Below are positions 1-64,000 of a stretch of 64,000 bases of DNA, in pieces. Both the position numbers and the translations under genes were made by a program. How positions within the stretch are numbered: position 1 is the first letter of the stretch; each line of letters opens with the position of its first letter. The notes beneath the pieces are model-generated. The model made no database searches. It saw nothing but the letters and a program-made list of their open reading frames with translations, and had not been told where the DNA came from. The DNA comes from Oscillospiraceae bacterium (lineage in GTDB: Bacteria; Bacillota; Clostridia; Oscillospirales; JAAYXM01), in the NCBI GenBank assembly GCA_017421025.1, contig JAFQME010000003.1, positions 1 through 64,000 of the forward strand. Reading direction: 5' to 3'.

Positions 1-113
1 CAACACCAATCTCCGTCAAGAAATACGCTATTCGGTAAATCCTGTTTGAGCAGTTGGCACACAGTTGTTTTCCCAACTCCCATAGTGCCACCAATCAGAT
101 ATAAAGTTTTCAT
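1..113 (-). CDS. P-loop nucleotide kinase-like protein, N-terminal fragment (runs off window edge)
   Basis: The reverse strand from position 113 reads MKTLYLIGGTMGVGKTTVCQ and continues to the window edge. The GGTMGVGKTT stretch (residues 8-17) is a Walker A loop at the extreme N-terminus, as in small shikimate/adenylate/AAA-type kinases. An in-frame ATG directly before it (116) could add one Met. Only 37 codons are visible, so the substrate cannot be assigned. It ends the transcription unit opposite the rplM-rpsI pair. Confidence 0.6.
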   Translation of the reverse strand, partial: MKTLYLIGGTMGVGKTTVCQLLKQDLPNSVFLDGDWC

Positions 114-184
114 CATTCACACCTACAAATTCAAGTTTATCGAACTGATATCATTATATCACAAAGCTGTGAATAAATAAAGAA

Positions 185-213
185 AACGGCACAAAATTAG
201 TTTTCGTGCCGTT
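185..213. terminator. Hairpin terminator between the kinase fragment and the rpsI region
   Basis: Eight-base arms (185-192 and 206-213, aacggcac/gtgccgtt) are flanked by A-rich sequence on the left and TTTT within the loop side. Read on the minus strand it is followed by TTTCTTTATTT, so it could end leftward transcripts. Confidence 0.5.
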
Positions 214-269
214 CTACCGCTTAAATGAGGTCTTTTTCAATACTTTCAGTCATCTTTTCCTTATACTCA

Positions 270-296
270 TTGGAGAACTGCGGAGCACGACGTGCG
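270..296. repeat. 27-bp copy of the rpsI 3' end (second copy at 448-474)
   Basis: Positions 270-296 are identical to 448-474, which encode the last codons of rpsI on the minus strand. The reading frame ARRAPQFS is preserved in the copy but then continues as NEYKEKMTESIEKDLI and stops. Between the copies lie the rpsI terminator and a block of short palindromes (roughly 297-370). A 14-bp inverted match (371-384 against 467-480) also links the block to rpsI. Confidence 0.8.
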
Positions 297-391
297 AAGT
301 CGCTTCGCCGACTTCGTCTGATGTCCCCACTCGCTCGCCGACAAGTCGGCAACCGTTCGGGGATGACACACAAAGCCGCACGTCTGAAACA

Positions 392-421
392 AAAAGCACC
401 ATGCAAAGGCATGGTGCTTTT
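392..421 (-). terminator. Rho-independent terminator of rplM-rpsI
   Basis: Perfect 13-base arms (392-404 and 409-421, aaaagcaccatgc/gcatggtgctttt) with a 4-base loop lie 20 bases past the rpsI stop. A T-run follows on the minus strand. Confidence 0.85.
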
Positions 422-440
422 GATAAGCAGTAATCTTCGA

Positions 441-845
441 TTAACGCTTGGAGAACTGCGGAGCACGACGTGCGGCTTTGAGACCGTACTTTTTACGCTC
501 TTTCATTCTCGGGTCACGAGTCAGGAAGCCAGCCTTCTTGAGCTCGGAACGATATTCTTCGTTAACTTTGAGCAATGCACGAGCAATACCATGACGGATT
601 GCACCTGCCTGACCGGTGAAACCGCCACCCTGGACGGTTGCAACGATGTCGACCTTTTCCAAAGTCTCGGTCAGAACCAGCGGCTGACGAACGATGAACT
701 TCAGAGTATCGAGACCGAAGTAATTGTCGATGGTACGGTTGTTGATGGTGATTTTACCGGAACCCTCGGGGAAAATGTGAACTCTTGCGACCGAGGATTT
801 TCTTCTACCTGTGCCATAGAAATACGGCTTTTTAGACTGATACAT
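441..845 (-). CDS. rpsI: 30S ribosomal protein S9
   Basis: 134 residues, normal for bacterial S9 (about 130). The N-terminus has the family pattern [13 protein letters not shown] (residues 10-22), and the C-terminus ends in the conserved basic tail RRAPQFSKR that reaches the P-site tRNA in the small subunit. The start at 845 is preceded by GAGGAGGGAATAGAGA. It lies 19 bases after rplM, the usual L13-S9 pair, and shares its promoter. Oddity: the last 27 coding bases recur at 270-296 downstream of the terminator. Confidence 0.98.
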
Positions 846-864
846 TCTCTATTCCCTCCTCGGT

Positions 865-1296
865 TTATTCAGCCGCATAAGCGACCGGCTTCTGAGCATC
901 ATGACCGTGCTGCTCGCCTGCATAAACTTTCAGACGACCCAGAGCACTGCGGCCCAGAGAGTTTCTCGGAATCATGCCCTTAACAGCCAGTTCCATTGCA
1001 AGCTCCGGCTTCTCAGCCATGAGGATGCGGTACTGGGTTTCCTTCAGGCCGCCAGCATAACCAGAGTGAGTACGATAGTACTTCTGAGTCAGCTTGTTGC
1101 CGGTCAGGATTGCCTTTTCAGCGTTGACAATGATGACGAAATCGCCACAATCAACATGCGGGGTGTAATAGGTTTTATGCTTGCCGCGAAGCAATGCTGC
1201 TGCCAGAGCTGCAGTATGACCAAGCGACTTGTTTGCAGCGTCGAGAATATACCATTTACGCTCGACGGTGCTTGCGTTTGCCATAAAAGTAGACAT
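865..1296 (-). CDS. rplM: 50S ribosomal protein L13
   Basis: 143 residues, typical length. Recognisable L13 segments include KWYILDAANKSLG near the N-terminus, HTAALAAALLRGKHK (residues 26-40), then HVDCGDFVIIVNA and GMIPRNSLGRSALGRLKVY. It acts early in 50S assembly. The start at 1296 has a clear GGAGG eight bases upstream. First gene of the rplM-rpsI unit, behind a strong sigma-A promoter and a long leader hairpin (1340-1399) that may be an autoregulatory L13 leader. Confidence 0.98.
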   Translation of the reverse strand: MSTFMANASTVERKWYILDAANKSLGHTAALAAALLRGKHKTYYTPHVDCGDFVIIVNAEKAILTGNKLTQKYYRTHSGYAGGLKETQYRILMAEKPELAMELAVKGMIPRNSLGRSALGRLKVYAGEQHGHDAQKPVAYAAE

Positions 1297-1339
1297 CTGA
1301 TAACCTCCGTTTAATGTTTTTTATCCACAGACGGACTTT

Positions 1340-1399
1340 CTAAATCATAGGAAAAAGGAAGTTTTTTAATGGAAAAGATTCCCTTTTCTTATGACTTAG
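1340..1399 (-). promoter_or_regulatory. Candidate L13 leader hairpin in the rplM 5' UTR
   Basis: Between the promoter and rplM, the two 21-base arms 1340-1360 and 1379-1399 pair with only a few mismatches (ctaaatcataggaaaaagga against ccttttcttatgacttag on the + strand). L13 leaders that fold into a hairpin and are thought to bind free L13 are known in Firmicutes upstream of rplM-rpsI. The position fits, but I did not match a covariance model. Confidence 0.55.
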
Positions 1400-1427
1400 T
1401 GTATAATACCGTTTGCGAACATCGTTT

Positions 1428-1456
1428 ATTATACATACTTTATTTTTCCTTGTCAA
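1428..1456 (-). promoter_or_regulatory. Sigma-A promoter of rplM-rpsI
   Basis: Minus strand TTGACA (1451-1456), 17-base spacer, TATAAT (1428-1433): a perfect consensus, as expected for a ribosomal protein operon. Confidence 0.9.
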
Positions 1457-1576
1457 CGGTTTTTTCAAATATTTTAAGTTAGCATTTTTCTTTCTCCGTT
1501 TTTCTCCGTTTTTCTCTTCCATTCTCTCGAATGCTCAATTTCAAAATTAAAATTTTTCTCAGAAAGGGCGCTTTCC

Positions 1577-2296
1577 ATGCAAAGAATCTTGAGTTTAACA
1601 CGCAAATGCGTGCAAGAATACGACATGATTGCACCGGGAGACCGAATCGCAGTCGGAATCTCAGGCGGCAAAGATTCCCTGCTTCTGCTCGCTGCACTGG
1701 CAGAGCTGCGCAGGTTTTATCCTGTTCCCTATCATCTTGAGGCGATCACAGTGGATATGGGACTCGGTGCGGATTACAGTGGAATTCGGGAATTCACACA
1801 CCGCTTTGGCATTCCCTATACGGTGGTGCCCAGTGAACTGTACCAAATTATATTTGAGGAACGGAAAGAATCCAACCCTTGTTCCCTTTGTGCCAAGATG
1901 CGCCGTGGCATGCTGCACGATGCCGCACTTGAGCGAGGGTGTAACAAAGTCGCACTGGGACATCATTGGGACGATGCAGTAGAAACATTTATGATGTCGC
2001 AGGTGTTTGAGGGTCGCATTTCCTGCTTTTTCCCGGTGACTTATCTTGACCGTTCGGGTCTCACGCAAATCCGCCCATTATTATATGTAGGCGAGTCGCT
2101 CATTCGGGGTGTTGCACGACGACTGAACTTTCCGGTTTTAGAGAGTCGCTGTCCCGCAGATGGGAACACCAAACGGGAGGAGATCAAAAACCTGCTGCGG
2201 GAAATGAACGAACGCTATCCGGGTTATCGGGAACGGATTTTCGGTGCGATGCAGCGTTTGCCGCTTCCCGGTTGGGAACGCAAAAAAACTCCCTGA
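1577..2296 (+). CDS. ttcA: TtcA-like tRNA 2-thiocytidine synthetase (PP-loop ATPase)
   Basis: 239 residues. The PP-loop SGGKDS is at residues 29-34, with GHHWDDAVETF about 120 residues later. The CxxC pair (CSLC, 102-105) plus a third Cys in ESRCPADG (about 195) matches the cysteines that hold the [4Fe-4S] cluster in the TtcA group. These enzymes adenylate and thiolate a tRNA base (C32 in TtcA itself). In Clostridia many short TtcA/TilS-like paralogues are of uncertain target, so the family is firm and the exact base modified is inference. It starts after AGAAAGGGCG and is divergent from rplM. Confidence 0.85.
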   Translation: MQRILSLTRKCVQEYDMIAPGDRIAVGISGGKDSLLLLAALAELRRFYPVPYHLEAITVDMGLGADYSGIREFTHRFGIPYTVVPSELYQIIFEERKESNPCSLCAKMRRGMLHDAALERGCNKVALGHHWDDAVETFMMSQVFEGRISCFFPVTYLDRSGLTQIRPLLYVGESLIRGVARRLNFPVLESRCPADGNTKREEIKNLLREMNERYPGYRERIFGAMQRLPLPGWERKKTP

Positions 2297-2378
2297 TTAG
2301 GTGGCTTCATATAGGGATGATTCGTCGAAAAGCGGATTTTCAATGCTTTACAGTTTCGAAACAGAACGACAAAGAAAA

Positions 2379-2413
2379 AAGCACCGAATATCCTGTCGGA
2401 TATCGGTGCTTTT
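2379..2413. terminator. Bidirectional terminator between ttcA and the YtvI-like gene
   Basis: A gcaccga...tcggtgc hairpin with one bulge, flanked by an A-run on the left and TTTTT on the right. It sits between two convergent genes and can serve both. Confidence 0.75.
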
Positions 2414-2474
2414 TGATGCAGTATTTGTGGAAAAGCGCGGGGCAAAACCGATTTCTCCCGAAGTAAAGACGCCT

Positions 2475-3563
2475 TTAGGAGAGTTTTTCTTTTGGTTTCC
2501 ACGGAAGTTTCCCTTCCGTATACAAATGGTAGAGAAGCGCAACCAAGACCGGAAGTCCAAAGATCCCGAGACCGCCGAAGATCTGCACACCCGCAAACAT
2601 ACTTACCAAAATCACAATCGGGTGTAAACCCACTTGCTGACCCACGATTCTCGGTTCAATCGCCTGACGGATGACAAAGACAGCTGCATACAGGACCAGC
2701 ATGCCAACTGCAATTCCGATTCTTCCTTTTGCGAACAAGATGACTGCCCACGGGATCAACACGGTACCGGTGCCCAAAACAGGGAGAACATCCAAGAGTG
2801 CAATAAAGATTGCAAATAGCCAGAATCGCTTAATTCCCAGAATCGCAAGGCCGATACACACTTCTACATAAGTAATACACATGATAAAAAAGTATGAACG
2901 GAGGATCCGGAACAAGGTGCCGCTCAGATAGTGCTTAACGTCCATCAAAAGGCTGACTGCTTTTTTCGGCAACACACGCACCATGGCATTTATCACACGT
3001 GGATAGTCTGCTGCAAAGAAAAAGCTCGCAACCACGGTTAATACCACACGTACGACCGTACCGGTAACCGAGCTTAAATACTCGGTAGCGGTACTGACCA
3101 CTCGCAGAGAGAGTGAGCTAACCAGATTCCCGATTGCATCAATGATTTGGGTGATACTGTCTGACAGTGCGGAATGAAGCGACGGATCCAACTGAATTGC
3201 AGTATCGTCCAGCCACGCAAGAACGCCCCGCAAAAGCGGTTCGACTTCACTGCGATAGACATTGGGCAATTCCCAAAAAACATCCTTGAGTGAGAGTACA
3301 ATTCGAATCCCAAGCAGAACAATCAAAGTTCCGACTGTAGCATAAATCAAAGCAGTAAACACAACCGCTACAATTCCACGGCGAATTTTGAGTTTCTCAG
3401 TCAAAAAAGCAATGGGACGGCGCAGAATAAACGCAATAAAAAAGCCAAGCAGAAACGGTGATATCAACGGATAGACATAACGCACCGCAAGCAGCGCAAT
3501 TCCTGCAATGATGGCATAAAAAAGAATATTGATGATAAACTTCCGTTTTTCTTCAATTCCCAT
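2475..3563 (-). CDS. AI-2E family transporter, YtvI-like
   Basis: 362 residues from the ATG at 3563, which I chose because AGAAAGGAG lies 8 bases upstream; a longer frame exists to 3614 but lacks a ribosome site. The protein has about seven to eight hydrophobic segments. It opens with paired N-terminal helices (residues 12-50) and has the family's late motifs LDVLPVLGTGTVLIPWA and EPRIVGQQVGLHPI. AI-2E/PerM-type exporters include Bacillus YtvI, a sporulation membrane protein of unknown cargo. A second copy lies at 34795-35799. The real substrate is unknown. Confidence 0.85.
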   Translation of the reverse strand: MGIEEKRKFIINILFYAIIAGIALLAVRYVYPLISPFLLGFFIAFILRRPIAFLTEKLKIRRGIVAVVFTALIYATVGTLIVLLGIRIVLSLKDVFWELPNVYRSEVEPLLRGVLAWLDDTAIQLDPSLHSALSDSITQIIDAIGNLVSSLSLRVVSTATEYLSSVTGTVVRVVLTVVASFFFAADYPRVINAMVRVLPKKAVSLLMDVKHYLSGTLFRILRSYFFIMCITYVEVCIGLAILGIKRFWLFAIFIALLDVLPVLGTGTVLIPWAVILFAKGRIGIAVGMLVLYAAVFVIRQAIEPRIVGQQVGLHPIVILVSMFAGVQIFGGLGIFGLPVLVALLYHLYTEGKLPWKPKEKLS

Positions 3564-3585
3564 AATCCTACTCCTTTCTGCTTGT

Positions 3586-3614
3586 ATTGTATTCCTTTTT
3601 TCGTTGCAAGTCAA
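3586..3614 (-). promoter_or_regulatory. Sigma-A promoter of the YtvI-like gene
   Basis: Minus strand TTGACT (3609-3614), 17-base spacer, TACAAT (3586-3591), about 20 bases before the start codon. Confidence 0.7.
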
Positions 3615-3665
3615 TCTCTCTTAAAATCCAACAAAAAGGCACTTATTTCACCCAACATAATGGTC

Positions 3666-3694
3666 TTTACGGAAGAAACAAAGAATGTTATCAT
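3666..3694 (+). promoter_or_regulatory. Probable promoter of the first giant secreted protein
   Basis: TTTACG (3666-3671), 17-base spacer, TATCAT (3689-3694). It resembles the TTTACA-17-TATGAT promoter of the third paralogue and leaves a 5' UTR of about 90 bases. Confidence 0.55.
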
Positions 3695-3714
3695 TAAATT
3701 ATGTAATACAATTG

Positions 3715-3747
3715 TAATATTTCTCTGTATACGCCGGAGAAATATTA
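3715..3747. repeat. 11-bp inverted repeat in the leader of the first giant secreted protein
   Basis: Arms taatatttctc (3715-3725) and gagaaatatta (3737-3747) are perfectly complementary across an 11-base spacer. It lies just after the predicted transcription start, so it could be an operator or an mRNA hairpin. It has no T-run and is therefore not a terminator. Confidence 0.6.
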
Positions 3748-3793
3748 CCCGATTTCGCAACCATGTGAATTAATTGAATAAGGAGGCAAAAAC

Positions 3794-6700
3794 ATGCAAA
3801 AGAAAACCGTATCCATTCTGCTTGCAATTTGTATGCTGGTCAGTTTCCTGCCGACCGGGATGCTCGCAAGTGCAGCAGGCATCACGCTTGATACCGATGC
3901 TGTGTATCTCGCACCCGGGGCTACTCAGACCCTGCTTGCTGATTCCACTGTGACCGAATGGTCGACCAACAACGAGGACGTTGCGATTGTCGACGAAGAA
4001 GGTACTGTCACCGCTGTTGGTGCAGGTACCGCAATCATTACTGCAACCGGCGATGCCGGCACCGCAAATGCGTATGTTGCGGTTGATTCCGACATCCATT
4101 TTTCTTATCGTTTCGACAAGGCTTACATCGGCAAATCCGGCACCTACGTCACTACCGACTGGTATCCGCTTGAGGATGTGACTTACGGTCACACCCAGAC
4201 CGGACATCCGGATGAAATCGGTTCTTACTCCGAGATTCCGAGCGATCCGTGGTGCTTCAACGAGTTGGAAAACTGGTCCTATCAGCTGATCCATTCGGCA
4301 AGTGCCGCATACGGCGAGAAGTGGGGCCGCGGCTACGGTATTTGGGGTAAGCCCTCAGGCGGATCTAACTCCGCAGGCTCTTTCTCCATCCGCATCAAGC
4401 TCCCGATCGACGGTAACTTCGTTCCGAGTATTAAGTCTTTCAAGGGCAACAGCTATGGTTATGCTGATTTCTACCTTGCTCCGGTAAATGCAGCAGACCC
4501 GACCTCAAGCGAATACTTCCTCGGCAATGTGAACCTCAATGGTTCCGGTGCGAACAACGTCGACACTTTCTCTGCTCTCGATTTGACTGCGGGCGAATAT
4601 ATCGTCACTGCGAAAAACGACGTTGCATATGCTTCCGGCACCACCGGTACCAACCTCATGATCTGGACTTCCTTTGATTTGACCAACACCGATGTCACCT
4701 CCCTTAAGGATGATACCGTCTTCCTCGCTCCGGGCGAGACTCAGACTTTGGTCGCAACCGCACCGGAAAGTGCTGACGACAAGACCATCACCTACACTTC
4801 CAACAACGAAGAAATCGCAATTGTAGACGAAGACGGCACCGTTACTGCTGTGAGTGCAGGCAGCACCACCATCACTGCAACCTCTGCTGCAGGCGACAGT
4901 GCGACTGCATACGTCACTGTTACCGCTTCCAAGGATTTGACTTACACTTTCTCCAAGGCAGGCAAATCTGCTTCTGCATGGGTTCCGTTTGAAGACATCA
5001 CCTACGGCAACACCTTTGCCGGTCATGCAGACGAGCTCACCGCTTACAACGCTGCGGCAACCGATCCGTGGGCATTCTACTCCATGGATGGTGCATGGAA
5101 ATACGACACCGTAGTTTCGAGCATTGCTTCCTCATACTCGGTTTGGGGCAATGGCGGCGAAGGCAACTTCGCCATTAAGATTAAAGTCCCGGCCGACGGC
5201 ACCTACACTCCGACCGTTGTTCACATCAAGGGTTCTGGCTACGGCATCGGCGCCTATTACCTTGCACCGATCGATGCAGAAAATCCTTGGGCTGAAGAAT
5301 ACTTCATCGGCGACGTTTCCTTCGCAGGCGTCGCAGGTCAGAACGCAACCGCAGGTCACGAAGCAACTCTTGAGCCGGTTGAATTGACCGCAGGTGAATA
5401 CATCATCGGCGTCACCCACCCGTCCGATTATCCGGATCACAAGATGGTTCTCATGGGCTGGACTGCATTCAAACTCAAAGATGAGACCGCAGTCACCCTC
5501 AACTTCCCGAACTACATGATGGCAATGCAGCCGGGCGACGCAGATGTTCTGATGGCAGAAGTACTGCCCACAGACCTCGAAGACCCGTCTGTTACCTATA
5601 CTTCTTCCAACGAAGACGTTGTTTTGGTTTTGGATGACATGATCATGGCAATGGAAGAAGGCACAGCAATCGTCACCGCAACTTCCAATGCAGACCCCAA
5701 TGCAACCGATTCCATGTTGGTTTATGTCGGTCCGAAGAACTTCTACTATAACTACATGAAGTTTGCTGATTTCGGCACCGGCGAAAGTGATTCCACCTGG
5801 TTTAAAAACACCGCAAACGACTATGAACTTACCACCAGCGGTGATCCGAACTGCATCGGTAACACCAAGTCTTTCGGTTGGAAAACCGGTATGACTTTGA
5901 ACACTACCCGTGAATGGGTTTGGTCCTCCTCTGCAAAGAGCTTGGGCGCATACTTCGCAGCATCGACCGGTGGTTATGCCGCAATGGACCTCTTTGTTCC
6001 GGCAGCAGGCACCTACACGGTCTCCTCTATCCACAGTGTTTGGACAGCAGGTGACAATCTGGAAGCATTCTTTGCTCCGAAGGATGCGGTTGATCCGTTT
6101 GCAAGCAAGTATCAGCTTGCGACCACAAACCACAAGGCATCTTCCAACTATGAAGTGGAAGAAATTCTCGGCGAAGTCACCATTGAAGAGCCGGGCGAAT
6201 ACCAGATTATCTATCGCTCCCCGAACGCAAAAGGTTACTTTATCAAGGGCTTGAAGCTCTCCGATGCCGAGCAGGTTATCCCGGTTGAGTCCATTGCATT
6301 GAGCCAGTACGGCACAATTCTGATGAACGCAGGCGACACCCTTGACATCACTGCAACTATGCTTCCGGCAACCGCTGATGATTTGACCTACACCCTCTCC
6401 TCCGACAGCGATGCGGTTACCGTTTCCGGCAACACCATCACCGCCGTCAAGTCCGGTGTTGCAACCATCACCGCAACTGCAAACGACGGCGAAGGCGCAA
6501 CCGATTCCTTTAAGGTTTGGGTGAACGCTCCGTCCGCAAGCTATGTCTACGACTTCTACAATCCGCTTAAGGCAATCTTTGAATCCAACGGCAATAAGGA
6601 AATCGACGTTGACTTGACCGAGTTTGCAAACAGTTATGCTCCGTCCGTTGAAGCGGGTTCTTCCCCGTGGATGTACGACGACTCCAACATGGCTGCAACC

Positions 6701-7591
6701 GGTGTAAAGCCGTACTTCAATTACACAGCTTCCTCCAACAGCGGTTTCGGTGTCTTTGCATTGTATGTTGATCCGGGTGTTGCAGGCTGGAGCCGTGTGA
6801 AGATCAATGTTGCGGCAGACGGCAAGTACACCGGCATGCTGAAGTTCTCCGACTGGGTTGGGTCAAACGACTTTGATTTGTACATCGCACCTGCAATCGC
6901 AGCAAATCCTGTTGCAGCAGAATACAAGGTCCTCTCCTTTAAGAGTTCGGATCCCTCCGCTCGCATCGCTCTCTCCGACATGACTTCTGAGATGGAGATG
7001 CAAGCAGGTGAATACTATGTCACCTTTGTTTCTACTCGTGACGATACCCACCTCATCGGCATCTTTGGTCTCTCACTTTACAAGACCGGAGATCTTGCTG
7101 CAGACAGCACCGAGTTGAACCCGACTTCTGTCAACGGCGCACAGATCCGTACCAAGGGTACTCAGGGTCTCCGTTTCATCTCCTCGATCGAAAAGAGCGA
7201 TGATTTTGCAAAGGTTGTCGAGTACGGTACCATCTTGCTCCCGAGCGCAGATCTCTCCGATGCAAACGATCTTGTGATCGGCTATGAAAACAACGGTCAC
7301 AAAGTTGCAAAGGTTCCGGCAAATGTCCTCTATGCAGAAGATGACACCAGTGTTTCCTATACCGCAGTTATCACCAATATTGCAGCAAAGAACTACTCCC
7401 GTGCATACACTGCACGTGCATATGTCATCTACGAAGATGCATCCGGCATGACCCGTGTTGCATATGGAAACACGGTCTCCCGCTCCATCTACGAAGTTGC
7501 AGTCAGAGGTCTTGCAGATGAAACTGCATCCGAATCCGACAAAGCAGTGTTCCAGGCAATCGTTGACGTTGTCGAGAATGCTGAGGCATAA
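3794..7591 (+). CDS. Giant secreted protein with four Big_2 domains alternating with a YLAP/AGEY module
   Basis: 1265 residues with a signal peptide (MQKKTVSILLAICMLV, cut near residue 27). Big_2-type Ig domains lie at about 30-99, 300-379, 565-645 and 829-911. After each comes a 180-200 residue beta-rich module (100-300, 379-565, 645-829, 914-1097). The module carries a PW or DPW motif, then YG, then I.V..DG.Y, then D.YLAP..A..P, and closes with AGEY. A C-terminal domain (1111-1265) begins GAQIRTKGTQGLRFISSIEK. There is no LPXTG, SLH, dockerin or C-terminal helix, so surface attachment is unexplained. Ig-like stalks usually present adhesive or glycan-binding modules; that role here is inference. 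The AGGAGG site is 8 bases before the ATG. Confidence 0.85.
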   Translation: MQKKTVSILLAICMLVSFLPTGMLASAAGITLDTDAVYLAPGATQTLLADSTVTEWSTNNEDVAIVDEEGTVTAVGAGTAIITATGDAGTANAYVAVDSDIHFSYRFDKAYIGKSGTYVTTDWYPLEDVTYGHTQTGHPDEIGSYSEIPSDPWCFNELENWSYQLIHSASAAYGEKWGRGYGIWGKPSGGSNSAGSFSIRIKLPIDGNFVPSIKSFKGNSYGYADFYLAPVNAADPTSSEYFLGNVNLNGSGANNVDTFSALDLTAGEYIVTAKNDVAYASGTTGTNLMIWTSFDLTNTDVTSLKDDTVFLAPGETQTLVATAPESADDKTITYTSNNEEIAIVDEDGTVTAVSAGSTTITATSAAGDSATAYVTVTASKDLTYTFSKAGKSASAWVPFEDITYGNTFAGHADELTAYNAAATDPWAFYSMDGAWKYDTVVSSIASSYSVWGNGGEGNFAIKIKVPADGTYTPTVVHIKGSGYGIGAYYLAPIDAENPWAEEYFIGDVSFAGVAGQNATAGHEATLEPVELTAGEYIIGVTHPSDYPDHKMVLMGWTAFKLKDETAVTLNFPNYMMAMQPGDADVLMAEVLPTDLEDPSVTYTSSNEDVVLVLDDMIMAMEEGTAIVTATSNADPNATDSMLVYVGPKNFYYNYMKFADFGTGESDSTWFKNTANDYELTTSGDPNCIGNTKSFGWKTGMTLNTTREWVWSSSAKSLGAYFAASTGGYAAMDLFVPAAGTYTVSSIHSVWTAGDNLEAFFAPKDAVDPFASKYQLATTNHKASSNYEVEEILGEVTIEEPGEYQIIYRSPNAKGYFIKGLKLSDAEQVIPVESIALSQYGTILMNAGDTLDITATMLPATADDLTYTLSSDSDAVTVSGNTITAVKSGVATITATANDGEGATDSFKVWVNAPSASYVYDFYNPLKAIFESNGNKEIDVDLTEFANSYAPSVEAGSSPWMYDDSNMAATGVKPYFNYTASSNSGFGVFALYVDPGVAGWSRVKINVAADGKYTGMLKFSDWVGSNDFDLYIAPAIAANPVAAEYKVLSFKSSDPSARIALSDMTSEMEMQAGEYYVTFVSTRDDTHLIGIFGLSLYKTGDLAADSTELNPTSVNGAQIRTKGTQGLRFISSIEKSDDFAKVVEYGTILLPSADLSDANDLVIGYENNGHKVAKVPANVLYAEDDTSVSYTAVITNIAAKNYSRAYTARAYVIYEDASGMTRVAYGNTVSRSIYEVAVRGLADETASESDKAVFQAIVDVVENAEA

Positions 7592-7606
7592 GAAAGGAGC
7601 CTTTCT

Positions 7607-7714
7607 ATGAAAGAAATTTATGAATCCCCTGAACTGATCGTCGAGCGTTTCTTGACAGACGATGTCATGACCGCTTCTTTCGGTGATAACGATATCATCG
7701 ATCCGTGGGCATAA
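7607..7714 (+). CDS. 35-residue acidic peptide directly downstream of the first giant protein
   Basis: An ATG at 7607 follows AGAAAGGAG by 8 bases and opens a 35-codon frame starting MKEIYESPELIVERFL and ending DNDIIDPWA. It is 15 bases after the giant gene's stop and before their common terminator, so it is cotranscribed. It has no Cys, no signal peptide and a net negative charge. I recall similar short YE.PE......F...DV.T.S peptides in gut Clostridia, but know of no assigned function. It could be a peptide precursor, a chaperone-like companion or a signalling peptide. It has no equivalent after the other two paralogues. Confidence 0.7.
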   Translation: MKEIYESPELIVERFLTDDVMTASFGDNDIIDPWA

Positions 7715-7731
7715 CAAATTCATCAAAAAAA

Positions 7732-7753
7732 GGCAGAGTCAAACGACTCTGCC
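7732..7753 (+). terminator. Terminator after the small peptide gene
   Basis: Nine-base arms ggcagagtc/gactctgcc (7732-7740, 7745-7753) are followed by TTTTTATTTT. Confidence 0.85.
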
Positions 7754-7805
7754 TTTTTATTTTCTCATTTTTTCAGTGTAAAAAGTATTGGTAAGTATTT
7801 ACTTC

Positions 7806-7834
7806 TTGCATTTTTTGTGATATTATTTTAATAT
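7806..7834 (+). promoter_or_regulatory. Probable promoter of the second giant secreted protein
   Basis: TTGCAT (7806-7811), 17-base spacer, TAATAT (7829-7834), about 50 bases before the start codon. Confidence 0.55.
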
Positions 7835-7885
7835 CTATTTTTGTATTTTATTGCCAAAACACAACATATTGAGAGGAATGATGAT

Positions 7886-10800
7886 ATGAACACAATTCGA
7901 AGACTTACTTCACTTCTGCTTGCAGTTTGCATGCTGGTTACATTTTTGCCCACAGAGGTGTTTTCCGCAAATGCGGCAACAGGCGACTCGTATGTCTACG
8001 CATTTGCCGAAGGTGTGCGCATCCACTCGGCAAACAACCCGACAACGGATGATGCAGGGACCCTGTCCTACCCGCAAATCAATTTCACAGGCAGCAACCA
8101 CAACTTTGAAATACTTCAGTATTATTCAGGGTCCACGCCTGAGTACGTGTCTTTGTGGCGTTTTGTAAGATCTCTTACCACCGCATCGCAAGTAATTCAC
8201 TACGGTCACAATCACAAAGACGGTCTTACAGATTACGGTATTTTCCTGTTTAACGGAGATGCAAAAGGGGCAACTGCTACCTTTGAGATTCGTGTCCCGG
8301 AGGACGGCACATATACGTTTGACATTGCCTATGTAGACTATGCCGATGCCCGTGATGTGAATGTTTACCTCACCTCATCGAGTGGTGGAGCCGCCCCCAC
8401 CAATGCAAAGTGTCTCTTGACCACAATTACTCCCACAAAAGGAAGTTTTACCGATGCTACCCATTCGGTTACCGGGGTCAGCATTCCCAAGGGTGATTAT
8501 TATATTACCTTTGAAACCGCAACAGACTATGTCAAGCCCACCTCCCCGGCACGTTATTTCCCGCTCAAAACCCTGACGCTGACCAAGACTGCGGAAGCAA
8601 CTCCGGTCACGGCATATAAAGTTGCAATTGGAAGAGAGAACCACAACGTTCTTGCAGTTGGCGAAACCGTTCAGCTGACTTCCAAAGTTTGGCCGCAAAA
8701 CAAGGTAGAAGGCTATACAAACCAAACGCTTACCTGGGCTTCCTCCAACACCAATGTTGCAACAGTTGACGAAGCCGGTCTTGTCACGGCAATTGGCAAT
8801 GGTACTGCACTGATCACCGGTACCAGTCAACTTGGCGGTCGTGTTGAGACTGTTTCGGTCGCAGTCGGTGACAGCAAGTCTATGCTCTATGCGATCAACG
8901 AAGATGCAAAGAAGTATATGGAAGCAAACTTCGGAAGCACCACTGTTTTGAAAATTCACGAGCAATTTGTAGACACTTATGCGTATTCCACGTTCGACCA
9001 ATGGTGTTACACCAAAGACGTTGCGAACCGTGACGTAACTGCCTATACCAGCAATCATACCGCTCCGGTAAACTCCAAATACGGTGCATTTCTTTGGTAC
9101 TCTACCACAAACAACGCAGTTACTTTCAAAATCAATGTTGAAAACGATGGTAATTACATTCCGGAGGTTTCCTATCTCTCCGGTTCCGGTTCAAAAACCG
9201 CAGATGTTTATATCTATCCTGTAAAGTACAAGGATACCTTAGTTCCGAGCGAATGTAAAGCCTTGGCACTGTCCCGAAACGATGGCGACAAATTGATTTC
9301 GACTGCGGGCAATTCTGTTTCTCTCCGAAAAGGTGAATACTATGTCACCATCAACTCCACTTCCACAGACGGAACTTACGTTTATCTCCATCACATAGCA
9401 CTTTTGTATCAGGGTGCATACAACAACTCCACCGCAGTCGGTGAAATTATCCTCACCAACACCTGCCCGAAAATCCCGGCAAATACCATTGACTACTACC
9501 AGGTTGGTTTGAAAGTTTTTCCGAAAAATGCGGATCAGTTTGCGACATGGAAAGCTGCTCGTGACGGTGCGGTTGTCAGTGCAAACCAAGATGGCTGGCT
9601 CACAGGCGATCATGACGACAAAGGCAGTACCGTTATTTCCGTAACAGTGGGTGGAAAAGAGCAGGTCACTTCCGCATCCACCGGCGCACTGCTTTATGCG
9701 TTCTCCAACGTTGGTAAAGCTGCAATTGCAGGAGCAGCAGAAACATCGTACACACTGGATCAAATCGATGATTACAGTAAGGTCACATCCGGTGACCCAT
9801 GGGCATTTGTAGAACAAAGCGATCCCACTCAGACCCTGCCGATTGTCTATCAGGGACATAAAGATAACGATAAATTCGGTATGTTCCTCACATTCTCGAC
9901 CGGCGATGACAGCGATTATGTCCGATTTAAGATTCATGTCGATAAAACCAATAACTATATTCCGGAAATCCTGTACCGTGATTACGGCACTCACAATCTG
10001 CGCATGACCGACGTGTATCTTGCGCCGGTCAATGCAACCAATTCGTTTGATACCCGCATCATGAGAGTGAGACCGTATAGCGGAAATACCGGCAACGACC
10101 GTGGTGTTCAGTTGCAGCAAGGACAGTCTTACTACATCCCTGCGGGCGACTATTATCTCTCCTTCCGTCCGACCCCATCGGCTGAAAACGATATTGCAGA
10201 GAACGTTGCAAAAGCGAGATATCTCACCATGTATCACTTTGCACTTGTTGAGGACAGCGAGAATCTGAATGCAGCATCACCCAAAGCTGTGATCATCACA
10301 AAAGAACACACCAACCCACTGACCACAAGCGGCGAGGGCAGCACACTTCAGCTTTCCGCACGTGTTATCCCGACCTGGGCTTCTCAGGCGGTTACCTGGA
10401 AATCCTACAACGAAACTGTTGCAACGGTTGATGCAGATACCGGCCTTGTTACTGCAAAGGGCGAAGGTGTGGCTCTCATCACCGCAACCACCAAGAGCGA
10501 TGCTCGTTCAGAAGCAGTTATCGTGCAGGTTGGAAACAATTCCAATGTTTATGCATTCAACGAAGTGATTGTCAAATATTTGGAGCAGAAAAACATCACC
10601 AGTGTGAAACTTTCCAACGATTCCACCTTTAGCGATGCGAATTACCTTTGGAAGAACTACTGCAATGTAGGGAACTCCTGGCGTTGGCTGGGCGGAACCA
10701 ATTCTGCCGATTCAGTTTATACCGGCGACTCTAAAAAGGATGATGCTCCGGGCGACGACAGTGACCCGAACTTCAAATACGGTCTCTTCTTGATGAGCAA

Positions 10801-12508
10801 TTCTAAGAATTCCCAAGCACGGTTTGAGATAGAAGTAACCGAAGATGGCGAGTACACTGCAGAAATTCTCCAGTATATGGCAAAGAACAATGAGGACACC
10901 AAACAATCCTCCCGTGCGGTTGAAATCTACATTTCCCCGATTACCACTCCGGTAGAGGATCTCACCCACGAGGCACACTATGTCGGTACCACCGTATTGA
11001 AGGACCACGGGAACAATGCATCTTGGTCTTATGGTATCGACAGTCAAAGTTTTAGCGGTGTACAGTTGAAAGCCGGTAAATACAACCTGGTCTTCAAAGC
11101 CCCGGACGAAATCGGTCGTTACCTCTATCTGCACGCTTTTGCGCTCCATAGAGCAGGCGACTTTGTCCAGCCGACTCCGAAGGAAGTTCTCATCACCGCA
11201 ACTCCGGACGAAGTGGTCTTTATGGATGCAAACGCAACCATTGACCTTGACGCCATGGTCCTTTCGCTGCTGGCAGACCAGAATGTAGTTTGGACTTCCG
11301 ATAATCCCGCTGTTGCAACGGTTGATGCAAACGGTGTGGTTACTGCAAAAGCAACCGAAGGCACGGCACTGATTACGGTCACCTCTGCAGTCAACAGCGA
11401 GGTCAAGGACAAAGTACGCATCATCATCGGCAAGAAAGCAACCCCTGCATTTAAGTTTGACTTCCAAGGTGCGGTAAGTAAGCTCTTCCCGACAACAAAC
11501 AACACAAACGATTACATCAACCTCTTTACCGATACCGATTTTGATGTAAATTACGATCTCTCAATTGCAAATGGCTCCGCACCGTGGATGCTGCTCAGCA
11601 CCACCGACCCCAACCAGTATTGCAGTTACACATACTCCTCGCACACGGGCTATGGATTATTTGTGATGAGTTCGAAAACAGTCAACGAGACGGTAAAACT
11701 TAAGGTCAAGGTCGGTAAAGACGCAACATACGGTGTGGTTCTCAATATCACTGACTATCCGAAATCAAATGATTTCGAGGTCTATCTTGCACCGGCGAAT
11801 GCAACCGACCCCATGGCGGAAAGATGGTATGTTGCAACACACCGCATCACCAGAAGGACTACCATGTACTACGGTTTGGACCTTGGCGAGCTTCCGCTTT
11901 ATGCAGGCGAGTACATTCTTTCCATCAAGTCCCTCAAGGCAAACGATACAGGCCTCATCTCGGTACATAACCTGAGCCTCTACCGTACCGATGACATTTA
12001 TTACACATTGGAAGGTGCACAGGTCCGCATTGAAGGACAAAACGCCTTCGGCACGTTTGAGAATCAGGGAATCCGTTTCATCTCCACGATTTACAAGAGC
12101 GAATTTAATGTGGATTCCGCTGACGTAAAAGAATTTGGTACTGTCCTCTTCCCGAAGGACTTCCTCAACGAGGGCGATGACGGGGCTGACCTGACCGTGA
12201 ATTATGTAGGTCTCAACGGCGCAACTGCAGCACGTGTGCCTGCGAAAAACCGCTACTTGGATACCGGCGATGCGGTTACCTTCACTGCGGTTTTGACCGG
12301 ACTCAAAGACACAAACTACAAACGTGCCTTTGTTGCCAGAGCTTATGTCATTTTAAATGACGGTACAGTCCTCTACGGTGACACCTGGACCGAACGCTCC
12401 ATCTACGATGTTGCAAAGAATGGTCTGGACCGTGAGGCCAGCGGTGAAGTTACCATGTCCGACAAGGAAAAGAGTGCACTCACCGCAATTGTCAACACCG
12501 CAAAATAA
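7886..12508 (+). CDS. Giant secreted protein, second paralogue (five YLAP/AGEY modules, Big_2 domains)
   Basis: 1540 residues from ATG 7886, preceded by GAGAGG; an upstream in-frame ATG at 7841 would mask the signal peptide MNTIRRLTSLLLAVCMLV. After the signal comes a module (32-240). Four Ig-like domains (about 240-328, 515-600 degenerate, 797-882, 1095-1182) alternate with four more modules. These show the same landmarks as the first paralogue: FDQW/GDPW/SAPW, YG.FL, DG.Y, DVYLAP or EVYLAP, AGEY/AGDY/AGKY. The C-terminal domain spans about 1374-1540. No anchor motif is visible. It has its own promoter and terminator, so the three paralogues are probably separate transcription units. Confidence 0.85.
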   Translation: MNTIRRLTSLLLAVCMLVTFLPTEVFSANAATGDSYVYAFAEGVRIHSANNPTTDDAGTLSYPQINFTGSNHNFEILQYYSGSTPEYVSLWRFVRSLTTASQVIHYGHNHKDGLTDYGIFLFNGDAKGATATFEIRVPEDGTYTFDIAYVDYADARDVNVYLTSSSGGAAPTNAKCLLTTITPTKGSFTDATHSVTGVSIPKGDYYITFETATDYVKPTSPARYFPLKTLTLTKTAEATPVTAYKVAIGRENHNVLAVGETVQLTSKVWPQNKVEGYTNQTLTWASSNTNVATVDEAGLVTAIGNGTALITGTSQLGGRVETVSVAVGDSKSMLYAINEDAKKYMEANFGSTTVLKIHEQFVDTYAYSTFDQWCYTKDVANRDVTAYTSNHTAPVNSKYGAFLWYSTTNNAVTFKINVENDGNYIPEVSYLSGSGSKTADVYIYPVKYKDTLVPSECKALALSRNDGDKLISTAGNSVSLRKGEYYVTINSTSTDGTYVYLHHIALLYQGAYNNSTAVGEIILTNTCPKIPANTIDYYQVGLKVFPKNADQFATWKAARDGAVVSANQDGWLTGDHDDKGSTVISVTVGGKEQVTSASTGALLYAFSNVGKAAIAGAAETSYTLDQIDDYSKVTSGDPWAFVEQSDPTQTLPIVYQGHKDNDKFGMFLTFSTGDDSDYVRFKIHVDKTNNYIPEILYRDYGTHNLRMTDVYLAPVNATNSFDTRIMRVRPYSGNTGNDRGVQLQQGQSYYIPAGDYYLSFRPTPSAENDIAENVAKARYLTMYHFALVEDSENLNAASPKAVIITKEHTNPLTTSGEGSTLQLSARVIPTWASQAVTWKSYNETVATVDADTGLVTAKGEGVALITATTKSDARSEAVIVQVGNNSNVYAFNEVIVKYLEQKNITSVKLSNDSTFSDANYLWKNYCNVGNSWRWLGGTNSADSVYTGDSKKDDAPGDDSDPNFKYGLFLMSNSKNSQARFEIEVTEDGEYTAEILQYMAKNNEDTKQSSRAVEIYISPITTPVEDLTHEAHYVGTTVLKDHGNNASWSYGIDSQSFSGVQLKAGKYNLVFKAPDEIGRYLYLHAFALHRAGDFVQPTPKEVLITATPDEVVFMDANATIDLDAMVLSLLADQNVVWTSDNPAVATVDANGVVTAKATEGTALITVTSAVNSEVKDKVRIIIGKKATPAFKFDFQGAVSKLFPTTNNTNDYINLFTDTDFDVNYDLSIANGSAPWMLLSTTDPNQYCSYTYSSHTGYGLFVMSSKTVNETVKLKVKVGKDATYGVVLNITDYPKSNDFEVYLAPANATDPMAERWYVATHRITRRTTMYYGLDLGELPLYAGEYILSIKSLKANDTGLISVHNLSLYRTDDIYYTLEGAQVRIEGQNAFGTFENQGIRFISTIYKSEFNVDSADVKEFGTVLFPKDFLNEGDDGADLTVNYVGLNGATAARVPAKNRYLDTGDAVTFTAVLTGLKDTNYKRAFVARAYVILNDGTVLYGDTWTERSIYDVAKNGLDREASGEVTMSDKEKSALTAIVNTAK
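12014..12506 (+). repeat. Direct repeat: 3' end of the second giant gene, near-identical to 16847-17339
   Basis: From GGTGCACAGGTCC onward this segment of about 490 bases matches the 3' end of the third giant gene with only scattered substitutions, many at third codon positions. The upstream parts of the same genes are far more diverged. It encodes the whole C-terminal domain (VRIEGQNAFGTFENQG onward). Confidence 0.9.
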
Positions 12509-12536
12509 TACAGGACATCAACCATTTCATCAAACA

Positions 12537-12564
12537 CCTCGGTCATACACCAGTATGACCGAGG
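12537..12564 (+). terminator. Terminator after the second giant gene
   Basis: Eleven-base arms cctcggtcata/tatgaccgagg (12537-12547, 12554-12564), followed by TTTCGTTCTT. Confidence 0.75.
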
Positions 12565-12646
12565 TTTCGTTCTTACTTTATCAAATAGCAAATCTCGCAA
12601 AAATGTCAACAAATTGCATTTTTTAGTGAAAAATGATATTAATGCA

Positions 12647-12675
12647 TTTACAAAAATAGAAAAATATGTTATGAT
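12647..12675 (+). promoter_or_regulatory. Promoter of the third giant secreted protein
   Basis: TTTACA (12647-12652), 17-base spacer, TATGAT (12670-12675), followed by a 5' UTR of about 50 bases with AGGAGG before ATG 12734. Confidence 0.7.
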
Positions 12676-12733
12676 AATTTTGTATATTTATCCCCAATTA
12701 GGGAATTACAGTTCTCATAGGAGGAATGATATT

Positions 12734-15700
12734 ATGAACAAAACCCGAAGACTCACTTCACTTTTGCTTGCAGTTTGCATGCTGGTGGCACTTCTGCCTG
12801 CCGGGATGTTCACCGCAAGCGCAGCAGTCGGCGACACCTACATCTATGACTTTGCCGGTGGATTGGCCGCCTCTGCAGGTGCAAATACGCTCAATCTGAT
12901 TTCCGGCGACAAGACGGCTTTCGGCACTCTGTCAACTTACACCGGCAGTACTGCTTCATGGCGTCTTGTGCGTGAGCGTACCACTACCTCCTTTATTCAA
13001 CACAACGGTAGTACCCAAGCCCATTTTGGTGTGTTCCTCTTCGCAGGCGGCGAAAACATGGACAAATACGCCACCTTTGAAATCAATGTTCCGACAGCAG
13101 GTACCTATACCTTTGATTTGTCCTACTATGATTATACCTCTGCCCGCGAGTGTGCTGTTTACCTGACTGCAGCAAACAGCAACCATTCGGTTTTCTTTGA
13201 CGTTTACGAACAGATTATTTCTATCAACAGTGGCGACATGCAATATCCCTCGCCCGGTGTAGATGAAACCAAAAAATCAATTGCAGTGCAGCTCGCAGCT
13301 GGTAACTATTACCTTACTTTCAGACCGAATACGGATTATGTAAAAGATCACAATTACTTTATGTTACACAAATTGGTGTTGACCAAAACCGCAGAAAGCG
13401 GAACACCTGCAACAAAAACACTTTCTATCATTGGAAACACCGGCTCTGTTTTGGCGGTAAATGGGACCCGTCAACTCCGTGCATTGGTCCCTCCGCACAG
13501 TGTCGGGAGCGGTTATGCAACTCAGCCCGCAATTACCTGGGGATCCTCAAAGAATGCGGTCGCAACCGTTTCTGCAGGTACCGTTACCGCAAAGGCAGCT
13601 GGTTCCGCAGTCATCACCGCACAAACCGGGGCCCGCAGAGAGGCAGTTTCTGTCCTCGTTGGCGACAGTCGATCCCAGCTGTATGCGGTCAATGAAGATG
13701 CGCAAAATTACATGAGAACCAACAATCTCACCTCTGTGGACATCGGCAAAACCTTCAAAGACACTTATGCCTACAGCACACGTGCTGACCAGTGGTGCTT
13801 TGCGCACAGCAGTGTTTCCGGAGATTTGAGAGCAGCAGCATATACCGAGGATGCCAACAGTTGGTATGGTGCATTCCTCGATATTCAGTCGCCAGGTCGA
13901 TCGGTCACCTTTAAAATTAAAGTAGAAAACGACGGTAACTACCTGCCGGATATCTCCTATGTCACCGCCGGCAGTTCAACCGGTTCCGGTGCGGTTGCGG
14001 CCAATGTTTACATTTATCCGACCACCTATGCAGCAGGCTCCTGCCCGGAAGAATCCTATGTGACTTATACCGGGTCCGGTACTTCCCACTCCTTGATCCA
14101 TGCACCGTGTGATAAAACACTTTCACTGCGTGCGGGTGAGTATTATGTTACGTTCCGGACTTTCTCGGAAACCGGCAGATACGTTTATCTCAACCACATT
14201 GCACTCTTGTATCAGGGTGCATACAGCAACGCTTCCGTTGTAGAGCGAGTTTTGATTGATAACCCGACTCCGAAGATGACTGCAGGAGACACCACTTACA
14301 AATTGGGTGTTAAGGCTTCGCCGAGCACCACAGAACAGACCGTCACCGTTTGGGATTGGGCAGTGAATCAGAACAAGTACATCAGCGTAAAAAACGGTGT
14401 TCTCACTGCTGATAGCAAAAACAAGGGCAGTAACGTGATTTCTGCAACGATTGGTGGTCGTGAAGAAGTCACCTCGGTTTCTACCGGTGCTCTGCTCTAC
14501 ACGTTCAACAACGTGGCAAAGGAATATCTCGCAAAGAATTCTCTCAACTCGGTTGCGTTTAACTATTTCGACGATTATAGCAAAATCACCACCGGTGACA
14601 ATTGGGTCTATGTGAACCAAGACATCACAGCCGGTGTTCCGCTCCCCACCGCATACCAGGGAATGTCCGCCAATAACAACGAACGCTATGGCGTATTCCT
14701 CGACTTTGGCAAAGACAACAATAAGTGGATTCGCTTTAAGATTCAGGTTAACAAAGACGGTTGGTACTTCCCGGAAGTATTGTACCGTGACAACGGTCCC
14801 GCTAATATGCGCAAAACCGATGTTTACATTTCCCCGACCAATGTAGATCCGTTTACTCTGCAGGTCATGACAGTTGCCCCGGATGCGAATGCCGGCGGTG
14901 TCGGTACCATTAAAGCCAAGAGATGCGATGAGTCTATTTACCTTGCAGAGGGTGAATATTACCTCACCTTCTATACAGGCAGCAACGACTATGTGAATGA
15001 TAAAGGTGAAACGCCTGCGCATTACCTCTATCTGTATCATCTCGCACTGGTTGAAGATGACGCAAGTATCGGTATTTTAGCACCAAAAGCTGTGGTCATC
15101 ACAAAGCCGGAAGCAGCAATGAAACCTTTGGCAGTCAATGATACTGTCAAGCTCACTGCACGAGTTCTCCCCATCAACGCATCACAGAAAATCGTTTCCT
15201 GGAAATCGTCCAACACCGAGGTTGCAACCGTTGATTCCGACGGTAACGTTACCGCAGTCGGTGAAGGTGTTACCCTGATTACCGTAACCGCACGTGATGC
15301 ACGTTCAGAGGCGGTTGTCATTCAGGTTGGCGAAAACGCTCAGGTCTATGCCTTCAATGAAGTAATTAAGAAATACTTGGAAGTAGACCGTGGAGACGAT
15401 ACAATTCGCAGAGTCGATATTTCGACTGACTCTGTCTTTACCTCCGAAGGCTATCTCTGGCAGAACACCCATCCTTTTGGTCAAGGTTGGCGTTTGGTTG
15501 AAAAATCCAGCGACAGTATCTCCACCGCTTATCGAGGTGACTCTGCTCAGGATGATGGCGACAAAGATAATACTGACCCGAACTACAAGTACGGTCTCTT
15601 CCTCCTCAGCAACAACAACGACTCTTATGTCCGCTTTGAGATTGATGTGGAGCAAGACGGTGAATACGCCACCGAAATTATCCAGCATCTCTCGATGAAT

Positions 15701-17341
15701 GCAAGTACCACGCAGGGTTCCCGTCAGACAGAGATTTATATCTCCCCGATTGCGACCCCGACCGAATATCTCATGCACGATGCATATTATGTCGGCACCA
15801 CCCAACTGCTTTCAGATACACAGCGCAACACGATTGTAACGGATTACGGTCTCAACAGTCAGACATTCGACAGTATCCAACTCAAAGCAGGCAAGTACAA
15901 TCTTATCATCAAGAGTAGCGGCATAATCGGACGTTACATCTATCTGCACGCAATTGCGCTCCACAGAAAGGGCGATTTCGTCGCACCGTCACCGGTTGGT
16001 GTTGTCTTCACCAATCATGCTGACGAAGTTCTCTACACAAGCGCAAACGCAACTCATAATCTGAATTCAATGATTCATTCGCTTTTGTCAGATCAGAATG
16101 TGGTTTGGGCTTCCGACAACACGGATGTTGCAACCGTTGCAAATGGTGTTATAACCACCAAGAACGTCACCGAAGGCACTGCTCTTATCACTGCGTCCTC
16201 CACAGTTGATGGCGATATTAAGGGTAAGGTCCGTGTGATCATCGGTCAGGAAGCACAACCCAGCTATAAGTATGACTTCGTCGGCCCGATCAGAGAGATT
16301 GTAACCGAAGAGATAACCGATGCCACCAACTTCAACTTGTTTACCGAAGGTTATGCAGGCAGTTACGAACTTGCAAATTCTTATAACGGAAGCGCACCGT
16401 GGATGTTGCTTGACACCACCGACGAAGACTCCCCTTACTGCTCTTACACCGTTTCTACGCATGAACAAGGCTACGGTCTGTTTGTAATGAATTCGACTGA
16501 CGTTGGCGAGACCACCCAATTCAAGTTTAAGGTTTTAAAGGATGCAAACTACGGTGCAATCCTTAACATCTCCAACTGGTCAAAGGGTCTGGACTTTGAG
16601 GTCTATCTCGCACCTGCAAAAGCAACTGATCCAACCTCTAAGAGATGGCTTGTTGCAAATCATGAGATCACAAAGCTGGAAAACCTCACTTATGGATTGG
16701 AACTCGGCGAGCTCCCGCTCTATGCAGGCGAGTATATCCTGTCGATCAAGAGCACCAAAGTCAATTTTGTAGGAACAAACGGCGGTCTTGTCTCAATCCA
16801 CGGTCTGAACCTCTATCGCACCGGCGATATCTACTACACCATCGAGGGTGCACAGGTCCGCATTGAAGGACAAAACGCCTTCGGCACGTTTGAGAATCAG
16901 GGAATTCGTTTCATCTCCACGATTTACAAGAGCGAATTTAATGTGGATTCCGCTGACGTAAAAGAGTTTGGTACTGTTCTCTTCCCGAAAGACTTCCTCA
17001 ACGAGGATGATGACGGATCTAACTTGACTGTGGATTACGTAGGTCTCAACGGCGCAACTGCAGCATGTGTGCCTGCGAAAAACCGCTACTTGGATACCGG
17101 CGATGCGGTTACCTTCACTGCGGTTTTGACCGGACTCAAAGACACAAACTACAAACGTGTTTTTGTTGCCAGAGCTTATGTCATTTTAAATGACGGCACA
17201 GTCCTCTACGGTGACACCTGGACCGAACGCTCCATCTACGATGTTGCGAAGAATGGTCTGGACCTCGAGGCTGCAGGTGAAGTTACCATGTCCGACAAGG
17301 AAAAGAGTGCACTCACCGCAATTGTCACTACAGCGAAATAA
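12734..17341 (+). CDS. Giant secreted protein, third paralogue (five YLAP/AGEY modules, Big_2 domains)
   Basis: 1535 residues from ATG 12734; the AGGAGG ten bases upstream decides the start over an upstream frame to 12614. The signal peptide MNKTRRLTSLLLAVCMLV is almost the same as in the second paralogue. Domain order is the same: module, Ig-like, module, degenerate Ig-like, module, Ig-like, module, Ig-like, module, C-terminal domain (about 1369-1535). Module landmarks include ADQWCF, GDNWVY, GQGWRL and SAPWML, then YG.FL, DVYISP or EVYLAP, and AGEY or AGKY. It lacks any recognised cell-wall anchor. It is most closely related to the second paralogue, and the two C-terminal domains look recently homogenised. 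Confidence 0.85.
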   Translation: MNKTRRLTSLLLAVCMLVALLPAGMFTASAAVGDTYIYDFAGGLAASAGANTLNLISGDKTAFGTLSTYTGSTASWRLVRERTTTSFIQHNGSTQAHFGVFLFAGGENMDKYATFEINVPTAGTYTFDLSYYDYTSARECAVYLTAANSNHSVFFDVYEQIISINSGDMQYPSPGVDETKKSIAVQLAAGNYYLTFRPNTDYVKDHNYFMLHKLVLTKTAESGTPATKTLSIIGNTGSVLAVNGTRQLRALVPPHSVGSGYATQPAITWGSSKNAVATVSAGTVTAKAAGSAVITAQTGARREAVSVLVGDSRSQLYAVNEDAQNYMRTNNLTSVDIGKTFKDTYAYSTRADQWCFAHSSVSGDLRAAAYTEDANSWYGAFLDIQSPGRSVTFKIKVENDGNYLPDISYVTAGSSTGSGAVAANVYIYPTTYAAGSCPEESYVTYTGSGTSHSLIHAPCDKTLSLRAGEYYVTFRTFSETGRYVYLNHIALLYQGAYSNASVVERVLIDNPTPKMTAGDTTYKLGVKASPSTTEQTVTVWDWAVNQNKYISVKNGVLTADSKNKGSNVISATIGGREEVTSVSTGALLYTFNNVAKEYLAKNSLNSVAFNYFDDYSKITTGDNWVYVNQDITAGVPLPTAYQGMSANNNERYGVFLDFGKDNNKWIRFKIQVNKDGWYFPEVLYRDNGPANMRKTDVYISPTNVDPFTLQVMTVAPDANAGGVGTIKAKRCDESIYLAEGEYYLTFYTGSNDYVNDKGETPAHYLYLYHLALVEDDASIGILAPKAVVITKPEAAMKPLAVNDTVKLTARVLPINASQKIVSWKSSNTEVATVDSDGNVTAVGEGVTLITVTARDARSEAVVIQVGENAQVYAFNEVIKKYLEVDRGDDTIRRVDISTDSVFTSEGYLWQNTHPFGQGWRLVEKSSDSISTAYRGDSAQDDGDKDNTDPNYKYGLFLLSNNNDSYVRFEIDVEQDGEYATEIIQHLSMNASTTQGSRQTEIYISPIATPTEYLMHDAYYVGTTQLLSDTQRNTIVTDYGLNSQTFDSIQLKAGKYNLIIKSSGIIGRYIYLHAIALHRKGDFVAPSPVGVVFTNHADEVLYTSANATHNLNSMIHSLLSDQNVVWASDNTDVATVANGVITTKNVTEGTALITASSTVDGDIKGKVRVIIGQEAQPSYKYDFVGPIREIVTEEITDATNFNLFTEGYAGSYELANSYNGSAPWMLLDTTDEDSPYCSYTVSTHEQGYGLFVMNSTDVGETTQFKFKVLKDANYGAILNISNWSKGLDFEVYLAPAKATDPTSKRWLVANHEITKLENLTYGLELGELPLYAGEYILSIKSTKVNFVGTNGGLVSIHGLNLYRTGDIYYTIEGAQVRIEGQNAFGTFENQGIRFISTIYKSEFNVDSADVKEFGTVLFPKDFLNEDDDGSNLTVDYVGLNGATAACVPAKNRYLDTGDAVTFTAVLTGLKDTNYKRVFVARAYVILNDGTVLYGDTWTERSIYDVAKNGLDLEAAGEVTMSDKEKSALTAIVTTAK
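16847..17339 (+). repeat. Direct repeat: 3' end of the third giant gene, near-identical to 12014-12506
   Basis: Partner of the repeat at 12014-12506, in the same orientation and at the same place in the coding sequence (C-terminal domain). It points to recent gene conversion or a recent duplication limited to the domain. Confidence 0.9.
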
Positions 17342-17356
17342 CCTCAAAACAGTTTT

Positions 17357-17390
17357 AAGGCACATCACACAAACCCGTGTGATGTGCCTT
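17357..17390 (+). terminator. Terminator after the third giant gene
   Basis: Fourteen-base perfect arms (17357-17370, 17377-17390; aaggcacatcacac and its complement), followed by ATTCTTT. A second hairpin (aacaggagcc/ggctcctgtt, 17441-17450 and 17467-17476) lies between it and the convergent membrane gene; it has no T-run. Confidence 0.75.
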
Positions 17391-17517
17391 ATTCTTTAAA
17401 ACAAGTCTCAGTCAAGATGAAGTTTTTATCAATACACCAAAACAGGAGCCGGGAGTCTTTCTCACTGGCTCCTGTTCAAGATATCCCAGTTTCCCAATCA
17501 ACAAGAATTTCTCTGTG

Positions 17518-17934
17518 TTATAATTCTTTCTGATAGATCCAATAGCAAATCCAATAAATCACTATAAGAACAAGTTGAGAATACCCGAGTAAATTGGCTA
17601 CCTCGTGCATATCAAACAACGAAGTGATAATGATTGCTGTGCAGGTAATGAAAAGATAGATAGAAAATGCAGCACTCCTTGCTTTCTGTATAATCGATAG
17701 ATTTCTTTCGTCCGTTTCATTGATTTTTTGCTTTTCAATACGCTCCTCATCTTTCGTGATTCTTAAGTATTGTATGATACGTGCTACACCGACCATTACG
17801 ATTGCAAAACCGAATGCCGAGATGAACTCATTGTTAGATTCTGATGCAAATACACCAACAATCATCATGATCCCCAGAGCAATACAAATCATGCCAATGT
17901 ACAATCTTTGTTTCAGTTTCTTTTTGTAATCCAT
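17518..17934 (-). CDS. Four-helix membrane protein, partner of the adjacent XRE regulator
   Basis: 138 residues. Hydrophobic segments lie at about 11-30 and 38-57, then a charged linker (ITKDEERIEKQK), then 88-106 and 115-134. I do not recognise a named family. Small four-helix proteins encoded two bases after a YozG-like XRE repressor are common in Firmicutes and are thought to act with it in stress or cell-state switching. Start ATG 17934 uses the GGAGGA overlapping the end of the regulator gene, so translation is coupled. Confidence 0.7.
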   Translation of the reverse strand: MDYKKKLKQRLYIGMICIALGIMMIVGVFASESNNEFISAFGFAIVMVGVARIIQYLRITKDEERIEKQKINETDERNLSIIQKARSAAFSIYLFITCTAIIITSLFDMHEVANLLGYSQLVLIVIYWICYWIYQKEL

Positions 17935-17936
17935 AT

Positions 17937-18134
17937 TTAATCCTCCTCAAAAATAAAAAGATCCTCAATCTTCATTCCAAAATACTTTGAGATTTTATGA
18001 GCAAGCTGCAGCGAAGCGTTATATTTTCCGTTTTCCAATGAAATGATTGTCTGCCGGGTTACTCCAACCGCTCCCGCTAAATCATCTTGTGTTACCTTGT
18101 TTTCTTTGCGTAATTCTCGTATTCTATTATTCAA
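17937..18134 (-). CDS. XRE-family helix-turn-helix regulator
   Basis: 65 residues, essentially a bare HTH: RIRELRKENKVTQDDLAGAV, then GVTRQTIISLENGKYNASL, ending in an acidic tail. This length and pattern match the YozG/Xre-type small DNA-binding proteins paired with membrane proteins. A palindrome gtaaag-tacg-ctttac (18154-18169) lies just after its -10 element and is a good candidate autoregulatory operator. Confidence 0.85.
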   Translation of the reverse strand: MNNRIRELRKENKVTQDDLAGAVGVTRQTIISLENGKYNASLQLAHKISKYFGMKIEDLFIFEED

Positions 18135-18153
18135 ACAATCACCGCCTCATATA

Positions 18154-18169
18154 GTAAAGTACGCTTTAC
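18154..18169. promoter_or_regulatory. Candidate operator of the XRE regulator
   Basis: Perfect palindrome gtaaag (18154-18159), tacg, ctttac (18164-18169), 6 bases downstream of the -10 box and about 20 bases before the start codon. Confidence 0.6.
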
Positions 18170-18175
18170 ATTTTC

Positions 18176-18204
18176 ATTATATTGCATATCGCACAAAATG
18201 TCAA
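18176..18204 (-). promoter_or_regulatory. Sigma-A promoter of the XRE/membrane protein pair
   Basis: Minus strand TTGACA (18199-18204), 17-base spacer, TATAAT (18176-18181). The -35 region sits in one arm of a 14-bp inverted repeat (18192-18205 and 18210-18223), which may be a second operator. Confidence 0.85.
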
Positions 18205-18240
18205 GCGCCCTTGACATTTTGTGTGGTAGAGATAAAAATA

Positions 18241-18271
18241 AAACGGAGCAGTGAGATTCACTACTCCGTTT
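18241..18271 (-). terminator. Terminator of nagB
   Basis: Fourteen-base arms with one mismatch (18241-18254, 18258-18271) lie 19 bases past the nagB stop. The minus strand continues TTTTATTTTTATC. Confidence 0.75.
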
Positions 18272-18289
18272 ATTTTTTTGTTTTTGAGT

Positions 18290-19060
18290 TTACAGCTTTG
18301 CAGCGGAAGCCGGCTCGAGGTACAGGGTTGCGTTGTCATGGGTACGCAGGATGGTTGCCGGGCACTTTTCGCTGATTTCGGTGTTGTTGATGGTGTCGTA
18401 AACAGCCTGAGCCTTGGTCGGAGCCGGAACGATGCAGAAGACGTATGCCGGCTTCATGAGTGCCGGAACGGTAAGGCTGAGTGCGTGGGTCGGAACTTCG
18501 TCGATGGTAGCAAAGCAGCCGTCGTTGACCTGCTGGTTGCGGCACATATGCTCAAGCTCAACGATCTTAACGAGCTTTGCATCCTTGAAGTCTGCAACAG
18601 GAGGATCATTGAAAGCGATGTGGCCGTTTTCACCGATGCCCATGCAAACGATGTCGGTCGGATTGTCAGCGAGGAGCTTGGAATAACGAGCAGCTTCTGC
18701 TTCCGGATCTGCTGCGTTACCGTTTAAGTAGTTAACGGACTTAAACGGAACAACACCGAAGAGACGATCACGCAGGAAGTTACCGAAGCCCTGCGGAGCT
18801 GCTGCATCCAAGCCGATGTATTCGTCCATATGGAATGCATTGATCTTGGTGAAGTCAACACTCTTGTCAGCTGCCAGTGCTGCGAGGAACTCGTCCTGAG
18901 ACGGAGCTGCTGCGAAGATCATGTTGATTTCGTCCTTCTTGGACAGCATGTCACGGATGACCGCTGCACATTCTGCTGCTGCAGCTGCACCCATAGATGC
19001 ACGGTCAGCATAGATTTTAACATTGAGCTTATCTGCCTTCATTTCCTTTACCAAAGACAT
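18290..19060 (-). CDS. nagB: Glucosamine-6-phosphate deaminase
   Basis: 256 residues. NagB landmarks are INAFHMDEYIGL (about 72-83) and MGIGENGHIAFNDPP (about 140-154), which hold the catalytic Asp/Glu/His residues. The enzyme converts glucosamine-6-phosphate to fructose-6-phosphate and ammonia in the cytoplasm, the last step of amino sugar use. It is divergent from an isomerase-AraC-isomerase operon, which suggests a shared carbohydrate theme. It has its own promoter (19123-19151) and an IR (atcggt-tgat-accgat, 19091-19106) in its leader that could bind a GntR- or LacI-type regulator not seen here. Confidence 0.93.
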   Translation of the reverse strand: MSLVKEMKADKLNVKIYADRASMGAAAAAECAAVIRDMLSKKDEINMIFAAAPSQDEFLAALAADKSVDFTKINAFHMDEYIGLDAAAPQGFGNFLRDRLFGVVPFKSVNYLNGNAADPEAEAARYSKLLADNPTDIVCMGIGENGHIAFNDPPVADFKDAKLVKIVELEHMCRNQQVNDGCFATIDEVPTHALSLTVPALMKPAYVFCIVPAPTKAQAVYDTINNTEISEKCPATILRTHDNATLYLEPASAAKL

Positions 19061-19090
19061 TTTTTGCCACTCCTTTAAGCATTTAATTTC

Positions 19091-19106
19091 ATCGGTTGAT
19101 ACCGAT
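19091..19106. promoter_or_regulatory. Palindrome in the nagB leader
   Basis: atcggt-tgat-accgat lies between the nagB transcription start and its ribosome site, a plausible operator position. Confidence 0.4.
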
Positions 19107-19122
19107 ACACATACTACAATTT

Positions 19123-19151
19123 ATTGTAAATCCATTGGAGGAAAATGTCAA
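19123..19151 (-). promoter_or_regulatory. Promoter of nagB
   Basis: Minus strand TTGACA (19146-19151), 17-base spacer, TACAAT (19123-19128). Confidence 0.7.
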
Positions 19152-19194
19152 TCACTTTTTCTATGCAAAACTTGTTGGATTTTTTAAGAAAGAA

Positions 19195-19222
19195 TTGACT
19201 TTTTTTTGGTTTATGATATGAT
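19195..19222 (+). promoter_or_regulatory. Promoter of the isomerase-AraC-isomerase operon
   Basis: TTGACT (19195-19200), 16-base spacer, TATGAT (19217-19222), 32 bases before ATG 19255. Confidence 0.65.
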
Positions 19223-19254
19223 AGAAGTATTGATAACAAAGGAGTTTTTGCCAT

Positions 19255-20031
19255 ATGTCTACCATCAAATCCGCCGTTGTTTCGGTCACATTCCGTCAGA
19301 AATCCCCCGAGGAGATCGTTGCGATTTCCAAGAAAGCCGGAATCTCCGGAATTGAATGGGGCAGCGATGTCCATGTACTTCCGGGCGATGTTGCGCTTGC
19401 CGCTCAAGTACGCAAATTGACCGAGGACGCAGGTCTGGACGTTGCGTCCTACGGCTCTTATTACTACGCTTCTTACGAAGGGAATAAATTCACATTCGAA
19501 CAGGTTTTGGAGAGCGCCGTTGTACTTGGTGCTCCGAATATCCGCATTTGGGCAGGTCTTGGTGCATCTAAAGATGCTACTCCCGAGCGCAGAGCTGAAA
19601 TCCTTGCAGATATCGTGCGTTGCGCTTCCCTTGCGGCAGAAAAAGGCATCACACTTTCGCTTGAGTATCATGCCAATACTTTGACCGATACATTCGAAAG
19701 TACCATGAAGCTTTTGGAAGAAGCGAATCATCCTAATCTCTACACCTATTGGCAGCCGCCGCTCGATGTAGCAGATGCACAGCACGAGGTAGATCTTGCT
19801 GCACTGCTCGAAACCGGACGGGTGACCAATGCACATGTTTACCGCTGGATTAAGGACGGAGATACCGTTACACAGTATCCACTCTCTCAAGGTGAAGCAC
19901 TTTGGAAGAAATGGCTTTCACAACTGGATGGCAAGCCCCGTTATGCTTGCATGGAATTCGTAAAGGACGGCTCAGATGAGCAATTCTTGGAAGATGCTTC
20001 TGTCTTGAACCGTTTGATTGCATCGATTTGA
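19255..20031 (+). CDS. Sugar phosphate isomerase/epimerase-like TIM barrel protein
   Basis: 258 residues of the xylose isomerase-like TIM barrel superfamily (AP endonuclease 2 fold). Visible metal and substrate-site landmarks are GIEWGSDVHV (about 32-41), TLSLEYHANTLTD with the metal-ligand Glu (about 138-150), and TYWQPP. Proteins of this type isomerise or epimerise sugars or inositols, or are catalytically lost homologues; the substrate is not evident. First gene of an operon with an AraC regulator and a second isomerase. GGAG precedes the ATG. Confidence 0.8.
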   Translation: MSTIKSAVVSVTFRQKSPEEIVAISKKAGISGIEWGSDVHVLPGDVALAAQVRKLTEDAGLDVASYGSYYYASYEGNKFTFEQVLESAVVLGAPNIRIWAGLGASKDATPERRAEILADIVRCASLAAEKGITLSLEYHANTLTDTFESTMKLLEEANHPNLYTYWQPPLDVADAQHEVDLAALLETGRVTNAHVYRWIKDGDTVTQYPLSQGEALWKKWLSQLDGKPRYACMEFVKDGSDEQFLEDASVLNRLIASI

Positions 20032-20050
20032 TCCGCTGGGAGGTGTCCTG

Positions 20051-20974
20051 ATGAAATTGCAGTTTAACCGTGACCCGAGTGATGATTCCCTGCTTTTCAG
20101 CATGGACAGCAACGGGAACGGCGGACTTCCGGTTTTTATCCGTAAGTACAGCGAAGAGTCTATGACAAGCTCTTATCACACGCATGATTCCATTCAAATC
20201 AATTATATTATGCATGGTAGCTTGAAGCACCATATCAACAATACCTCGCATGATTTGGTCAAAGGCGACATTTTCATCATCCCGCCGTTTGTACATCATC
20301 GTCTTTCCCCCAAGCCGGGTTGCTCGTTTGAGGTAATTGAGTTGGAGTTCTTGCCTGAATTCATCTTTGGCAAGCATGTCACCATGGAGAATTTGGAGAA
20401 TATCTTTGATTTCGCATATATCGAGCCGTTTTTGGTGAGTGAATGTGAGGTACGCCCTCGGTTGAATCTCTCCGGCAAGGCGCAAACCGAAGTGGAAATG
20501 CTCTTCGGCAGACTTCTCAATGAGTATGAGCAGCGGAGCAACAGTTTCCTGCTCGCCATCAAGTCTCTCGTAATGTGGCTTTTGGTATTTGTCAGTCGTT
20601 GTTTCCACGAGGATGTCCGTGATGTGGAATCCCGCCAGCTGTTCGACCGCCATCGTACCGCTATCACCAGTGCGATCGAATACATCGATCAAAATTTCAC
20701 CGATGATGTTTCCATCGAAAAGGCTTCGCATGTGGCAATGCTCTCACAATCGTATTTCTCTTATCTCTTTAAGAGCATGACCGGGAAAACCTTTGTGGAG
20801 TATCTCACTGAACTTCGCATCCAAGAAGCTATGCGGCTTCTGAAGAACACCAACAAACGTGTTGTGGACATTTGTTTTGAGTCCGGTTTTAAGAATGTCA
20901 ACCATTTCAACCGTACTTTCAAAAACTACGCAGGGATTTCTCCCTTGCAGTATCGCAACGCAAATCATATCTAA
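20051..20974 (+). CDS. AraC-family transcriptional regulator
   Basis: 307 residues from ATG 20051, chosen because GGGAGG lies 10 bases upstream; the frame is open back to 20018. The N-terminal cupin half contains YHTHDSIQINYIMHGSLKHH and KGDIFIIPPFVHHRL (about 40-90). The C-terminal double HTH spans about 205-305, with IEKASHVAMLSQSYFSYLFK and the second-helix signature FESGFKNVNHFNRTFKNYAG. It probably senses the substrate handled by the flanking isomerases and activates this operon, perhaps also nagB; that target is inference. Confidence 0.9.
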   Translation: MKLQFNRDPSDDSLLFSMDSNGNGGLPVFIRKYSEESMTSSYHTHDSIQINYIMHGSLKHHINNTSHDLVKGDIFIIPPFVHHRLSPKPGCSFEVIELEFLPEFIFGKHVTMENLENIFDFAYIEPFLVSECEVRPRLNLSGKAQTEVEMLFGRLLNEYEQRSNSFLLAIKSLVMWLLVFVSRCFHEDVRDVESRQLFDRHRTAITSAIEYIDQNFTDDVSIEKASHVAMLSQSYFSYLFKSMTGKTFVEYLTELRIQEAMRLLKNTNKRVVDICFESGFKNVNHFNRTFKNYAGISPLQYRNANHI

Positions 20975-20986
20975 AGGAGTTTTATC

Positions 20987-21853
20987 ATGTTTAAGAAAGC
21001 AGTTATCAGCGACGAAATTTCACAGGATTTACAGGTGGCCTGTGACCTTGCCAAGAAGTATGGTTTTGATGGCCTTGAAATCCGCTCTGTTTGGGACAAA
21101 GGTCCGCACAAACTCTCCGATGAGGACATCGCAAAAATCCGTGAGATCATGGATGCAAACGGGCTTGAAGTCTGCGGTATTTCTGCACCGTTCCTCAAAT
21201 GTGATATTATGAACGAAGCAGAGGTTGCCGAGCAGTTTGATGTTGTGCTCGCTCGCTGCATGGTGTTGGCAAAGGGTGTTGGCACCAGTTACATCCGTGG
21301 TTTTACCGGTTGGAAGAAGGGCGAACTCTCCGATGCACTTCCCCGCATCACCGAGCTTTTGCGCCGTGCTTCCGAGATCCTTGCAAAGGAAAACATGACC
21401 CTGCTCATCGAGATGGATCCCTCGGTTTACGCATATGATGCAAAGAGCATTGCAGAAGTGGTCAAATCAGTGGCTTGCGATAACATCTGTGCACTCTTTG
21501 ACCCGGGTAATCTGATGTGGAATCAGAATCCGGAAGTCCCCTATCCGGACGCATACGAAACTTTGAAGCCGTACATCCGCCACGTCCACATTAAGGACGC
21601 ATATCAGAAAGAAGATGGCGAAGCGGTATGTGTCAAGGTTGGCACCGGTTCTGTTGATTTTCCCGGTCTTTTTGCCCGTCTCAAAGCAGATGGCTACGAA
21701 GGCTATGTTGTTTTGGAAACTCATTACCGCCTGAAAAAAGAGATTTCGGAAGAGCTTTTGGCACTTCCGGGCGGCGCAGAATTCTCAGACGGCGCTTTTG
21801 AAGCAAGTGATGAGAGCATGGCGGCAATCAACGAGATGCTCGCAAAGATTTAA
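20987..21853 (+). CDS. Sugar phosphate isomerase/epimerase-like TIM barrel protein
   Basis: 288 residues, same superfamily as the protein at 19255 but a different subgroup. Landmarks are GFDGLEIRSVW, LLIEMDPSVYA (metal-ligand Glu), CALFDPGNLMWN, IRHVHIKDAY and GYVVLETHYR, so a full set of likely divalent-metal ligands is present (Glu, Asp, His, Glu). It starts 12 bases after the AraC gene behind AAAGGAG and ends the operon. Likely an isomerase or epimerase of a rare sugar or inositol derivative; substrate unknown. Confidence 0.83.
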   Translation: MFKKAVISDEISQDLQVACDLAKKYGFDGLEIRSVWDKGPHKLSDEDIAKIREIMDANGLEVCGISAPFLKCDIMNEAEVAEQFDVVLARCMVLAKGVGTSYIRGFTGWKKGELSDALPRITELLRRASEILAKENMTLLIEMDPSVYAYDAKSIAEVVKSVACDNICALFDPGNLMWNQNPEVPYPDAYETLKPYIRHVHIKDAYQKEDGEAVCVKVGTGSVDFPGLFARLKADGYEGYVVLETHYRLKKEISEELLALPGGAEFSDGAFEASDESMAAINEMLAKI

Positions 21854-21860
21854 TAGAAAA

Positions 21861-21891
21861 AATGAACCTTTGGAAATTCCCAAGGTTCATT
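21861..21891 (+). terminator. Terminator of the isomerase operon
   Basis: aatgaacctttgg pairs with ccaaggttcatt (one bulge), followed by TTCTTTTTTC. Confidence 0.75.
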
Positions 21892-21942
21892 TTCTTTTTT
21901 CTAAAAAGTGTGCAAAAACAGGTTGTTTTTTGTGTGAGAAAC

Positions 21943-21975
21943 AAAAGAGCACGGGAAGATTTCCCGTGCTCTTTT
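21943..21975 (-). terminator. Terminator of the zinc-ribbon gene
   Basis: Perfect 15-base arms (21943-21957, 21961-21975) with a 3-base loop, 14 bases past the stop; a run of minus-strand Ts follows. Confidence 0.8.
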
Positions 21976-21989
21976 ATTTGCAAAGTTAA

Positions 21990-22268
21990 TTAGCCGTTTT
22001 CACGCATTTTTGCGAAGCAATCGCTGCAGTAAACCGGGCGATCGGTCTTCGGCTCAAACGGAACCTTTGCCTCGCCGCCGCAGGAAGCGCAAGTAGCGGT
22101 GAAGTATTCACGCGGGCCACGAGCAGCATTCTTGCGAGCATCGCGGCATGCTTTGCAGCGCTGCGGCTCGTTCTGGAAGCCTCTCTCAGCGTAGAATTCC
22201 TGCTCACCAGCGGTGAATACGAATTCTGCGCCACACTCTTTGCAAGTTAATGTCTTGTCTTCGTACAT
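21990..22268 (-). CDS. Zinc-ribbon protein with two CxxC...CxxC units
   Basis: 92 residues. The first unit (residues 7-45) is CKECGAEFVFTAGEQEFYAE followed by RGFQNEPQRCKAC. This matches the zf-trcl/probable zinc-ribbon family that is widespread in Firmicutes. The second unit near the C-terminus has CASC and YCSDC (about 60-86). Such proteins are cytoplasmic and of unknown function. It is encoded 63 bases after sigH on the same strand, and a stem (22299-22308 with 22321-22330) lies between them. Confidence 0.8.
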   Translation of the reverse strand: MYEDKTLTCKECGAEFVFTAGEQEFYAERGFQNEPQRCKACRDARKNAARGPREYFTATCASCGGEAKVPFEPKTDRPVYCSDCFAKMRENG

Positions 22269-22331
22269 TTCCTAAAACCCTCTCTTTGAGTTGTTTACCC
22301 CGTTTTGGGGCTTGTATTTGCAAAACGAGGT

Positions 22332-22940
22332 TTACTCCCCGGTAATGCCTTGTTGAGCTACATGCCCTGCCAACTTCTTTCGAATCCGGCAGATTGCATT
22401 GTCAATTGATTTGCGGGGCTTTGCGGTAATCTCTGCAATCTCTTCATAAGAACGACCGGCGAGATATAACCCAAGCACACGTGCTTCAAATTTCGAAAGC
22501 AGCATGGATAGTGCCCGCATTAATTCCTGAAAACCTTCATCTCCAATGACATACTCAACCGGATCACCGGATGTACTCACCAGGTTCTGCGCGGGGTTGT
22601 CAAACAAAGGGGCTTCAATCGGAATTGAATGGTTCAGCGGCTGATTCTTTTTACGTGCATCGGCTTCGATGGCACTGTGCAATTTACTCAAAATACAAGA
22701 AGCGGCAAAATTACGAAACGACATTGCCCTACTCTCATCATAACGGCGGATGGCCCAAAAAAGACCAATCATGCCTTCTTGAATCAGATCTTCGAAATCT
22801 CCGCCCACAATAGAGTAGCGCCGTGCAAGATAGCGGACAAATCCGGAATACCTCCGCAAGAGGATATCAGCGGCTTCATCTTCTCCTTCCCGAAATCGCA
22901 CGGTAAGTTCTGCATCTGATCGGTTTTGGTAAACTGACAT
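22332..22940 (-). CDS. sigH: RNA polymerase sigma factor, SigH-like
   Basis: 202 residues from ATG 22940, which has GGGG seven bases upstream; an ATG at 22955 has no ribosome site. Region 2 contains LARRYSIVGGDFEDLIQEGM and IGLFWAIRRYDESRAMSFRNFA, the core- and -10-binding part. Region 4 contains LGLYLAGRSYEEIAEITAKP and RKSIDNAICRIRKKL, the -35-binding HTH. In Bacillus and Clostridia SigH drives early stationary phase and sporulation genes. The gene has a perfect TTGACA-18-TATAAT promoter. Function is assigned by family likeness and sporulation context (SpmA, YtvI). Confidence 0.85.
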   Translation of the reverse strand: MSVYQNRSDAELTVRFREGEDEAADILLRRYSGFVRYLARRYSIVGGDFEDLIQEGMIGLFWAIRRYDESRAMSFRNFAASCILSKLHSAIEADARKKNQPLNHSIPIEAPLFDNPAQNLVSTSGDPVEYVIGDEGFQELMRALSMLLSKFEARVLGLYLAGRSYEEIAEITAKPRKSIDNAICRIRKKLAGHVAQQGITGE

Positions 22941-22973
22941 AGAATCCCCAATCAAACATTATAGTTCTTTTTC

Positions 22974-23003
22974 ATTATAACCTTATTGGAATGTTTTTGT
23001 CAA
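22974..23003 (-). promoter_or_regulatory. Sigma-A promoter of sigH
   Basis: Minus strand TTGACA (22998-23003), 18-base spacer, TATAAT (22974-22979). Confidence 0.85.
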
Positions 23004-23057
23004 GTAAAAACAGAAAAGTTTTTGAAAAAAAGGAATTTTTATCACAATTTGACAAAA

Positions 23058-24452
23058 TTAGACATCTTCTTCAGAGGTCTCAGAAACCGCCTCACCGTCG
23101 CCCAATGACTTTGCAACAGCGGCAATGATATCTGCCACATGGTCTGCCATTGCAGTTACCGCTTCGGCATCTTCCGCCTCTACCATCACACGATAAAGGG
23201 GCTCGGTCCCTGACGGACGAACTAAGATTCTTCCGTTTTCACCCAACTGCTCCGAGATTTCACGCAGGGCAGCTTTCACGTCACGGTCCTCACCGACCGC
23301 ATCTTTCAGTTCATTCGGCACAGCAACATTCACAATTGCCTGCGGGAACTTTGTCACTTCGGCACGCAGCTCACTCGCTTTCATGCGACGCTTTTTCAAA
23401 ATGGAAAGGAATTGCACCGCAGTGAGCTGACCGTCACCTGTTGTGGAATGATCCAAGAAAATCACATGGCCGGATTGTTCGCCGCCCAAGCGGTAGCCCT
23501 CTGCCTGCATCAAGTTGAGCACATTGCGGTCTCCCACGGGGGATACTTGAACCGAGAGTCCCTGTGCTTCCGCATAACGGAACAGACCCAAATTGCTCAT
23601 CACGGTCGCAACAAACGTGTTTTCCGGAAGTGCTTCTTTTTCTTTGAGTTCATTTGCGCAAATTGCCATGATCTGATCGCCGTCGATCATCTCGCCGGTT
23701 TCGTCAACCGCAAGGCAGCGGTCGGCATCTCCGTCAAACGCAATCCCAATGTCAAATGCACCGCTTTTCATCAATTCTCGCATTGAGGCAAGATTGGTGC
23801 TGCCACAGCCTGCGTTGATATTGACCCCGTTTGGTTGATCGTGGATAAAGGTGCAGTCCGCATACAATGCCGGGAAAATCTCACGTGCGGTTTTATATGC
23901 GGCACCGTTTGCACAGTCAATGAGCACACGTAAGCCGCCCAGCGACCCTTGCACGGTGTATTTGATGTCATTACAATAATCCTTCACCCCGGCACTCCAA
24001 TGCGCAATACGGCCGATTTCTGCACCGGTTTTGAGCGGGATATTGACCGACCCGAACAGAATGGTTTCGATTTGCTCTTCCAATTCATCCGAGAGTTTGT
24101 AGCCTTCTGAGTTGAAGATTTTAATGCCGTTGTATTCCACCGGATTGTGCGAGGCGGAGATGACAAACCCCGCATCAGCACCGGTTTTACGGGTGAGATG
24201 TGCCACTGCAGGAGTGGGCGCAGCGCCGAGAAGCACCACATCCGCACCCACGGAAACAATGCCTGCAGAAAGTGCACTCTCCAACATATCCGAAGAAACA
24301 CGGGTGTCTTTGCCCACCAAAATACGAGCACGGTGTCCGGTTGCACCGGCAAGCACCATTGCTGCCGCTTGCCCGACACGGTATGCTAAAGTACTGTCAA
24401 GCTCTACATTGGCAACTCCACGGATGCCATCTGTTCCAAACAATTTCGCCAT
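23058..24452 (-). CDS. glmM: Phosphoglucosamine mutase
   Basis: 464 residues, somewhat longer than the usual 445-450 because of an acidic C-terminal tail. It starts MAKLFGTDGIRGVAN. The catalytic phosphoserine loop is ISASHNPVEYNG (Ser101), the Mg-binding loop is FDGDADRCLAV (about 240), and the substrate phosphate loop near the C-terminus is VRPSGTEPLYRVM. It interconverts glucosamine-6- and -1-phosphate for UDP-GlcNAc and peptidoglycan. It follows ruvB by 12 bases, so it may be cotranscribed with ruvCAB. Confidence 0.96.
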   Translation of the reverse strand: MAKLFGTDGIRGVANVELDSTLAYRVGQAAAMVLAGATGHRARILVGKDTRVSSDMLESALSAGIVSVGADVVLLGAAPTPAVAHLTRKTGADAGFVISASHNPVEYNGIKIFNSEGYKLSDELEEQIETILFGSVNIPLKTGAEIGRIAHWSAGVKDYCNDIKYTVQGSLGGLRVLIDCANGAAYKTAREIFPALYADCTFIHDQPNGVNINAGCGSTNLASMRELMKSGAFDIGIAFDGDADRCLAVDETGEMIDGDQIMAICANELKEKEALPENTFVATVMSNLGLFRYAEAQGLSVQVSPVGDRNVLNLMQAEGYRLGGEQSGHVIFLDHSTTGDGQLTAVQFLSILKKRRMKASELRAEVTKFPQAIVNVAVPNELKDAVGEDRDVKAALREISEQLGENGRILVRPSGTEPLYRVMVEAEDAEAVTAMADHVADIIAAVAKSLGDGEAVSETSEEDV

Positions 24453-24464
24453 ACGTTTCCTCCT

Positions 24465-25493
24465 TTATCCCAAAAACGGGATTCCCAAATGGTCATACGC
24501 TTTTTTGGTAACACTGCGGCCACGGGGAGTTCGCATCAAAAAGCCGATTCGCATGAGATACGGCTCCACCACATCCTCGATGGTAACCGATTCTTCCCCA
24601 ACAGTCGCTGCAATGGTATCCAAACCAACCGGACCGCCGCCGTAATTATCGATAATGGTTTCCAACATTTTACGGTCGGTTGCGTCCAGCCCAAGTGCAT
24701 CGATTTCCAGGGAAGTAAGGGCGTAGTCCGCCACCTCACGAGTGATGACCCCGTCCGCCCGAATCTCTGCAAAATCACGCACTCTCTTTAAGAGTCGGTT
24801 TGCAATACGAGGGGTGCCACGACTTCTGCGTGCAATCTCAAGTGCTCCGTCCGGACGGATGGGTATCCCCAGAATAGCCGCATTTCTATTTATGATTTGC
24901 AAAAGTTCGGTGTCAGTATACATTTCAAGGCGTAAAACCACGCCAAAACGGTCACGCAACGGCGCAGTGAGCTGACCGGCACGAGTGGTTGCACCCACAA
25001 GAGTAAACGGAGGCAGATCCAAACGCAAAGAGCGTGCAGCAGGACCTTTTCCGATGATGATATCGATTACACGGTCCTCCATTGCAGGATACAAAATCTC
25101 TTCAACATTGCGGTTGACACGGTGAATCTCATCAATGAACAACACGTCATTGGGTGCAAGATTGGTCAGCAGTGCCGCAAGATCGCCCTGTTTTTCAATG
25201 GCGGGGCCCGAGGTGACTCGGATCTGAGTCCCCATCTCGTTGGCGATAATGCCTGCAAGGGTGGTTTTTCCGAGGCCCGGAGGACCATAGAGCAACACAT
25301 GGTCAAGCGGTTCATTTCGTTTACGTGCCGCTTCAATATAGACAGAGAGATTTTCTTTTGCTTTTTCCTGACCGATGTATTCAGAAAGAACTTTTGGGCG
25401 CAAAGAAACCTCATTTTCGTCATTTGCAGTGAGTGTAGGGGTAATGATGCGTTCTTCCTCCACTCGCTCTACATCGTGAAATTCAATGCTCAT
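24465..25493 (-). CDS. ruvB: Holliday junction branch migration helicase RuvB
   Basis: 342 residues, normal. Walker A is [13 protein letters not shown] (about 67-79), Walker B is [12 protein letters not shown], and sensor 1 is VGATTRAG; the C-terminal winged helix ends in [18 protein letters not shown]. It is the AAA+ motor that drives branch migration with RuvA. It lies 16 bases after ruvA in the order ruvC-ruvA-ruvB. Confidence 0.98.
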
Positions 25494-25509
25494 AACTCAT
25501 CCTCCGATT

Positions 25510-26094
25510 TTAGAGTAATGCCCGCAAGCCAAGACGTACACGCTCTTCTGTGGGAAGAGATGCATCCACCTTAGCGAGTGCCGCATACACCTCAGACGCA
25601 CTGTATCCCAGTGCAACCAACGCTTCTGCTGCTTCATCCACACCCTTGACCGGTGCAGAAGCAGGAGCGGAGGAGATTCCGGAAATCGCCGCCTCATTGG
25701 AAACCTTGTCTTTGAGTTCTAAGAGGACTCGTGAAGCAAGCCGCTTTCCAACTCCCTGTGCAGCACACAGGGCTTTTTCATCTCCACTCACGATGGCAAG
25801 TGCGAGTGCACTTGGTGTGAGTGCCGAGAGGATGGCAAGTGCCGCTTTCGGACCCACGCCCGAAACCGAAGTAAGCATCAGAAAACTCGATTGCTCCTCA
25901 CGATCGGAGAATCCGAACAAATCCAGTGAATCTTCACGTACAGCGAGATAGGTATACAACGTCGCCTCATCTCCGACACGCACCTTAGCGGTAGTGTTGG
26001 CAGAGGCAGCAAGTGAAAAACCTACGCCACCAACATCTAACACAACACGATCCGGTGTGAGAAAACTCACTCTCCCTCGCAGATAATCAAACAT
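25510..26094 (-). CDS. ruvA: Holliday junction binding protein RuvA
   Basis: 194 residues from ATG 26094, preceded by AGGAGAAGGA; the open frame extends 27 codons further but into ruvC. It starts MFDYLRGRVSFLTPDRVVLD (OB-fold). The two helix-hairpin-helix segments (SVSGVGPKAALAILSAL and AQGVGKRLASRVLLELKDK) are at about 70-130, and the C-terminal domain that contacts RuvB ends LRALL. It forms the tetramer that holds the Holliday junction. Confidence 0.97.
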   Translation of the reverse strand: MFDYLRGRVSFLTPDRVVLDVGGVGFSLAASANTTAKVRVGDEATLYTYLAVREDSLDLFGFSDREEQSSFLMLTSVSGVGPKAALAILSALTPSALALAIVSGDEKALCAAQGVGKRLASRVLLELKDKVSNEAAISGISSAPASAPVKGVDEAAEALVALGYSASEVYAALAKVDASLPTEERVRLGLRALL

Positions 26095-26107
26095 ATTCCT
26101 TCTCCTC

Positions 26108-26593
26108 TCATCGACTGAGCGGACTGCGGGCGGTATGCGCATGGCAAACTGCGATCGCAAGTGCGTCAGCCGCATCGTCGGGTTTTGGGATTTCCTTGAG
26201 CGACAGGATTCGCTGGGTCATTTCCATGACCTGTCGTTTTTCCGCACGGCCGTAGCCGACAACGGACATTTTTACTTGAAGCGGAGTGTATTCAAACACG
26301 GGTTTTTCCGCCTGCTCACATGCAAGCAGAAGCACACCTCGTGCCTGGCTGACATTGATAGCAGTTTTTTCATTGGTATTGAAATACAGCCGCTCCATCG
26401 CAACACAATCCGGATGAAACGCATCCAGAATGTGTGTCATATCATCATAAATTTCACGCAAACGTGCGCTAATGGGAAGATCCGCTGCAGTACGGATTGC
26501 ACCGTATTGAAGTGGGGTCAGACGCTGACCATGGATTTCCACCACACCGTAACCCACAATGGCATAGCCCGGGTCAATGCCGAGAACGACCAT
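26108..26593 (-). CDS. ruvC: Crossover junction endodeoxyribonuclease RuvC
   Basis: 161 residues. The four acidic active-site residues are seen in VLGIDPGYA (Asp6), AMERLYF (Glu about 67) and PDDAADALAIAVCH (Asp pair about 138-142). It resolves Holliday junctions with RuvAB. Its start overlaps the 3' end of the radical SAM gene by 20 bases, so translation is probably coupled. Confidence 0.97.
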   Translation of the reverse strand: MVVLGIDPGYAIVGYGVVEIHGQRLTPLQYGAIRTAADLPISARLREIYDDMTHILDAFHPDCVAMERLYFNTNEKTAINVSQARGVLLLACEQAEKPVFEYTPLQVKMSVVGYGRAEKRQVMEMTQRILSLKEIPKPDDAADALAIAVCHAHTARSPLSR

Positions 26594-28448
26594 GTCCTCC
26601 CGCCTTTCCTTTGGGTTTCCATTCCCCTTTTTTGACCGGCTTCTTCGGTTTGGGGCGATTTTCCGGTCGAATCAGGCATTCTTTCCCAAAACCGATCAGG
26701 TCCTCTCGCCCAGCCCGTTTGAGCGCTTCCAGTACCAACGCACGTTTTTCCGGCTTACGCCATTGTAAAAGCGCACGTTGCATGGCTTTTTCATGTGGGT
26801 CCGTTGGAACATAGACCTCTTCCATGGTACGGGGGTCGATCCCGGTATAGTACATACAGGTTGAAATCGTACCGGGAGTGGGATAAAAATCCTGCACCTG
26901 CTCAGGCATATGCCCGATTTGATTTAAGTATTCCGCCAGTTTCACCGCATCCTGCATGGTACAGCCCGGATGCGAGGAGATGAGATACGGAACAAGATAT
27001 TGCTCTTTTCCCGCCCGGCGGGTCTTTTTCATAAACTGCTCAGCAAAACGCAGATACACATCAAACGGAGGTTTGCCCATATATCCAAGCACGGTGTCAC
27101 TGCAATGTTCAGGTGCAACTTTGAGCTGACCGCTGACATGATGCTCCACCAATTCATCAAAAAATTCCGAAGTTTTATCCTGCAACAGGTAATCAAAACG
27201 GATCCCCGAGCGGATAAAAACACGCTTGATTTTAGGAAGCTCACGGAGTTTTTTCAATAGGTCCAGATAATCGGTTTGATCTGCATCCAAATTCTTACAC
27301 GGAGTGGGTGCAAGACAATTACGCTCGCACATACCTCGCTCACGCTGACCTTTACACGAGGTGCGGCGGAAATTCGCAGTCGGACCGCCCACATCATGCA
27401 AATAGCCTTTGAAATCCGGAAAACTTGTAAGTTCTTCTGCCTCCCGAATCACAGATTCGTGGCTACGTGCCGTTACCATTCGCCCTTGATGAAACGCAAG
27501 CGAACAGAAATTACAACCACCGAAACACCCACGGTTATGGATGATGGAAAACCGCACTTCCTCAATCGCTTTCACTCCGCCCTGTGCTTCGTACGAGGGG
27601 TGATACATTTTTTGATACGGAAGTTCGTAGGTTCTGTCAAATTCTTCTTCACTCAGCGGCATGGGCGGCGGAGTTTGCACCAAAAACCCGCTTTTGTGGC
27701 GCTGGACCACCGCTTTTCCTTTTACCGGGTCCTGCTCTCGCATTTGGATACGGCAAGCTTTGGCATAGGCTCGTTTGGAGGATGTCACCTCATCGAAGCC
27801 CGGACAAACCGTATATGGGAACGAACATTCGCCGAGATCTTCCGTAAGATATGCAATTCCGGGAATATGGCGCATGGTAGTAATCGGATTTCCGGATGCA
27901 AGGTGGTCTGCAATTGCGGTCATGGTATTTTCGCCCATGCCGAAAGAAAGCAGATCCGCTCCCGATTCTTCCAACACGGACGGATGAACGGTATTGTCCC
28001 AATAATCATAGTGCGCAAAACGGCGAAGCGACGCTTCCAAACCGCCAATTACCACAGGCAAATCCGGATAAGCACGCTTTGCCATACGGGCATACACAGT
28101 CGCCGCACGGTCAGGGCGACGTCCCATTACACCACCGGGTGTATAGTCATCCCGCTTTCTGCGATGACCGCTCACCGTATAGTGCGCCACCATGGAGTCA
28201 ATGTTTCCTGCTGTAATAAAAATCCCGTATTTGGGTTTTCCAAGCGCTTGAAACGCCGATACCTCACGGAAATTCGGCTGTGCAAGGATGCCCACACGAT
28301 ACCCTGCTGCTTCCAGCGTGCGGGTGATAATGGCAAAACCAAAACTCGGGTGATCGACATACGCATCACCCGTGATGCATAAAAAATCATACTCTTCCCA
28401 GCCTCGTGCGGCCATTTCCGCACGTGATATGGGTAAAAAACCACTCAT
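26574..28448 (-). CDS. ygiQ: YgiQ-family radical SAM protein (UPF0313)
   Basis: 624 residues from ATG 28448, whose A is the last base of the ftsK stop (TAATG); GGGAGAG lies upstream. A cobalamin-binding-like N-terminal region (FLCITGDAYVDHPSFG) precedes the radical SAM cluster motif CFGGCNFCS (about 317-325) and later HPGCTMQDA. The basic C-terminal tail (RPKPKKPVKKGEWKPKGK) is typical. YgiQ proteins are widespread; their reaction has not been established to my knowledge. The link to ftsK and ruvC is positional only. Confidence 0.9.
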   Translation of the reverse strand: MSGFLPISRAEMAARGWEEYDFLCITGDAYVDHPSFGFAIITRTLEAAGYRVGILAQPNFREVSAFQALGKPKYGIFITAGNIDSMVAHYTVSGHRRKRDDYTPGGVMGRRPDRAATVYARMAKRAYPDLPVVIGGLEASLRRFAHYDYWDNTVHPSVLEESGADLLSFGMGENTMTAIADHLASGNPITTMRHIPGIAYLTEDLGECSFPYTVCPGFDEVTSSKRAYAKACRIQMREQDPVKGKAVVQRHKSGFLVQTPPPMPLSEEEFDRTYELPYQKMYHPSYEAQGGVKAIEEVRFSIIHNRGCFGGCNFCSLAFHQGRMVTARSHESVIREAEELTSFPDFKGYLHDVGGPTANFRRTSCKGQRERGMCERNCLAPTPCKNLDADQTDYLDLLKKLRELPKIKRVFIRSGIRFDYLLQDKTSEFFDELVEHHVSGQLKVAPEHCSDTVLGYMGKPPFDVYLRFAEQFMKKTRRAGKEQYLVPYLISSHPGCTMQDAVKLAEYLNQIGHMPEQVQDFYPTPGTISTCMYYTGIDPRTMEEVYVPTDPHEKAMQRALLQWRKPEKRALVLEALKRAGREDLIGFGKECLIRPENRPKPKKPVKKGEWKPKGKAGGHGRSRH

Positions 28449-30838
28449 TACAAGCTCTCCCGACGCATTTTGATTTCCTGCCACTGCTCACGTGAAACCA
28501 AGATTTTGCGTGGTTTTGCCCCCTCAAACGGGCCGACAATCCCACGTTCTTCCATTTGGTCCACAATACGGGCAGCACGGGAATACCCCAGTTTCAAGCG
28601 GCGCTGAAGCATAGAGACCGATGCCTGCCCGGATTCCATGACCACATCGATTGCGGCATACAGCATTTCGTCCTCTTCTCCACTCGGATCGCCGGACATT
28701 CCTGCCTCTTCTCGCTCGGCTTTTTCCGCCTGCTGCTCGATTTGCTGAATGATTTCTTCCGAGTAGGTCGCATCTTTGCCACCCTTAACGTGCTTGACGA
28801 CTGCCTCTACTTCTTCATCACTGATGAAGCAACCCTGAATACGGGTGGGTTTATTGGTGCCGATCGGTGCATAAAGCATATCGCCTCGGCCAATGAGTTT
28901 TTCCGCACCGGCAGAACCCAAGATAATGTTTGACTCGATCTTGGATGCAACAGCAAACGCAATACGGGACGGAATATTACTCTTGATAACACCGGTAATA
29001 ACATCGACTGACGGACGCTGCGTTGCGATTACAAGGTGCATTCCTGCAGCACGAGCCATCTGGGTCAGACGCATGATAGAATCTTCAACTTCTTTTCGAG
29101 CAACCACCATGAGATCTGCAAGTTCGTCGATGACAATGACAATTTGCGGCAGTTTCTCACCCTCTCCGGAGGCTTCAATATGCTGGTTATAGCCCTTCAT
29201 ATCACGCACGCCTGCATCTGCAAAGAGTTTATAGCGCTTCATCATTTCCAGCACTGCCCATTGCAGTGCGCCCGATGCTTTGCGTGGGTCAGTGACGACC
29301 GGGACAAGCAGATGCGGGATTCCGTTATAGATTCCAAGCTCAACCATTTTCGGGTCGATCATAATGAGGCGGACTTCCTCAGGGGTGGATTTGTAGAGAA
29401 TGCTCACAATGAGCGAGTTCATACAAACAGATTTACCCGAGCCTGTGGTACCTGCAATGAGCAGATGCGGCAGTTTTGCAATATCGCTCACAATACAGCC
29501 GCCGGTAATATCACGGCCCATCGCAAAAGCAACATTGCTTTTTGCGGTTTCAAATGCAGTGGAGCCAATGACTTCTTGAATCGAAACAACCTGCACACTC
29601 TTATTCGGCACTTCAATGCCGATCGCAATTTTATCCGGAATCGGTGCAATAAAGACACCGCTTGCGCCAAGCGAGAGCGCAATATCATCCGAAAGACCAA
29701 CCAAGCGAGAAAATTTCACGCCCGGATCCAACTGCACTTCATAACGTGTTACTGCGGGACCCGAAACCACATTGACCAAATGCACCTCGATTCCGAAACT
29801 CTTGATGGTCTCGATGAGTCGCTGCGCATTTGCAGAGAGTTCTGCCTGACTGACTTTGACCGTATTCATCGCAGGTTTGAGAAGCGAGAGCGGCGGATAA
29901 CGATAGCCCTCTTCCTCAGTCTCCGGAAGATCACCCGGTTGAGAGGGAACACAGTCCGGTTTGTCTTCCGGTTCCGGATCGGATTCCGGCTGAGTTACTT
30001 CAGGTTCTTCTTCCTGGGGGCCTTCCACCGGTGTGGTTTCTTCTACCCCTGCCCAAGTCTCAAACGCCGCCGCTGCCTGTTCTTCGGCAAGAATCTCTGC
30101 CGGAGTTTTTTCAGGCGGTGTATCAAATTCACCATCCAACGGAACATCGATGTTCGGTTTGCGGCGGGATTTCTTCACAGGCTCCGGTTTTTCTTCTTCC
30201 ACCGGTTCTTCCTCATACTCCACACCGTGCGGCTGAGAAAGCCACAAATCACGCAGATATTCCCAAATCGAGACAACCGTGATGTTGCATGCGGTGAGCA
30301 GAACAAAGAACGTACCGATAAAATACAGCAAAATGGTGAGACCACGGCTGATTTTGGCGGTGCAAAGTGCGGTAAGATGTCCTAAAACCACGCCACCTGC
30401 AGTCAGACTTTGAGAGGCTGCCGCCATATCGGAAAAAGATGCGGTATGCGAAATGTCTCCAATCATCGCCTGTACACACGCACCGATAAAGAGCGGGAAA
30501 ATAAGCGAACAGATCACTCTGCCACGAATCGGGCGCCCACGGCTTAACAGCAGAAGTACTCCTGCAAACAGCAGACAAATGGGCAAGACAAATACGCCGC
30601 TTCCCATCAATGTACGGGCGGCATTGTCAATCCAAGCCAACCATTCCGCATCACAGAACAGGGAAAAGATTGAAAAAAGAGCAAGCACAAACAGCGCAAA
30701 CGCCCAATTCTGATTGCGGCGTGCACGCTCCTTTTGTGTCATTTTATGAACAGTTTTTTTGTTTCGTTTTGATGTTGTTTTTCGTGGTGCAGAAGTGCTT
30801 TTGCCCTTCGCAGCCGGTTTTCGTTTGCGATCTGCCAC
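28448..30838 (-). CDS. ftsK: DNA translocase FtsK/SpoIIIE
   Basis: 796 residues. After a basic tail there are about four to five N-terminal membrane helices (residues 45-200), then an acidic/proline linker (about 210-320), then the motor. The motor has Walker A GTTGSGKSVCMNSL (about 470-483), Walker B IVIVIDELADLM, and the C-terminal gamma winged helix with MLQRRLKLGYSRAARIVDQ that reads KOPS-like sites. It pumps chromosome ends across the division septum, or the forespore chromosome in sporulation. One gene of this type is often the only one in Clostridia, so FtsK against SpoIIIE cannot be settled here. Confidence 0.95.
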   Translation of the reverse strand: MADRKRKPAAKGKSTSAPRKTTSKRNKKTVHKMTQKERARRNQNWAFALFVLALFSIFSLFCDAEWLAWIDNAARTLMGSGVFVLPICLLFAGVLLLLSRGRPIRGRVICSLIFPLFIGACVQAMIGDISHTASFSDMAAASQSLTAGGVVLGHLTALCTAKISRGLTILLYFIGTFFVLLTACNITVVSIWEYLRDLWLSQPHGVEYEEEPVEEEKPEPVKKSRRKPNIDVPLDGEFDTPPEKTPAEILAEEQAAAAFETWAGVEETTPVEGPQEEEPEVTQPESDPEPEDKPDCVPSQPGDLPETEEEGYRYPPLSLLKPAMNTVKVSQAELSANAQRLIETIKSFGIEVHLVNVVSGPAVTRYEVQLDPGVKFSRLVGLSDDIALSLGASGVFIAPIPDKIAIGIEVPNKSVQVVSIQEVIGSTAFETAKSNVAFAMGRDITGGCIVSDIAKLPHLLIAGTTGSGKSVCMNSLIVSILYKSTPEEVRLIMIDPKMVELGIYNGIPHLLVPVVTDPRKASGALQWAVLEMMKRYKLFADAGVRDMKGYNQHIEASGEGEKLPQIVIVIDELADLMVVARKEVEDSIMRLTQMARAAGMHLVIATQRPSVDVITGVIKSNIPSRIAFAVASKIESNIILGSAGAEKLIGRGDMLYAPIGTNKPTRIQGCFISDEEVEAVVKHVKGGKDATYSEEIIQQIEQQAEKAEREEAGMSGDPSGEEDEMLYAAIDVVMESGQASVSMLQRRLKLGYSRAARIVDQMEERGIVGPFEGAKPRKILVSREQWQEIKMRRESL

Positions 30839-30874
30839 AACAGGATCCTCCTATGTAGATAAGTTTCCAATTTT

Positions 30875-30903
30875 ATTATACCATACTTTCGTTTGATTTG
30901 GAA
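30875..30903 (-). promoter_or_regulatory. Promoter of ftsK-ygiQ-ruvCAB
   Basis: Extended -10 TGGTATAAT (minus strand, 30875-30883) with a weak -35 TTCCAA (30898-30903) at 17-base spacing, 37 bases before the start codon. Confidence 0.65.
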
Positions 30904-30919
30904 GAGAAAAACAAAAAAA

Positions 30920-30943
30920 CACGGTGTCCTTTCAGACACCGTG
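30920..30943 (-). terminator. Terminator of the small membrane protein gene
   Basis: Nine-base arms cacggtgtc/gacaccgtg; the minus strand continues GTTTTTTTGTTTTTC. Confidence 0.75.
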
Positions 30944-30947
30944 ACTC

Positions 30948-31238
30948 TTATACAGAAAGCAAGGTGGACACACCATACAAAGTTAGAGAGAGCGCAAGCA
31001 CACAAACCGAAACAATGAGGTGTTTTTGATGCGGCTTCCCATCAGAAAAGCGGAAGCTCCACACGGTAAAAAGCACCATTGCTGCAAAAAGAGCAACATG
31101 TCCAAGCGTCGGCACGATCATGTATGCCGGAGTTGCCTGCGGACTGACGCCGACAATCAAGCCGGTAATGACCAAAACCACCAGCATGCAAACCATACTT
31201 GCAATGCTTAAAACGATATATTTTACTGCATTTTTCAC
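30948..31238 (-). CDS. Small membrane protein, unknown function
   Basis: 96 residues starting at a GTG (31238) with AGGAG nine bases upstream; a TTG at 31247 is also in frame but overlaps the ribosome site. Three hydrophobic segments (about 8-30, 42-62, 72-94) are separated by short polar loops, including SFRFSDGKPHQKH. I do not recognise the family. A TATAAT box (31260-31265) lies just upstream without a good -35. Confidence 0.6.
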   Translation of the reverse strand: MKNAVKYIVLSIASMVCMLVVLVITGLIVGVSPQATPAYMIVPTLGHVALFAAMVLFTVWSFRFSDGKPHQKHLIVSVCVLALSLTLYGVSTLLSV

Positions 31239-31293
31239 ACAAATCAACTCCTTTTTTTCATTATATCACACATTTGTCGAATAGGGAAGAAAA

Positions 31294-31321
31294 AAATCTG
31301 CGGAATCAATTCCGCAGATTT
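31294..31321 (-). terminator. Terminator of the DUF1292 gene
   Basis: Perfect 12-base arms aaatctgcggaa/ttccgcagattt six bases past the stop; the minus strand continues with a T-run. Confidence 0.85.
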
Positions 31322-31326
31322 TTCAT

Positions 31327-31587
31327 TTAGTTTTCCAAAAGGCGGTCAACAAAGTCCTCAAATGCACTTGACACTGTCTGGTATTCTTCCTCGCTGTCCA
31401 CTTCCTCCAGAAGCGGCTCGCCGTCCGCATCTTCGGAGTAACGGAACACCAAAACTTCGCCTTCCGCTTCCATCACCGGCTGAAGAACGATGTACTCAAA
31501 TTCGCCTGCCTGGAATGTACCAAGCGTTGCGCATTGGAGCTCGCTGTCATCCTCCATTGTGAGTGTGATAAAATCTTTTTTACTCAT
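31327..31587 (-). CDS. DUF1292 (UPF0473) family protein
   Basis: 86 acidic residues. The pattern ITLTMEDDSELQCATLGTFQ, then EYIVLQPVMEAEGEVLVFRY and SEEEYQTVSSAFEDF, is characteristic of DUF1292. This is a small cytoplasmic family found across Firmicutes, often near holliday-junction resolvase YrrK or mltG; its role is unknown. Here it follows lysC by 26 bases. Confidence 0.85.
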   Translation of the reverse strand: MSKKDFITLTMEDDSELQCATLGTFQAGEFEYIVLQPVMEAEGEVLVFRYSEDADGEPLLEEVDSEEEYQTVSSAFEDFVDRLLEN

Positions 31588-31613
31588 GCTGAATTCCTCT
31601 TTTTAAGCAAGAT

Positions 31614-32084
31614 TTAGTTGAAGAACTTTTCGTGGACTGCCTTGAGAGCACGGTCGCCATCTGCTTCTGCAATCAAAACGGACACCTTGATTTCAGAAGT
31701 GGAGATCATCTGAATGTTGATTCCTGCACCTGCGAGTGCTTCAAACATGGTTGCAGCAACACCCGGATTGTTAATCATGCCCGCACCAACAATGGAGACC
31801 TTGCAAACATCTTCGGAAACCATGATATCTTCAAAGCCGATGAGTTCCTTGTTTTCGTTTAAGACCTCAAGTGCGAGATCACGGTTTGCGGTATCCACGG
31901 TGAAGCTGATGTCTTTCAGACCATCACGGCCGATGGACTGGAGAATGATGTCCACATTGACCTTCTTGGATGCCAACGCAGAGAAAATCTTGAATGCAAT
32001 GCCCGGGATATCTTTCAAATTGATGATCGAGATTCGAACAACGTTTTTATCTTTTGCGACGCCGCTGATAAACATTTTTTCCAT
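31614..32084 (-). CDS. Predicted aspartokinase beta subunit from an internal start in lysC
   Basis: Internal ATG 32084 with a near-perfect Shine-Dalgarno (AAGGAGG, 8-base spacing) in frame with lysC. It would give a 156-residue ACT-ACT protein beginning MEKMFISGVAKDKNVV. In B. subtilis the equivalent beta subunit starts near codon 246 and joins an alpha2beta2 complex. Prediction from the ribosome site and family precedent. Confidence 0.6.
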   Translation of the reverse strand: MEKMFISGVAKDKNVVRISIINLKDIPGIAFKIFSALASKKVNVDIILQSIGRDGLKDISFTVDTANRDLALEVLNENKELIGFEDIMVSEDVCKVSIVGAGMINNPGVAATMFEALAGAGINIQMISTSEIKVSVLIAEADGDRALKAVHEKFFN

Positions 32085-32825
32085 TTTAGTTGCCTCCTTA
32101 ATCTTGGTGCCGGGTTTGATGTTGCGATCAAAACTGGAGAGAACTTCCAGTTCGACATGGTAACGCTTTGCCATTTCGACCGAGCGATTGTGAAGTACCT
32201 GTGCGCCAAGAGATGCGAGTTCCAGCATCTCATCGCAGGTGATTTCGTCAAGTTTCTTCGCATCTGTTACGATACGCGGATCTGCTGTATAAACACCGTC
32301 AACGTCGGTGAAAATCTGGCAGAGATCTGCCTTGAGGGCAACTGCAAGTGCCACCGCCGAAGTATCCGAACCGCCACGTCCAAGTGTTGTGACATCGTCA
32401 TACTTATTGATGCCTTGGAATCCTGCAACCAAGACGATTTTGCGTTTTGCAAGTTCGCAAGAGACACGCTCTGCATCCACTTTCTGGATACGTGCGCCGC
32501 CGTAATTGCTGTCGGTCTTCATCCCGATCTGCCAACCGGTCAAAGAAATGACCGGGAATCCCATAGCTTCAATTGCCATTGCCATGAGGGAAATGGAGAT
32601 CTGCTCGCCGTTCGCAAGCAGCATATCCATCTCACGCTTGGAGGGATTTGGGTTGAGTTCTTTTGCTTTTTCGATGAGATCATCTGTGGTATCACCCTGT
32701 GCAGAGAGTACAACTACAACATCGTTACCTGCCTTGTAGGTATCGGTAATGATCCCTGCAACACGCTGGATACGCTCGGTATTTGCGACCGAGCTTCCGC
32801 CGAATTTTTGCACGATCAGACTCAT
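31614..32825 (-). CDS. lysC: Aspartate kinase (alpha subunit, with internal start for a beta subunit)
   Basis: 403 residues. It starts LIVQKFGGSSVANTERI (kinase signature), has GRGGSDTSAVALA (about 153-165), and ends in two ACT domains (about 265-400). It phosphorylates aspartate, the entry to lysine, threonine and methionine synthesis. Within the frame, AAGGAGG (32093-32099) sits 8 bases before an in-frame ATG at 32084 (codon 248), the same arrangement as Bacillus subtilis aspartokinase II. A regulatory beta subunit of 156 residues is therefore likely to be made too. Third gene after the ACT protein and hom. Confidence 0.96.
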   Translation of the reverse strand: MSLIVQKFGGSSVANTERIQRVAGIITDTYKAGNDVVVVLSAQGDTTDDLIEKAKELNPNPSKREMDMLLANGEQISISLMAMAIEAMGFPVISLTGWQIGMKTDSNYGGARIQKVDAERVSCELAKRKIVLVAGFQGINKYDDVTTLGRGGSDTSAVALAVALKADLCQIFTDVDGVYTADPRIVTDAKKLDEITCDEMLELASLGAQVLHNRSVEMAKRYHVELEVLSSFDRNIKPGTKIKEATKMEKMFISGVAKDKNVVRISIINLKDIPGIAFKIFSALASKKVNVDIILQSIGRDGLKDISFTVDTANRDLALEVLNENKELIGFEDIMVSEDVCKVSIVGAGMINNPGVAATMFEALAGAGINIQMISTSEIKVSVLIAEADGDRALKAVHEKFFN

Positions 32826-32862
32826 TGTTTCCTATTCTCCTTTATCAAGTATTTCTATATCT

Positions 32863-34098
32863 TTAGTCTAATGCCAAAACCTTCATCGGTGCACTGACAG
32901 TGCAAGATTTGGACAAGACTGCAAGTTTTTCTTCCAATTTATAACCGCTCATTGTGCCGGTAATGAACGCCGCTTCATTTGCTTTTGCACCCTCACGGGA
33001 GAGGAATTTCACTTCGCCAAATGCCTCGGTCACCGCACTGGAAACGCTTTCCCCGGAAACACGGAGATAGTATGCGGAAACGAACTTCTTGCTGTCTTCC
33101 ACAACCGATGCATCACTGTCTTCCCAGCCGAAGTATTTGGTTTTATCGGTATGCTGGCATGCGTCGATCACGTCTGCCACCACCGCACTTGCTGTGGGAA
33201 GTTTTCCTGCGCCACGACCGTAGAACATGGTATCTCCTACCGCATTCCCACGCACCATAACACTGTTGAACACGCCGTTGACGTTTGCAATCAGCTCAGC
33301 CTTCGGGACAAGATGCGGCCCGACAAATGCAAAGATTTTTCCGTCGTCTGCACGCTTTGCACGACCAAGAAGCTTGATGACCATATCACCGCTTTCCGCA
33401 TAAGCGACATCTTCCAACGTGATTTTGGTGATACCGTCGGTTTCAACCGATTCCGGATATACGTGACGTCCAAATGCCAACGCAGACAGAATACAAATCT
33501 TTCTGCAAGCGTCATACCCTTCCACATCCGCTGCCGGATTGCGCTCTGCATAGCCCTTTTCCTGTGCTTCACTGAGGGCCGCTTCAAATGTGAGCCCGTC
33601 TTCAATCATACGGTTTAAGATATAGTTGGTGGTGCCGTTTAAGATGCCGAATACTTCGTCAATGCGATTTGCTGCAAGACACTGGCACATCGGGCGAATA
33701 ATCGGAATACCGCCGCCGACCGATGCCTCGAAGAAGTAGTTAACGCCTCGCTCACGTGCGATTTTGAGGAGTTCCGCACCATGGGTCGCAACCAGTTCTT
33801 TATTGGAGGTGACAACGCTCTTGCCTGCAAGAAGCGCACGCTTGGTAAAGTCATACGCAGGGCGGAGACCGCCGATGGTTTCTACCACCACATTGACTTC
33901 AGGGTCAGCCTCGACAACAGCAAAATCCTTAACAAATAAATCTGCATGTGGATCTGCGGAAAAATCACGGATATCCACAATGTACTTGACTTTGACCTCA
34001 TCCCCGGTATTCTTAGCGATGAGTTCTGCATTGGTTTCAATCACTTCGACTACACCGGAACCAACCGTACCGTAGCCCAATACTGCTGCATATTTCAT
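32863..34098 (-). CDS. hom: Homoserine dehydrogenase
   Basis: 411 residues with three parts: an N-terminal Rossmann domain (LGYGTVGSGVVEVIE, residues 8-22), the catalytic domain with FEASVGGGIPIIRPM and NGTTNYILNRM (about 130-165), and a C-terminal ACT domain (about 335-411). It reduces aspartate semialdehyde to homoserine. It is placed between an ACT-domain regulator-like gene and lysC, a usual Firmicutes order. Confidence 0.96.
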   Translation of the reverse strand: MKYAAVLGYGTVGSGVVEVIETNAELIAKNTGDEVKVKYIVDIRDFSADPHADLFVKDFAVVEADPEVNVVVETIGGLRPAYDFTKRALLAGKSVVTSNKELVATHGAELLKIARERGVNYFFEASVGGGIPIIRPMCQCLAANRIDEVFGILNGTTNYILNRMIEDGLTFEAALSEAQEKGYAERNPAADVEGYDACRKICILSALAFGRHVYPESVETDGITKITLEDVAYAESGDMVIKLLGRAKRADDGKIFAFVGPHLVPKAELIANVNGVFNSVMVRGNAVGDTMFYGRGAGKLPTASAVVADVIDACQHTDKTKYFGWEDSDASVVEDSKKFVSAYYLRVSGESVSSAVTEAFGEVKFLSREGAKANEAAFITGTMSGYKLEEKLAVLSKSCTVSAPMKVLALD

Positions 34099-34113
34099 AT
34101 GATCGCATCCTTT

Positions 34114-34560
34114 CTATTCGCCTGCAAGCGGTTCAAACCACAGCACGCCTTTGATTTGCATTGCTTTTGTAATAAAACTTTCCAGTTTCAGTTTCATTTG
34201 AGCGGTTTCTGCCGAGATGGTAACTGCAGCCTGCCCATTGATGGGAATGGATTGGTTAATGGTCAGAATATTCGCACCCGACCTTGCAAAAAGCCCCAAA
34301 ACACCTGAGAGCACGCCCGGCTCATCTTTGAGCATACAGTGGAACGTCATCATTCGCTCGGTCGCCATTTCGTAATACGGCTTGACCGCATCTTTGTACT
34401 TATAAAATGCGCTTCTGCTGATTCCTGCCATTGCAGCGGCTTCATTCACCGTTTTCGCTTTGCCTGCCTGCAAATACTGTTTGGCATCGCAAACCCGCAA
34501 AAACACTTCCGGCAGTGCAGAACCTTCTACCACGTAATAACGTAAGCGGTCCACTCGCAT
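34114..34560 (-). CDS. ACT domain protein, UPF0735 (PheB-like)
   Basis: 148 residues. The N-terminal part YYVVEGSALPEVFLRVCDAK, then a small HTH-like segment TVNEAAAMAGISRSAFYKYK (about 38-57), then a C-terminal ACT domain (about 70-145, MLKDEPGVLSGVLGLFA). UPF0735/PheB proteins sit next to hom in many Firmicutes and are presumed amino-acid-responsive regulators. GGAGG precedes the ATG. The upstream DNA (34574-34617) holds nested dyads (tccgtg-ata-cacgga; tactatcc...ggatagta) that could be its operator. Confidence 0.85.
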   Translation of the reverse strand: MRVDRLRYYVVEGSALPEVFLRVCDAKQYLQAGKAKTVNEAAAMAGISRSAFYKYKDAVKPYYEMATERMMTFHCMLKDEPGVLSGVLGLFARSGANILTINQSIPINGQAAVTISAETAQMKLKLESFITKAMQIKGVLWFEPLAGE

Positions 34561-34573
34561 CCTCCTTCCGCAA

Positions 34574-34617
34574 TCCGTGATACACGGAGTACTATCCTTG
34601 ACACGTGGATAGTATCA
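34574..34617. promoter_or_regulatory. Nested dyads upstream of the ACT-hom-lysC operon
   Basis: Two perfect short palindromes lie side by side: tccgtg-ata-cacgga (34574-34588) and tactatcc (34590-34597) with ggatagta (34607-34614). An outer pair tgatac/gtatca spans both. The location just before the first gene of the aspartate-pathway operon suggests an operator or leader. Confidence 0.4.
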
Positions 34618-34794
34618 TACCACATTAGCGCACAAATTGCAATGCTTTTTTTCATTTTTATACATTCTGACAATGCAAGTCTTTCGAGCACACCTGTATT
34701 CGCATTACAAACGGCAGTCCACAGCAGAAATACATTGATAGCCGCAATATTTTCTCTGCTTTTGTATATACTGTTTTACAGGAGGGGATCTGAA

Positions 34795-35799
34795 ATGCCA
34801 GAAAATAAACATTTACGTATAATTGTTCTCATTTTTTACTGTTTTGTTGTACTTTTAGCTTTATTCATCACTTTTCGGTATGCACTCCGCATGATTGCGC
34901 CCTTTCTGGTTGCACTTGTTCTCGCCATTTTGATCGAACGCCCCGTGTCTTTCTCCCAAAAACATTTGCATTTGCCACGTGCACTTGCAAGCGGTATTTG
35001 GACCTTACTTGTCTTTCTGCTTTCTTTAGCCGCCGTTTGGTTTATTTGCACAAAAATTTTCACCCAAGTCCGTGATTTGCTTGCTTTACTCCCATCGCCG
35101 GAAAAACTGTTTGCATGGACTGATCGTTTGATTCACACTCTTCCACAGTCGATTCAAGAAACGGTGCATCAGCTGGATGTCCCCTCATTATTCCCCTCCG
35201 AACAACTTTTTTTGCATGCCGGAAAAGTCGCTCTCGGACTGCCTTCCTTGCTTTTCTCTCTGCTCACCGCTCTGTTTGCGACGTTTTTTCTCAGTTCCGA
35301 AAAAAACGTGTTATTAGACCTGCTCGGCAAAAAAGCACAACGCATTTGTGCAACCGCAAGACGAATGGGCATTGAGTTGGCGGGGTGTTATCTGCGTGCT
35401 GCCGCTCTGCTGTTTCTCCTCACCTTTTCTCTACTTGCGGTCGGGCTCTCTCTTTTGCGGATTCGATATGCGTTGGGGCTCGCATTTCTCACCGCACTTT
35501 TAGATGCAGTTCCTATTTTCGGTACCGGCGCAGTCCTGCTCCCCATGGCGGTGTTGCGTCTGATTTCCGGCGATTTTGTGACCTCTTTGGGTTTGATCTT
35601 GTTGTATTTGGTCATTCTTGCACTCCGCAGCATTGCGGAACCGAAGATTTTAGGAGAACAAATTGGGCTTCCTCCGTTTTTTACTCTGTTTTTCCTTTAT
35701 GTTGGAGTGCGTGTTTTCGGACTATTGGGGTTGCTTCTTCCACCGCTCGCCGCAATTGGATTCCGCATATACAAAAACCGTGGCAAAGCCACGGTTTGA
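34795..35799 (+). CDS. AI-2E family transporter, second YtvI-like protein
   Basis: 334 residues from ATG 34795, which has GGAGGGG upstream; the frame is open to 34642 but that part has no ribosome site. It has hydrophobic segments throughout and the family motifs ALLDAVPIFGTGAVLLPMA and EPKILGEQIGLPPFFTLFFLY. It resembles the protein at 2475-3563, so the window holds two paralogues. The cargo is unknown. Its stop codon is inside the terminator hairpin. Confidence 0.83.
   Translation: MPENKHLRIIVLIFYCFVVLLALFITFRYALRMIAPFLVALVLAILIERPVSFSQKHLHLPRALASGIWTLLVFLLSLAAVWFICTKIFTQVRDLLALLPSPEKLFAWTDRLIHTLPQSIQETVHQLDVPSLFPSEQLFLHAGKVALGLPSLLFSLLTALFATFFLSSEKNVLLDLLGKKAQRICATARRMGIELAGCYLRAAALLFLLTFSLLAVGLSLLRIRYALGLAFLTALLDAVPIFGTGAVLLPMAVLRLISGDFVTSLGLILLYLVILALRSIAEPKILGEQIGLPPFFTLFFLYVGVRVFGLLGLLLPPLAAIGFRIYKNRGKATV
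35775..35797. terminator. Shared terminator between the YtvI-like gene and pncB
   Basis: aaaccgtggc/gccacggttt (35775-35784, 35788-35797) overlaps the last codons of the + gene and lies 5 bases past the pncB stop on the minus strand. A-runs and Ts on both sides let it act in either direction. Confidence 0.7.
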
Positions 35800-35801
35800 G
35801 T

Positions 35802-37247
35802 CTATTTGGTTTCCGCAAGGAGCTTTGCTCGAATGTTCCAAAGTTTTTGAGACAAGTCCACATAGTAGCGGTGTGGATTTTCGAAACGCAGCACCTCGCT
35901 CCAAAGCGTTTCAATCTGTTCTGCGCAATAGGAGCGAATTTCCTCGATTTCAGGAGAAGTGTATACACACTCGCCTTCCTTGAAAATCTGGACAAGAAGC
36001 GGACGGGCCGTGAAATTGGTGAGCGTCTTTCGCTTCCAAGTTGCTTCCGGGTCAAAGAGTTCGTAGGGCTCATCACTCGAAATGGTCTCACTGTGCAGCG
36101 AAAGTACGTCTGCCATCGCTTTTCCGCTCTCATTATCATAGAGTCTCCAAACCTGCTTAAAGCCCGGGATCGTGATTTTCTCGACGTTTTCGGAAATCTT
36201 GATTTTCGGGATAATCTCCCCGTCATCTTCCACAGCAGCAAGTTTATAAACACCGCCGAAGACCGACTCACTCCGTGCCGTGATGAGACGTTCACCCACG
36301 CCGAATGAATCGACCTGTGCCCCCTGCATAATCAGATCTCGCACAATATATTCATCGAGCGAGTTGGACACAATGATTTTACAATCCTCAAAACCTGCCT
36401 CATCCAGCATCTCACGTGCTTTTTTCGAGAGATAGGTGATATCACCGCTGTCAATTCGGATGCCTGCGGGGCGAAGTCCTTTCGGGACAAGTTCTTCGTT
36501 AAAAACTCGAATTGCATTCGGAACACCGGATTTCAGCACATTGTAGGTATCCACCAAAAGAGCACAACTTTCCGGCCAAGTCCGTGCGTATGCACGGAAT
36601 GCATCCAATTCGGTCGGGAACATCTGCACCCAACTGTGTGCCATGGTACCTACTGCCGGAACGCCGAAATCACGTTCAACAACAGTACAAGCAGTCCCCG
36701 CACAACCTGCAATGTATGCCGCTCTTGCACCATACACAGCACCGTCATATCCCTGCGCACGTCTGGAACCGAACTCCATCACCGGGCGTCCCTGTGCGGC
36801 ACGCACAATTCGGGATGCTTTGGTTGCAATCAAGCTTTGATGATTGATGGTAAGAAGCAACATGGTCTCCACCAACTGGGTTTCGATTGCAGGACCTCGT
36901 ACCACCAAAAGGGGCTCATGCGGGAACACCGGAGTTCCTTCCGGGATCGCCCACACATCACAAGAGAAGCGGAAGTGTTCCAGATAATTCAAGAACTTCT
37001 CGTCAAACATATTCTTGCTGCGCAAGAATTCGATATCTTCCGGCTCAAATCTAAGTGCACGCAGGTATTCGATCACCTGATGCAAGCCTGCCGCTATCGC
37101 ATAGCCGCCTTTGTCCGGTACTTTGCGAAAAAACAGGTCAAAATACGCAATCTTATTTTCCATTCCTTCGGCCAAATAACCACGGGACATGGTAAGCTCA
37201 TAAAAATCCATGAGCATGGTCAGGTTTCTGCCGATCGTTCCATTCAT
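35802..37247 (-). CDS. pncB: Nicotinate phosphoribosyltransferase
   Basis: 481 residues. Typical segments are MLMDFYELTMSRGYLAEG at the N-terminus, EFGSRRAQGYDGA (about 155-167) and IRIDSGDITYLSKKARE (about 265-281), with SFGVGERLITARS later. It joins nicotinate to PRPP in the NAD salvage route. It complements the de novo nadABC operon at 54.5-58 kb, so this cell has both. Last gene of the fhs-tsaE-tsaB-rpiB-pncB unit, 6 bases after rpiB. Confidence 0.95.
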   Translation of the reverse strand: MNGTIGRNLTMLMDFYELTMSRGYLAEGMENKIAYFDLFFRKVPDKGGYAIAAGLHQVIEYLRALRFEPEDIEFLRSKNMFDEKFLNYLEHFRFSCDVWAIPEGTPVFPHEPLLVVRGPAIETQLVETMLLLTINHQSLIATKASRIVRAAQGRPVMEFGSRRAQGYDGAVYGARAAYIAGCAGTACTVVERDFGVPAVGTMAHSWVQMFPTELDAFRAYARTWPESCALLVDTYNVLKSGVPNAIRVFNEELVPKGLRPAGIRIDSGDITYLSKKAREMLDEAGFEDCKIIVSNSLDEYIVRDLIMQGAQVDSFGVGERLITARSESVFGGVYKLAAVEDDGEIIPKIKISENVEKITIPGFKQVWRLYDNESGKAMADVLSLHSETISSDEPYELFDPEATWKRKTLTNFTARPLLVQIFKEGECVYTSPEIEEIRSYCAEQIETLWSEVLRFENPHRYYVDLSQKLWNIRAKLLAETK

Positions 37248-37253
37248 AGCAAA

Positions 37254-37694
37254 CTACCCTTCCAAATCCATAATCATCTTCACACGTTCTGCATGGCGAC
37301 CGCCTTCTGCCTCGGTTGTAAGGAAAAGATCCACCAGTTCCTCAGCAAGACCTGCACCGATGACACGTGCACCCAAGCACAGCACCAAGGTGTCATTGTG
37401 CAAACGGGTGTACTTCACGCTGTAATGTTCATTCGCAACCGCAGCACGAATTCCACGCATTTTGTTTGCTGCAATCGACATTCCGATTCCGGTACCACAG
37501 CACAAAATGCCACGTTCTGCTTCGCCGGTCTGAATCTTTTCACAAACCGCCTGTGCGTACACCGGATAATGAGTCGCATTGACATCGTCATATGCGCCAC
37601 AGTCAAGCACCGTATGGCCCTGAGCTGTCAACATTTCTTTGATATGTTCTTTCAGCGGATAGCCTGCACGATCCGCACCAAGTGCAATTTTCAT
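37254..37694 (-). CDS. rpiB: Ribose-5-phosphate isomerase B
   Basis: 146 residues. It starts MKIALGADRAGYPLKEHIK, and the active-site loop is ILCCGTGIGMSIAANK, with the catalytic Cys in CCGTGIG. It interconverts ribose-5- and ribulose-5-phosphate, or allose-6-phosphate in some members. It is four bases after tsaB and probably cotranscribed. The ribose-phosphate supply fits the neighbouring PRPP-using pncB. Confidence 0.93.
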   Translation of the reverse strand: MKIALGADRAGYPLKEHIKEMLTAQGHTVLDCGAYDDVNATHYPVYAQAVCEKIQTGEAERGILCCGTGIGMSIAANKMRGIRAAVANEHYSVKYTRLHNDTLVLCLGARVIGAGLAEELVDLFLTTEAEGGRHAERVKMIMDLEG

Positions 37695-37698
37695 GGAA

Positions 37699-38385
37699 TT
37701 AGTCCTCCTTTTGTTTCATACGAGCGAGCCGCTCACGCTCTGCTTGCGGTACACGCAGATACTCCACCTTGAGTTCTGCCGGATCGACTGCCGGATAGTG
37801 TTCCGCCGCCATTCCTACTCCGAACGCACGTGGAACACGCATCGAAAGCGGAGGCAAGATCAAGCCGCTGTGGTCTTGAAATTCAGCGGCACACAACTGT
37901 GCACCGTCTCCAAGCAAAAGTATACGGTTTTGTGAAAACAGCAGTTCCCGCAATTCAGACAACGGCAAAGCACGGTCCTCGGTGACACGGGAAAGAGTCC
38001 CGTGTTCCATGGTAAAACAAGCGTTGTATACTTGTCCTGCACGTGCATCCATCACCACACAGATAAATCCGTCTTGAGCGTTCATTGCCGCAGCTTCCAG
38101 TGTTGATACCCCCACACAGGGAATGTCGAGTGCAAGTGCGAGTCCTTTTGCGGCTGCAACCCCAATGCGAAGACCGGTAAACGACCCGGGGCCGTGAGAA
38201 ACCGCAATACGGTCAATCTCCTGCGGGGTCATCCCAAGCCCGGAGAGTAACGAGTCCACCATGGGAAGCACGGTTTTGCTATGCGTCAAACCGTTGTTTT
38301 GAAACAACTCCGCACGAAGTACACCGTCTTCCAAAAGTGCAACAGATGCGGTTTTCGCCGCTGATTCAATCGCCAATGTTTTCAA
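37699..38385 (-). CDS. tsaB: tRNA t6A modification protein TsaB
   Basis: 228 residues. N-terminal MKTLAIESAAKTASVALLED and the HGPGSFTGLRIGVAAAKGLA segment (about 65-85) are typical of TsaB, a non-catalytic ASKHA-fold partner of TsaD. With TsaE and TsaD it transfers threonylcarbamoyl to A37 of tRNA. It starts two bases after tsaE; tsaD is not in the window. Confidence 0.95.
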   Translation of the reverse strand: MKTLAIESAAKTASVALLEDGVLRAELFQNNGLTHSKTVLPMVDSLLSGLGMTPQEIDRIAVSHGPGSFTGLRIGVAAAKGLALALDIPCVGVSTLEAAAMNAQDGFICVVMDARAGQVYNACFTMEHGTLSRVTEDRALPLSELRELLFSQNRILLLGDGAQLCAAEFQDHSGLILPPLSMRVPRAFGVGMAAEHYPAVDPAELKVEYLRVPQAERERLARMKQKED

Positions 38386-38387
38386 AG

Positions 38388-38798
38388 TTAAATCACCTCG
38401 ATCGTGATTTCACGTGTGGTCTCATCCACAGTCTTTATTGTAACCCGATGAGTAAATGGGATTTCTCCCTCTACACGTTCCGACCATTCCATCATACAGA
38501 CACCGCCACGGTCCAGATACTCCTCAAGTCCAAGATCATAGAGTTCATCTGCACCCGAAAGGCGGTATAAATCAAAGTGGAACATTGGGGTCTCGCCCTC
38601 ATATTCGTTGACCAAAGAATAGGTTGGACTGGTCACCCGACCGGTATAACCAAGCCCCCGTGCCACCCCTCGACAAAATGCGGTTTTTCCGGCGCCCAAG
38701 TCTCCACACATGGCAACCACTGCACCGCACCGCACGGTTTTGCCGAAAATTTCACCGAGTTTTTCGGTTTGCTCCTCGGTAAAGCAATAGGTGCTCAA
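38388..38798 (-). CDS. tsaE: tRNA t6A modification ATPase TsaE
   Basis: 136 residues. Walker A is [14 protein letters not shown] (about 31-44), followed by the family's [15 protein letters not shown] and the [20 protein letters not shown] stretch. It powers the TsaB-TsaD complex. It overlaps the fhs stop by 4 bases (ATGA), so translation is coupled. Confidence 0.95.
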
Positions 38799-40465
38799 AA
38801 GAGGCCCAGGATCGTGCCATCCTCGGAGACATCGATCCCCTCCGCTGCCGGGCGTTTCGGGAGTCCGGGCATGGTCATGATATCACCTGCATAGGCAACC
38901 GCAAACCCTGCACCTGCCGAAATGGCAACATCACGAATCGAAAGGGTGAAGTTTTGGGGTCTGCCCAGTTTTTTCGGGTCATCCGAAAGCGAATACTGTG
39001 TCTTTGCGATACAAACCGGAACATCTGTATAGCCCAGCGCCTCAATCTCACGAATACTCTTTTGTGCTGCAGGTGCAAAGTCCACACCGTCTGCACCGTA
39101 GATATTCTTGGCGATACATTCAATTTTTTCGCTGATCGAAAGTTCCAAGGGATACAAAGGAGCAAATTGACTCTTTCCGCTGTCCGCTGCCGCAAGCACT
39201 TTCTCCGCAAGATCAATGCCGCCCTCGCCGCCTTTTGTAAACACCTCGGAAAGTGCACAAGTGGCACCCAATTCCTCACAGGTCTTTGCAATGAAATCAA
39301 GTTCAGCGTCACTGTCGGTATGGAAGCGGTTGATCGCAACCACAACCGGAACACCGAATTTCCCGAGATTTTCAATGTGTGCCTTTAAGTTTTCAATTCC
39401 GGCTTTGAGTGCATCCAGATTTTCTTCTTTCAAGGCGTCTTTTGCAACGCCGCCATTGTATTTGAGTGCACGCACGGTGGCGACCAAAACCGCGCAATCC
39501 GGTTTCAGCCCCGCCTTGCGGCACTTGATATCAAAGAATTTTTCCGCTCCCAAATCCGCACCGAAGCCCGCCTCGGTGACCACGTAATCCGCCAGTTTCA
39601 GCGCAAGACGTGTTGCACGCACCGAATTGCAGCCGTGTGCAATATTCGCAAACGGACCGCCGTGCATAATGCATGGGGTATTTTCTAACGTTTGAACCAA
39701 ATTGGGCAATGCAGCATCACGAAGCAGTGCCGCCATTGCACCCTGCGCTTTCAAATCATGCGCATAGACAGGTTTTCCCTCCATATCATATGCGACCAAC
39801 ATATTGCCCAAACGTTCTTTTAAGTCAGCAAGATCGGTTGCAAGACATAAAATCGCCATAACCTCGCTTGCTACCGTGATTTGGAACACATCCTCACGAG
39901 GCATTCCGTTTGCCTTTCCGCCAAGACCAATGGTAATCTTACGCAGTGCACGGTCGTTCATATCGAGCGCACGGCGAAACACCACACGGCGAGGATCAAT
40001 TCTCAGTTCATTTCCTTGATGGATATGATTGTCGAGCATCGCACAGAGCAAGTTATTCGCTGCAGTGATAGCGTGAAGGTCTCCGGTAAAATGCAGGTTG
40101 ATGTCCTCCATCGGAACCACCTGCGCATAGCCGCCACCGGCTGCACCGCCCTTGATACCAAACACCGGACCGAGCGACGGTTCACGCAAAGCGATGACCG
40201 CACGTTTTCCCATGCGGCCAAGGGCTTCGCCAAGCCCTACCGTTGTAGTGGTTTTCCCTTCTCCTGCCGGAGTCGGGTTAATCGCAGTGACCAGAATGAG
40301 TTTCCCGTCCGGATTCTCTTTGACTCGTGCTTCCAGCGCATAAGTCAGTTTTGCTTTGTCTTGCCCGTATTGTAACAGCTCGTCCTTTGCAATTCCAAGC
40401 CCCTCCGCAACCTCGGAGATGGGCAAAAGCTTTGCATTTTGAGCAATTTGGATATCAGTCAGCAT
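38795..40465 (-). CDS. fhs: Formate-tetrahydrofolate ligase
   Basis: 556 residues, the expected length. The ATP site is [20 protein letters not shown] (about 64-83); other conserved stretches are [20 protein letters not shown] and [16 protein letters not shown]. It makes 10-formyl-THF from formate for purine synthesis, or the methyl branch of acetogenesis if the other genes exist. GGAGGAAC precedes the start. First gene of a five-gene unit with tsaE, tsaB, rpiB and pncB. Confidence 0.97.
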
Positions 40466-40495
40466 GGGAGTTCCTCCTCATTCGTTGTTCTTTTC

Positions 40496-40524
40496 AGTAT
40501 ATCACAAAAATTTGGTGTTTTCAA
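40496..40524 (-). promoter_or_regulatory. Promoter of the fhs operon
   Basis: Minus strand TTGAAA (40519-40524), 17-base spacer, TATACT (40496-40501). Its -35 overlaps the -35 of the divergent rodA promoter. Confidence 0.75.
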
Positions 40525-40546
40525 TTTCTTTCTTTTATGGTAAACT
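40518..40546 (+). promoter_or_regulatory. Possible promoter of rodA
   Basis: TTTTCA (40518-40523), 17-base spacer, TAAACT (40541-40546), 25 bases before the chosen start. Confidence 0.5.
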
Positions 40547-40571
40547 ATTTTTGGAAAGGAGCGTGACGGAT

Positions 40572-41687
40572 GTGCCGTTTTTACGTGCTTTGAAAGAATA
40601 CTTCAAACAGATTGATCTGTTTTTGCTTATTTTATCTTTAATTGCCACCGGGTTTGGTGCACTTCTCATTTCCAGTGCCACCAAGAGTTACGGTGCTGAG
40701 AGTTATTTGAAGATCCAGCTCTTTGCCACACTGTTTGGTCTGATCCTGTTTTTTCTGCTCTCATTGATTGATCTTGAGAGTTTATGTCGTGGCTGGAAGG
40801 TCTTGTATGTGGTGAATCTTCTGCTCATCGCATCCCTTATTTTCTTCGGAACCGGTGCAGAAGATACCGGCAACAAATCCTGGATTCGTTTCGGCGGCAT
40901 CGGTATTCAGCCGGCAGAACTTGGAAAAATCCTATTTATCCTCACGCTTTCCGGACACATTTACAGTCTCAAAGACGACATCACCCGTTTTTCCTCGCTC
41001 CTGCTTCTTTGCATCCATGCGATCTTGCCGATTGCACTCATTGTTGTTGTTTCGCACGATTTGGGAACTGCGCTGGTCTATCTCGCCATTTTCCTGATCC
41101 TGCTGTTCTGCTCCGGCATTAAGCTTCGCTGGTTTGTTGCCGGTCTTACAGTCTTTGCGGCAGCAGCCCCGTTTTTATGGACTCTGCTCCGTCCCGACCA
41201 GCAAATGCGCATCAAAGTTGTCTTCAACCCTGAGCTCGATCCGTTGGGGCGAGGATACCACGCCATCCAAAGCAAAATTGCATTGGGTGCAGGCGGACTC
41301 TTGGGGCGTGGTCTCGGAAACGGGACACAGACTCAATACGGCTATCTGCCTGCAAAACAAACCGACTTTATCTTTGCGGTTGCAGGAGAAGAATTGGGGC
41401 TCATCGGATGCCTTGTCATTATGATTTTACTCACAGCAATTATCATCCGTTGCTTTATCATTGCAAACCGTTCCGGAGATTCCCCATCCTCCTTGGTCTG
41501 CGTCGGGGTGGCAGGAATGTTCCTCTTCCAAACTGTGGAAAACATCGGGATGTGCTTAGGGCTCATGCCCATCATCGGTCTTACCCTTCCGTTTTTCAGT
41601 TACGGTGGAAGCTCGGTCCTCACTGTGTTTTGGGCAATTGCACTGGTCAGCGCAGCAAAGATGCGAGCCTCCAAACGCCGCTATTGA
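40572..41687 (+). CDS. rodA: SEDS peptidoglycan polymerase RodA
   Basis: 371 residues from GTG 40572, ten bases after GGAAAGGAG; another in-frame GTG (40563) is too close to the ribosome site. It has about ten membrane helices. SEDS signatures are NKSWIRFGGIGIQPAELGKI (about 105), GRGYHAIQSKIALGAGG then LLGRGLGNGTQTQYGYLPAK (about 225-265), DFIFAVAGEELGL, and PFFSYGGSSVL near the end. It polymerises lipid II for rod elongation with a class B PBP that is not in the window. FtsW/SpoVE cannot be fully excluded. Its end overlaps the convergent rqcH end by 7 bases. Confidence 0.9.
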   Translation: MPFLRALKEYFKQIDLFLLILSLIATGFGALLISSATKSYGAESYLKIQLFATLFGLILFFLLSLIDLESLCRGWKVLYVVNLLLIASLIFFGTGAEDTGNKSWIRFGGIGIQPAELGKILFILTLSGHIYSLKDDITRFSSLLLLCIHAILPIALIVVVSHDLGTALVYLAIFLILLFCSGIKLRWFVAGLTVFAAAAPFLWTLLRPDQQMRIKVVFNPELDPLGRGYHAIQSKIALGAGGLLGRGLGNGTQTQYGYLPAKQTDFIFAVAGEELGLIGCLVIMILLTAIIIRCFIIANRSGDSPSSLVCVGVAGMFLFQTVENIGMCLGLMPIIGLTLPFFSYGGSSVLTVFWAIALVSAAKMRASKRRY

Positions 41688-43417
41688 CGAAGGCTTCGAA
41701 CCAACTCCTCATTTGGCGTGACAAATGCGGTTTCATAGCGAAAATAATTCACCATGCCGGGCTTTGCGCCCGGCGGTTTTTTTACATTTTTCACCAAGGT
41801 ATAATCCACCGGTACCTGTGCGGAATTTCGGGCATTTGAGTGATATGCAGCAATGATGGCAGCCTCGGTGAGTGTCTCATTCGATGGAGTCTCTCCGCCA
41901 CACGCCAAAATCACATGCGCCCCCGGGATTCGTTGGGTATGGAACCACACATCCCCTTTTTGCGCAGTTTTCATGGTAAGCAAATCATTTTGTCGGTTAT
42001 TTCTGCCAACAAAAATGGGGGTTCCGTCACTTGCACAGTAGCGAATCGGATCCAGCGCACGTGGTTTTGCACGCCGTTCACTTTTCGGGATTCGGACATA
42101 CCCGCTTTCTCCCAATTCCTCACGAATCTCAGCGAGATCGCTTTCGCTCTCCGCTTGTTCTAAACTTTCCAAGACGCTTTCCAAATACACCAGTTCGTTT
42201 TCGCCTTGTTCGATTTGCACAGCAAGTGCTGCCTCAGCATTTTTCATGCGCTGATAGCGATGAAACAGTTTTTTTGCGTATTCTTGCGGACTTACAGTTC
42301 GGTCTAACACAATTTCACGTTCGGGTGTATCCTCTTTGAAATAATCAATCACAGTGACCCTTGCGGTCCCATGCGGGATTCGATACAGATTTGCGGTGAT
42401 GAGTTCGGCTTCTTCCCGGATGCGTTCTCGCTCCTGTGCCGCACGCAGTTCTTCCTCCTGCAAAGCAAGCTTTTTGCGAATTCTCAGAATCCCGTTTTCC
42501 ACGGTTTTCCGCATTGCTGCACTCTTTCGCATCATACGCTCTTTCGCACTTTTTTCTCCGTAAAACGCATCCAGCAGCTTAGAAAAACTCTCATACCGTT
42601 CTTCCGTATACTTTCCCTCATACTGCGTGAGACGGGTAAACGAGAGTTCCTTTGGAATTCCGTTTTCCCGATAAAGATACGGTGCCGCTTCCTCAGAAAA
42701 AAGCTCCTCGGCTTTTGCAGCAACCCGCTCCCGCTCCTCACCGCTCATAGCAAGGATCAGTTTTGCACTGTCTCCCGTTGCACGGGATGTGATCTCACGC
42801 CCAATGAGCGGCGAAACGCCCAAAAGCGTGTTGACCAAAAACTTGTCACACGGGAGATCCACCCCTTCCATCATGGAAAAGAGTTCTCCACGACGGACGG
42901 TATTCGGCGAAATCTTCTTGGGCGGCTCAGGCAAGCGGTAAAACAACCCTGGAAGAACACCCCGCTGATTGGATTGGGTAAGATCCACACGTTTTAAGCA
43001 GTCCACTACACGGTCGGACTCATCCCGTAAAATGATATTGGTATAGCGTCCCATGAGTTCCAAGGTCAAAATCCGCTGAACTTTTTCACCAAGCTCGTTG
43101 GATGCAAGGACCACCAGGTCCATCGCACGCTCAATCCCCGGCTGACGCACTTCCAGAATCGTTCCGCCCTGCAAGTGTTTTCGCAGCAACATACAGAACA
43201 TTGGCGGGGTTTTCGGATTTTCCAGCTTCTTTTCGGTCAAGTGCATCCGTGGAGATGCCCCTGCCGAAACAAGCAAACTCATATTCCCATTTTTTGAGCG
43301 CAGCTGAAGCACCAGTTCATCACGCTCAGGTTGTTGAATTTTATCAATTTTTGCACCTTGCACCACACCATCAAGTTCAAGGGCAAGGTGAGTTAAAAAC
43401 AAAGCATCAAGTGCCAT
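41681..43417 (-). CDS. rqcH: RqcH / NFACT family protein
   Basis: 578 residues. The N-terminal NFACT-N domain (about 1-210) starts MALDALFLTHLALELDGVVQ and has TPPMFCMLLRKHLQGG. A coiled-coil region lies at about 270-430. The C-terminal NFACT-R domain has GRNNRQNDLLTMKTAQKGDV and WFHTQRIPGAHVIL. In B. subtilis RqcH binds stalled 50S subunits and adds Ala tails to nascent chains; older annotation calls it fibronectin-binding protein FbpA. It follows nif3 by five bases. Confidence 0.93.
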   Translation of the reverse strand: MALDALFLTHLALELDGVVQGAKIDKIQQPERDELVLQLRSKNGNMSLLVSAGASPRMHLTEKKLENPKTPPMFCMLLRKHLQGGTILEVRQPGIERAMDLVVLASNELGEKVQRILTLELMGRYTNIILRDESDRVVDCLKRVDLTQSNQRGVLPGLFYRLPEPPKKISPNTVRRGELFSMMEGVDLPCDKFLVNTLLGVSPLIGREITSRATGDSAKLILAMSGEERERVAAKAEELFSEEAAPYLYRENGIPKELSFTRLTQYEGKYTEERYESFSKLLDAFYGEKSAKERMMRKSAAMRKTVENGILRIRKKLALQEEELRAAQERERIREEAELITANLYRIPHGTARVTVIDYFKEDTPEREIVLDRTVSPQEYAKKLFHRYQRMKNAEAALAVQIEQGENELVYLESVLESLEQAESESDLAEIREELGESGYVRIPKSERRAKPRALDPIRYCASDGTPIFVGRNNRQNDLLTMKTAQKGDVWFHTQRIPGAHVILACGGETPSNETLTEAAIIAAYHSNARNSAQVPVDYTLVKNVKKPPGAKPGMVNYFRYETAFVTPNEELVRSLRQ

Positions 43418-43422
43418 GAAGT

Positions 43423-44172
43423 TTACTCCTTACGGATAAAATAACTTGCAGGATCTCGGTTACTTTCGGCAATGGAGACCGAAACTTGTGAAAACTCCTG
43501 CATAAGATATGAAACCAGCGTTTCGCAAACCGGATTTTCAGTGGCAAAATGCCCTGCTTCAATCAGGTTTCTGCCCGGTTCCAACCAAATATGGTGTTTG
43601 ACTTCCCCTGTGATGTAAGTATCACAGCCAAGCGAATAAGCAAGCGCAGCCCCTTCACACGCACTTCCTCCGCAAAGCCCGACTTTGGAAACCTTGTCCG
43701 TCCCACGGTATTTCACTGTGGGAAGCCCGAGTTTTGCACAAACCTGTTTTAGAAAGTCTTGCAGGTCACAAGTCGGAACTGTTCCGATTCTCATCAGCGG
43801 GTCTTCTTCCGGCACAGTTACCTCAGAAAGCCCGAGCAGGGTTGCCAAAGCATCATTGACACCGCCTTTTGCCGCATCCAGGTTGGTATGCATACAAATT
43901 GCAGATATTCCGTTTTGCAGCAAACGCCCCACAATACTCTCAGCCTCCACAGCAGGAAGCGGAGAAAAAATGATGGGATGATGCGCCACGATCAGATTCG
44001 ACTTTGTCCGCACTGCTTCTTCCACGACCTCATCGGTAATATCAAGCGCCACCAAAATTTGGCTTACTTCAACGTCTTTCGAGCCAACCAAAAGGCCTAC
44101 ATTATCAAAATCGAGTGCGGTTTCCACCGGTGCAAGGCGATTCAGCGATGCAAAAACCTCCTGTACCGTCAT
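43423..44172 (-). CDS. Nif3-like dinuclear metal centre protein
   Basis: 249 residues from ATG 44172, which overlaps the trmK stop (ATGA); the frame extends further upstream without need. Metal ligands are seen in LIVAHHPIIF (two His, about 60-69), MHTNLDAAKGGVND and the C-terminal EAGHFATENPVCETL. The family (YqfO/DUF34) may act as a GTP cyclohydrolase-like or metal-chaperone hydrolase; its role is not settled. TrmK-Nif3 adjacency is standard in Firmicutes. Confidence 0.92.
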   Translation of the reverse strand: MTVQEVFASLNRLAPVETALDFDNVGLLVGSKDVEVSQILVALDITDEVVEEAVRTKSNLIVAHHPIIFSPLPAVEAESIVGRLLQNGISAICMHTNLDAAKGGVNDALATLLGLSEVTVPEEDPLMRIGTVPTCDLQDFLKQVCAKLGLPTVKYRGTDKVSKVGLCGGSACEGAALAYSLGCDTYITGEVKHHIWLEPGRNLIEAGHFATENPVCETLVSYLMQEFSQVSVSIAESNRDPASYFIRKE

Positions 44173-44834
44173 ATCCGTTCCCTCCTCTTTTCCAACGCAT
44201 CCAAATATGCACAAACTTCCGAAATACGAGTTTCATCTCTCTCTTCAGCAGCGAGCAGCCCCGCATACTGTTTTTTCAATCGGGAAATGATTTTATCAAG
44301 GTATCCTCCCGCAAGCGGACTGCTTTCGCCCGCAGTTGAGAGCCAATGCTGATCGAGTGTTTGAATTTTCTCTTTTCCACAACGCACCAAAAGAACAGGA
44401 TAGAGTTTTTCCCCTTCTTGCGCAATCTCCTCCCGGACAATGCGATATCCTTTTTCAGAAAGGCCCGGACGCAGGCGTTCTCCCGCCGTCATGGGCTGCA
44501 GGACAAATGTCACATCCTCATCTTTCGTCCATTCTGCGGTATCCAAAATATGTAAAATCAATTCTCCGCCCATCCCCGCAACGACTGCAACAGAGTGCTT
44601 TTCCACACCCGTGAGTCCGTCCGTGAGGACGGTTTGGATGTTCTGCTCCAGCCCCTCGGCACGAATGGCAGCTTTTGCCCGTGCAAGCGGGCCCTCACCA
44701 ATATCGGTCGCAGTGGCATACTTTGCCTTTTGTAACGCCACAGCCGCAATTGCAACTTTGGCGTGGTCAGCACCCACATCTACCACAGATTCACACTGCG
44801 GAATGAGGGATAAAATGGTATCCAAACGCATCAT
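44169..44834 (-). CDS. trmK: tRNA (adenine(22)-N1)-methyltransferase TrmK
   Basis: 221 residues if it starts at ATG 44834, eight bases after GAGG (the frame is open to 44852). SAM motif I is VVDVGADHAKVAI, then TDIGEGPLARAKAAI, and the family's GMGGELI(L)HIL about 95 residues in. A C-terminal coiled helix (DKIISRLKKQYAGLLAAEER) is typical. It methylates A22 of tRNA. Coupled with nif3 downstream. Confidence 0.92.
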   Translation of the reverse strand: MMRLDTILSLIPQCESVVDVGADHAKVAIAAVALQKAKYATATDIGEGPLARAKAAIRAEGLEQNIQTVLTDGLTGVEKHSVAVVAGMGGELILHILDTAEWTKDEDVTFVLQPMTAGERLRPGLSEKGYRIVREEIAQEGEKLYPVLLVRCGKEKIQTLDQHWLSTAGESSPLAGGYLDKIISRLKKQYAGLLAAEERDETRISEVCAYLDALEKRRERI

Positions 44835-44857
44835 GTGCATTTCCTCTTTCATGCAAA

Positions 44858-44884
44858 ATACCCCCCGCTAGATGCAGGGGGTAT
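44858..44884 (-). terminator. Terminator after the DUF1858 gene
   Basis: ataccccc/gggggtat arms (44858-44865, 44877-44884); the minus strand continues TTTTGCATG. It separates DUF1858 from trmK by a few bases, so trmK needs read-through or a promoter within this short gap. Confidence 0.7.
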
Positions 44885-44895
44885 CGGTTTTGGGA

Positions 44896-45102
44896 CTACT
44901 GATTTGCTTCGATGTGTGCGTTCAGCTTTTCCAGCAGAGCATCCACATCCACACCGTGCACCGCACAAGCCTGCTCCAAAGTCTCGCCGCGAGCGGACGG
45001 GCAGCCCAGGCAATGCATTCCGATCTCCAGGAAATACGGAGCGGTGGTGCGATCAATATCCAGAATATCACCTACAATGGTGTCCTTGGTGATCTTTGCC
45101 AT
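44896..45102 (-). CDS. DUF1858 family protein
   Basis: 68 residues from ATG 45102, which has GGAGG upstream. It starts MAKITKDTIVGDILDIDRTT and carries IGMHCLGCPSARGETLEQAC. The CLGC pair is the hallmark of this family of small putative disulfide or metal-handling proteins, sometimes fused to hybrid-cluster or hemerythrin proteins. Cytoplasmic; function unproven. Confidence 0.9.
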   Translation of the reverse strand: MAKITKDTIVGDILDIDRTTAPYFLEIGMHCLGCPSARGETLEQACAVHGVDVDALLEKLNAHIEANQ

Positions 45103-45119
45103 GATGATTTCCTCCTTCG

Positions 45120-45845
45120 TCAAGGTTCGATACTATTATAGCGTGTTTTCTCTTCGCTTTCAACCCTTTTTTCACGGATCCTGCGATGGAGATACTCAAG
45201 CGCATCGGAAAGGCTTCCGAGTTCGTCAATGAGACCGCTTTTCACCGCCTCTTCCCCGTCTACCACAGTACCCACATCGGTGGCAATTTCTCCCGTTGCC
45301 AACATATAACGACGGAAATCATCCTCGGAAATGGACGAGTGTGAAGAAACGAAGCGGATAATCCGCTCCTGCACACGTTCAAAATACCGAAAGGTCTGCG
45401 GCGAACCAACCACAACGCCTGTGATGCGCACCGGATGGATGGTAACCACTGCAGACGGTGCGATAAACGAGTGTTCCGCTGCCACTGCAAGTGGAACACC
45501 AATGGAATGTCCGCCGCCTAAAATCAAGGAACAGGTTGGGGTTTTCATGCCGGCAATCAGCTCTGCAATTGCAAGCCCCGCTTCAATATCACCACCTACC
45601 GTATTGAGTAGGATGAGAAGCCCGTCCACATCTTCGCTTTCTTCAATGGCAGCAAGCTGCGGACAGACATGCTCATATTTGGTGGATTTATTTTCAGCAG
45701 GAAGGACGTTGTGTCCCTCAATCTGCCCCACGATCGTGATGCAGTGAATGTTTCCGTTTGGGTTTTGCGAAGTGACCGAGGCAAAATCCTCAATCTCGTC
45801 CCGATCCTGTTTTCTGGATTCGGGCGTGGTATTTTCTTCAAACAT
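45120..45845 (-). CDS. tepA: ClpP-class serine protease, TepA-like
   Basis: 241 residues. The ClpP fold is marked by ILLNTVGGDIEAGLAIAELI, the nucleophile region LILGGGHSIGVPLAVAA (Ser), and VVTIHPVR (His). TepA-type proteins differ from true ClpP by the N- and C-terminal extensions. In Bacillus TepA was linked to protein export and degradation of spore proteins or signal peptides; the substrate here is inference. It ends 17 bases before the DUF1858 start. Confidence 0.85.
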   Translation of the reverse strand: MFEENTTPESRKQDRDEIEDFASVTSQNPNGNIHCITIVGQIEGHNVLPAENKSTKYEHVCPQLAAIEESEDVDGLLILLNTVGGDIEAGLAIAELIAGMKTPTCSLILGGGHSIGVPLAVAAEHSFIAPSAVVTIHPVRITGVVVGSPQTFRYFERVQERIIRFVSSHSSISEDDFRRYMLATGEIATDVGTVVDGEEAVKSGLIDELGSLSDALEYLHRRIREKRVESEEKTRYNSIEP

Positions 45846-45890
45846 GGCACACTTCCTTTTTAAGGATAGTGTGCCACAAAGTTTTCTCTG

Positions 45891-46742
45891 TTATACGCCG
45901 GAATATGCCAGGAAGCCGCCATCAACATTGATGGTGCTGCCGGTGATGAATGCGGAATAAGTCGAGTCGCACAAGAACAGCAACGCACCGTCGAGATCTT
46001 CGGGCAAACCGAAGCGACGCATCGGGGTGTGGGAGATGATCTTCTCGCTGCGTGCAGAAAGGCTGCCGTCCGGATTGAAGAGGAGTGCCTTGTTCTGAGC
46101 GGTGGAGAAGAATCCCGGAGCGATTGCATTGACACGCAGACCGACATCTGCAAAATGTACGCTCATCCATTCGGTGAAGTTCTTGATTGCAGCCTTTGCT
46201 GCGCTGTATGCCGGGATACGGGTGAGCGGGCGGTATGCGTTCATCGACGCAATATTGACCACGCAAGCATCTTCTTTCCCAACCAAATCACGGGCAAATG
46301 CCTGGGTCGGGATCAGAGTGCCAAGGAAATTGAGGTTAAAGACAAATTCAATGCCCTTTGCATCCAAATCGAAGAAAGTTTTGACGTTTTCATCCACATG
46401 AGTAAGATCTTCCGGCTCCAAAGTATCCTTGGTGGTGGTACCCTTCGGGTGGTTTCCGCCTGCACCGTTAATTAAGATATCGCAGGTGCCGAGTTTTTCG
46501 GTCACTTCGTTGCGAGCCGCATTCATGCTCTCGATTTCAAGCACGTTGCAAGCAACACCGATTGCGGTGCCTCCGGAAGCGTTGATTTCGTCCGCAACCG
46601 CCTGTGCTGCTTCTGCACGCAGATCCAAAACTGCGACCTTCACGCCCTGTGCTGCCAAAGTCTTTGCAAAACCAGAGCAAAGCACGCCGCCGGCACCGGT
46701 GATGACAGCAACTTTACCCTTTAAATTTTCATGATGCATCAT
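45891..46742 (-). CDS. SDR oxidoreductase, probably D-mannonate oxidoreductase type
   Basis: 283 residues. The NAD-binding motif is AVITGAGGVLCSGFAKTL, with NGAGG further on. The catalytic triad region is NIASMNAYRPLTRIPAYSAA, with Lys in YSAAK. The insertion with KGTTTKDTLEPEDL and the C-terminal TPMRRFGLPEDLDGALLFL, then DGGFLAYSGV, resemble the SDR-type fructuronate reductase (UxuB) of Firmicutes and Thermotoga. That enzyme works in hexuronate degradation, but no other uronate gene is nearby. Clear TTGTAA-17-TATAAT promoter and AGGAGG site. Confidence 0.8.
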   Translation of the reverse strand: MMHHENLKGKVAVITGAGGVLCSGFAKTLAAQGVKVAVLDLRAEAAQAVADEINASGGTAIGVACNVLEIESMNAARNEVTEKLGTCDILINGAGGNHPKGTTTKDTLEPEDLTHVDENVKTFFDLDAKGIEFVFNLNFLGTLIPTQAFARDLVGKEDACVVNIASMNAYRPLTRIPAYSAAKAAIKNFTEWMSVHFADVGLRVNAIAPGFFSTAQNKALLFNPDGSLSARSEKIISHTPMRRFGLPEDLDGALLFLCDSTYSAFITGSTINVDGGFLAYSGV

Positions 46743-46770
46743 GGTAAATTCCTCCTAAACGATTTTTTTC

Positions 46771-46799
46771 ATTATATCGCATTTTCATAGGAATTACAA
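46771..46799 (-). promoter_or_regulatory. Promoter of the SDR gene
   Basis: Minus strand TTGTAA (46794-46799), 17-base spacer, TATAAT (46771-46776). Confidence 0.75.
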
Positions 46800-46808
46800 G
46801 TGTTCTCC

Positions 46809-46837
46809 TTGACATTTTATACGCTGTATGTTAAAAC
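46809..46837 (+). promoter_or_regulatory. Promoter of the carbonic anhydrase/nitroreductase pair
   Basis: TTGACA (46809-46814), 17-base spacer, TAAAAC (46832-46837), 20 bases before the start codon. Confidence 0.65.
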
Positions 46838-46857
46838 AAAATCCAGGAGGGATTGCT

Positions 46858-47316
46858 ATGAAATTTATCGCAAACACCGCCGCAGTCGTAGGCGATGTCA
46901 CACTCGGCGAGAATACAAGCATTTGGTTTTCCGCAGTCTTGCGCGGGGATGAAGGTGCCATTAAAATCGGAGACGGCTCCAACATCCAAGACAACTGCAC
47001 CGTCCACGGAGAAGTCACGGTTGGCACTTCGGTCACAGTTGGACACAATGCAATTCTGCACGGTTGCACGGTAGAAGACGGAGCACTCATCGGCATGGGT
47101 GCCTGTGTCTTAGACGGTGCGGTGATCGGGGCGGAGTCACTCATTGGTGCAGGTGCGTTGGTCACGGGTGGAACGGTCATTCCCCCTCGCTCTTTGGTGC
47201 TCGGCTCACCGGCAAAGGTAAAGCGTCCGCTCACCGAGGAAGAAGTCGCATCTCTGCATGAAAATGCGGCGCACTATGTTTCCCTGATTTCAAAATACAC
47301 GGAGGAAGACAAATGA
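46858..47316 (+). CDS. Gamma-class carbonic anhydrase-like protein
   Basis: 152 residues from ATG 46858 behind CAGGAGGG. It consists of hexapeptide repeats of a left-handed beta helix (about 10-130), followed by a C-terminal helix. The three zinc-ligand His positions are visible in CTVHGEV and VGHNAILHG. Related to YrdA/PaaY/CaiE proteins, only some of which hydrate CO2. Four-base overlap with the nitroreductase gene. Confidence 0.88.
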   Translation: MKFIANTAAVVGDVTLGENTSIWFSAVLRGDEGAIKIGDGSNIQDNCTVHGEVTVGTSVTVGHNAILHGCTVEDGALIGMGACVLDGAVIGAESLIGAGALVTGGTVIPPRSLVLGSPAKVKRPLTEEEVASLHENAAHYVSLISKYTEEDK

Positions 47317-48008
47317 AAGATGTGATCTTTTCACGAAAATCCTGCCGCAGTTATTTGGAAACGCCGCTCGATCCTTCTGTGATTCAAGACGCACTTTGCG
47401 ACCTCACTCCCCTTCATCCGGAAATCTCTGTCGAATTTCGGACGTTGAAGAAAGCCGAGGTGCGTTCAATCTGTCGGTTTCTTCCGCCGCAGATAATTGC
47501 AGCATATTCGGAAAGAAAAGACGGATATTTGGAAAACATCGGATTTCTTCTCCAACAAGTGGACTTGCGCTTGCAGAAACAAGGAATCGGTGTATGCTGG
47601 ATCGGGCTTGGAAAACCCACAGTCCCGAATCCACATGACAAAGAATTCGTCATTTTGCTCGCTGTCGGCACACCAAACGGTGAAATCAAGAGGAGCAAAG
47701 ACGAGTTTGCCCGCAAGTCCATGCACGAAATATCAGACCAACCCGACCCTCGCTTGGAGCCCGCTCGTTTTGCTCCAAGTGCGGTCAATTCGCAGCCCTG
47801 GTATTTCGCACACGACGGCGAGATCCTTCATGTATACCGTGTCTCTCCCGCAAGGCCAAAAGCGCTTACCCTCGGCCGCATGAATCAAATCGACATGGGC
47901 ATCGCACTCTGTCATCTCTACGTTTCCAATCCCAACACATTCCGTTTCTTTTCCGCAGATGCGCCGAAAAAGAAAGGGTATGTGTATTTGGGGAGTATCT
48001 CGTGTTAA
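47313..48008 (+). CDS. Nitroreductase-family flavoprotein
   Basis: 231 residues. N-terminal FSRKSCRSYLETPLDPSVI is the FMN-phosphate binding RKS.R motif, and ARFAPSAVNSQPWYFAHDGE is the second FMN-binding loop. The IGFLLQQVDLRLQKQGIGVC stretch and the missing first conserved Asn loop fit the putative TM-nitroreductase subgroup. It probably reduces an unknown electrophile with NAD(P)H. Coupled to the carbonic anhydrase-like gene (ATGA). Confidence 0.8.
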   Translation: MKDVIFSRKSCRSYLETPLDPSVIQDALCDLTPLHPEISVEFRTLKKAEVRSICRFLPPQIIAAYSERKDGYLENIGFLLQQVDLRLQKQGIGVCWIGLGKPTVPNPHDKEFVILLAVGTPNGEIKRSKDEFARKSMHEISDQPDPRLEPARFAPSAVNSQPWYFAHDGEILHVYRVSPARPKALTLGRMNQIDMGIALCHLYVSNPNTFRFFSADAPKKKGYVYLGSISC

Positions 48009-48017
48009 GTATTTTTC

Positions 48018-48037
48018 GGGAGCCTTACAAGGCTCCC
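48018..48037 (+). terminator. Terminator after the nitroreductase gene
   Basis: gggagcc/ggctccc hairpin followed by GCTTTCTTTCTTT. Confidence 0.7.
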
Positions 48038-48069
48038 GCTTTCTTTCTTTGAAATTTTCAAAAAAATGC

Positions 48070-48098
48070 TTGACAAATTTATTGCGTTTGCGTATAAT
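48070..48098 (+). promoter_or_regulatory. Sigma-A promoter of tRNA-Val
   Basis: TTGACA (48070-48075), 17-base spacer, TATAAT (48093-48098): perfect consensus, 20 bases before the tRNA. Confidence 0.9.
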
Positions 48099-48118
48099 AG
48101 TCAATGCTGATTGCAAAC

Positions 48119-48194
48119 GGACGATTAGCTCAGCTGGTAGAGCATTCGCTTGACGTGCGAAGGGTCAGCGGTTCGAACCCGTTATCGTCCACCA
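48119..48194 (+). tRNA. tRNA-Val (anticodon GAC), CCA encoded
   Basis: A 76-base cloverleaf. Acceptor GGACGAT/ATCGTCC, D stem GCTC/GAGC, anticodon stem TTCGC/GCGAA with loop TTGACGT (anticodon GAC, Val codons GUC/GUU), T arm AGCGG-TTCGAAC-CCGTT, then A-CCA. The last 21 bases of the tRNA plus 8 bases of flank (48174-48202) are repeated at 48315-48343. Confidence 0.97.
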
Positions 48195-48202
48195 CATAAA
48201 AG
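48174..48202 (+). repeat. 29-bp direct repeat, copy 1 (tRNA-Val 3' end)
   Basis: cgaacccgttatcgtccacc and the following 9 bases are identical to 48315-48343. tRNA 3' ends are classic integration targets, and a downstream duplicate is what attL/attR would look like. Confidence 0.85.
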
Positions 48203-48229
48203 AGGATAGTCATTCGACTATCCTCTTTT
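48198..48229 (+). terminator. Terminator of tRNA-Val
   Basis: Perfect 14-base arms (48198-48211, 48216-48229) followed by TGTTTTTTGA. Confidence 0.85.
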
Positions 48230-48314
48230 GTTTTTTGATATGATGGTTCGAAAGCCGGCTCTTAGAAACAGTCCGGTGGACTGTTTCAACCGGCGTGGCT
48301 TTTCCGCAGAAAAG
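48230..48314. repeat. Hairpin-rich interval between the two tRNA 3'-end copies
   Basis: 85 bases with nested inverted repeats: gaaacagtcc-ggt-ggactgtttc at the tip, then gccgg/ccggc and aaagcc/ggcttt outside it. A tRNA-like ggttcgaaa occurs at the left edge. No open reading frame. It may be a miniature repeat or a decayed tRNA/integration remnant. Confidence 0.6.
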
Positions 48315-48343
48315 CGAACCCGTTATCGTCCACCACATAAAAG
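48315..48343 (+). repeat. 29-bp direct repeat, copy 2
   Basis: Second copy of 48174-48202. It is followed by its own terminator hairpin (aaaagcagatgg/ccatctgctttt, 48339-48368, then TTGTTTTTC). Confidence 0.85.
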
Positions 48344-48368
48344 CAGATGGATTGTGCCATCTGCTTTT
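48339..48368 (+). terminator. Terminator following the second tRNA 3'-end copy
   Basis: Twelve-base perfect arms (48339-48350, 48357-48368) and a T-rich tail. Same layout as the first copy (tRNA end, then terminator) but a different stem sequence. Confidence 0.8.
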
Positions 48369-48407
48369 TGTTTTTCAAAAAATCGGTTTGATTTTTTCTT
48401 ACAATCC

Positions 48408-48432
48408 TTGACAGTATATATATATATATAAT
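48408..48432 (+). promoter_or_regulatory. Promoter with (TA)8 in its spacer, upstream of the stalk/YD-repeat gene
   Basis: TTGACA (48408-48413), then G and eight TA dinucleotides (48415-48430), then AT, creating TATAAT at 48427-48432. The spacer is only 13 bases at this repeat number; two more TA units would make it 17. A dinucleotide tract between -35 and -10 is the known phase-variation design of the Haemophilus hif promoters. Confidence 0.65.
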
Positions 48433-48521
48433 TGAGGTATCACTTTTCTGCACTTTTCGGATCAAAACGAAGAGGGGTGTAAAACGTGGAATCTTCAAAA
48501 ACAGAAAGGATCGTAAGAAAC

Positions 48522-49595
48522 ATGAAATCAATCAGAAAGACACTTTGTGTCCTGCTCACAGTTTGTATGCTGTTTGCAATGATGACTCCTGCAATGGCAA
48601 GTGATGTCATCAAAGTTCGTGTCGGCGGTGAACTGATCGACTTTGATGTTCAGCCCCGCATCATCAACGGCAGAACCATGGGTCCCCTCCGTGCAATTTT
48701 CGAAGCGCTTGGCGCTTCTGTCAATTGGGACGGTGCAACCAAAACCGTCACCTCCACCAAGGGTGGCACCACCATCAAATTGACGATCGACAATCCCACC
48801 ATGGATGTAAACGGCACCGGGGTGACACTTGACTCCCCCGCTTGCATCATTGATGGAAGAACTTTGGTTCCGGTCAGAGCGATTTCCGAAGCATTCAAGT
48901 TAACCGTTGACTGGATTGCTTCCACCAAAACCGTCAAGGTCAAAACCAAAGTTTCTGTCCCGGCGCAAAAGATTTCTTACGACGGCAGCACAACTACTTA
49001 CCACTATGATGAAGCAGGAAACTGTGTTCTCGAGGAATTCTCAGAGGGTGGTTGGCGTAAAAATGGCTATGACAAAAACGGGAATTGGATTTCCTCGGAA
49101 TACGATCACGGATACACAGTGAAATACGTGTATAATGACTATGATAAATTGATTTATCAGGAAGATAACAACGGAAATTGGACAAAATACAACTATGACA
49201 AAAAGGGGAATTTGATTTCCGAAGAATCATCTGACGATTCAAATCGTAAATACACCTATGACGGGCAAAACAATTTGATTTTCAAAGAATTTGGTTCTGT
49301 TTGGCTCAAATACACCTACGACACAGACGGCAAACTTTTAACCCTAGAACATTCGAATGGTTATTTATACACCTACACATACGATGCCATCGGAAATGAA
49401 ATTCTCGAGCAATCCGATGATGGTTGGTGGCAAAAATCATCCTATGACAGCGATGGGAAGCTGATTTCGGAAACCACTTCCGATGGTAGCACAACAACTT
49501 ACACTTACGATAGTGAAGGGTATTTATTGGAAGAAATAAGCCGTGATTCCGATGGAAATACCACCACAACAAAATACAAAGTTATTATTAAGTAA
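48522..49595 (+). CDS. Secreted protein: copper amine oxidase-type stalk domain plus nine YD repeats
   Basis: 357 residues from ATG 48522, where a signal peptide MKSIRKTLCVLLTVCMLF begins, as in the giant secreted proteins. A GTG at 48486 with a better-spaced GAGGGG would add 12 residues and is possible. The stalk (Cu amine oxidase N-terminal-like) domain spans about 30-150, with IINGRTMGPLRAIFEALGA and IIDGRTLVPVRAISEAF. Then nine repeats of about 21 residues (Y.YD..G.L..E) fill about 160-350, like RHS/YD repeats but with no RHS core or toxin tail. Probably a surface or secreted binding protein. Confidence 0.85.
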   Translation: MKSIRKTLCVLLTVCMLFAMMTPAMASDVIKVRVGGELIDFDVQPRIINGRTMGPLRAIFEALGASVNWDGATKTVTSTKGGTTIKLTIDNPTMDVNGTGVTLDSPACIIDGRTLVPVRAISEAFKLTVDWIASTKTVKVKTKVSVPAQKISYDGSTTTYHYDEAGNCVLEEFSEGGWRKNGYDKNGNWISSEYDHGYTVKYVYNDYDKLIYQEDNNGNWTKYNYDKKGNLISEESSDDSNRKYTYDGQNNLIFKEFGSVWLKYTYDTDGKLLTLEHSNGYLYTYTYDAIGNEILEQSDDGWWQKSSYDSDGKLISETTSDGSTTTYTYDSEGYLLEEISRDSDGNTTTTKYKVIIK

Positions 49596-49601
49596 CAAAA
49601 A

Positions 49602-49629
49602 AAAACAGAGCAGGCTTCTGCTCTGTTTT
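49602..49629 (+). terminator. Terminator of the stalk/YD-repeat gene
   Basis: aaaacagagcag/ctgctctgtttt arms followed by TTTATC. Confidence 0.85.
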
Positions 49630-49632
49630 TTA

Positions 49633-49661
49633 TCATAATTTTTCAAAATGCGGACATACTA
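49633..49661 (+). promoter_or_regulatory. Candidate forespore (SigF/SigG-type) promoter of the DUF1540 gene
   Basis: CATACTA (49655-49661) matches the SigF/SigG -10 consensus exactly. TCATA (49633-49637), 17 bases upstream, matches four of five -35 positions. No good sigma-A promoter is seen in this interval. Confidence 0.45.
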
Positions 49662-49691
49662 ACTCCGAGATCACGAAAAGGAGTTGTTTTT

Positions 49692-49862
49692 ATGAATTGC
49701 AGCACTCAGAAGAATGAGAGCATTAAGTGCAATGTAACCTCTTGCATCAACCATTGCGGTACCGCTGATTACTGCAGCCTTTCCTGCATCACGGTGGGGA
49801 CCCATGAATGCAGTCCGACTCAGGATCAATGTACCGACTGCAAATCCTTCCGCAAGAGATAG
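49692..49862 (+). CDS. DUF1540 cysteine-rich protein
   Basis: 56 residues with nine Cys. It starts MNCSTQKNESIKCNVTSCIN and continues through HCGTADYC and SCITVGTHEC to CTDC near the end. This is the DUF1540 pattern, small Cys-rich proteins of spore-forming Firmicutes thought to bind metal, some expressed in sporulation. AAAAGGAG lies seven bases before the ATG. It has its own terminator (49866-49897). Confidence 0.85.
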   Translation: MNCSTQKNESIKCNVTSCINHCGTADYCSLSCITVGTHECSPTQDQCTDCKSFRKR

Positions 49863-49865
49863 TAA

Positions 49866-49897
49866 AAAAGACCGGGTCACTTGACTCGGTCTTTTTT
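49866..49897 (+). terminator. Terminator of the DUF1540 gene
   Basis: aaagaccgggtc pairs with gactcggtcttt (one G-T position), followed by TTTTTGC. Confidence 0.75.
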
Positions 49898-49942
49898 TGC
49901 GTCCACTCCGCATACATTGAAGTAAAAAGGAGTGGACGACTG

Positions 49943-52387
49943 ATGAATGGACTGACCCAAAAAGAAGCCGCAACTCGGCTTGCAAAACACGGCCCCAACA
50001 CATTCGAAAGCGCAAAGCGCACCTCCCCGTTTCGACTTCTCCTCTCGCAATTTTCCGATGTCCTGGTACTGATTTTACTTGCTGCGGCAGGAGTGAGTCT
50101 GTTTTTGGGAGATGTGAGCGAAGCACTCACCATTGGTGTAATTCTGTTGGTCAACGCCGCACTCGGGTTTTTACAGGAGTTTCACACCGAGCGTGCATTG
50201 GAGCGTCTAAAGCAGCTCTCTGCGCCACGTGCCGTCGTGATTCGTGACGGGAAAGAACAGCAAATCGATGCCGCCCTTTTGGTCCCGGGCGATCTTGTGC
50301 GCCTTTCCGCCGGAAACATTGTCCCTGCAGACGGGATTTTAGCCGCATCGAATGCACTCTCCTTTGACGAGAGTATGCTCACAGGAGAATCCTTTGAAAT
50401 CCACAAAAGCAAAGGCGACCAAGTATTTTCCGGCTGCACTGTATTGCGAGGAAACGGTTATGCGCAGATCAAAGCAACCGGAAGAGGGACCGAAATGGGG
50501 AAAATCGCAGGGATGTTGAACGACGAAACCGCCCCCACCCCACTCCAGGAACGACTCTCCAAGTTGGGCGCTGTGATCGGGATCACTTGTCTTTTGGTAT
50601 GTGCGCTGGTGGCCGTCATTGGAATTCTGCGTGGATTTTCGCCGCTCGACATGCTCCTCACAGGGGTTTCCCTCGCAGTTGCAGCGGTACCCGAAGGGCT
50701 TCCTGCCATTGTTACCGTCTCACTTGCGCTTGCAGTGGGGCGCATGGTGCGCAGAAAAGCACTCATCCGCAAACTGCATGCGGTGGAAACCTTGGGGTGT
50801 GCCACCGTGATTTGTTCCGACAAAACCGGAACTTTAACCCAAAACAAAATGCAAGTCGCAACCCTGATTCCAAGCGGAGATGAGAAACTCCTACACATTG
50901 TTTGCCGTCATTGCAACAACCGTGAGGGACCCACCGAATGTGCGCTGTTTGATGCGGTTCCCGACTCTGAGGCAATCCGTTTGGAAGAACTCCCGTTTGA
51001 CTCCCACCGCAAACGAATGAGCGTACTTGTGGAAAAAGACGGAATTCGCATGACCCTCACAAAAGGCGCACCCGATTTACTTCTCCCGCTCTGCACTCAT
51101 TTTGAAAGCAAGCAAGGGCCGATGCCTATGAGTGATGCGGTCCGAAACAAGTTCTTACGGGAAAACGAACGTCTCGGCTCCCGTGCGCTGCGCACCCTTG
51201 CTTTCGCATACCGCATCGGCGATACCCTTTCGGAACAGGGTCTGGTGTTTTGCGGATTTGCCGGATTGATCGATCCACCTCGCAAAGATGTCAAAGCCGC
51301 CATTTCCACCTGCCGAAAAGCGGGAATCCGCCCGATCATGATTACCGGGGATCATGCGGCAACCGCCCGTGCTATTGCCGAGGAGGTCGGAATCTTAAAG
51401 GCGGGAGGCACTCTGCTTACCGGAGCTGCACTCGACGCTCTTTCCGAGGAAGAACTGCTCGACATTCTTCCCGACGTTTGTGTATTTGCACGGGTCACAC
51501 CAACGCACAAACAACGCATTGTAAAAGCCTTCCAAACTTTGGGGGAAGTGGTTGCGATGACAGGTGACGGGGTCAACGACGCTCCTGCGGTAAAAAGCGC
51601 CGATATCGGAGTTGCAATGGGAACTTCTGGCACAGACGTCACCCGTGCGGCGGCAAGTGTGGTCCTGTTGGATGACAGTTTTGCAACCTTGGTACGTGCG
51701 GTAGAGGAAGGACGGGGCATTTATGCCAACATCCGCAAATTCATTCGATACCTCCTCGCCTGCAACCTTGGCGAGGTTTGCACCATGCTCTTTGCAATGC
51801 TGTTTTCCCTTCCCATCCCGCTCATCCCCATTCAAATCCTATTTGTGAACCTGGTCACCGATGGACTCCCCGCAATTGCGCTCGGGCTTGAGCCTTGTGC
51901 GGCATCTGCCATGACCGAACCGCCACGCTCCCGCCGTGAAGGGGTCTTTTCCCGTGGGCTTGGCGGACTGATTTTCTCCCGTGGGCTTGCGATTGGAGTC
52001 GCCACCGTATTTGTGTTTTTCCATACATATCATAGCTACGGTCTTCTCCCGGCACGCACCTGCTCACTGACCACCTTGATTTTTGCACAGCTTTTGCATG
52101 TATTTGAATGTAAAAGCGAGACACACCCGCTCTGGTGTATCCCGCTGTTTAACAATCCTGCACTGGTCGGTGCTGCACTTCTAAGCGCTGCGGCACTGCT
52201 TTGTGCAATCTACCTTCCGCCTTTGGCACATATTTTTGATTTGATTCCGCTCACCGCTCCGCAGTTTTTCTTTTCCTGCGGAATCAGTCTTGCCCTTCCC
52301 TTGCTTTCAGGGATTGTGCTTCGGATCAAAAAGTGGTACAATAGCACCAAAGGAGGGATGACCCTTGGCAAACTTAACAAAAGATAA
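49943..52387 (+). CDS. P-type cation-transporting ATPase (P2A-like, probable calcium pump)
   Basis: 814 residues from ATG 49943 behind AAAAGGAG; the open frame runs further upstream through the terminator. An N-terminal cation ATPase domain (GLTQKEAATRLAKHGPNTF), the actuator loop MLTGESFEIHK, the phosphorylation motif ICSDKTGTLTQNKM (about 290-303), and the hinge VVAMTGDGVNDAPAVKSADI are intact. The membrane motif VPEGLPAIVTVSLALAVGRM and the late segment LFVNLVTDGLPAIALG are as in Ca2+/P2-type pumps. Cargo is inferred to be Ca2+. The 3' end overlaps the AAC(3)-like gene by 23 bases. Confidence 0.9.
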   Translation: MNGLTQKEAATRLAKHGPNTFESAKRTSPFRLLLSQFSDVLVLILLAAAGVSLFLGDVSEALTIGVILLVNAALGFLQEFHTERALERLKQLSAPRAVVIRDGKEQQIDAALLVPGDLVRLSAGNIVPADGILAASNALSFDESMLTGESFEIHKSKGDQVFSGCTVLRGNGYAQIKATGRGTEMGKIAGMLNDETAPTPLQERLSKLGAVIGITCLLVCALVAVIGILRGFSPLDMLLTGVSLAVAAVPEGLPAIVTVSLALAVGRMVRRKALIRKLHAVETLGCATVICSDKTGTLTQNKMQVATLIPSGDEKLLHIVCRHCNNREGPTECALFDAVPDSEAIRLEELPFDSHRKRMSVLVEKDGIRMTLTKGAPDLLLPLCTHFESKQGPMPMSDAVRNKFLRENERLGSRALRTLAFAYRIGDTLSEQGLVFCGFAGLIDPPRKDVKAAISTCRKAGIRPIMITGDHAATARAIAEEVGILKAGGTLLTGAALDALSEEELLDILPDVCVFARVTPTHKQRIVKAFQTLGEVVAMTGDGVNDAPAVKSADIGVAMGTSGTDVTRAAASVVLLDDSFATLVRAVEEGRGIYANIRKFIRYLLACNLGEVCTMLFAMLFSLPIPLIPIQILFVNLVTDGLPAIALGLEPCAASAMTEPPRSRREGVFSRGLGGLIFSRGLAIGVATVFVFFHTYHSYGLLPARTCSLTTLIFAQLLHVFECKSETHPLWCIPLFNNPALVGAALLSAAALLCAIYLPPLAHIFDLIPLTAPQFFFSCGISLALPLLSGIVLRIKKWYNSTKGGMTLGKLNKR

Positions 52388-53135
52388 AATCGTCTATTCC
52401 CTGCAGGTCGCAGGGGTAAAGCCGGGCGATATTCTGCTCGTGCACAGTTCGCTCTCATCTATCGGACATGTGGAAGGCGGCGCCGGCGCTGTCGTGGATG
52501 CACTCATCGAGGCGGTCGGGCCCGAGGGAACCATTGCGGTATCCACCCTCAGTTTGTCCCACCCGTTTGATCCGGAAACCACGAAATCCACCGTTGGTCT
52601 CATTTCGGAGACTCTGCGCAACCGCCCCAATGCCATCCGTTCGCTGCATCCCATTCATTCTATTGCGGCAATCGGGGCACGTGCGGAAGAACTCTGCCGT
52701 GACCATGATAAAGCGGCAACCGGATGCGGTTTCGGTACTCCCTATCTGAAGCTTCGTGATATGGGCGGGAAAATCCTGCTGCTCGGTGTGGATATGAACC
52801 GAAACACCACCTTGCACGCAATCGAGGATCTCATGGATTCTCATTATTTGGAAACCCTGGTCGCAGAAGCGCCCACCTATATGGATGCAGAAACCATCAC
52901 CATCACCAAATTCCCGCCGGGACACCGTGATTTTCTAAAATTTACTCCCCATCTGCGCCGTGCGGGAGCACTGCTCCACGGCAAGATCGGAAATGCGGTT
53001 TTCCAACTCATTGATGTACGGAAAATGTTTGGTTTGGGACTGAAACTGGTCGCAGACGACCCGATGTTCTTTATGTGTGAAAATGAAGCGTGCGAGTATT
53101 GCAGTGATGCATACAAAGCGCTGAAAGGAGAGTGA
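52365..53135 (+). CDS. AAC(3)-family aminoglycoside-type N-acetyltransferase
   Basis: 256 residues from TTG 52365, seven bases after GGAGGG; an ATG at 52359 is in the ATPase frame and stops after a few codons. Family signatures are GDILLVHSSLSSIGHVEGGA (about 21-40) and RSLHPIHSIAAIGARAEEL (about 91-109). The C-terminus has CENEACEYCSDAYKALKG. Chromosomal members (YokD/FrbF-like) acylate diverse amines with acetyl-CoA, so antibiotic resistance is only one option. First of three coupled genes. Confidence 0.85.
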   Translation: MANLTKDKIVYSLQVAGVKPGDILLVHSSLSSIGHVEGGAGAVVDALIEAVGPEGTIAVSTLSLSHPFDPETTKSTVGLISETLRNRPNAIRSLHPIHSIAAIGARAEELCRDHDKAATGCGFGTPYLKLRDMGGKILLLGVDMNRNTTLHAIEDLMDSHYLETLVAEAPTYMDAETITITKFPPGHRDFLKFTPHLRRAGALLHGKIGNAVFQLIDVRKMFGLGLKLVADDPMFFMCENEACEYCSDAYKALKGE

Positions 53136-53140
53136 GGCAA

Positions 53141-53836
53141 ATGTATCAGTATTCCATGCAGATTGAAACTCTTGCGGAAGATTCCCGTATGATTTCCAAC
53201 ATCGAACTCATTGACGGCTGCTTCGGTGCACCGCTCGCCGAGCTTTCCGGAGATCAGCTCGAAGACATTCGACTGAATCTCATCCGTTCACTCCGCCGCA
53301 TTGTGCTTTACACGGTCAAAACTCCGGTTTCCGAAACCGAGTGGTACCGCCACATTTTCCAGAACGCTTCTTTTCTTGGCATTACCCACTTAAAGATTGA
53401 CCTTGTCGCACTCAAAACCGACACCGGTCTTGCCGAGATTTTGCGCATGGCAGAATCGTTTGGGATTTATGTGGTGTTCGAACCGGGCTTCGACCACCCC
53501 ATTTTCACCGAGGAATTCTACTTCTCCATTCGCACCGAATATACCAAGATCATCTATGATCCTATGTTGTTCGTACACCATGGCAAAAAGCCGTTTTTGG
53601 ATGTGCTGTATAAGTGCAAATGGAAAGACGATGTCCTCTTCTTGCGTGTGACCGATGCGCTCTTTGATTCCACCACCCCGGTCGCTTTGGAGCACGGAAA
53701 CGGTGAAATTAAGGAATGTACCAGCACTCTGCTTGCTCGCAGTTTCGGTGGATTTTTCTCATTTATTCCCTATCGTACCGATGCGCCTGTCTGGAACGCA
53801 GTCAGTGAATTCCAGGGGCTCCTTTCTCGCTTATGA
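53141..53836 (+). CDS. Degenerate xylose isomerase-like TIM barrel protein
   Basis: 231 residues from ATG 53141 (AAAGGAG ten bases upstream; a GTG at 53132 overlaps it). The second half looks like the sugar-phosphate isomerase superfamily: LAEILRMAESFGIYVVFEPG, KIIYDPMLFVHHGKKPFLDV, and LEHGNGEIKE where members usually have a metal ligand near GEG.I. Several expected metal ligands are absent or shifted, so it may not be a normal isomerase. It lies between the AAC(3)-like and cyclase genes, and its stop overlaps the next start (ATGA). Confidence 0.6.
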   Translation: MYQYSMQIETLAEDSRMISNIELIDGCFGAPLAELSGDQLEDIRLNLIRSLRRIVLYTVKTPVSETEWYRHIFQNASFLGITHLKIDLVALKTDTGLAEILRMAESFGIYVVFEPGFDHPIFTEEFYFSIRTEYTKIIYDPMLFVHHGKKPFLDVLYKCKWKDDVLFLRVTDALFDSTTPVALEHGNGEIKECTSTLLARSFGGFFSFIPYRTDAPVWNAVSEFQGLLSRL

Positions 53837-54483
53837 TTTGGGATTTGACCGGTGAGATTTACACCGGAATGTGGAATTACGAGCCGCCGTTTCCCGAAGT
53901 AGAGATTCTGCCGCTGCCAAAAGTGGATTGGGTAAAAACCGAGGTGTACTGCGATATTTTCTCAGGACTACACTCACAGAGCGGCACCTATCTGGAAACT
54001 CCGATGCACCTTTTGGGCGATGCCTCTTATCCGCTCGGCGATGTCCCCATTGAGCGACTCGTGGGGATGGACGCTGTGGTACTGCACCTGCCCGAGATTT
54101 CTCCAAGCGGGACACGCACACCCATTTCACGCACACAGCTTTTGGATTTTGACATTCCGGAAGGCGTTGCAATTCTGATTTCCACCGGATGGGGGCGCTT
54201 TTGGAAAGAATCGTTCTATTTGGAGGAGTCACCGTATTTTACCTACGATGCGGTGGAATATCTCATTTCCAAAAAGCCATTCCTGTTGGGAACCGATTTC
54301 CCACGTTGGGAAAACTTAGAACATCCCCAGGGCTTTTTCCCTGCGTTTTATGACGCAAACATCTTAATGCTTGCGCCCTGTGTCAATTTGGAACAGCTCC
54401 CGGTTTGCGGGAAACTTACCGCACTTCCCTTGCGTGTGGACACCACTTGTTGTGCTCCTGTGCGTGCGGTCTTTGAAGCATAA
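53833..54483 (+). CDS. Cyclase-family (kynurenine formamidase-like) metal hydrolase
   Basis: 216 residues. The signature LHSQSGTYLETPMHL (about 47-61) corresponds to the H.GTH.E.P.H metal motif of the cyclase family (PF04199), with Tyr in place of the second His, and LISTGWGRFW (about 114) follows. Known members are kynurenine formamidase, isatin hydrolase and polyketide-cyclase-like enzymes. The last gene of the trio; the substrate is unknown. The altered His may change metal binding. Confidence 0.82.
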   Translation: MIWDLTGEIYTGMWNYEPPFPEVEILPLPKVDWVKTEVYCDIFSGLHSQSGTYLETPMHLLGDASYPLGDVPIERLVGMDAVVLHLPEISPSGTRTPISRTQLLDFDIPEGVAILISTGWGRFWKESFYLEESPYFTYDAVEYLISKKPFLLGTDFPRWENLEHPQGFFPAFYDANILMLAPCVNLEQLPVCGKLTALPLRVDTTCCAPVRAVFEA

Positions 54484-54519
54484 AAAGAGCCGTGATCTTG
54501 ATCGATCACGGCTCTTTTT
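54482..54519. terminator. Bidirectional terminator between the cyclase gene and niaR
   Basis: Sixteen-base arms (54482-54497, 54504-54519) with A-run and T-run on opposite sides; the niaR stop overlaps its right edge. Confidence 0.85.
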
Positions 54520-55036
54520 ATGCTTCTTTTTCTTTTGCAAGATATCCTCCCGATTCCAAGCTTTCCTGAATCCGGTCCAGCACAGCCTCGTTTTCGGCTC
54601 GAATGGTGTGATAATGATATCCGCCCGTAATATTCATGAGTTCGATGGATTTCCCGCTTCGCACCCCTTCAATGAATTGGCGTACATGCAGCGGCGAAAA
54701 AATGTTGAGTTTTGCTTCTACTTTGCCATAAACCTTGTGCCACACAAACACGTCTACCACGGTTCCGCCAAGTGCAACGATTCTTGACAATTCGTCTTCT
54801 GTCTCAGCAGTCGTATGATGAACTTTAAACACACGGTGCGCCTGCGGTGAGGTTTGCAGGATGTATCCGTTATGCGTGGAAAGAATCTCAAAACCGGCAG
54901 CTTTCAACACTGAAATATCTTGTACGATGATTTGCCTTGAAACTCCAAATCGTTTCGCCAGTTCTCCCCCTGAAACAGGCTCAGACAGCGTATGCAAAAG
55001 CGCAGAGATTTCGCTTCTTCTCTCATCTGCTCTCAT
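54518..55036 (-). CDS. niaR: NiaR-type niacin-responsive transcriptional repressor
   Basis: 172 residues. N-terminal winged HTH (about 5-60: VSGGELAKRFGVSRQIIVQD, ISVLKAAGFEILSTHNGY), then the C-terminal 3H domain with three conserved His (VHHTTAETEDELSRIV; VFVWHKVYG; NIFSPLHVRQFI; YHYHTI). NiaR represses NAD synthesis genes when nicotinate is plentiful. It is the last gene of nadA-nadB-nadC-niaR, four bases after nadC, so it likely controls its own operon. Confidence 0.92.
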   Translation of the reverse strand: MRADERRSEISALLHTLSEPVSGGELAKRFGVSRQIIVQDISVLKAAGFEILSTHNGYILQTSPQAHRVFKVHHTTAETEDELSRIVALGGTVVDVFVWHKVYGKVEAKLNIFSPLHVRQFIEGVRSGKSIELMNITGGYHYHTIRAENEAVLDRIQESLESGGYLAKEKEA

Positions 55037-55039
55037 AGA

Positions 55040-55891
55040 TTACACCGCATGAAGATTCTTGAGAGAAAGGTCCAAAATTGGCGCAGAATGAGTGAGTGCT
55101 CCGCTGGAAATATAGTCCACTCCAATATCCACCAAACGTGCAATATTCTCACGAGTCACATTTCCGCTGCACTCCGTTTCAGCACGTCCCTTTGCGAGTA
55201 CGACTGCCTCACGCATCTCCTCAACACTCATGTTATCCAACATCACAATATCAGCGCCGGCATCCAACGCCTCACGCAATCCGTCTAAACTCTCCACTTC
55301 GATTTCGATTTTTCGAACAAACGGTGCATATTCTTTCGCCATCTGCACCGCACGGGTAATGCTACCTGCAGCACCTATGTGGTTGTCCTTGAGCAAAATC
55401 CCATCACTCAAGTTGTAACGGTGATTGTTGCCACCCCCTACTTTGACCGCATACTTCTCAAAGATACGCATATTCGGGGTGGTTTTACGGGTATCCAACA
55501 ACTTGGTTTTTGTTCCGGAAAGCAATTCTGCAATGGAGCGGGTATACGTTGCGATTCCACTCATTCGCTGCAAGAAATTCAGCGCAGTACGCTCACCTGA
55601 CAGCAGAACACGGATGTCTCCGTGTATCACACCGAGCTTCTCGCCCTTTTTCACCGTATCGCCGTCTTTGCAAAATAGTTCCGCACGTGTGGTTTCATCC
55701 AAAAGTTCAAAAACCCGACAGAACACTTCAAGTCCTGCAATGACACCGTCCTGTTTGCATATGAGATCCACTTCTCCTGCCTGCGCTGTTGGCATGACCG
55801 AATTTGTAGTGATATCTTCGCTTGTGATATCCTCGCGCAATGCACTCAAAATAAGTTCATCCGCAGTCATTTTCATTGTGATTTCATTCAT
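55040..55891 (-). CDS. nadC: Nicotinate-nucleotide diphosphorylase (carboxylating)
   Basis: 283 residues from ATG 55891, behind AAAAGGAG; the frame extends ten codons into nadB. Segments RTALNFLQRMSGIATYTRSI (about 105-124), LLDTRKTTPNMRIFEKYAVK and IEIEVESLDGLREALDAGAD identify NadC. It makes nicotinate mononucleotide from quinolinate and PRPP. Eight-base overlap with nadB. Confidence 0.97.
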   Translation of the reverse strand: MNEITMKMTADELILSALREDITSEDITTNSVMPTAQAGEVDLICKQDGVIAGLEVFCRVFELLDETTRAELFCKDGDTVKKGEKLGVIHGDIRVLLSGERTALNFLQRMSGIATYTRSIAELLSGTKTKLLDTRKTTPNMRIFEKYAVKVGGGNNHRYNLSDGILLKDNHIGAAGSITRAVQMAKEYAPFVRKIEIEVESLDGLREALDAGADIVMLDNMSVEEMREAVVLAKGRAETECSGNVTRENIARLVDIGVDYISSGALTHSAPILDLSLKNLHAV

Positions 55892-57170
55892 GGCTGTTTT
55901 TCTCCTTTTCAATGGCGTCAAGCACCAGTTGTTTGTAATGCTCCCGATATCCCCGATAGTCTTCCGAAGATGCAGTCACGGTCGGTACTTGTGTAAGCGG
56001 GAGATAGTCCCGTCCCATCTGCTGTGCTGCACGTTTGGCAAACACCAGACTCTCCAAAAGTGAGTTTGATGCAAGACGATTACGTCCGTGCACACCGTTA
56101 CATGCGGTCTCACCCACCGCATATAACCGCTCCATGGAAGTTTTGCTGTAATAGTCTACTGCAATCCCGCCCATAAAATAGTGTTGAGACGGCACAACCG
56201 GAATCGGCTCTTTTGTAATGTCGTAGCCCTCTTTTAAGCAGTGTTCATAAATATTGGGGAAATGCGAACGGATTTCCTCTTCCGGAATGGCTGCAAGGCT
56301 CAACCAAACGTGTTTGCTTCCCTCTCGCTCCATCTCGGCAAAAATCGCATTTGCCACCACATCACGCGGAAGCAATTCATCCACAAATCGCTCTCCTGCC
56401 GAGTTGAGTAATACCGCACCCTCTCCACGCACGGATTCCGAAATCAAAAACTTTCTCCCCTCACGTTCGGTATAAAGTGCGGTCGGATGAATTTGAATAT
56501 AATCAATATGTTTCAATTCAATTCCATATTTAATTGCAAGCGCAAGCGAATCTCCGGTGAGATGGCGGTAATTGGTCGAATGGCGGTACAGTCCTCCCAC
56601 ACCTCCGGTTGCCAGTACAGTATAATCTGCCACGATCGCAGAGTATTCTTCCTGTTCATCGTGTCCGATAATCCCACAGCAGCGATCTTTGTCGCAAATC
56701 AAATCCACCATGGTGTAATTTTCAACCACTGTGATATTCTCACGGCAAAGCACAGCCGAAAGCAAACGTGAAGTGATTTCTCTACCGGTCTCATCCTCAT
56801 GGAAGAGAATACGAGGTTTGGAATGTGCCCCCTCTCTGGTATAAGAAAACTCCTCACCCTCTTTTTCAAACTCCACTCCCAACGTCACCAAATCGGAGAT
56901 TACCGCTTTGGAAGACCGAATCATGATTTCTACAGAGTCCGGGTTATTCTCATAGTGTCCCGCACGCATGGTATCCTCATAAAAATCTGTAAAATCTTCT
57001 TCGTCACGCAAAACACAGATCCCCCCCTGCGCAAGATAGGAGTCACTGCGTGACGCTTTGTCTTTGGTCACCAAAAGAATTTGTTTGTCACGGGGAAGAT
57101 TCAATGCACAATATAGTCCCGCTGCACCGCTCCCCACTATTACAATCTCTGTTTGTTTTGTCTTGATCAT
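55884..57170 (-). CDS. nadB: L-aspartate oxidase
   Basis: 428 residues. FAD motif IVIVGSGAAGLYCALNL (about 9-25), SDSYLAQGGICVL (about 42-54), the active-site HIDYIQIHPTALY and HYFMGGIAVDYYSKTS, and GRNRLASNSLLESLVFAKRA near the C-terminus. It oxidises aspartate to iminoaspartate for NadA. It is shorter than the 530-residue E. coli enzyme because the C-terminal helical domain is reduced, as in other Clostridia. It starts directly after nadA. Confidence 0.96.
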   Translation of the reverse strand: MIKTKQTEIVIVGSGAAGLYCALNLPRDKQILLVTKDKASRSDSYLAQGGICVLRDEEDFTDFYEDTMRAGHYENNPDSVEIMIRSSKAVISDLVTLGVEFEKEGEEFSYTREGAHSKPRILFHEDETGREITSRLLSAVLCRENITVVENYTMVDLICDKDRCCGIIGHDEQEEYSAIVADYTVLATGGVGGLYRHSTNYRHLTGDSLALAIKYGIELKHIDYIQIHPTALYTEREGRKFLISESVRGEGAVLLNSAGERFVDELLPRDVVANAIFAEMEREGSKHVWLSLAAIPEEEIRSHFPNIYEHCLKEGYDITKEPIPVVPSQHYFMGGIAVDYYSKTSMERLYAVGETACNGVHGRNRLASNSLLESLVFAKRAAQQMGRDYLPLTQVPTVTASSEDYRGYREHYKQLVLDAIEKEKNSHE

Positions 57171-58067
57171 TTATTTTGCCAGCTCCAACATCCGTTCCAG
57201 AGGAAGCAGCGCACGTTTGCGCAAATCCTCTGCAATCTCAACTCCGACTTTTTCCGATTCCAAAGCGGCGCACAGCCGTTGCATTGTGTTCTCTTTCATC
57301 CCCGGGCAAACCGGATACGGCTTCGGGAAATAAAACTGTTTCTTTGGGTTTTTGTTCTGAAGAGGGAAGCGAACTCCCTCTTCGGTCACAATCAAAAACT
57401 CCTCGCCTTCCCCCTCTGCCCAAGCCAAAATCTCAGAAGTGGATCCGATTCGATCGGCAAGCGCAAGCACGTTCGGTTCACATTCCGGATGCGCCAGTAC
57501 AATCGCATTCGGATGTGCTTGTTTTGCTTCTCTCACCTGCTGTTCGGTAATTGCAGCATGAATGGGACAACAACCGTCGTTTAAGATGATATTCTTTTCC
57601 GGAATCTGTGCTTTCACAAACGCACCCAAATTACGGTCCGGAATAAAGAAAATGTTTTGACTCTCCATTCGTTTCACGATTTTCACAGCATTCGACGAAG
57701 TTACGCACACGTCACTGAGTGCTTTGAGCCGTGCGGTAGAATTGATATAGCACACCACTGCGAGGTCCGGATACTGCTTGCGGAGTTCTGCAATTTTCTC
57801 TTCTTGTACCATATGTGCCATGGGACAATCCGCAGTATAAGACGGCATCAAAACGGTCTTTTGCGGATTCAACAGTTTTGCGCTCTCGCCCATAAACTCC
57901 ACACCGCAAAACACCAGCACCTCGGCCGATGTTTCTTTTGCTGCTTTTGCAAGTGCATAAGAGTCTCCAACAAAGTCAGCAACCTGCTGCACTTCTTCCG
58001 GCGCATAATAGTGCGCCAGGATCACGGCATGTTTCTCTTTCTTCAGCCGCTCAATTTTTTCTTTCAT
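57171..58067 (-). CDS. nadA: Quinolinate synthase
   Basis: 298 residues from ATG 58067, with GGAAGGA ten bases upstream; the frame is open for 67 more codons through the promoter, which I take as chance. [4Fe-4S] Cys ligands are seen in VFCGVEFMGESA, LAHPECEPNV and YPVCPGMKENT. Other signatures are AVILAHYYAPEEVQQVADFV and MPSYTADCPMAHM. It condenses iminoaspartate with DHAP. Confidence 0.97.
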   Translation of the reverse strand: MKEKIERLKKEKHAVILAHYYAPEEVQQVADFVGDSYALAKAAKETSAEVLVFCGVEFMGESAKLLNPQKTVLMPSYTADCPMAHMVQEEKIAELRKQYPDLAVVCYINSTARLKALSDVCVTSSNAVKIVKRMESQNIFFIPDRNLGAFVKAQIPEKNIILNDGCCPIHAAITEQQVREAKQAHPNAIVLAHPECEPNVLALADRIGSTSEILAWAEGEGEEFLIVTEEGVRFPLQNKNPKKQFYFPKPYPVCPGMKENTMQRLCAALESEKVGVEIAEDLRKRALLPLERMLELAK

Positions 58068-58104
58068 GCTCGGCAAATCCTTCCAAAACAATGTAATCTC
58101 ACAC

Positions 58105-58148
58105 ATTATATTCCACGGCTTTACATCTGTCAAGTTATCTGTCAAGTT
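58105..58148 (-). promoter_or_regulatory. nadA promoter with a duplicated 12-bp element, candidate NiaR site
   Basis: Minus strand TTGACA (58128-58133), 17-base spacer, TATAAT (58105-58110). The 12-mer atctgtcaagtt occurs twice in exact tandem (58125-58136, 58137-58148), so a second TTGACA lies right behind the -35. A repeat over the -35 box is where a repressor such as NiaR would bind; the assignment is inference. Confidence 0.6.
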
Positions 58149-58153
58149 TTTGG

Positions 58154-58480
58154 GCAAAAAAATGAAATGACCCTCAGCCGCTGTGTCTTTCACCCACGAA
58201 CGACTAAGGGTCATTTCTTTGAATTCTTGATATCTAACATCGTTTAACCTCCATTTCTTCAAATTCAAGCGATCCTCATTTTTTCAAAGCATTTCCTGTT
58301 ATTTTATGTTTATCTCTGATTCTCACGATTTTTTACCGTCTCTTCTTTAGCCAAGTTGACTGATATATCATCGGAATCTGCTTTGAATTTTCAAGGTACG
58401 CTTGTCGGGTTCTTTTCGTCCTAAATCACTTTTAGGACTCTACCACTTCGTACATCGGTATCACCCTTTCTGATTATAAT
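58154..58480 (-). ncRNA. Candidate structured RNA / leader upstream of nadA, unassigned
   Basis: A promoter (minus TTGCAA 58501-58506, 17 bases, TATATT 58478-58483) and a terminator (58164-58217, then minus-strand TTTTTTT) frame about 315 bases with no gene. Foldable parts are gtcctaaa/tttaggac (58418-58438 region), an enclosing gtacg/cgtac, and a long-range ttcaaagca/tgctttgaa pair (58280s against 58380s). Near the 3' end GGAGG precedes a 9-codon frame, MLDIKNSKK, whose stop lies in the terminator stem. It does not show the motifs I know for tmRNA, RNase P, SRP or 6S RNA. Confidence 0.45.
58164..58217 (-). terminator. Terminator-like hairpin between the RNA locus and nadA
   Basis: Eleven-base arms gaaatgaccct/agggtcatttc (58164-58174, 58207-58217) around a 32-base loop; minus strand continues CATTTTTTTG. 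Confidence 0.65.
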
Positions 58481-58629
58481 ATACCATACGGGTAGGGGGA
58501 TTGCAAGATGGCAAATTGTGCAAAATTTCTAACCAAAAGTTATGCAATAAGGAGAACTTTCAGCACATTGACGAAAACCTCTTGACTTCTCCCTTTCACA
58601 TTTGCTATACTGGTTATGTTGGGCATATA

Positions 58630-58657
58630 AAAAAGCAGGTCGTGTGACCTGCTTTTT
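58630..58657 (-). terminator. Terminator of the GH4 gene
   Basis: aaaaagcaggtc/gacctgcttttt arms with a 4-base loop just past the stop; A/T runs on both sides allow either direction. Confidence 0.8.
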
Positions 58658-58662
58658 CTTTT

Positions 58663-59982
58663 TTAGTGGTATTCCGGGAGATAGTCTCCATGCGCTTCGA
58701 TGAGTTCATCCACCATGGCTTTGATATCGTCAATCGAAAGTTCACTTGCGGTGTGCGGGTCCAGCATCGCCGCCTGATAGATGTGCTCACGTTTTTGAGT
58801 CACTGCCGCTTCAATGGTGAGAAGCTGAACATTGATGTTGGTCATATTCATTGCGGCACACTGTACCGGAAGCGACCCAACCGAGCAAGGATGAATTCCA
58901 TGTCCATTCACCAGACACGGCACTTCCACACAAGCCTCTCTCGGCAGGTTTGCAATCACACCGTTGGTATTCAGCACGTTCCCGCCAATTTGATACGGCA
59001 CACCTGTCACAATTGCTTCCATGATACGGGATGCATATTCAAGAGAACGCTCATGTCCCTTTTTGCAAGCTTCCATCATCTCGCCATAGCCTTCGCCCCA
59101 CTCCTTGATATGACGGATGCAACGGCGTGGATATTCATCCAGCGGGATATTATAGCGTTCCACAAGTTCAGGGTACTTGCTCTTTAAGTAGAACATATTA
59201 TACTCCGCATTGTGCTCACTGCTTTCGGTGCAGTAATAACCGAAATTACGGATGTAATCGTAGCGCACCTTATCTTCGCAGTTCGGGTCATCCATCTTCG
59301 CCTCGATGCGGCGGCGGATTTCGGGGTACAAGTCATTTCCGTCACGGTCACGCAGTTCCAATAACCACCCCATGTGATTGATGCCTGCGATGAGTTCTTT
59401 TCTTCCCTCAAGTTTGTCTTCCATCTCAAGCCCTTTGAGGAGTCCCTCCGAGCAAACCTGTACACTGTGGCACAAGCCGATGGTCTTAATGTTGGTATAT
59501 CTCTGCATGTAGCCTGTCAGCATCGCCATCGGGTTGGTATAGTTTAGAAACCATGCATTCGGACAAACCTCTTCCATATCACATGCAAACTCCCGAAGCA
59601 CCGGAATGGTACGCAGCGCACGCATGATTCCTCCGATTCCAAGCGTATCTGCAATGGTCTGACGCAGGCCGTATTTTTTCGGGATTTCAAAATCGGTCAC
59701 TGTGCACGGCTCATAACCGCCCACCTGGATTGCATTGACCACAAACGACGCATCACGGAGTGCATCTTTTCGTTTCTCCACACCCACATAACGCTCCAAT
59801 TTTGCTCCTGCACCCAGTGCATTCCGAATCGCTTCCAAAAGCGCATAACTCTGATCCAAACGTTGCGGGTCAATGTCATAAAGGGCAAAGGTTGCATCTC
59901 GCAAAGCAGGACTGCACATACAGTCTCCAATCACGTTGCGAGCAAACACCGAGCTGCCTGCACCCATAAATGTAATCTTCAT
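58663..59982 (-). CDS. Glycoside hydrolase family 4, probable alpha-galactosidase
   Basis: 439 residues. The NAD motif is ITFMGAGSSVFARNVIGD (3-20). Mn-ligand Cys and His are in IGLCHSVQV and GINHMGWLLE, the pattern of the MelA/AglA group (alpha-galactosidase, alpha-glucosidase or alpha-glucuronidase members); FLNYTNPMAMLTGYMQRY precedes it. GH4 enzymes hydrolyse glycosides through an NAD-dependent oxidation-elimination route in the cytoplasm. AAGGAGG is 6 bases from the start. It is divergent from an AraC-type regulator, which probably activates it. Confidence 0.9.
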   Translation of the reverse strand: MKITFMGAGSSVFARNVIGDCMCSPALRDATFALYDIDPQRLDQSYALLEAIRNALGAGAKLERYVGVEKRKDALRDASFVVNAIQVGGYEPCTVTDFEIPKKYGLRQTIADTLGIGGIMRALRTIPVLREFACDMEEVCPNAWFLNYTNPMAMLTGYMQRYTNIKTIGLCHSVQVCSEGLLKGLEMEDKLEGRKELIAGINHMGWLLELRDRDGNDLYPEIRRRIEAKMDDPNCEDKVRYDYIRNFGYYCTESSEHNAEYNMFYLKSKYPELVERYNIPLDEYPRRCIRHIKEWGEGYGEMMEACKKGHERSLEYASRIMEAIVTGVPYQIGGNVLNTNGVIANLPREACVEVPCLVNGHGIHPCSVGSLPVQCAAMNMTNINVQLLTIEAAVTQKREHIYQAAMLDPHTASELSIDDIKAMVDELIEAHGDYLPEYH

Positions 59983-60039
59983 CGAAATCCCTCCTTGTAG
60001 ATTTGTTTGTATTCTACCATAAAAAATCCAGGAAAAGGA

Positions 60040-60069
60040 TTGATATTTGTGTGATAAACTTGTTATAAT
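60040..60069 (+). promoter_or_regulatory. Promoter of the AraC gene
   Basis: TTGATA (60040-60045), 18-base spacer, TATAAT (60064-60069), 20 bases before the start codon. Confidence 0.75.
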
Positions 60070-60089
60070 GTTGGATAGAGGTGAACGCT

Positions 60090-60857
60090 ATGTCTTTCTC
60101 CGAAATCGTCATCAATGAACAGCTGCCCGGAGTAAACCCGGTGAATTTCGGCTACGAAGTCTGCAAAAGCGGACACAGTTTCGGCCCTGCCGTACGTGAA
60201 TACTGGCTGCTGCACTATGTGGTTTCCGGCACCGGAGTGTTTGAACGTGAGGGTCAAACACACACGGTGCAAGCAGGAGAAGTGTTTGTCATTCCACCCA
60301 GCCTTGTCACGTTTTACCGTGCATCGCACTCCCGTCCCTGGCACTATATTTGGATCGGGTTTACCGCTGATCCCACACTAACCGAGCCCTTGAATTCCCC
60401 GATTCTACGAGTTCCCGGCATGGGTGAAATTTTCGAAGAGATGCGTTCTTGCCATGAGTTGGAGCGTGGACGCTCCTCCTTTCTTGCTGCAAGGATTTGG
60501 GACCTCCTCGCCCTACTCAAGGAGGGCACATCCCGACCGTTGGACTACATTGACAAAGCACTCCATTGTATCCATGCCGAGTACATGACCGACTTAAACG
60601 TCACTCGTCTCGCATCTCGCTTAAACCTGGAGCGCAGTTATTTCTCCACCTTATTCAAAGAAAAAACCGGGGTCTCCCCCGCAAAATTCCTTGCCGACCT
60701 GCGTCTCTCCAAAGCCGCCGAACTCATGACAGTCCACAGAAAATCCCCCTCCACAGCCGCCGCTTCGGTGGGCTATCCCGACCTCTATCACTTTTCCAAA
60801 GCCTTTAAGCAAAAATACGGCATCAGCCCAAGAGAATATCAAAAGAGGCACTCATAA
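60090..60857 (+). CDS. AraC-family regulator, probably of the divergent GH4 gene
   Basis: 255 residues from ATG 60090, six bases after AGAGGTG; a GTG at 60081 overlaps the ribosome site. N-terminal cupin-like domain: YWLLHYVVSGTGVFEREGQT and VQAGEVFVIPPSLVTFYRA (about 35-80). C-terminal double HTH (about 155-255): NVTRLASRLNLERSYFSTLF and SVGYPDLYHFSKAFKQKYG, then SPREYQKRH. Such regulators near GH4 or melA genes act as sugar-dependent activators. Confidence 0.9.
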   Translation: MSFSEIVINEQLPGVNPVNFGYEVCKSGHSFGPAVREYWLLHYVVSGTGVFEREGQTHTVQAGEVFVIPPSLVTFYRASHSRPWHYIWIGFTADPTLTEPLNSPILRVPGMGEIFEEMRSCHELERGRSSFLAARIWDLLALLKEGTSRPLDYIDKALHCIHAEYMTDLNVTRLASRLNLERSYFSTLFKEKTGVSPAKFLADLRLSKAAELMTVHRKSPSTAAASVGYPDLYHFSKAFKQKYGISPREYQKRHS

Positions 60858-60869
60858 AGAGTGCCTCTT
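60843..60869. terminator. Terminator shared by the AraC and stalk/NPCBM genes
   Basis: aagaggcactc/gagtgcctctt (60843-60853, 60859-60869) spans the AraC stop and lies three bases from the convergent stop at 60873. Confidence 0.75.
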
Positions 60870-60872
60870 CTC

Positions 60873-61646
60873 TTATTCATAAAGTGCCAAATCCGTGAGT
60901 GCGAGATATGTATAATTGTTGGCAGTTTTTACTTTTACCAGCAGTTGATTGACTCCTCTGACATTGATATCAAAGTTAAACGGCATGGAAGCATTCACTG
61001 CAGTTGCTTTGTAAAGCAGTTTTCCATCACCATAAAACCATACATCAACACTTGCATCCTCACAATTCTTCTTTTCTCCCCAGGTACTGAGGTGATACTC
61101 TTTCGGAATCACGATCTTACCCTTCAAATTGCTATACATACTGTTGAGCGGATAAGCAATCAAACTATTTGCAGCATCTGCATCATCTTCTAAAGTAGAA
61201 TAAATTGAATATACATAGAACAACAACCCGTTCTTATACACAGTTTTATTGAAATCGGTCACTGTGCCGTTGATGATGGTAAAGTTGTTATGGTTGATTC
61301 CTTCTTTATAATCGTTATACTGGATTTTTTGCAGGTAGTTGTCCGGCTTGGTTTGATCTTTCTTTCCGATGTAAACGCTCTGATTGACTCCGTCCCATAC
61401 CACATCTTTCCCAAATGCGTTTGAAACCGCACGGACAGGCAAATAAGTGGTGCCGTTCATGATAAACGGCTCAACCAAATTGCCGTTTGCATCCTTGGGG
61501 ACGATTTCGCCACCGTCGATGAAAATTTTGATGTTGTTGTAAACCAACTGTGCTGTTTTGCTGATGCGCTGTGCAAATGCAACGCTCCCCGAGAGCATCA
61601 CACCAATCAGTACGCCGGCAATCAACCCTTGCAATCTCTTACTCAT
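60873..61646 (-). CDS. Secreted stalk-domain protein with C-terminal NPCBM-like domain
   Basis: 257 residues with signal peptide (MSKRLQGLIAGVLIGVML, cut near AFA at 23-25). A copper amine oxidase-type stalk domain at about 36-95 has PFIMNGTTYLPVRAVSNAFG and VVWDGVNQSVYIG. A C-terminal NPCBM/NEW2-like carbohydrate-binding domain at about 150-257 has IPKEYHLSTWGEKKNCED and DVWFYGDGKLLYK, ending TYLALTDLALYE. Probably a cell-surface glycan-binding protein. Its promoter overlaps repeats shared with the divergent RHH gene. Confidence 0.85.
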   Translation of the reverse strand: MSKRLQGLIAGVLIGVMLSGSVAFAQRISKTAQLVYNNIKIFIDGGEIVPKDANGNLVEPFIMNGTTYLPVRAVSNAFGKDVVWDGVNQSVYIGKKDQTKPDNYLQKIQYNDYKEGINHNNFTIINGTVTDFNKTVYKNGLLFYVYSIYSTLEDDADAANSLIAYPLNSMYSNLKGKIVIPKEYHLSTWGEKKNCEDASVDVWFYGDGKLLYKATAVNASMPFNFDINVRGVNQLLVKVKTANNYTYLALTDLALYE

Positions 61647-61655
61647 AATTTTCCC

Positions 61656-61719
61656 TCCATATGTTATAATTTATGTTATATATCCTAACATATATCTGTA
61701 ACTTTTGTCAAGTTATAAT
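61656..61719. promoter_or_regulatory. Divergent promoter/operator between the stalk/NPCBM and RHH genes
   Basis: Minus promoter TTGACA (61706-61711), 18-base spacer, TAGGAT (61682-61687). A + strand TATAAT lies at 61714-61719. The short word tatgttata occurs twice (61660-61668 and 61673-61681) and its complement taacata follows at 61686-61692, making overlapping direct and inverted repeats as expected for a ribbon-helix-helix operator. Confidence 0.55.
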
Positions 61720-61736
61720 ATGTGTGAGGTGAGGTT

Positions 61737-61925
61737 ATGGAAGAAAAGTTGATTATCAAAAAGAAATCCTTACAGGGCGAAGACGGTTACAAAACCTTTT
61801 CTGTCCGCATCAAGGAAGAAACTGTTTTGAAACTGAGCAAACTCGCCGAAGAAACCAACCGTTCACGAAACGAACTAATCAATCTTCTCTTGGACTTTGC
61901 AATTGATCGTTGTCAGGTAAAATGA
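61737..61925 (+). CDS. Ribbon-helix-helix (Arc/CopG-type) DNA-binding protein
   Basis: 62 residues. The strand-helix-helix core is YKTFSVRIKEETVLKLSKLA followed by EETNRSRNELINLLLDFAI. It follows TGAGGTGAGG by two bases. RHH dimers usually repress their own and adjacent promoters; here that would be the divergent stalk/NPCBM gene. No toxin partner is next to it. Confidence 0.83.
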   Translation: MEEKLIIKKKSLQGEDGYKTFSVRIKEETVLKLSKLAEETNRSRNELINLLLDFAIDRCQVK

Positions 61926-61931
61926 ATATCA

Positions 61932-61967
61932 AAAGAGCCTTTTGGATAAAGTTCCAAAAGGCTCTTT
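61932..61967. terminator. Terminator shared by the RHH and mnmE genes
   Basis: Fifteen-base perfect arms (61932-61946, 61953-61967) immediately after the RHH stop and overlapping the mnmE region end; bidirectional. Confidence 0.8.
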
Positions 61968-61968
61968 G

Positions 61969-63315
61969 TTATTTTCCGACACAGAAGCGTTCAAAAATAC
62001 GGGTAAGGACTGCGTCATTTGCAGTCTCGCCGGTCACCTCACCAAGAAGTGCGATTGCGACTTCCACCTCACCCACTGCAACATCCGGAGTGAGTCCGTC
62101 ACCGAGTGCATGTGCTGCATGGGAAACACGCTCTGCCGCATCTTTCACTGCCGCAGCATGGCGTGCATTTGTGATGAGCGACCCGTCGCACGGCATGGTT
62201 TTCACCGCAAGGATGCGAGAAACCATCTCCCGAAGCGCATCGAATCCGTCCCGTGTTTTGGTACTGATACAAACGATATTTTCTCCAAACTCCGCAAGAT
62301 TGGAGCAATCCAATTCCTGCGCAAGATCAGATTTATTGACCACTGCAATTGCACACTTCCCGTGTGCTGCAGCAAGCACCTGTGCATCTTCCTCCGACCA
62401 CGGACGTGACCCGTCAAACACACAAAGGAGCAAATCCGCTTGTTCCGCCGCCGAGATACTGCGCACCACACCTTCTCGCTCAATCGCATCGGCGGTTTCA
62501 CGCACACCTGCGGTATCCACAAGGCGCAACCGTACCTCTCCCAAAAGCGCACTTTCTTCCACCGTATCCCTTGTGGTTCCGGCGGTTTCTGTGACAATAC
62601 TGCGGTCATACCCAACCAGGGCATTGAGAAGAGAGCTTTTCCCCGCATTGGGACGTCCCAACAGCGCAGTCTTGACTCCATCTTTCAGGATCCGTCCCCG
62701 AGCATAGGACGCAGCAAGGGCAAACAGTTTTTCCGCTACCGCATTGAGTTGCGCTGCAGTTTCAGGAAGCCCCAACTCCTCGATTTCCTCGTCCGGATAA
62801 TCCACGTAAGCCGAAAACGTCGCTGCAACATCCAACAGTTCACTGCGCAAGCCTTGAATCCCACGTCCAATCTCACCGGCAAGCTGCGCTGCTGCACTCT
62901 TTGCCGCAGACACGGTTTCCGCCTCAATCAAATCCACCACTGCTTCCGCCTGGGTGAGATCCATCTTCCCTGCCAAAAATGCCCGCCGAGTGAATTCACC
63001 CGGCTTTGCAGCACGGGCACCTGCAGCAAAGCACGACTCCAAAACCGTTGCCATCGCAACTGCTGAGCCGTGGCAGTGAAACTCGACCACATCTTCACCC
63101 GTATAACTATGCGGTGCTTCGAACCACACACCGAGGCCACAGTCAATCACTGCTTGTGTATGATCCCAAAACGCACCGTAAACCATCATACGTGGCGTAG
63201 TGAGTGTTCCGGAAAAGACACGCTCGGCAATCTGCTTTGCCTGACTGCCGCTGATTCTCAGCACGCCCACCGCACCAGGGCCCGAGCATACTGCCGCTAT
63301 GGTATCTGTTCTCAT
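61969..63315 (-). CDS. mnmE: tRNA modification GTPase MnmE (TrmE)
   Basis: 448 residues. Folate-binding N-terminal domain (DTIAAVCSGPGAVGVLRISG; HSYTGEDVVEFHCHGS), helical domain, and an inserted G domain with G1 LLGRPNAGKSSLLNAL (about 218-233), G2 TTRDT, G3 DTAG and G4 NKSD, ending in the family's C-terminal CVGK. With MnmG it makes the 5-carboxymethylaminomethyl group on wobble U34. It overlaps the AbrB-like gene by four bases. Confidence 0.97.
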   Translation of the reverse strand: MRTDTIAAVCSGPGAVGVLRISGSQAKQIAERVFSGTLTTPRMMVYGAFWDHTQAVIDCGLGVWFEAPHSYTGEDVVEFHCHGSAVAMATVLESCFAAGARAAKPGEFTRRAFLAGKMDLTQAEAVVDLIEAETVSAAKSAAAQLAGEIGRGIQGLRSELLDVAATFSAYVDYPDEEIEELGLPETAAQLNAVAEKLFALAASYARGRILKDGVKTALLGRPNAGKSSLLNALVGYDRSIVTETAGTTRDTVEESALLGEVRLRLVDTAGVRETADAIEREGVVRSISAAEQADLLLCVFDGSRPWSEEDAQVLAAAHGKCAIAVVNKSDLAQELDCSNLAEFGENIVCISTKTRDGFDALREMVSRILAVKTMPCDGSLITNARHAAAVKDAAERVSHAAHALGDGLTPDVAVGEVEVAIALLGEVTGETANDAVLTRIFERFCVGK

Positions 63316-63551
63316 TTGGAAAGCTCCTCAATACAAGACTTGCAAACCATGTGGTCCTTATAGGAAACCAAGCCGATGGTCTTTCCACAGAAAATACATG
63401 CCTCTTTCTTCTTTTTGAGAATAATGCGGTCGCCCTCCACATAAATTTCAATCGAGTCACGCTCTTCGATTCCGAATTGCTTTCTCAACTCGATGGGCAA
63501 CACAATACGTCCCAACTCATCGATTTTTCTTGTAATTCCGGTTGTTTTCAT
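63312..63551 (-). CDS. AbrB/SpoVT-type DNA-binding protein with C-terminal zinc finger
   Basis: 79 residues from ATG 63551, with GGAGG nine bases upstream. The swapped-hairpin domain TTGITRKIDELGRIVLPIEL, then RKQFGIEERDSIEIYVEGD, spans about 2-45. A CxxC pair (CIFC) and KSC near the end (CIFCGK...MVCKSC) form a likely zinc knuckle. Similar to AbrB/SpoVT transition-state regulators of Firmicutes. Cotranscribed and coupled with mnmE (ATGA). Confidence 0.88.
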   Translation of the reverse strand: MKTTGITRKIDELGRIVLPIELRKQFGIEERDSIEIYVEGDRIILKKKKEACIFCGKTIGLVSYKDHMVCKSCIEELSK

Positions 63552-63588
63552 GTCGTAAGACCTCCGGTTTTGTAATTTCTTGTCTTTA

Positions 63589-63616
63589 AGTATATCATTT
63601 CCCAAATGTTTGTCAA
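63589..63616 (-). promoter_or_regulatory. Sigma-A promoter of the AbrB-like gene and mnmE
   Basis: Minus strand TTGACA (63611-63616), 16-base spacer, TATACT (63589-63594), about 40 bases before ATG 63551. Confidence 0.75.
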
Positions 63617-63644
63617 TCCCATTTTTTGGAAAGACGGTGGTCAT

Positions 63645-64000
63645 ATGCTCGGTGTAATTTGGACGGTTTTACTCGCTGTTTCAGTGGTGTTCGGAATTGC
63701 GACCGGCAGAGTCGGTTTTCTCTCTGCGGCAGTGAGCGAAGGGGCACAAGCAGCGGTCACAACAGTGCTCTCCATCACCGGGATGATGATGCTGTGGTGT
63801 GCTGTGATGGAGGTGATGCGCGAGAGCGGACTGGCAGAAAAGCTCGCACGCCTCTTATCCCCCCTCTTAAAACGCCTTTTCCCCTCTGCAAACAGCGATA
63901 CGCTTTCCCATCTCTCCGCCAATGTTTCCGCTAACCTCTTAGGACTTGGCAATGCCGCTACCCCCGCAGGTATCCGTGCTGCTGAGGGACTACGCAATTC
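63645..64000 (+). CDS. spmA: Spore maturation protein A, N-terminal part (runs off window edge)
   Basis: 118 codons visible from ATG 63645, preceded by GACGGTGG. It begins MLGVIWTVLLAVSVVFGIAT and has a second helix near ITGMMMLWCAVMEVMRESGL. The conserved NVSANLLGLGNAATPAGIRA, about 93-112, is the SpmA/nucleoside-recognition (Gate) motif. With SpmB it acts in forespore core dehydration; spmB should follow outside the window. It supports a sporulating lineage. Confidence 0.92.
   Translation, partial: MLGVIWTVLLAVSVVFGIATGRVGFLSAAVSEGAQAAVTTVLSITGMMMLWCAVMEVMRESGLAEKLARLLSPLLKRLFPSANSDTLSHLSANVSANLLGLGNAATPAGIRAAEGLRN

Follow-up and report, generated by a model that had tools for sequence, protein, structure and literature searches.

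A TA-repeat tract in a promoter spacer as a candidate phase-variation switch for a secreted stalk/YD-repeat protein, with recurrent TTGACA-linked TA tracts in Clostridia

The closest described counterparts of the promoter considered here come from a Gram-negative pathogen and a mollicute. The divergent hifA/hifB fimbrial promoters of Haemophilus influenzae are described as carrying (TA)9–11 in the first account of them (van Ham 1993), with the unit number altering the spacing between the -35 and -10 elements (cited in PMC2651432, PMC3899988). A dinucleotide insertion or deletion in a repetitive promoter region is reported to toggle the Vmm surface protein of Mycoplasma mycoides subsp. mycoides SC ON and OFF (Persson 2002, cited in PMC2628566, PMC3053259), and poly-TA tracts precede several lipoprotein genes of one M. 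mycoides genome, their number differing among strains (PMC2628566, PMC3053259). Slippage also alters transcription of surface proteins in Neisseria meningitidis, in a poly-G spacer at porA and in an upstream TAAA tract at nadA, the latter working via the NadR repressor (PMC3899988, PMC2791445). In Clostridioides difficile, surface and regulatory genes are phase-variable through invertible promoters (PMC11868660, PMC8890394), and DNA inversion was the form of Clostridia phase variation found in the open-access literature searched. Searches of that literature for slippage phase variation in Clostridia/Firmicutes found no report of a TA-tract promoter, which is weak evidence of absence.

The locus examined here lies in a 64-kb stretch of DNA from an Oscillospiraceae bacterium, referred to as the window. 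Its resemblance to hifA/hifB lies in a promoter TA tract whose length would change the -35/-10 spacing; hif controls a surface structure, and the gene controlled at this locus has a predicted secreted product. The features of the region, all on the forward strand, are as follows.

48070–48098, + strand: promoter of the tRNA-Val(GAC) gene itself, 12/12 consensus with a 17-base spacer (promoter scan)
48119–48194, + strand: tRNA-Val(GAC), the upstream neighbour
48339–48368, + strand: terminator-like hairpin directly 5' of the TA-tract promoter, parting it from the tRNA-Val unit
48408–48413, + strand: -35 element TTGACA, perfect consensus (sequence match)
48414, + strand: single G separating the -35 element from the TA tract (sequence)
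48415–48430, + strand: (TA)8 tract of perfect units that fills the spacer and merges into the -10 element; candidate slippage switch
48427–48432, + strand: TATAAT, a consensus -10 made up of the last TA units and the following AT, with 13 bases between it and the -35 element as assembled
48505–48510, + strand: Shine-Dalgarno-like AAAGGA (RBS-like; sequence)
48522–49595, + strand: secreted protein of 357 aa with a signal peptide, a PF07833 stalk domain (Cu_amine_oxidN1) and RHS/YD repeats

The arrangement TTGACA-G-(TA)8-AT described in the initial annotation, with TATAAT 13 bases from the -35 hexamer, was recovered at exactly these coordinates, and the tract is thus placed between recognisable -35 and -10 hexamers. 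Its further claim that ten units would give 17-base spacing holds by arithmetic: eight TA units give a spacer of 13, nine of 15, ten of 17 and eleven of 19, so that changes of a few units carry the spacing through the 17-base optimum. Eight units is the assembled length, the consensus of one draft assembly that is 77% complete. The tract is far beyond chance, being the sole TA run of more than three units in the window (48.5% GC), in which (TA)8 is expected about 2e-7 times per 64 kb from the window's own dinucleotide frequencies. The chance of finding a perfect TTGACA within 0–6 bases of (TA)8 is about 0.003, and across both strands of the whole 1.53 Mb draft assembly the pattern TTGACA-N0-6-(TA)6 occurs at this one site only. 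Between 14 and 19 bases from TTGACA no other -10-like hexamer exceeded 2/6 matches, and a generic promoter scan, which allows 16–18-base spacers only, called no forward-strand promoter at the TA-tract locus.

Downstream, the stalk/YD gene runs from an ATG at 48522 to a stop codon ending at 49595 with an intact reading frame and an RBS, in agreement with the earlier statement that the tract precedes a secreted stalk/YD-repeat gene. Rfam matched the tRNA alone in the region and gave no riboswitch leader, and phage BLAST matches were confined to the tRNA stretch. Two repeats were observed upstream. Positions 48174–48207, comprising the tRNA-Val 3' end and the start of its terminator, are repeated 141 bases downstream at 48315–48348 (94% over 34 bases), a pattern resembling the decayed remnant of an inserted element that had the tRNA end as its target. 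Between both copies lies a palindrome-like stretch at 48266–48286 (AACAGTCCGGTGGACTGTTT), which recurs in contigs C17, C25 and C27 of the genome, some copies lying no more than about 200 bases from the start of a contig; this suggests a repeat dispersed through the genome at which the assembly is interrupted.

The locus is probably a hif/vmm-type promoter subject to phase variation and one case of a recurrent class-wide design. Slipped-strand mispairing would add or remove TA units between the perfect -35 and the perfect -10, shifting their spacing in two-base steps. The prediction for the assembled (TA)8 form, with its 13-base spacer, is an OFF or very weak promoter; with nine units it would be weak, with ten fully ON and with eleven weak again, and the gene under the putative switch would be that for the secreted stalk/YD-repeat protein. 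Eight TA units stand at the short end for slippage. Elsewhere in the class, TTGACA-N-(TA)n promoters appear to have arisen independently, ahead of secreted, lipo- or surface proteins that are unrelated to one another.

Across 394 genomes of the order, TTGACA followed after 0–6 bases by at least six TA units was found at 14 places in 13 genomes, with the reversed control pattern yielding 0. Moving the tract to 7–20 bases from TTGACA gave four further places only, despite twice as many offsets (binomial p ~1e-4), and of the 23 distinct tracts of at least eight units listed for the order, a rare length, 7 directly follow TTGACA. Tracts of this kind are therefore enriched beside TTGACA. A search of the class added nine new loci, all outside the original order. 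The initial annotation had called the arrangement unusual in Clostridia, which is true per genome, since about 3% of the genomes in the order have it; the design is nevertheless recurrent and not unique. Some long tracts lie upstream of the -35 element, outside the spacer, either just upstream (L095 and, on the minus strand, L112) or about 38 bases upstream (L096–L098). At one further locus (L101, G044:C20) a (TA)10 tract is flanked by the inverted repeat AGCAT...ATGCT and may form a cruciform or hairpin instead of serving as a promoter tract.

Genes behind these tracts were compared with those behind consensus promoters of the same genomes; a single rule for ORFs and signal peptides was applied to both sets, the signal-peptide caller being a home-made heuristic. 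A signal peptide or lipobox was present in 8 of the 14 genes behind TTGACA-linked tracts versus 3 of 30 controls (p = 0.0017), a count that includes L045, read as a membrane-anchored diadenylate-cyclase-like protein, so that the true number is nearer seven. Likewise, 14 of 23 long tracts had a signal-peptide or lipoprotein gene on one side, versus 4 of 30 consensus promoters (p = 0.0004). This bias in the order was noticed before testing, and the class-level test alone was fixed in advance. In the other orders the prediction held, with 6 of 9 loci by rule (p = 0.0017) and 7 of 9 by eye (p = 0.0002) versus the control, the seventh having a borderline N-terminal hydrophobic segment. The products include a second PF07833 stalk protein (L177), a protein with GA modules (L179) and one with a PMP-type repeat (L182) at class level, camelysin/TasA-like paralogues (L052, L058) and dockerin proteins (L094, L095) in the order, and an extracellular binding protein (L100); the gene at L054 is truncated by a contig end, and its visible start resembles a signal peptide. 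These proteins are mutually unrelated, which points to repeated independent origin of the tracts. A family of small proteins (MRI[TI][IL]DTDK-like, about 64–77 aa) was also observed, in three genomes and on one viral contig, downstream of TTGACA-(TA)n promoters (L046, L047, L126, L180); two members scanned had no Pfam match, and the leaders of the family show an apparent hairpin and T-run.

Tract length is labile at other loci. A viral TTGACA-A-(TA)n site found on four contigs from different metagenomes, 98% identical over 3 kb, has eight units in three and seven in one; since three near-identical contigs all carry eight, this viral tract is not hypervariable. Length-tolerant scans for four further viral tracts returned single copies only. 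The promoters of an orthologous transporter have eight units in one species and nine in another, and within one genus the orthologous secreted proteins of three species (L096, L097, L098) are preceded by (TA)11, (TA)13 and (TA)13 tracts that lie upstream of TTGACA. Two camelysin-like paralogues of one genome differ in the same way, with nine versus eight units and nearly identical leaders, and five related genes (four of the same genome and one of another genome in the genus) carry conventional TTGACA promoters with spacers of about 16–17 bases.

Where TATAAT is formed by the tract end, in 17 tracts that include two alleles of one viral locus, the spacers measure 11 (4 tracts), 13 (6), 14 (1), 15 (4) and 19 (2; L181 and L182, longer than the optimum). 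No spacer of 16–18 occurs in this set, and the presumed ON length of 17 was never seen. Such spacers fit length-variable promoters and would not be produced by constant selection for a working promoter. Either the OFF state predominates in sequenced genomes, or the tract-end TATAAT is not the relevant -10 or the simple spacing model is incomplete. The proposal of phase variation made in the initial annotation is partly supported: the architecture is as it describes and recurs far above controls, mainly before signal-peptide genes, but no tract-end TATAAT in the set lies at exactly 17 bases. At L045, L047, L054 and L173 a usable -10 independent of the tract end is present at 16–18 bases.

Attempts to find further copies of the locus bear on how the short tract is to be read. 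The promoter region was unmatched in the one same-genus genome, genomes of the family contained merely paralogues of the stalk domain, and flank patterns tolerant of any tract length gave unrelated chance matches only in public genome contigs and viral contigs. Absence of the locus from the same-genus genome would suit a relic: a promoter once of the form TTGACA-17-TATAAT, in which slippage shortened the TA-rich spacer and silenced the gene in this strain, a one-way decay with no maintained switch. The short length is also the sole length known at the locus, and most tracts in the set fall below the 17-base optimum. Relics would not, however, be expected to concentrate before secreted-protein genes in several orders, longer-than-optimal tracts exist at the two loci with a spacer of 19, and the frame downstream is undamaged and still preceded by an RBS; a relic is accordingly considered unlikely.

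Similarly improbable is an ordinary promoter whose AT-rich spacer happens to be a TA run of neutral length, transcription starting from another -35/-10 pair or with the help of an activator. A TATAAT seed can grow into a TA run, and four loci of the set do have a tract-independent -10, but the present locus offers no alternative hexamer at 14–19 bases and no forward-strand call in the promoter scan, and a perfect TTGACA directly next to the tract is recurrent where the controls gave none, with a bias in gene class. Tracts placed upstream of the -35 element (L095, L112 and L096–L098), where spacing cannot be the mechanism, raise the thought that the repeat acts otherwise: it might be flexible or melt easily, bind a protein, or serve as an UP-like element that adjusts expression gradually according to its length. 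For this locus such a role is very improbable, because here and at most TTGACA-linked loci the tract occupies the spacer itself, so that each two-base step necessarily alters the spacing.

The phase-variable reading extends to a broader proposal, to which we give even weight for and against: that Clostridia-type bacteria have a dispersed, recombinase-free form of phase variation, in which TA tracts repeatedly arise in the spacer or just upstream of promoters of unrelated secreted and surface proteins (stalk/YD, camelysin/TasA-like, GA-module, dockerin and lipoproteins), are mostly parked OFF and have been overlooked since there are one or two per genome. If true, a slippage promoter switch would be a second route to phase variation in these bacteria, needing no recombinase and invisible to surveys of invertible DNA. 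TA-unit lengths can be counted directly in existing metagenome reads, and the association of TTGACA-(TA)n with secreted genes provides a simple search rule for candidate phase-variable surface proteins of uncultured species.

Compared with the systems described above, the kind of switch is already known, and it is the recurrence across a class before secreted proteins that is apparently undescribed. The hif system is one bidirectional promoter of a Gram-negative pathogen for which switching was shown, whereas the present promoter is unidirectional, belongs to another lineage, precedes a secreted stalk/YD gene and is a candidate switch. Vmm shares with the locus a dinucleotide repeat in the promoter of a surface or secreted protein gene; its host is a mollicute with an AT-rich genome in which mainly lipoprotein genes are concerned, whereas here the window has 48.5% GC, the genome holds a single such tract and unrelated genes are involved across the class. 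The porA tract lies in the spacer, as at this locus, although the repeat units of porA and nadA differ from TA, and the upstream TA tracts of L095–L098 resemble nadA in position, unlike the spacer tracts. C. difficile likewise provides phase variation within Clostridia, but by recombinase-driven inversion rather than slippage.
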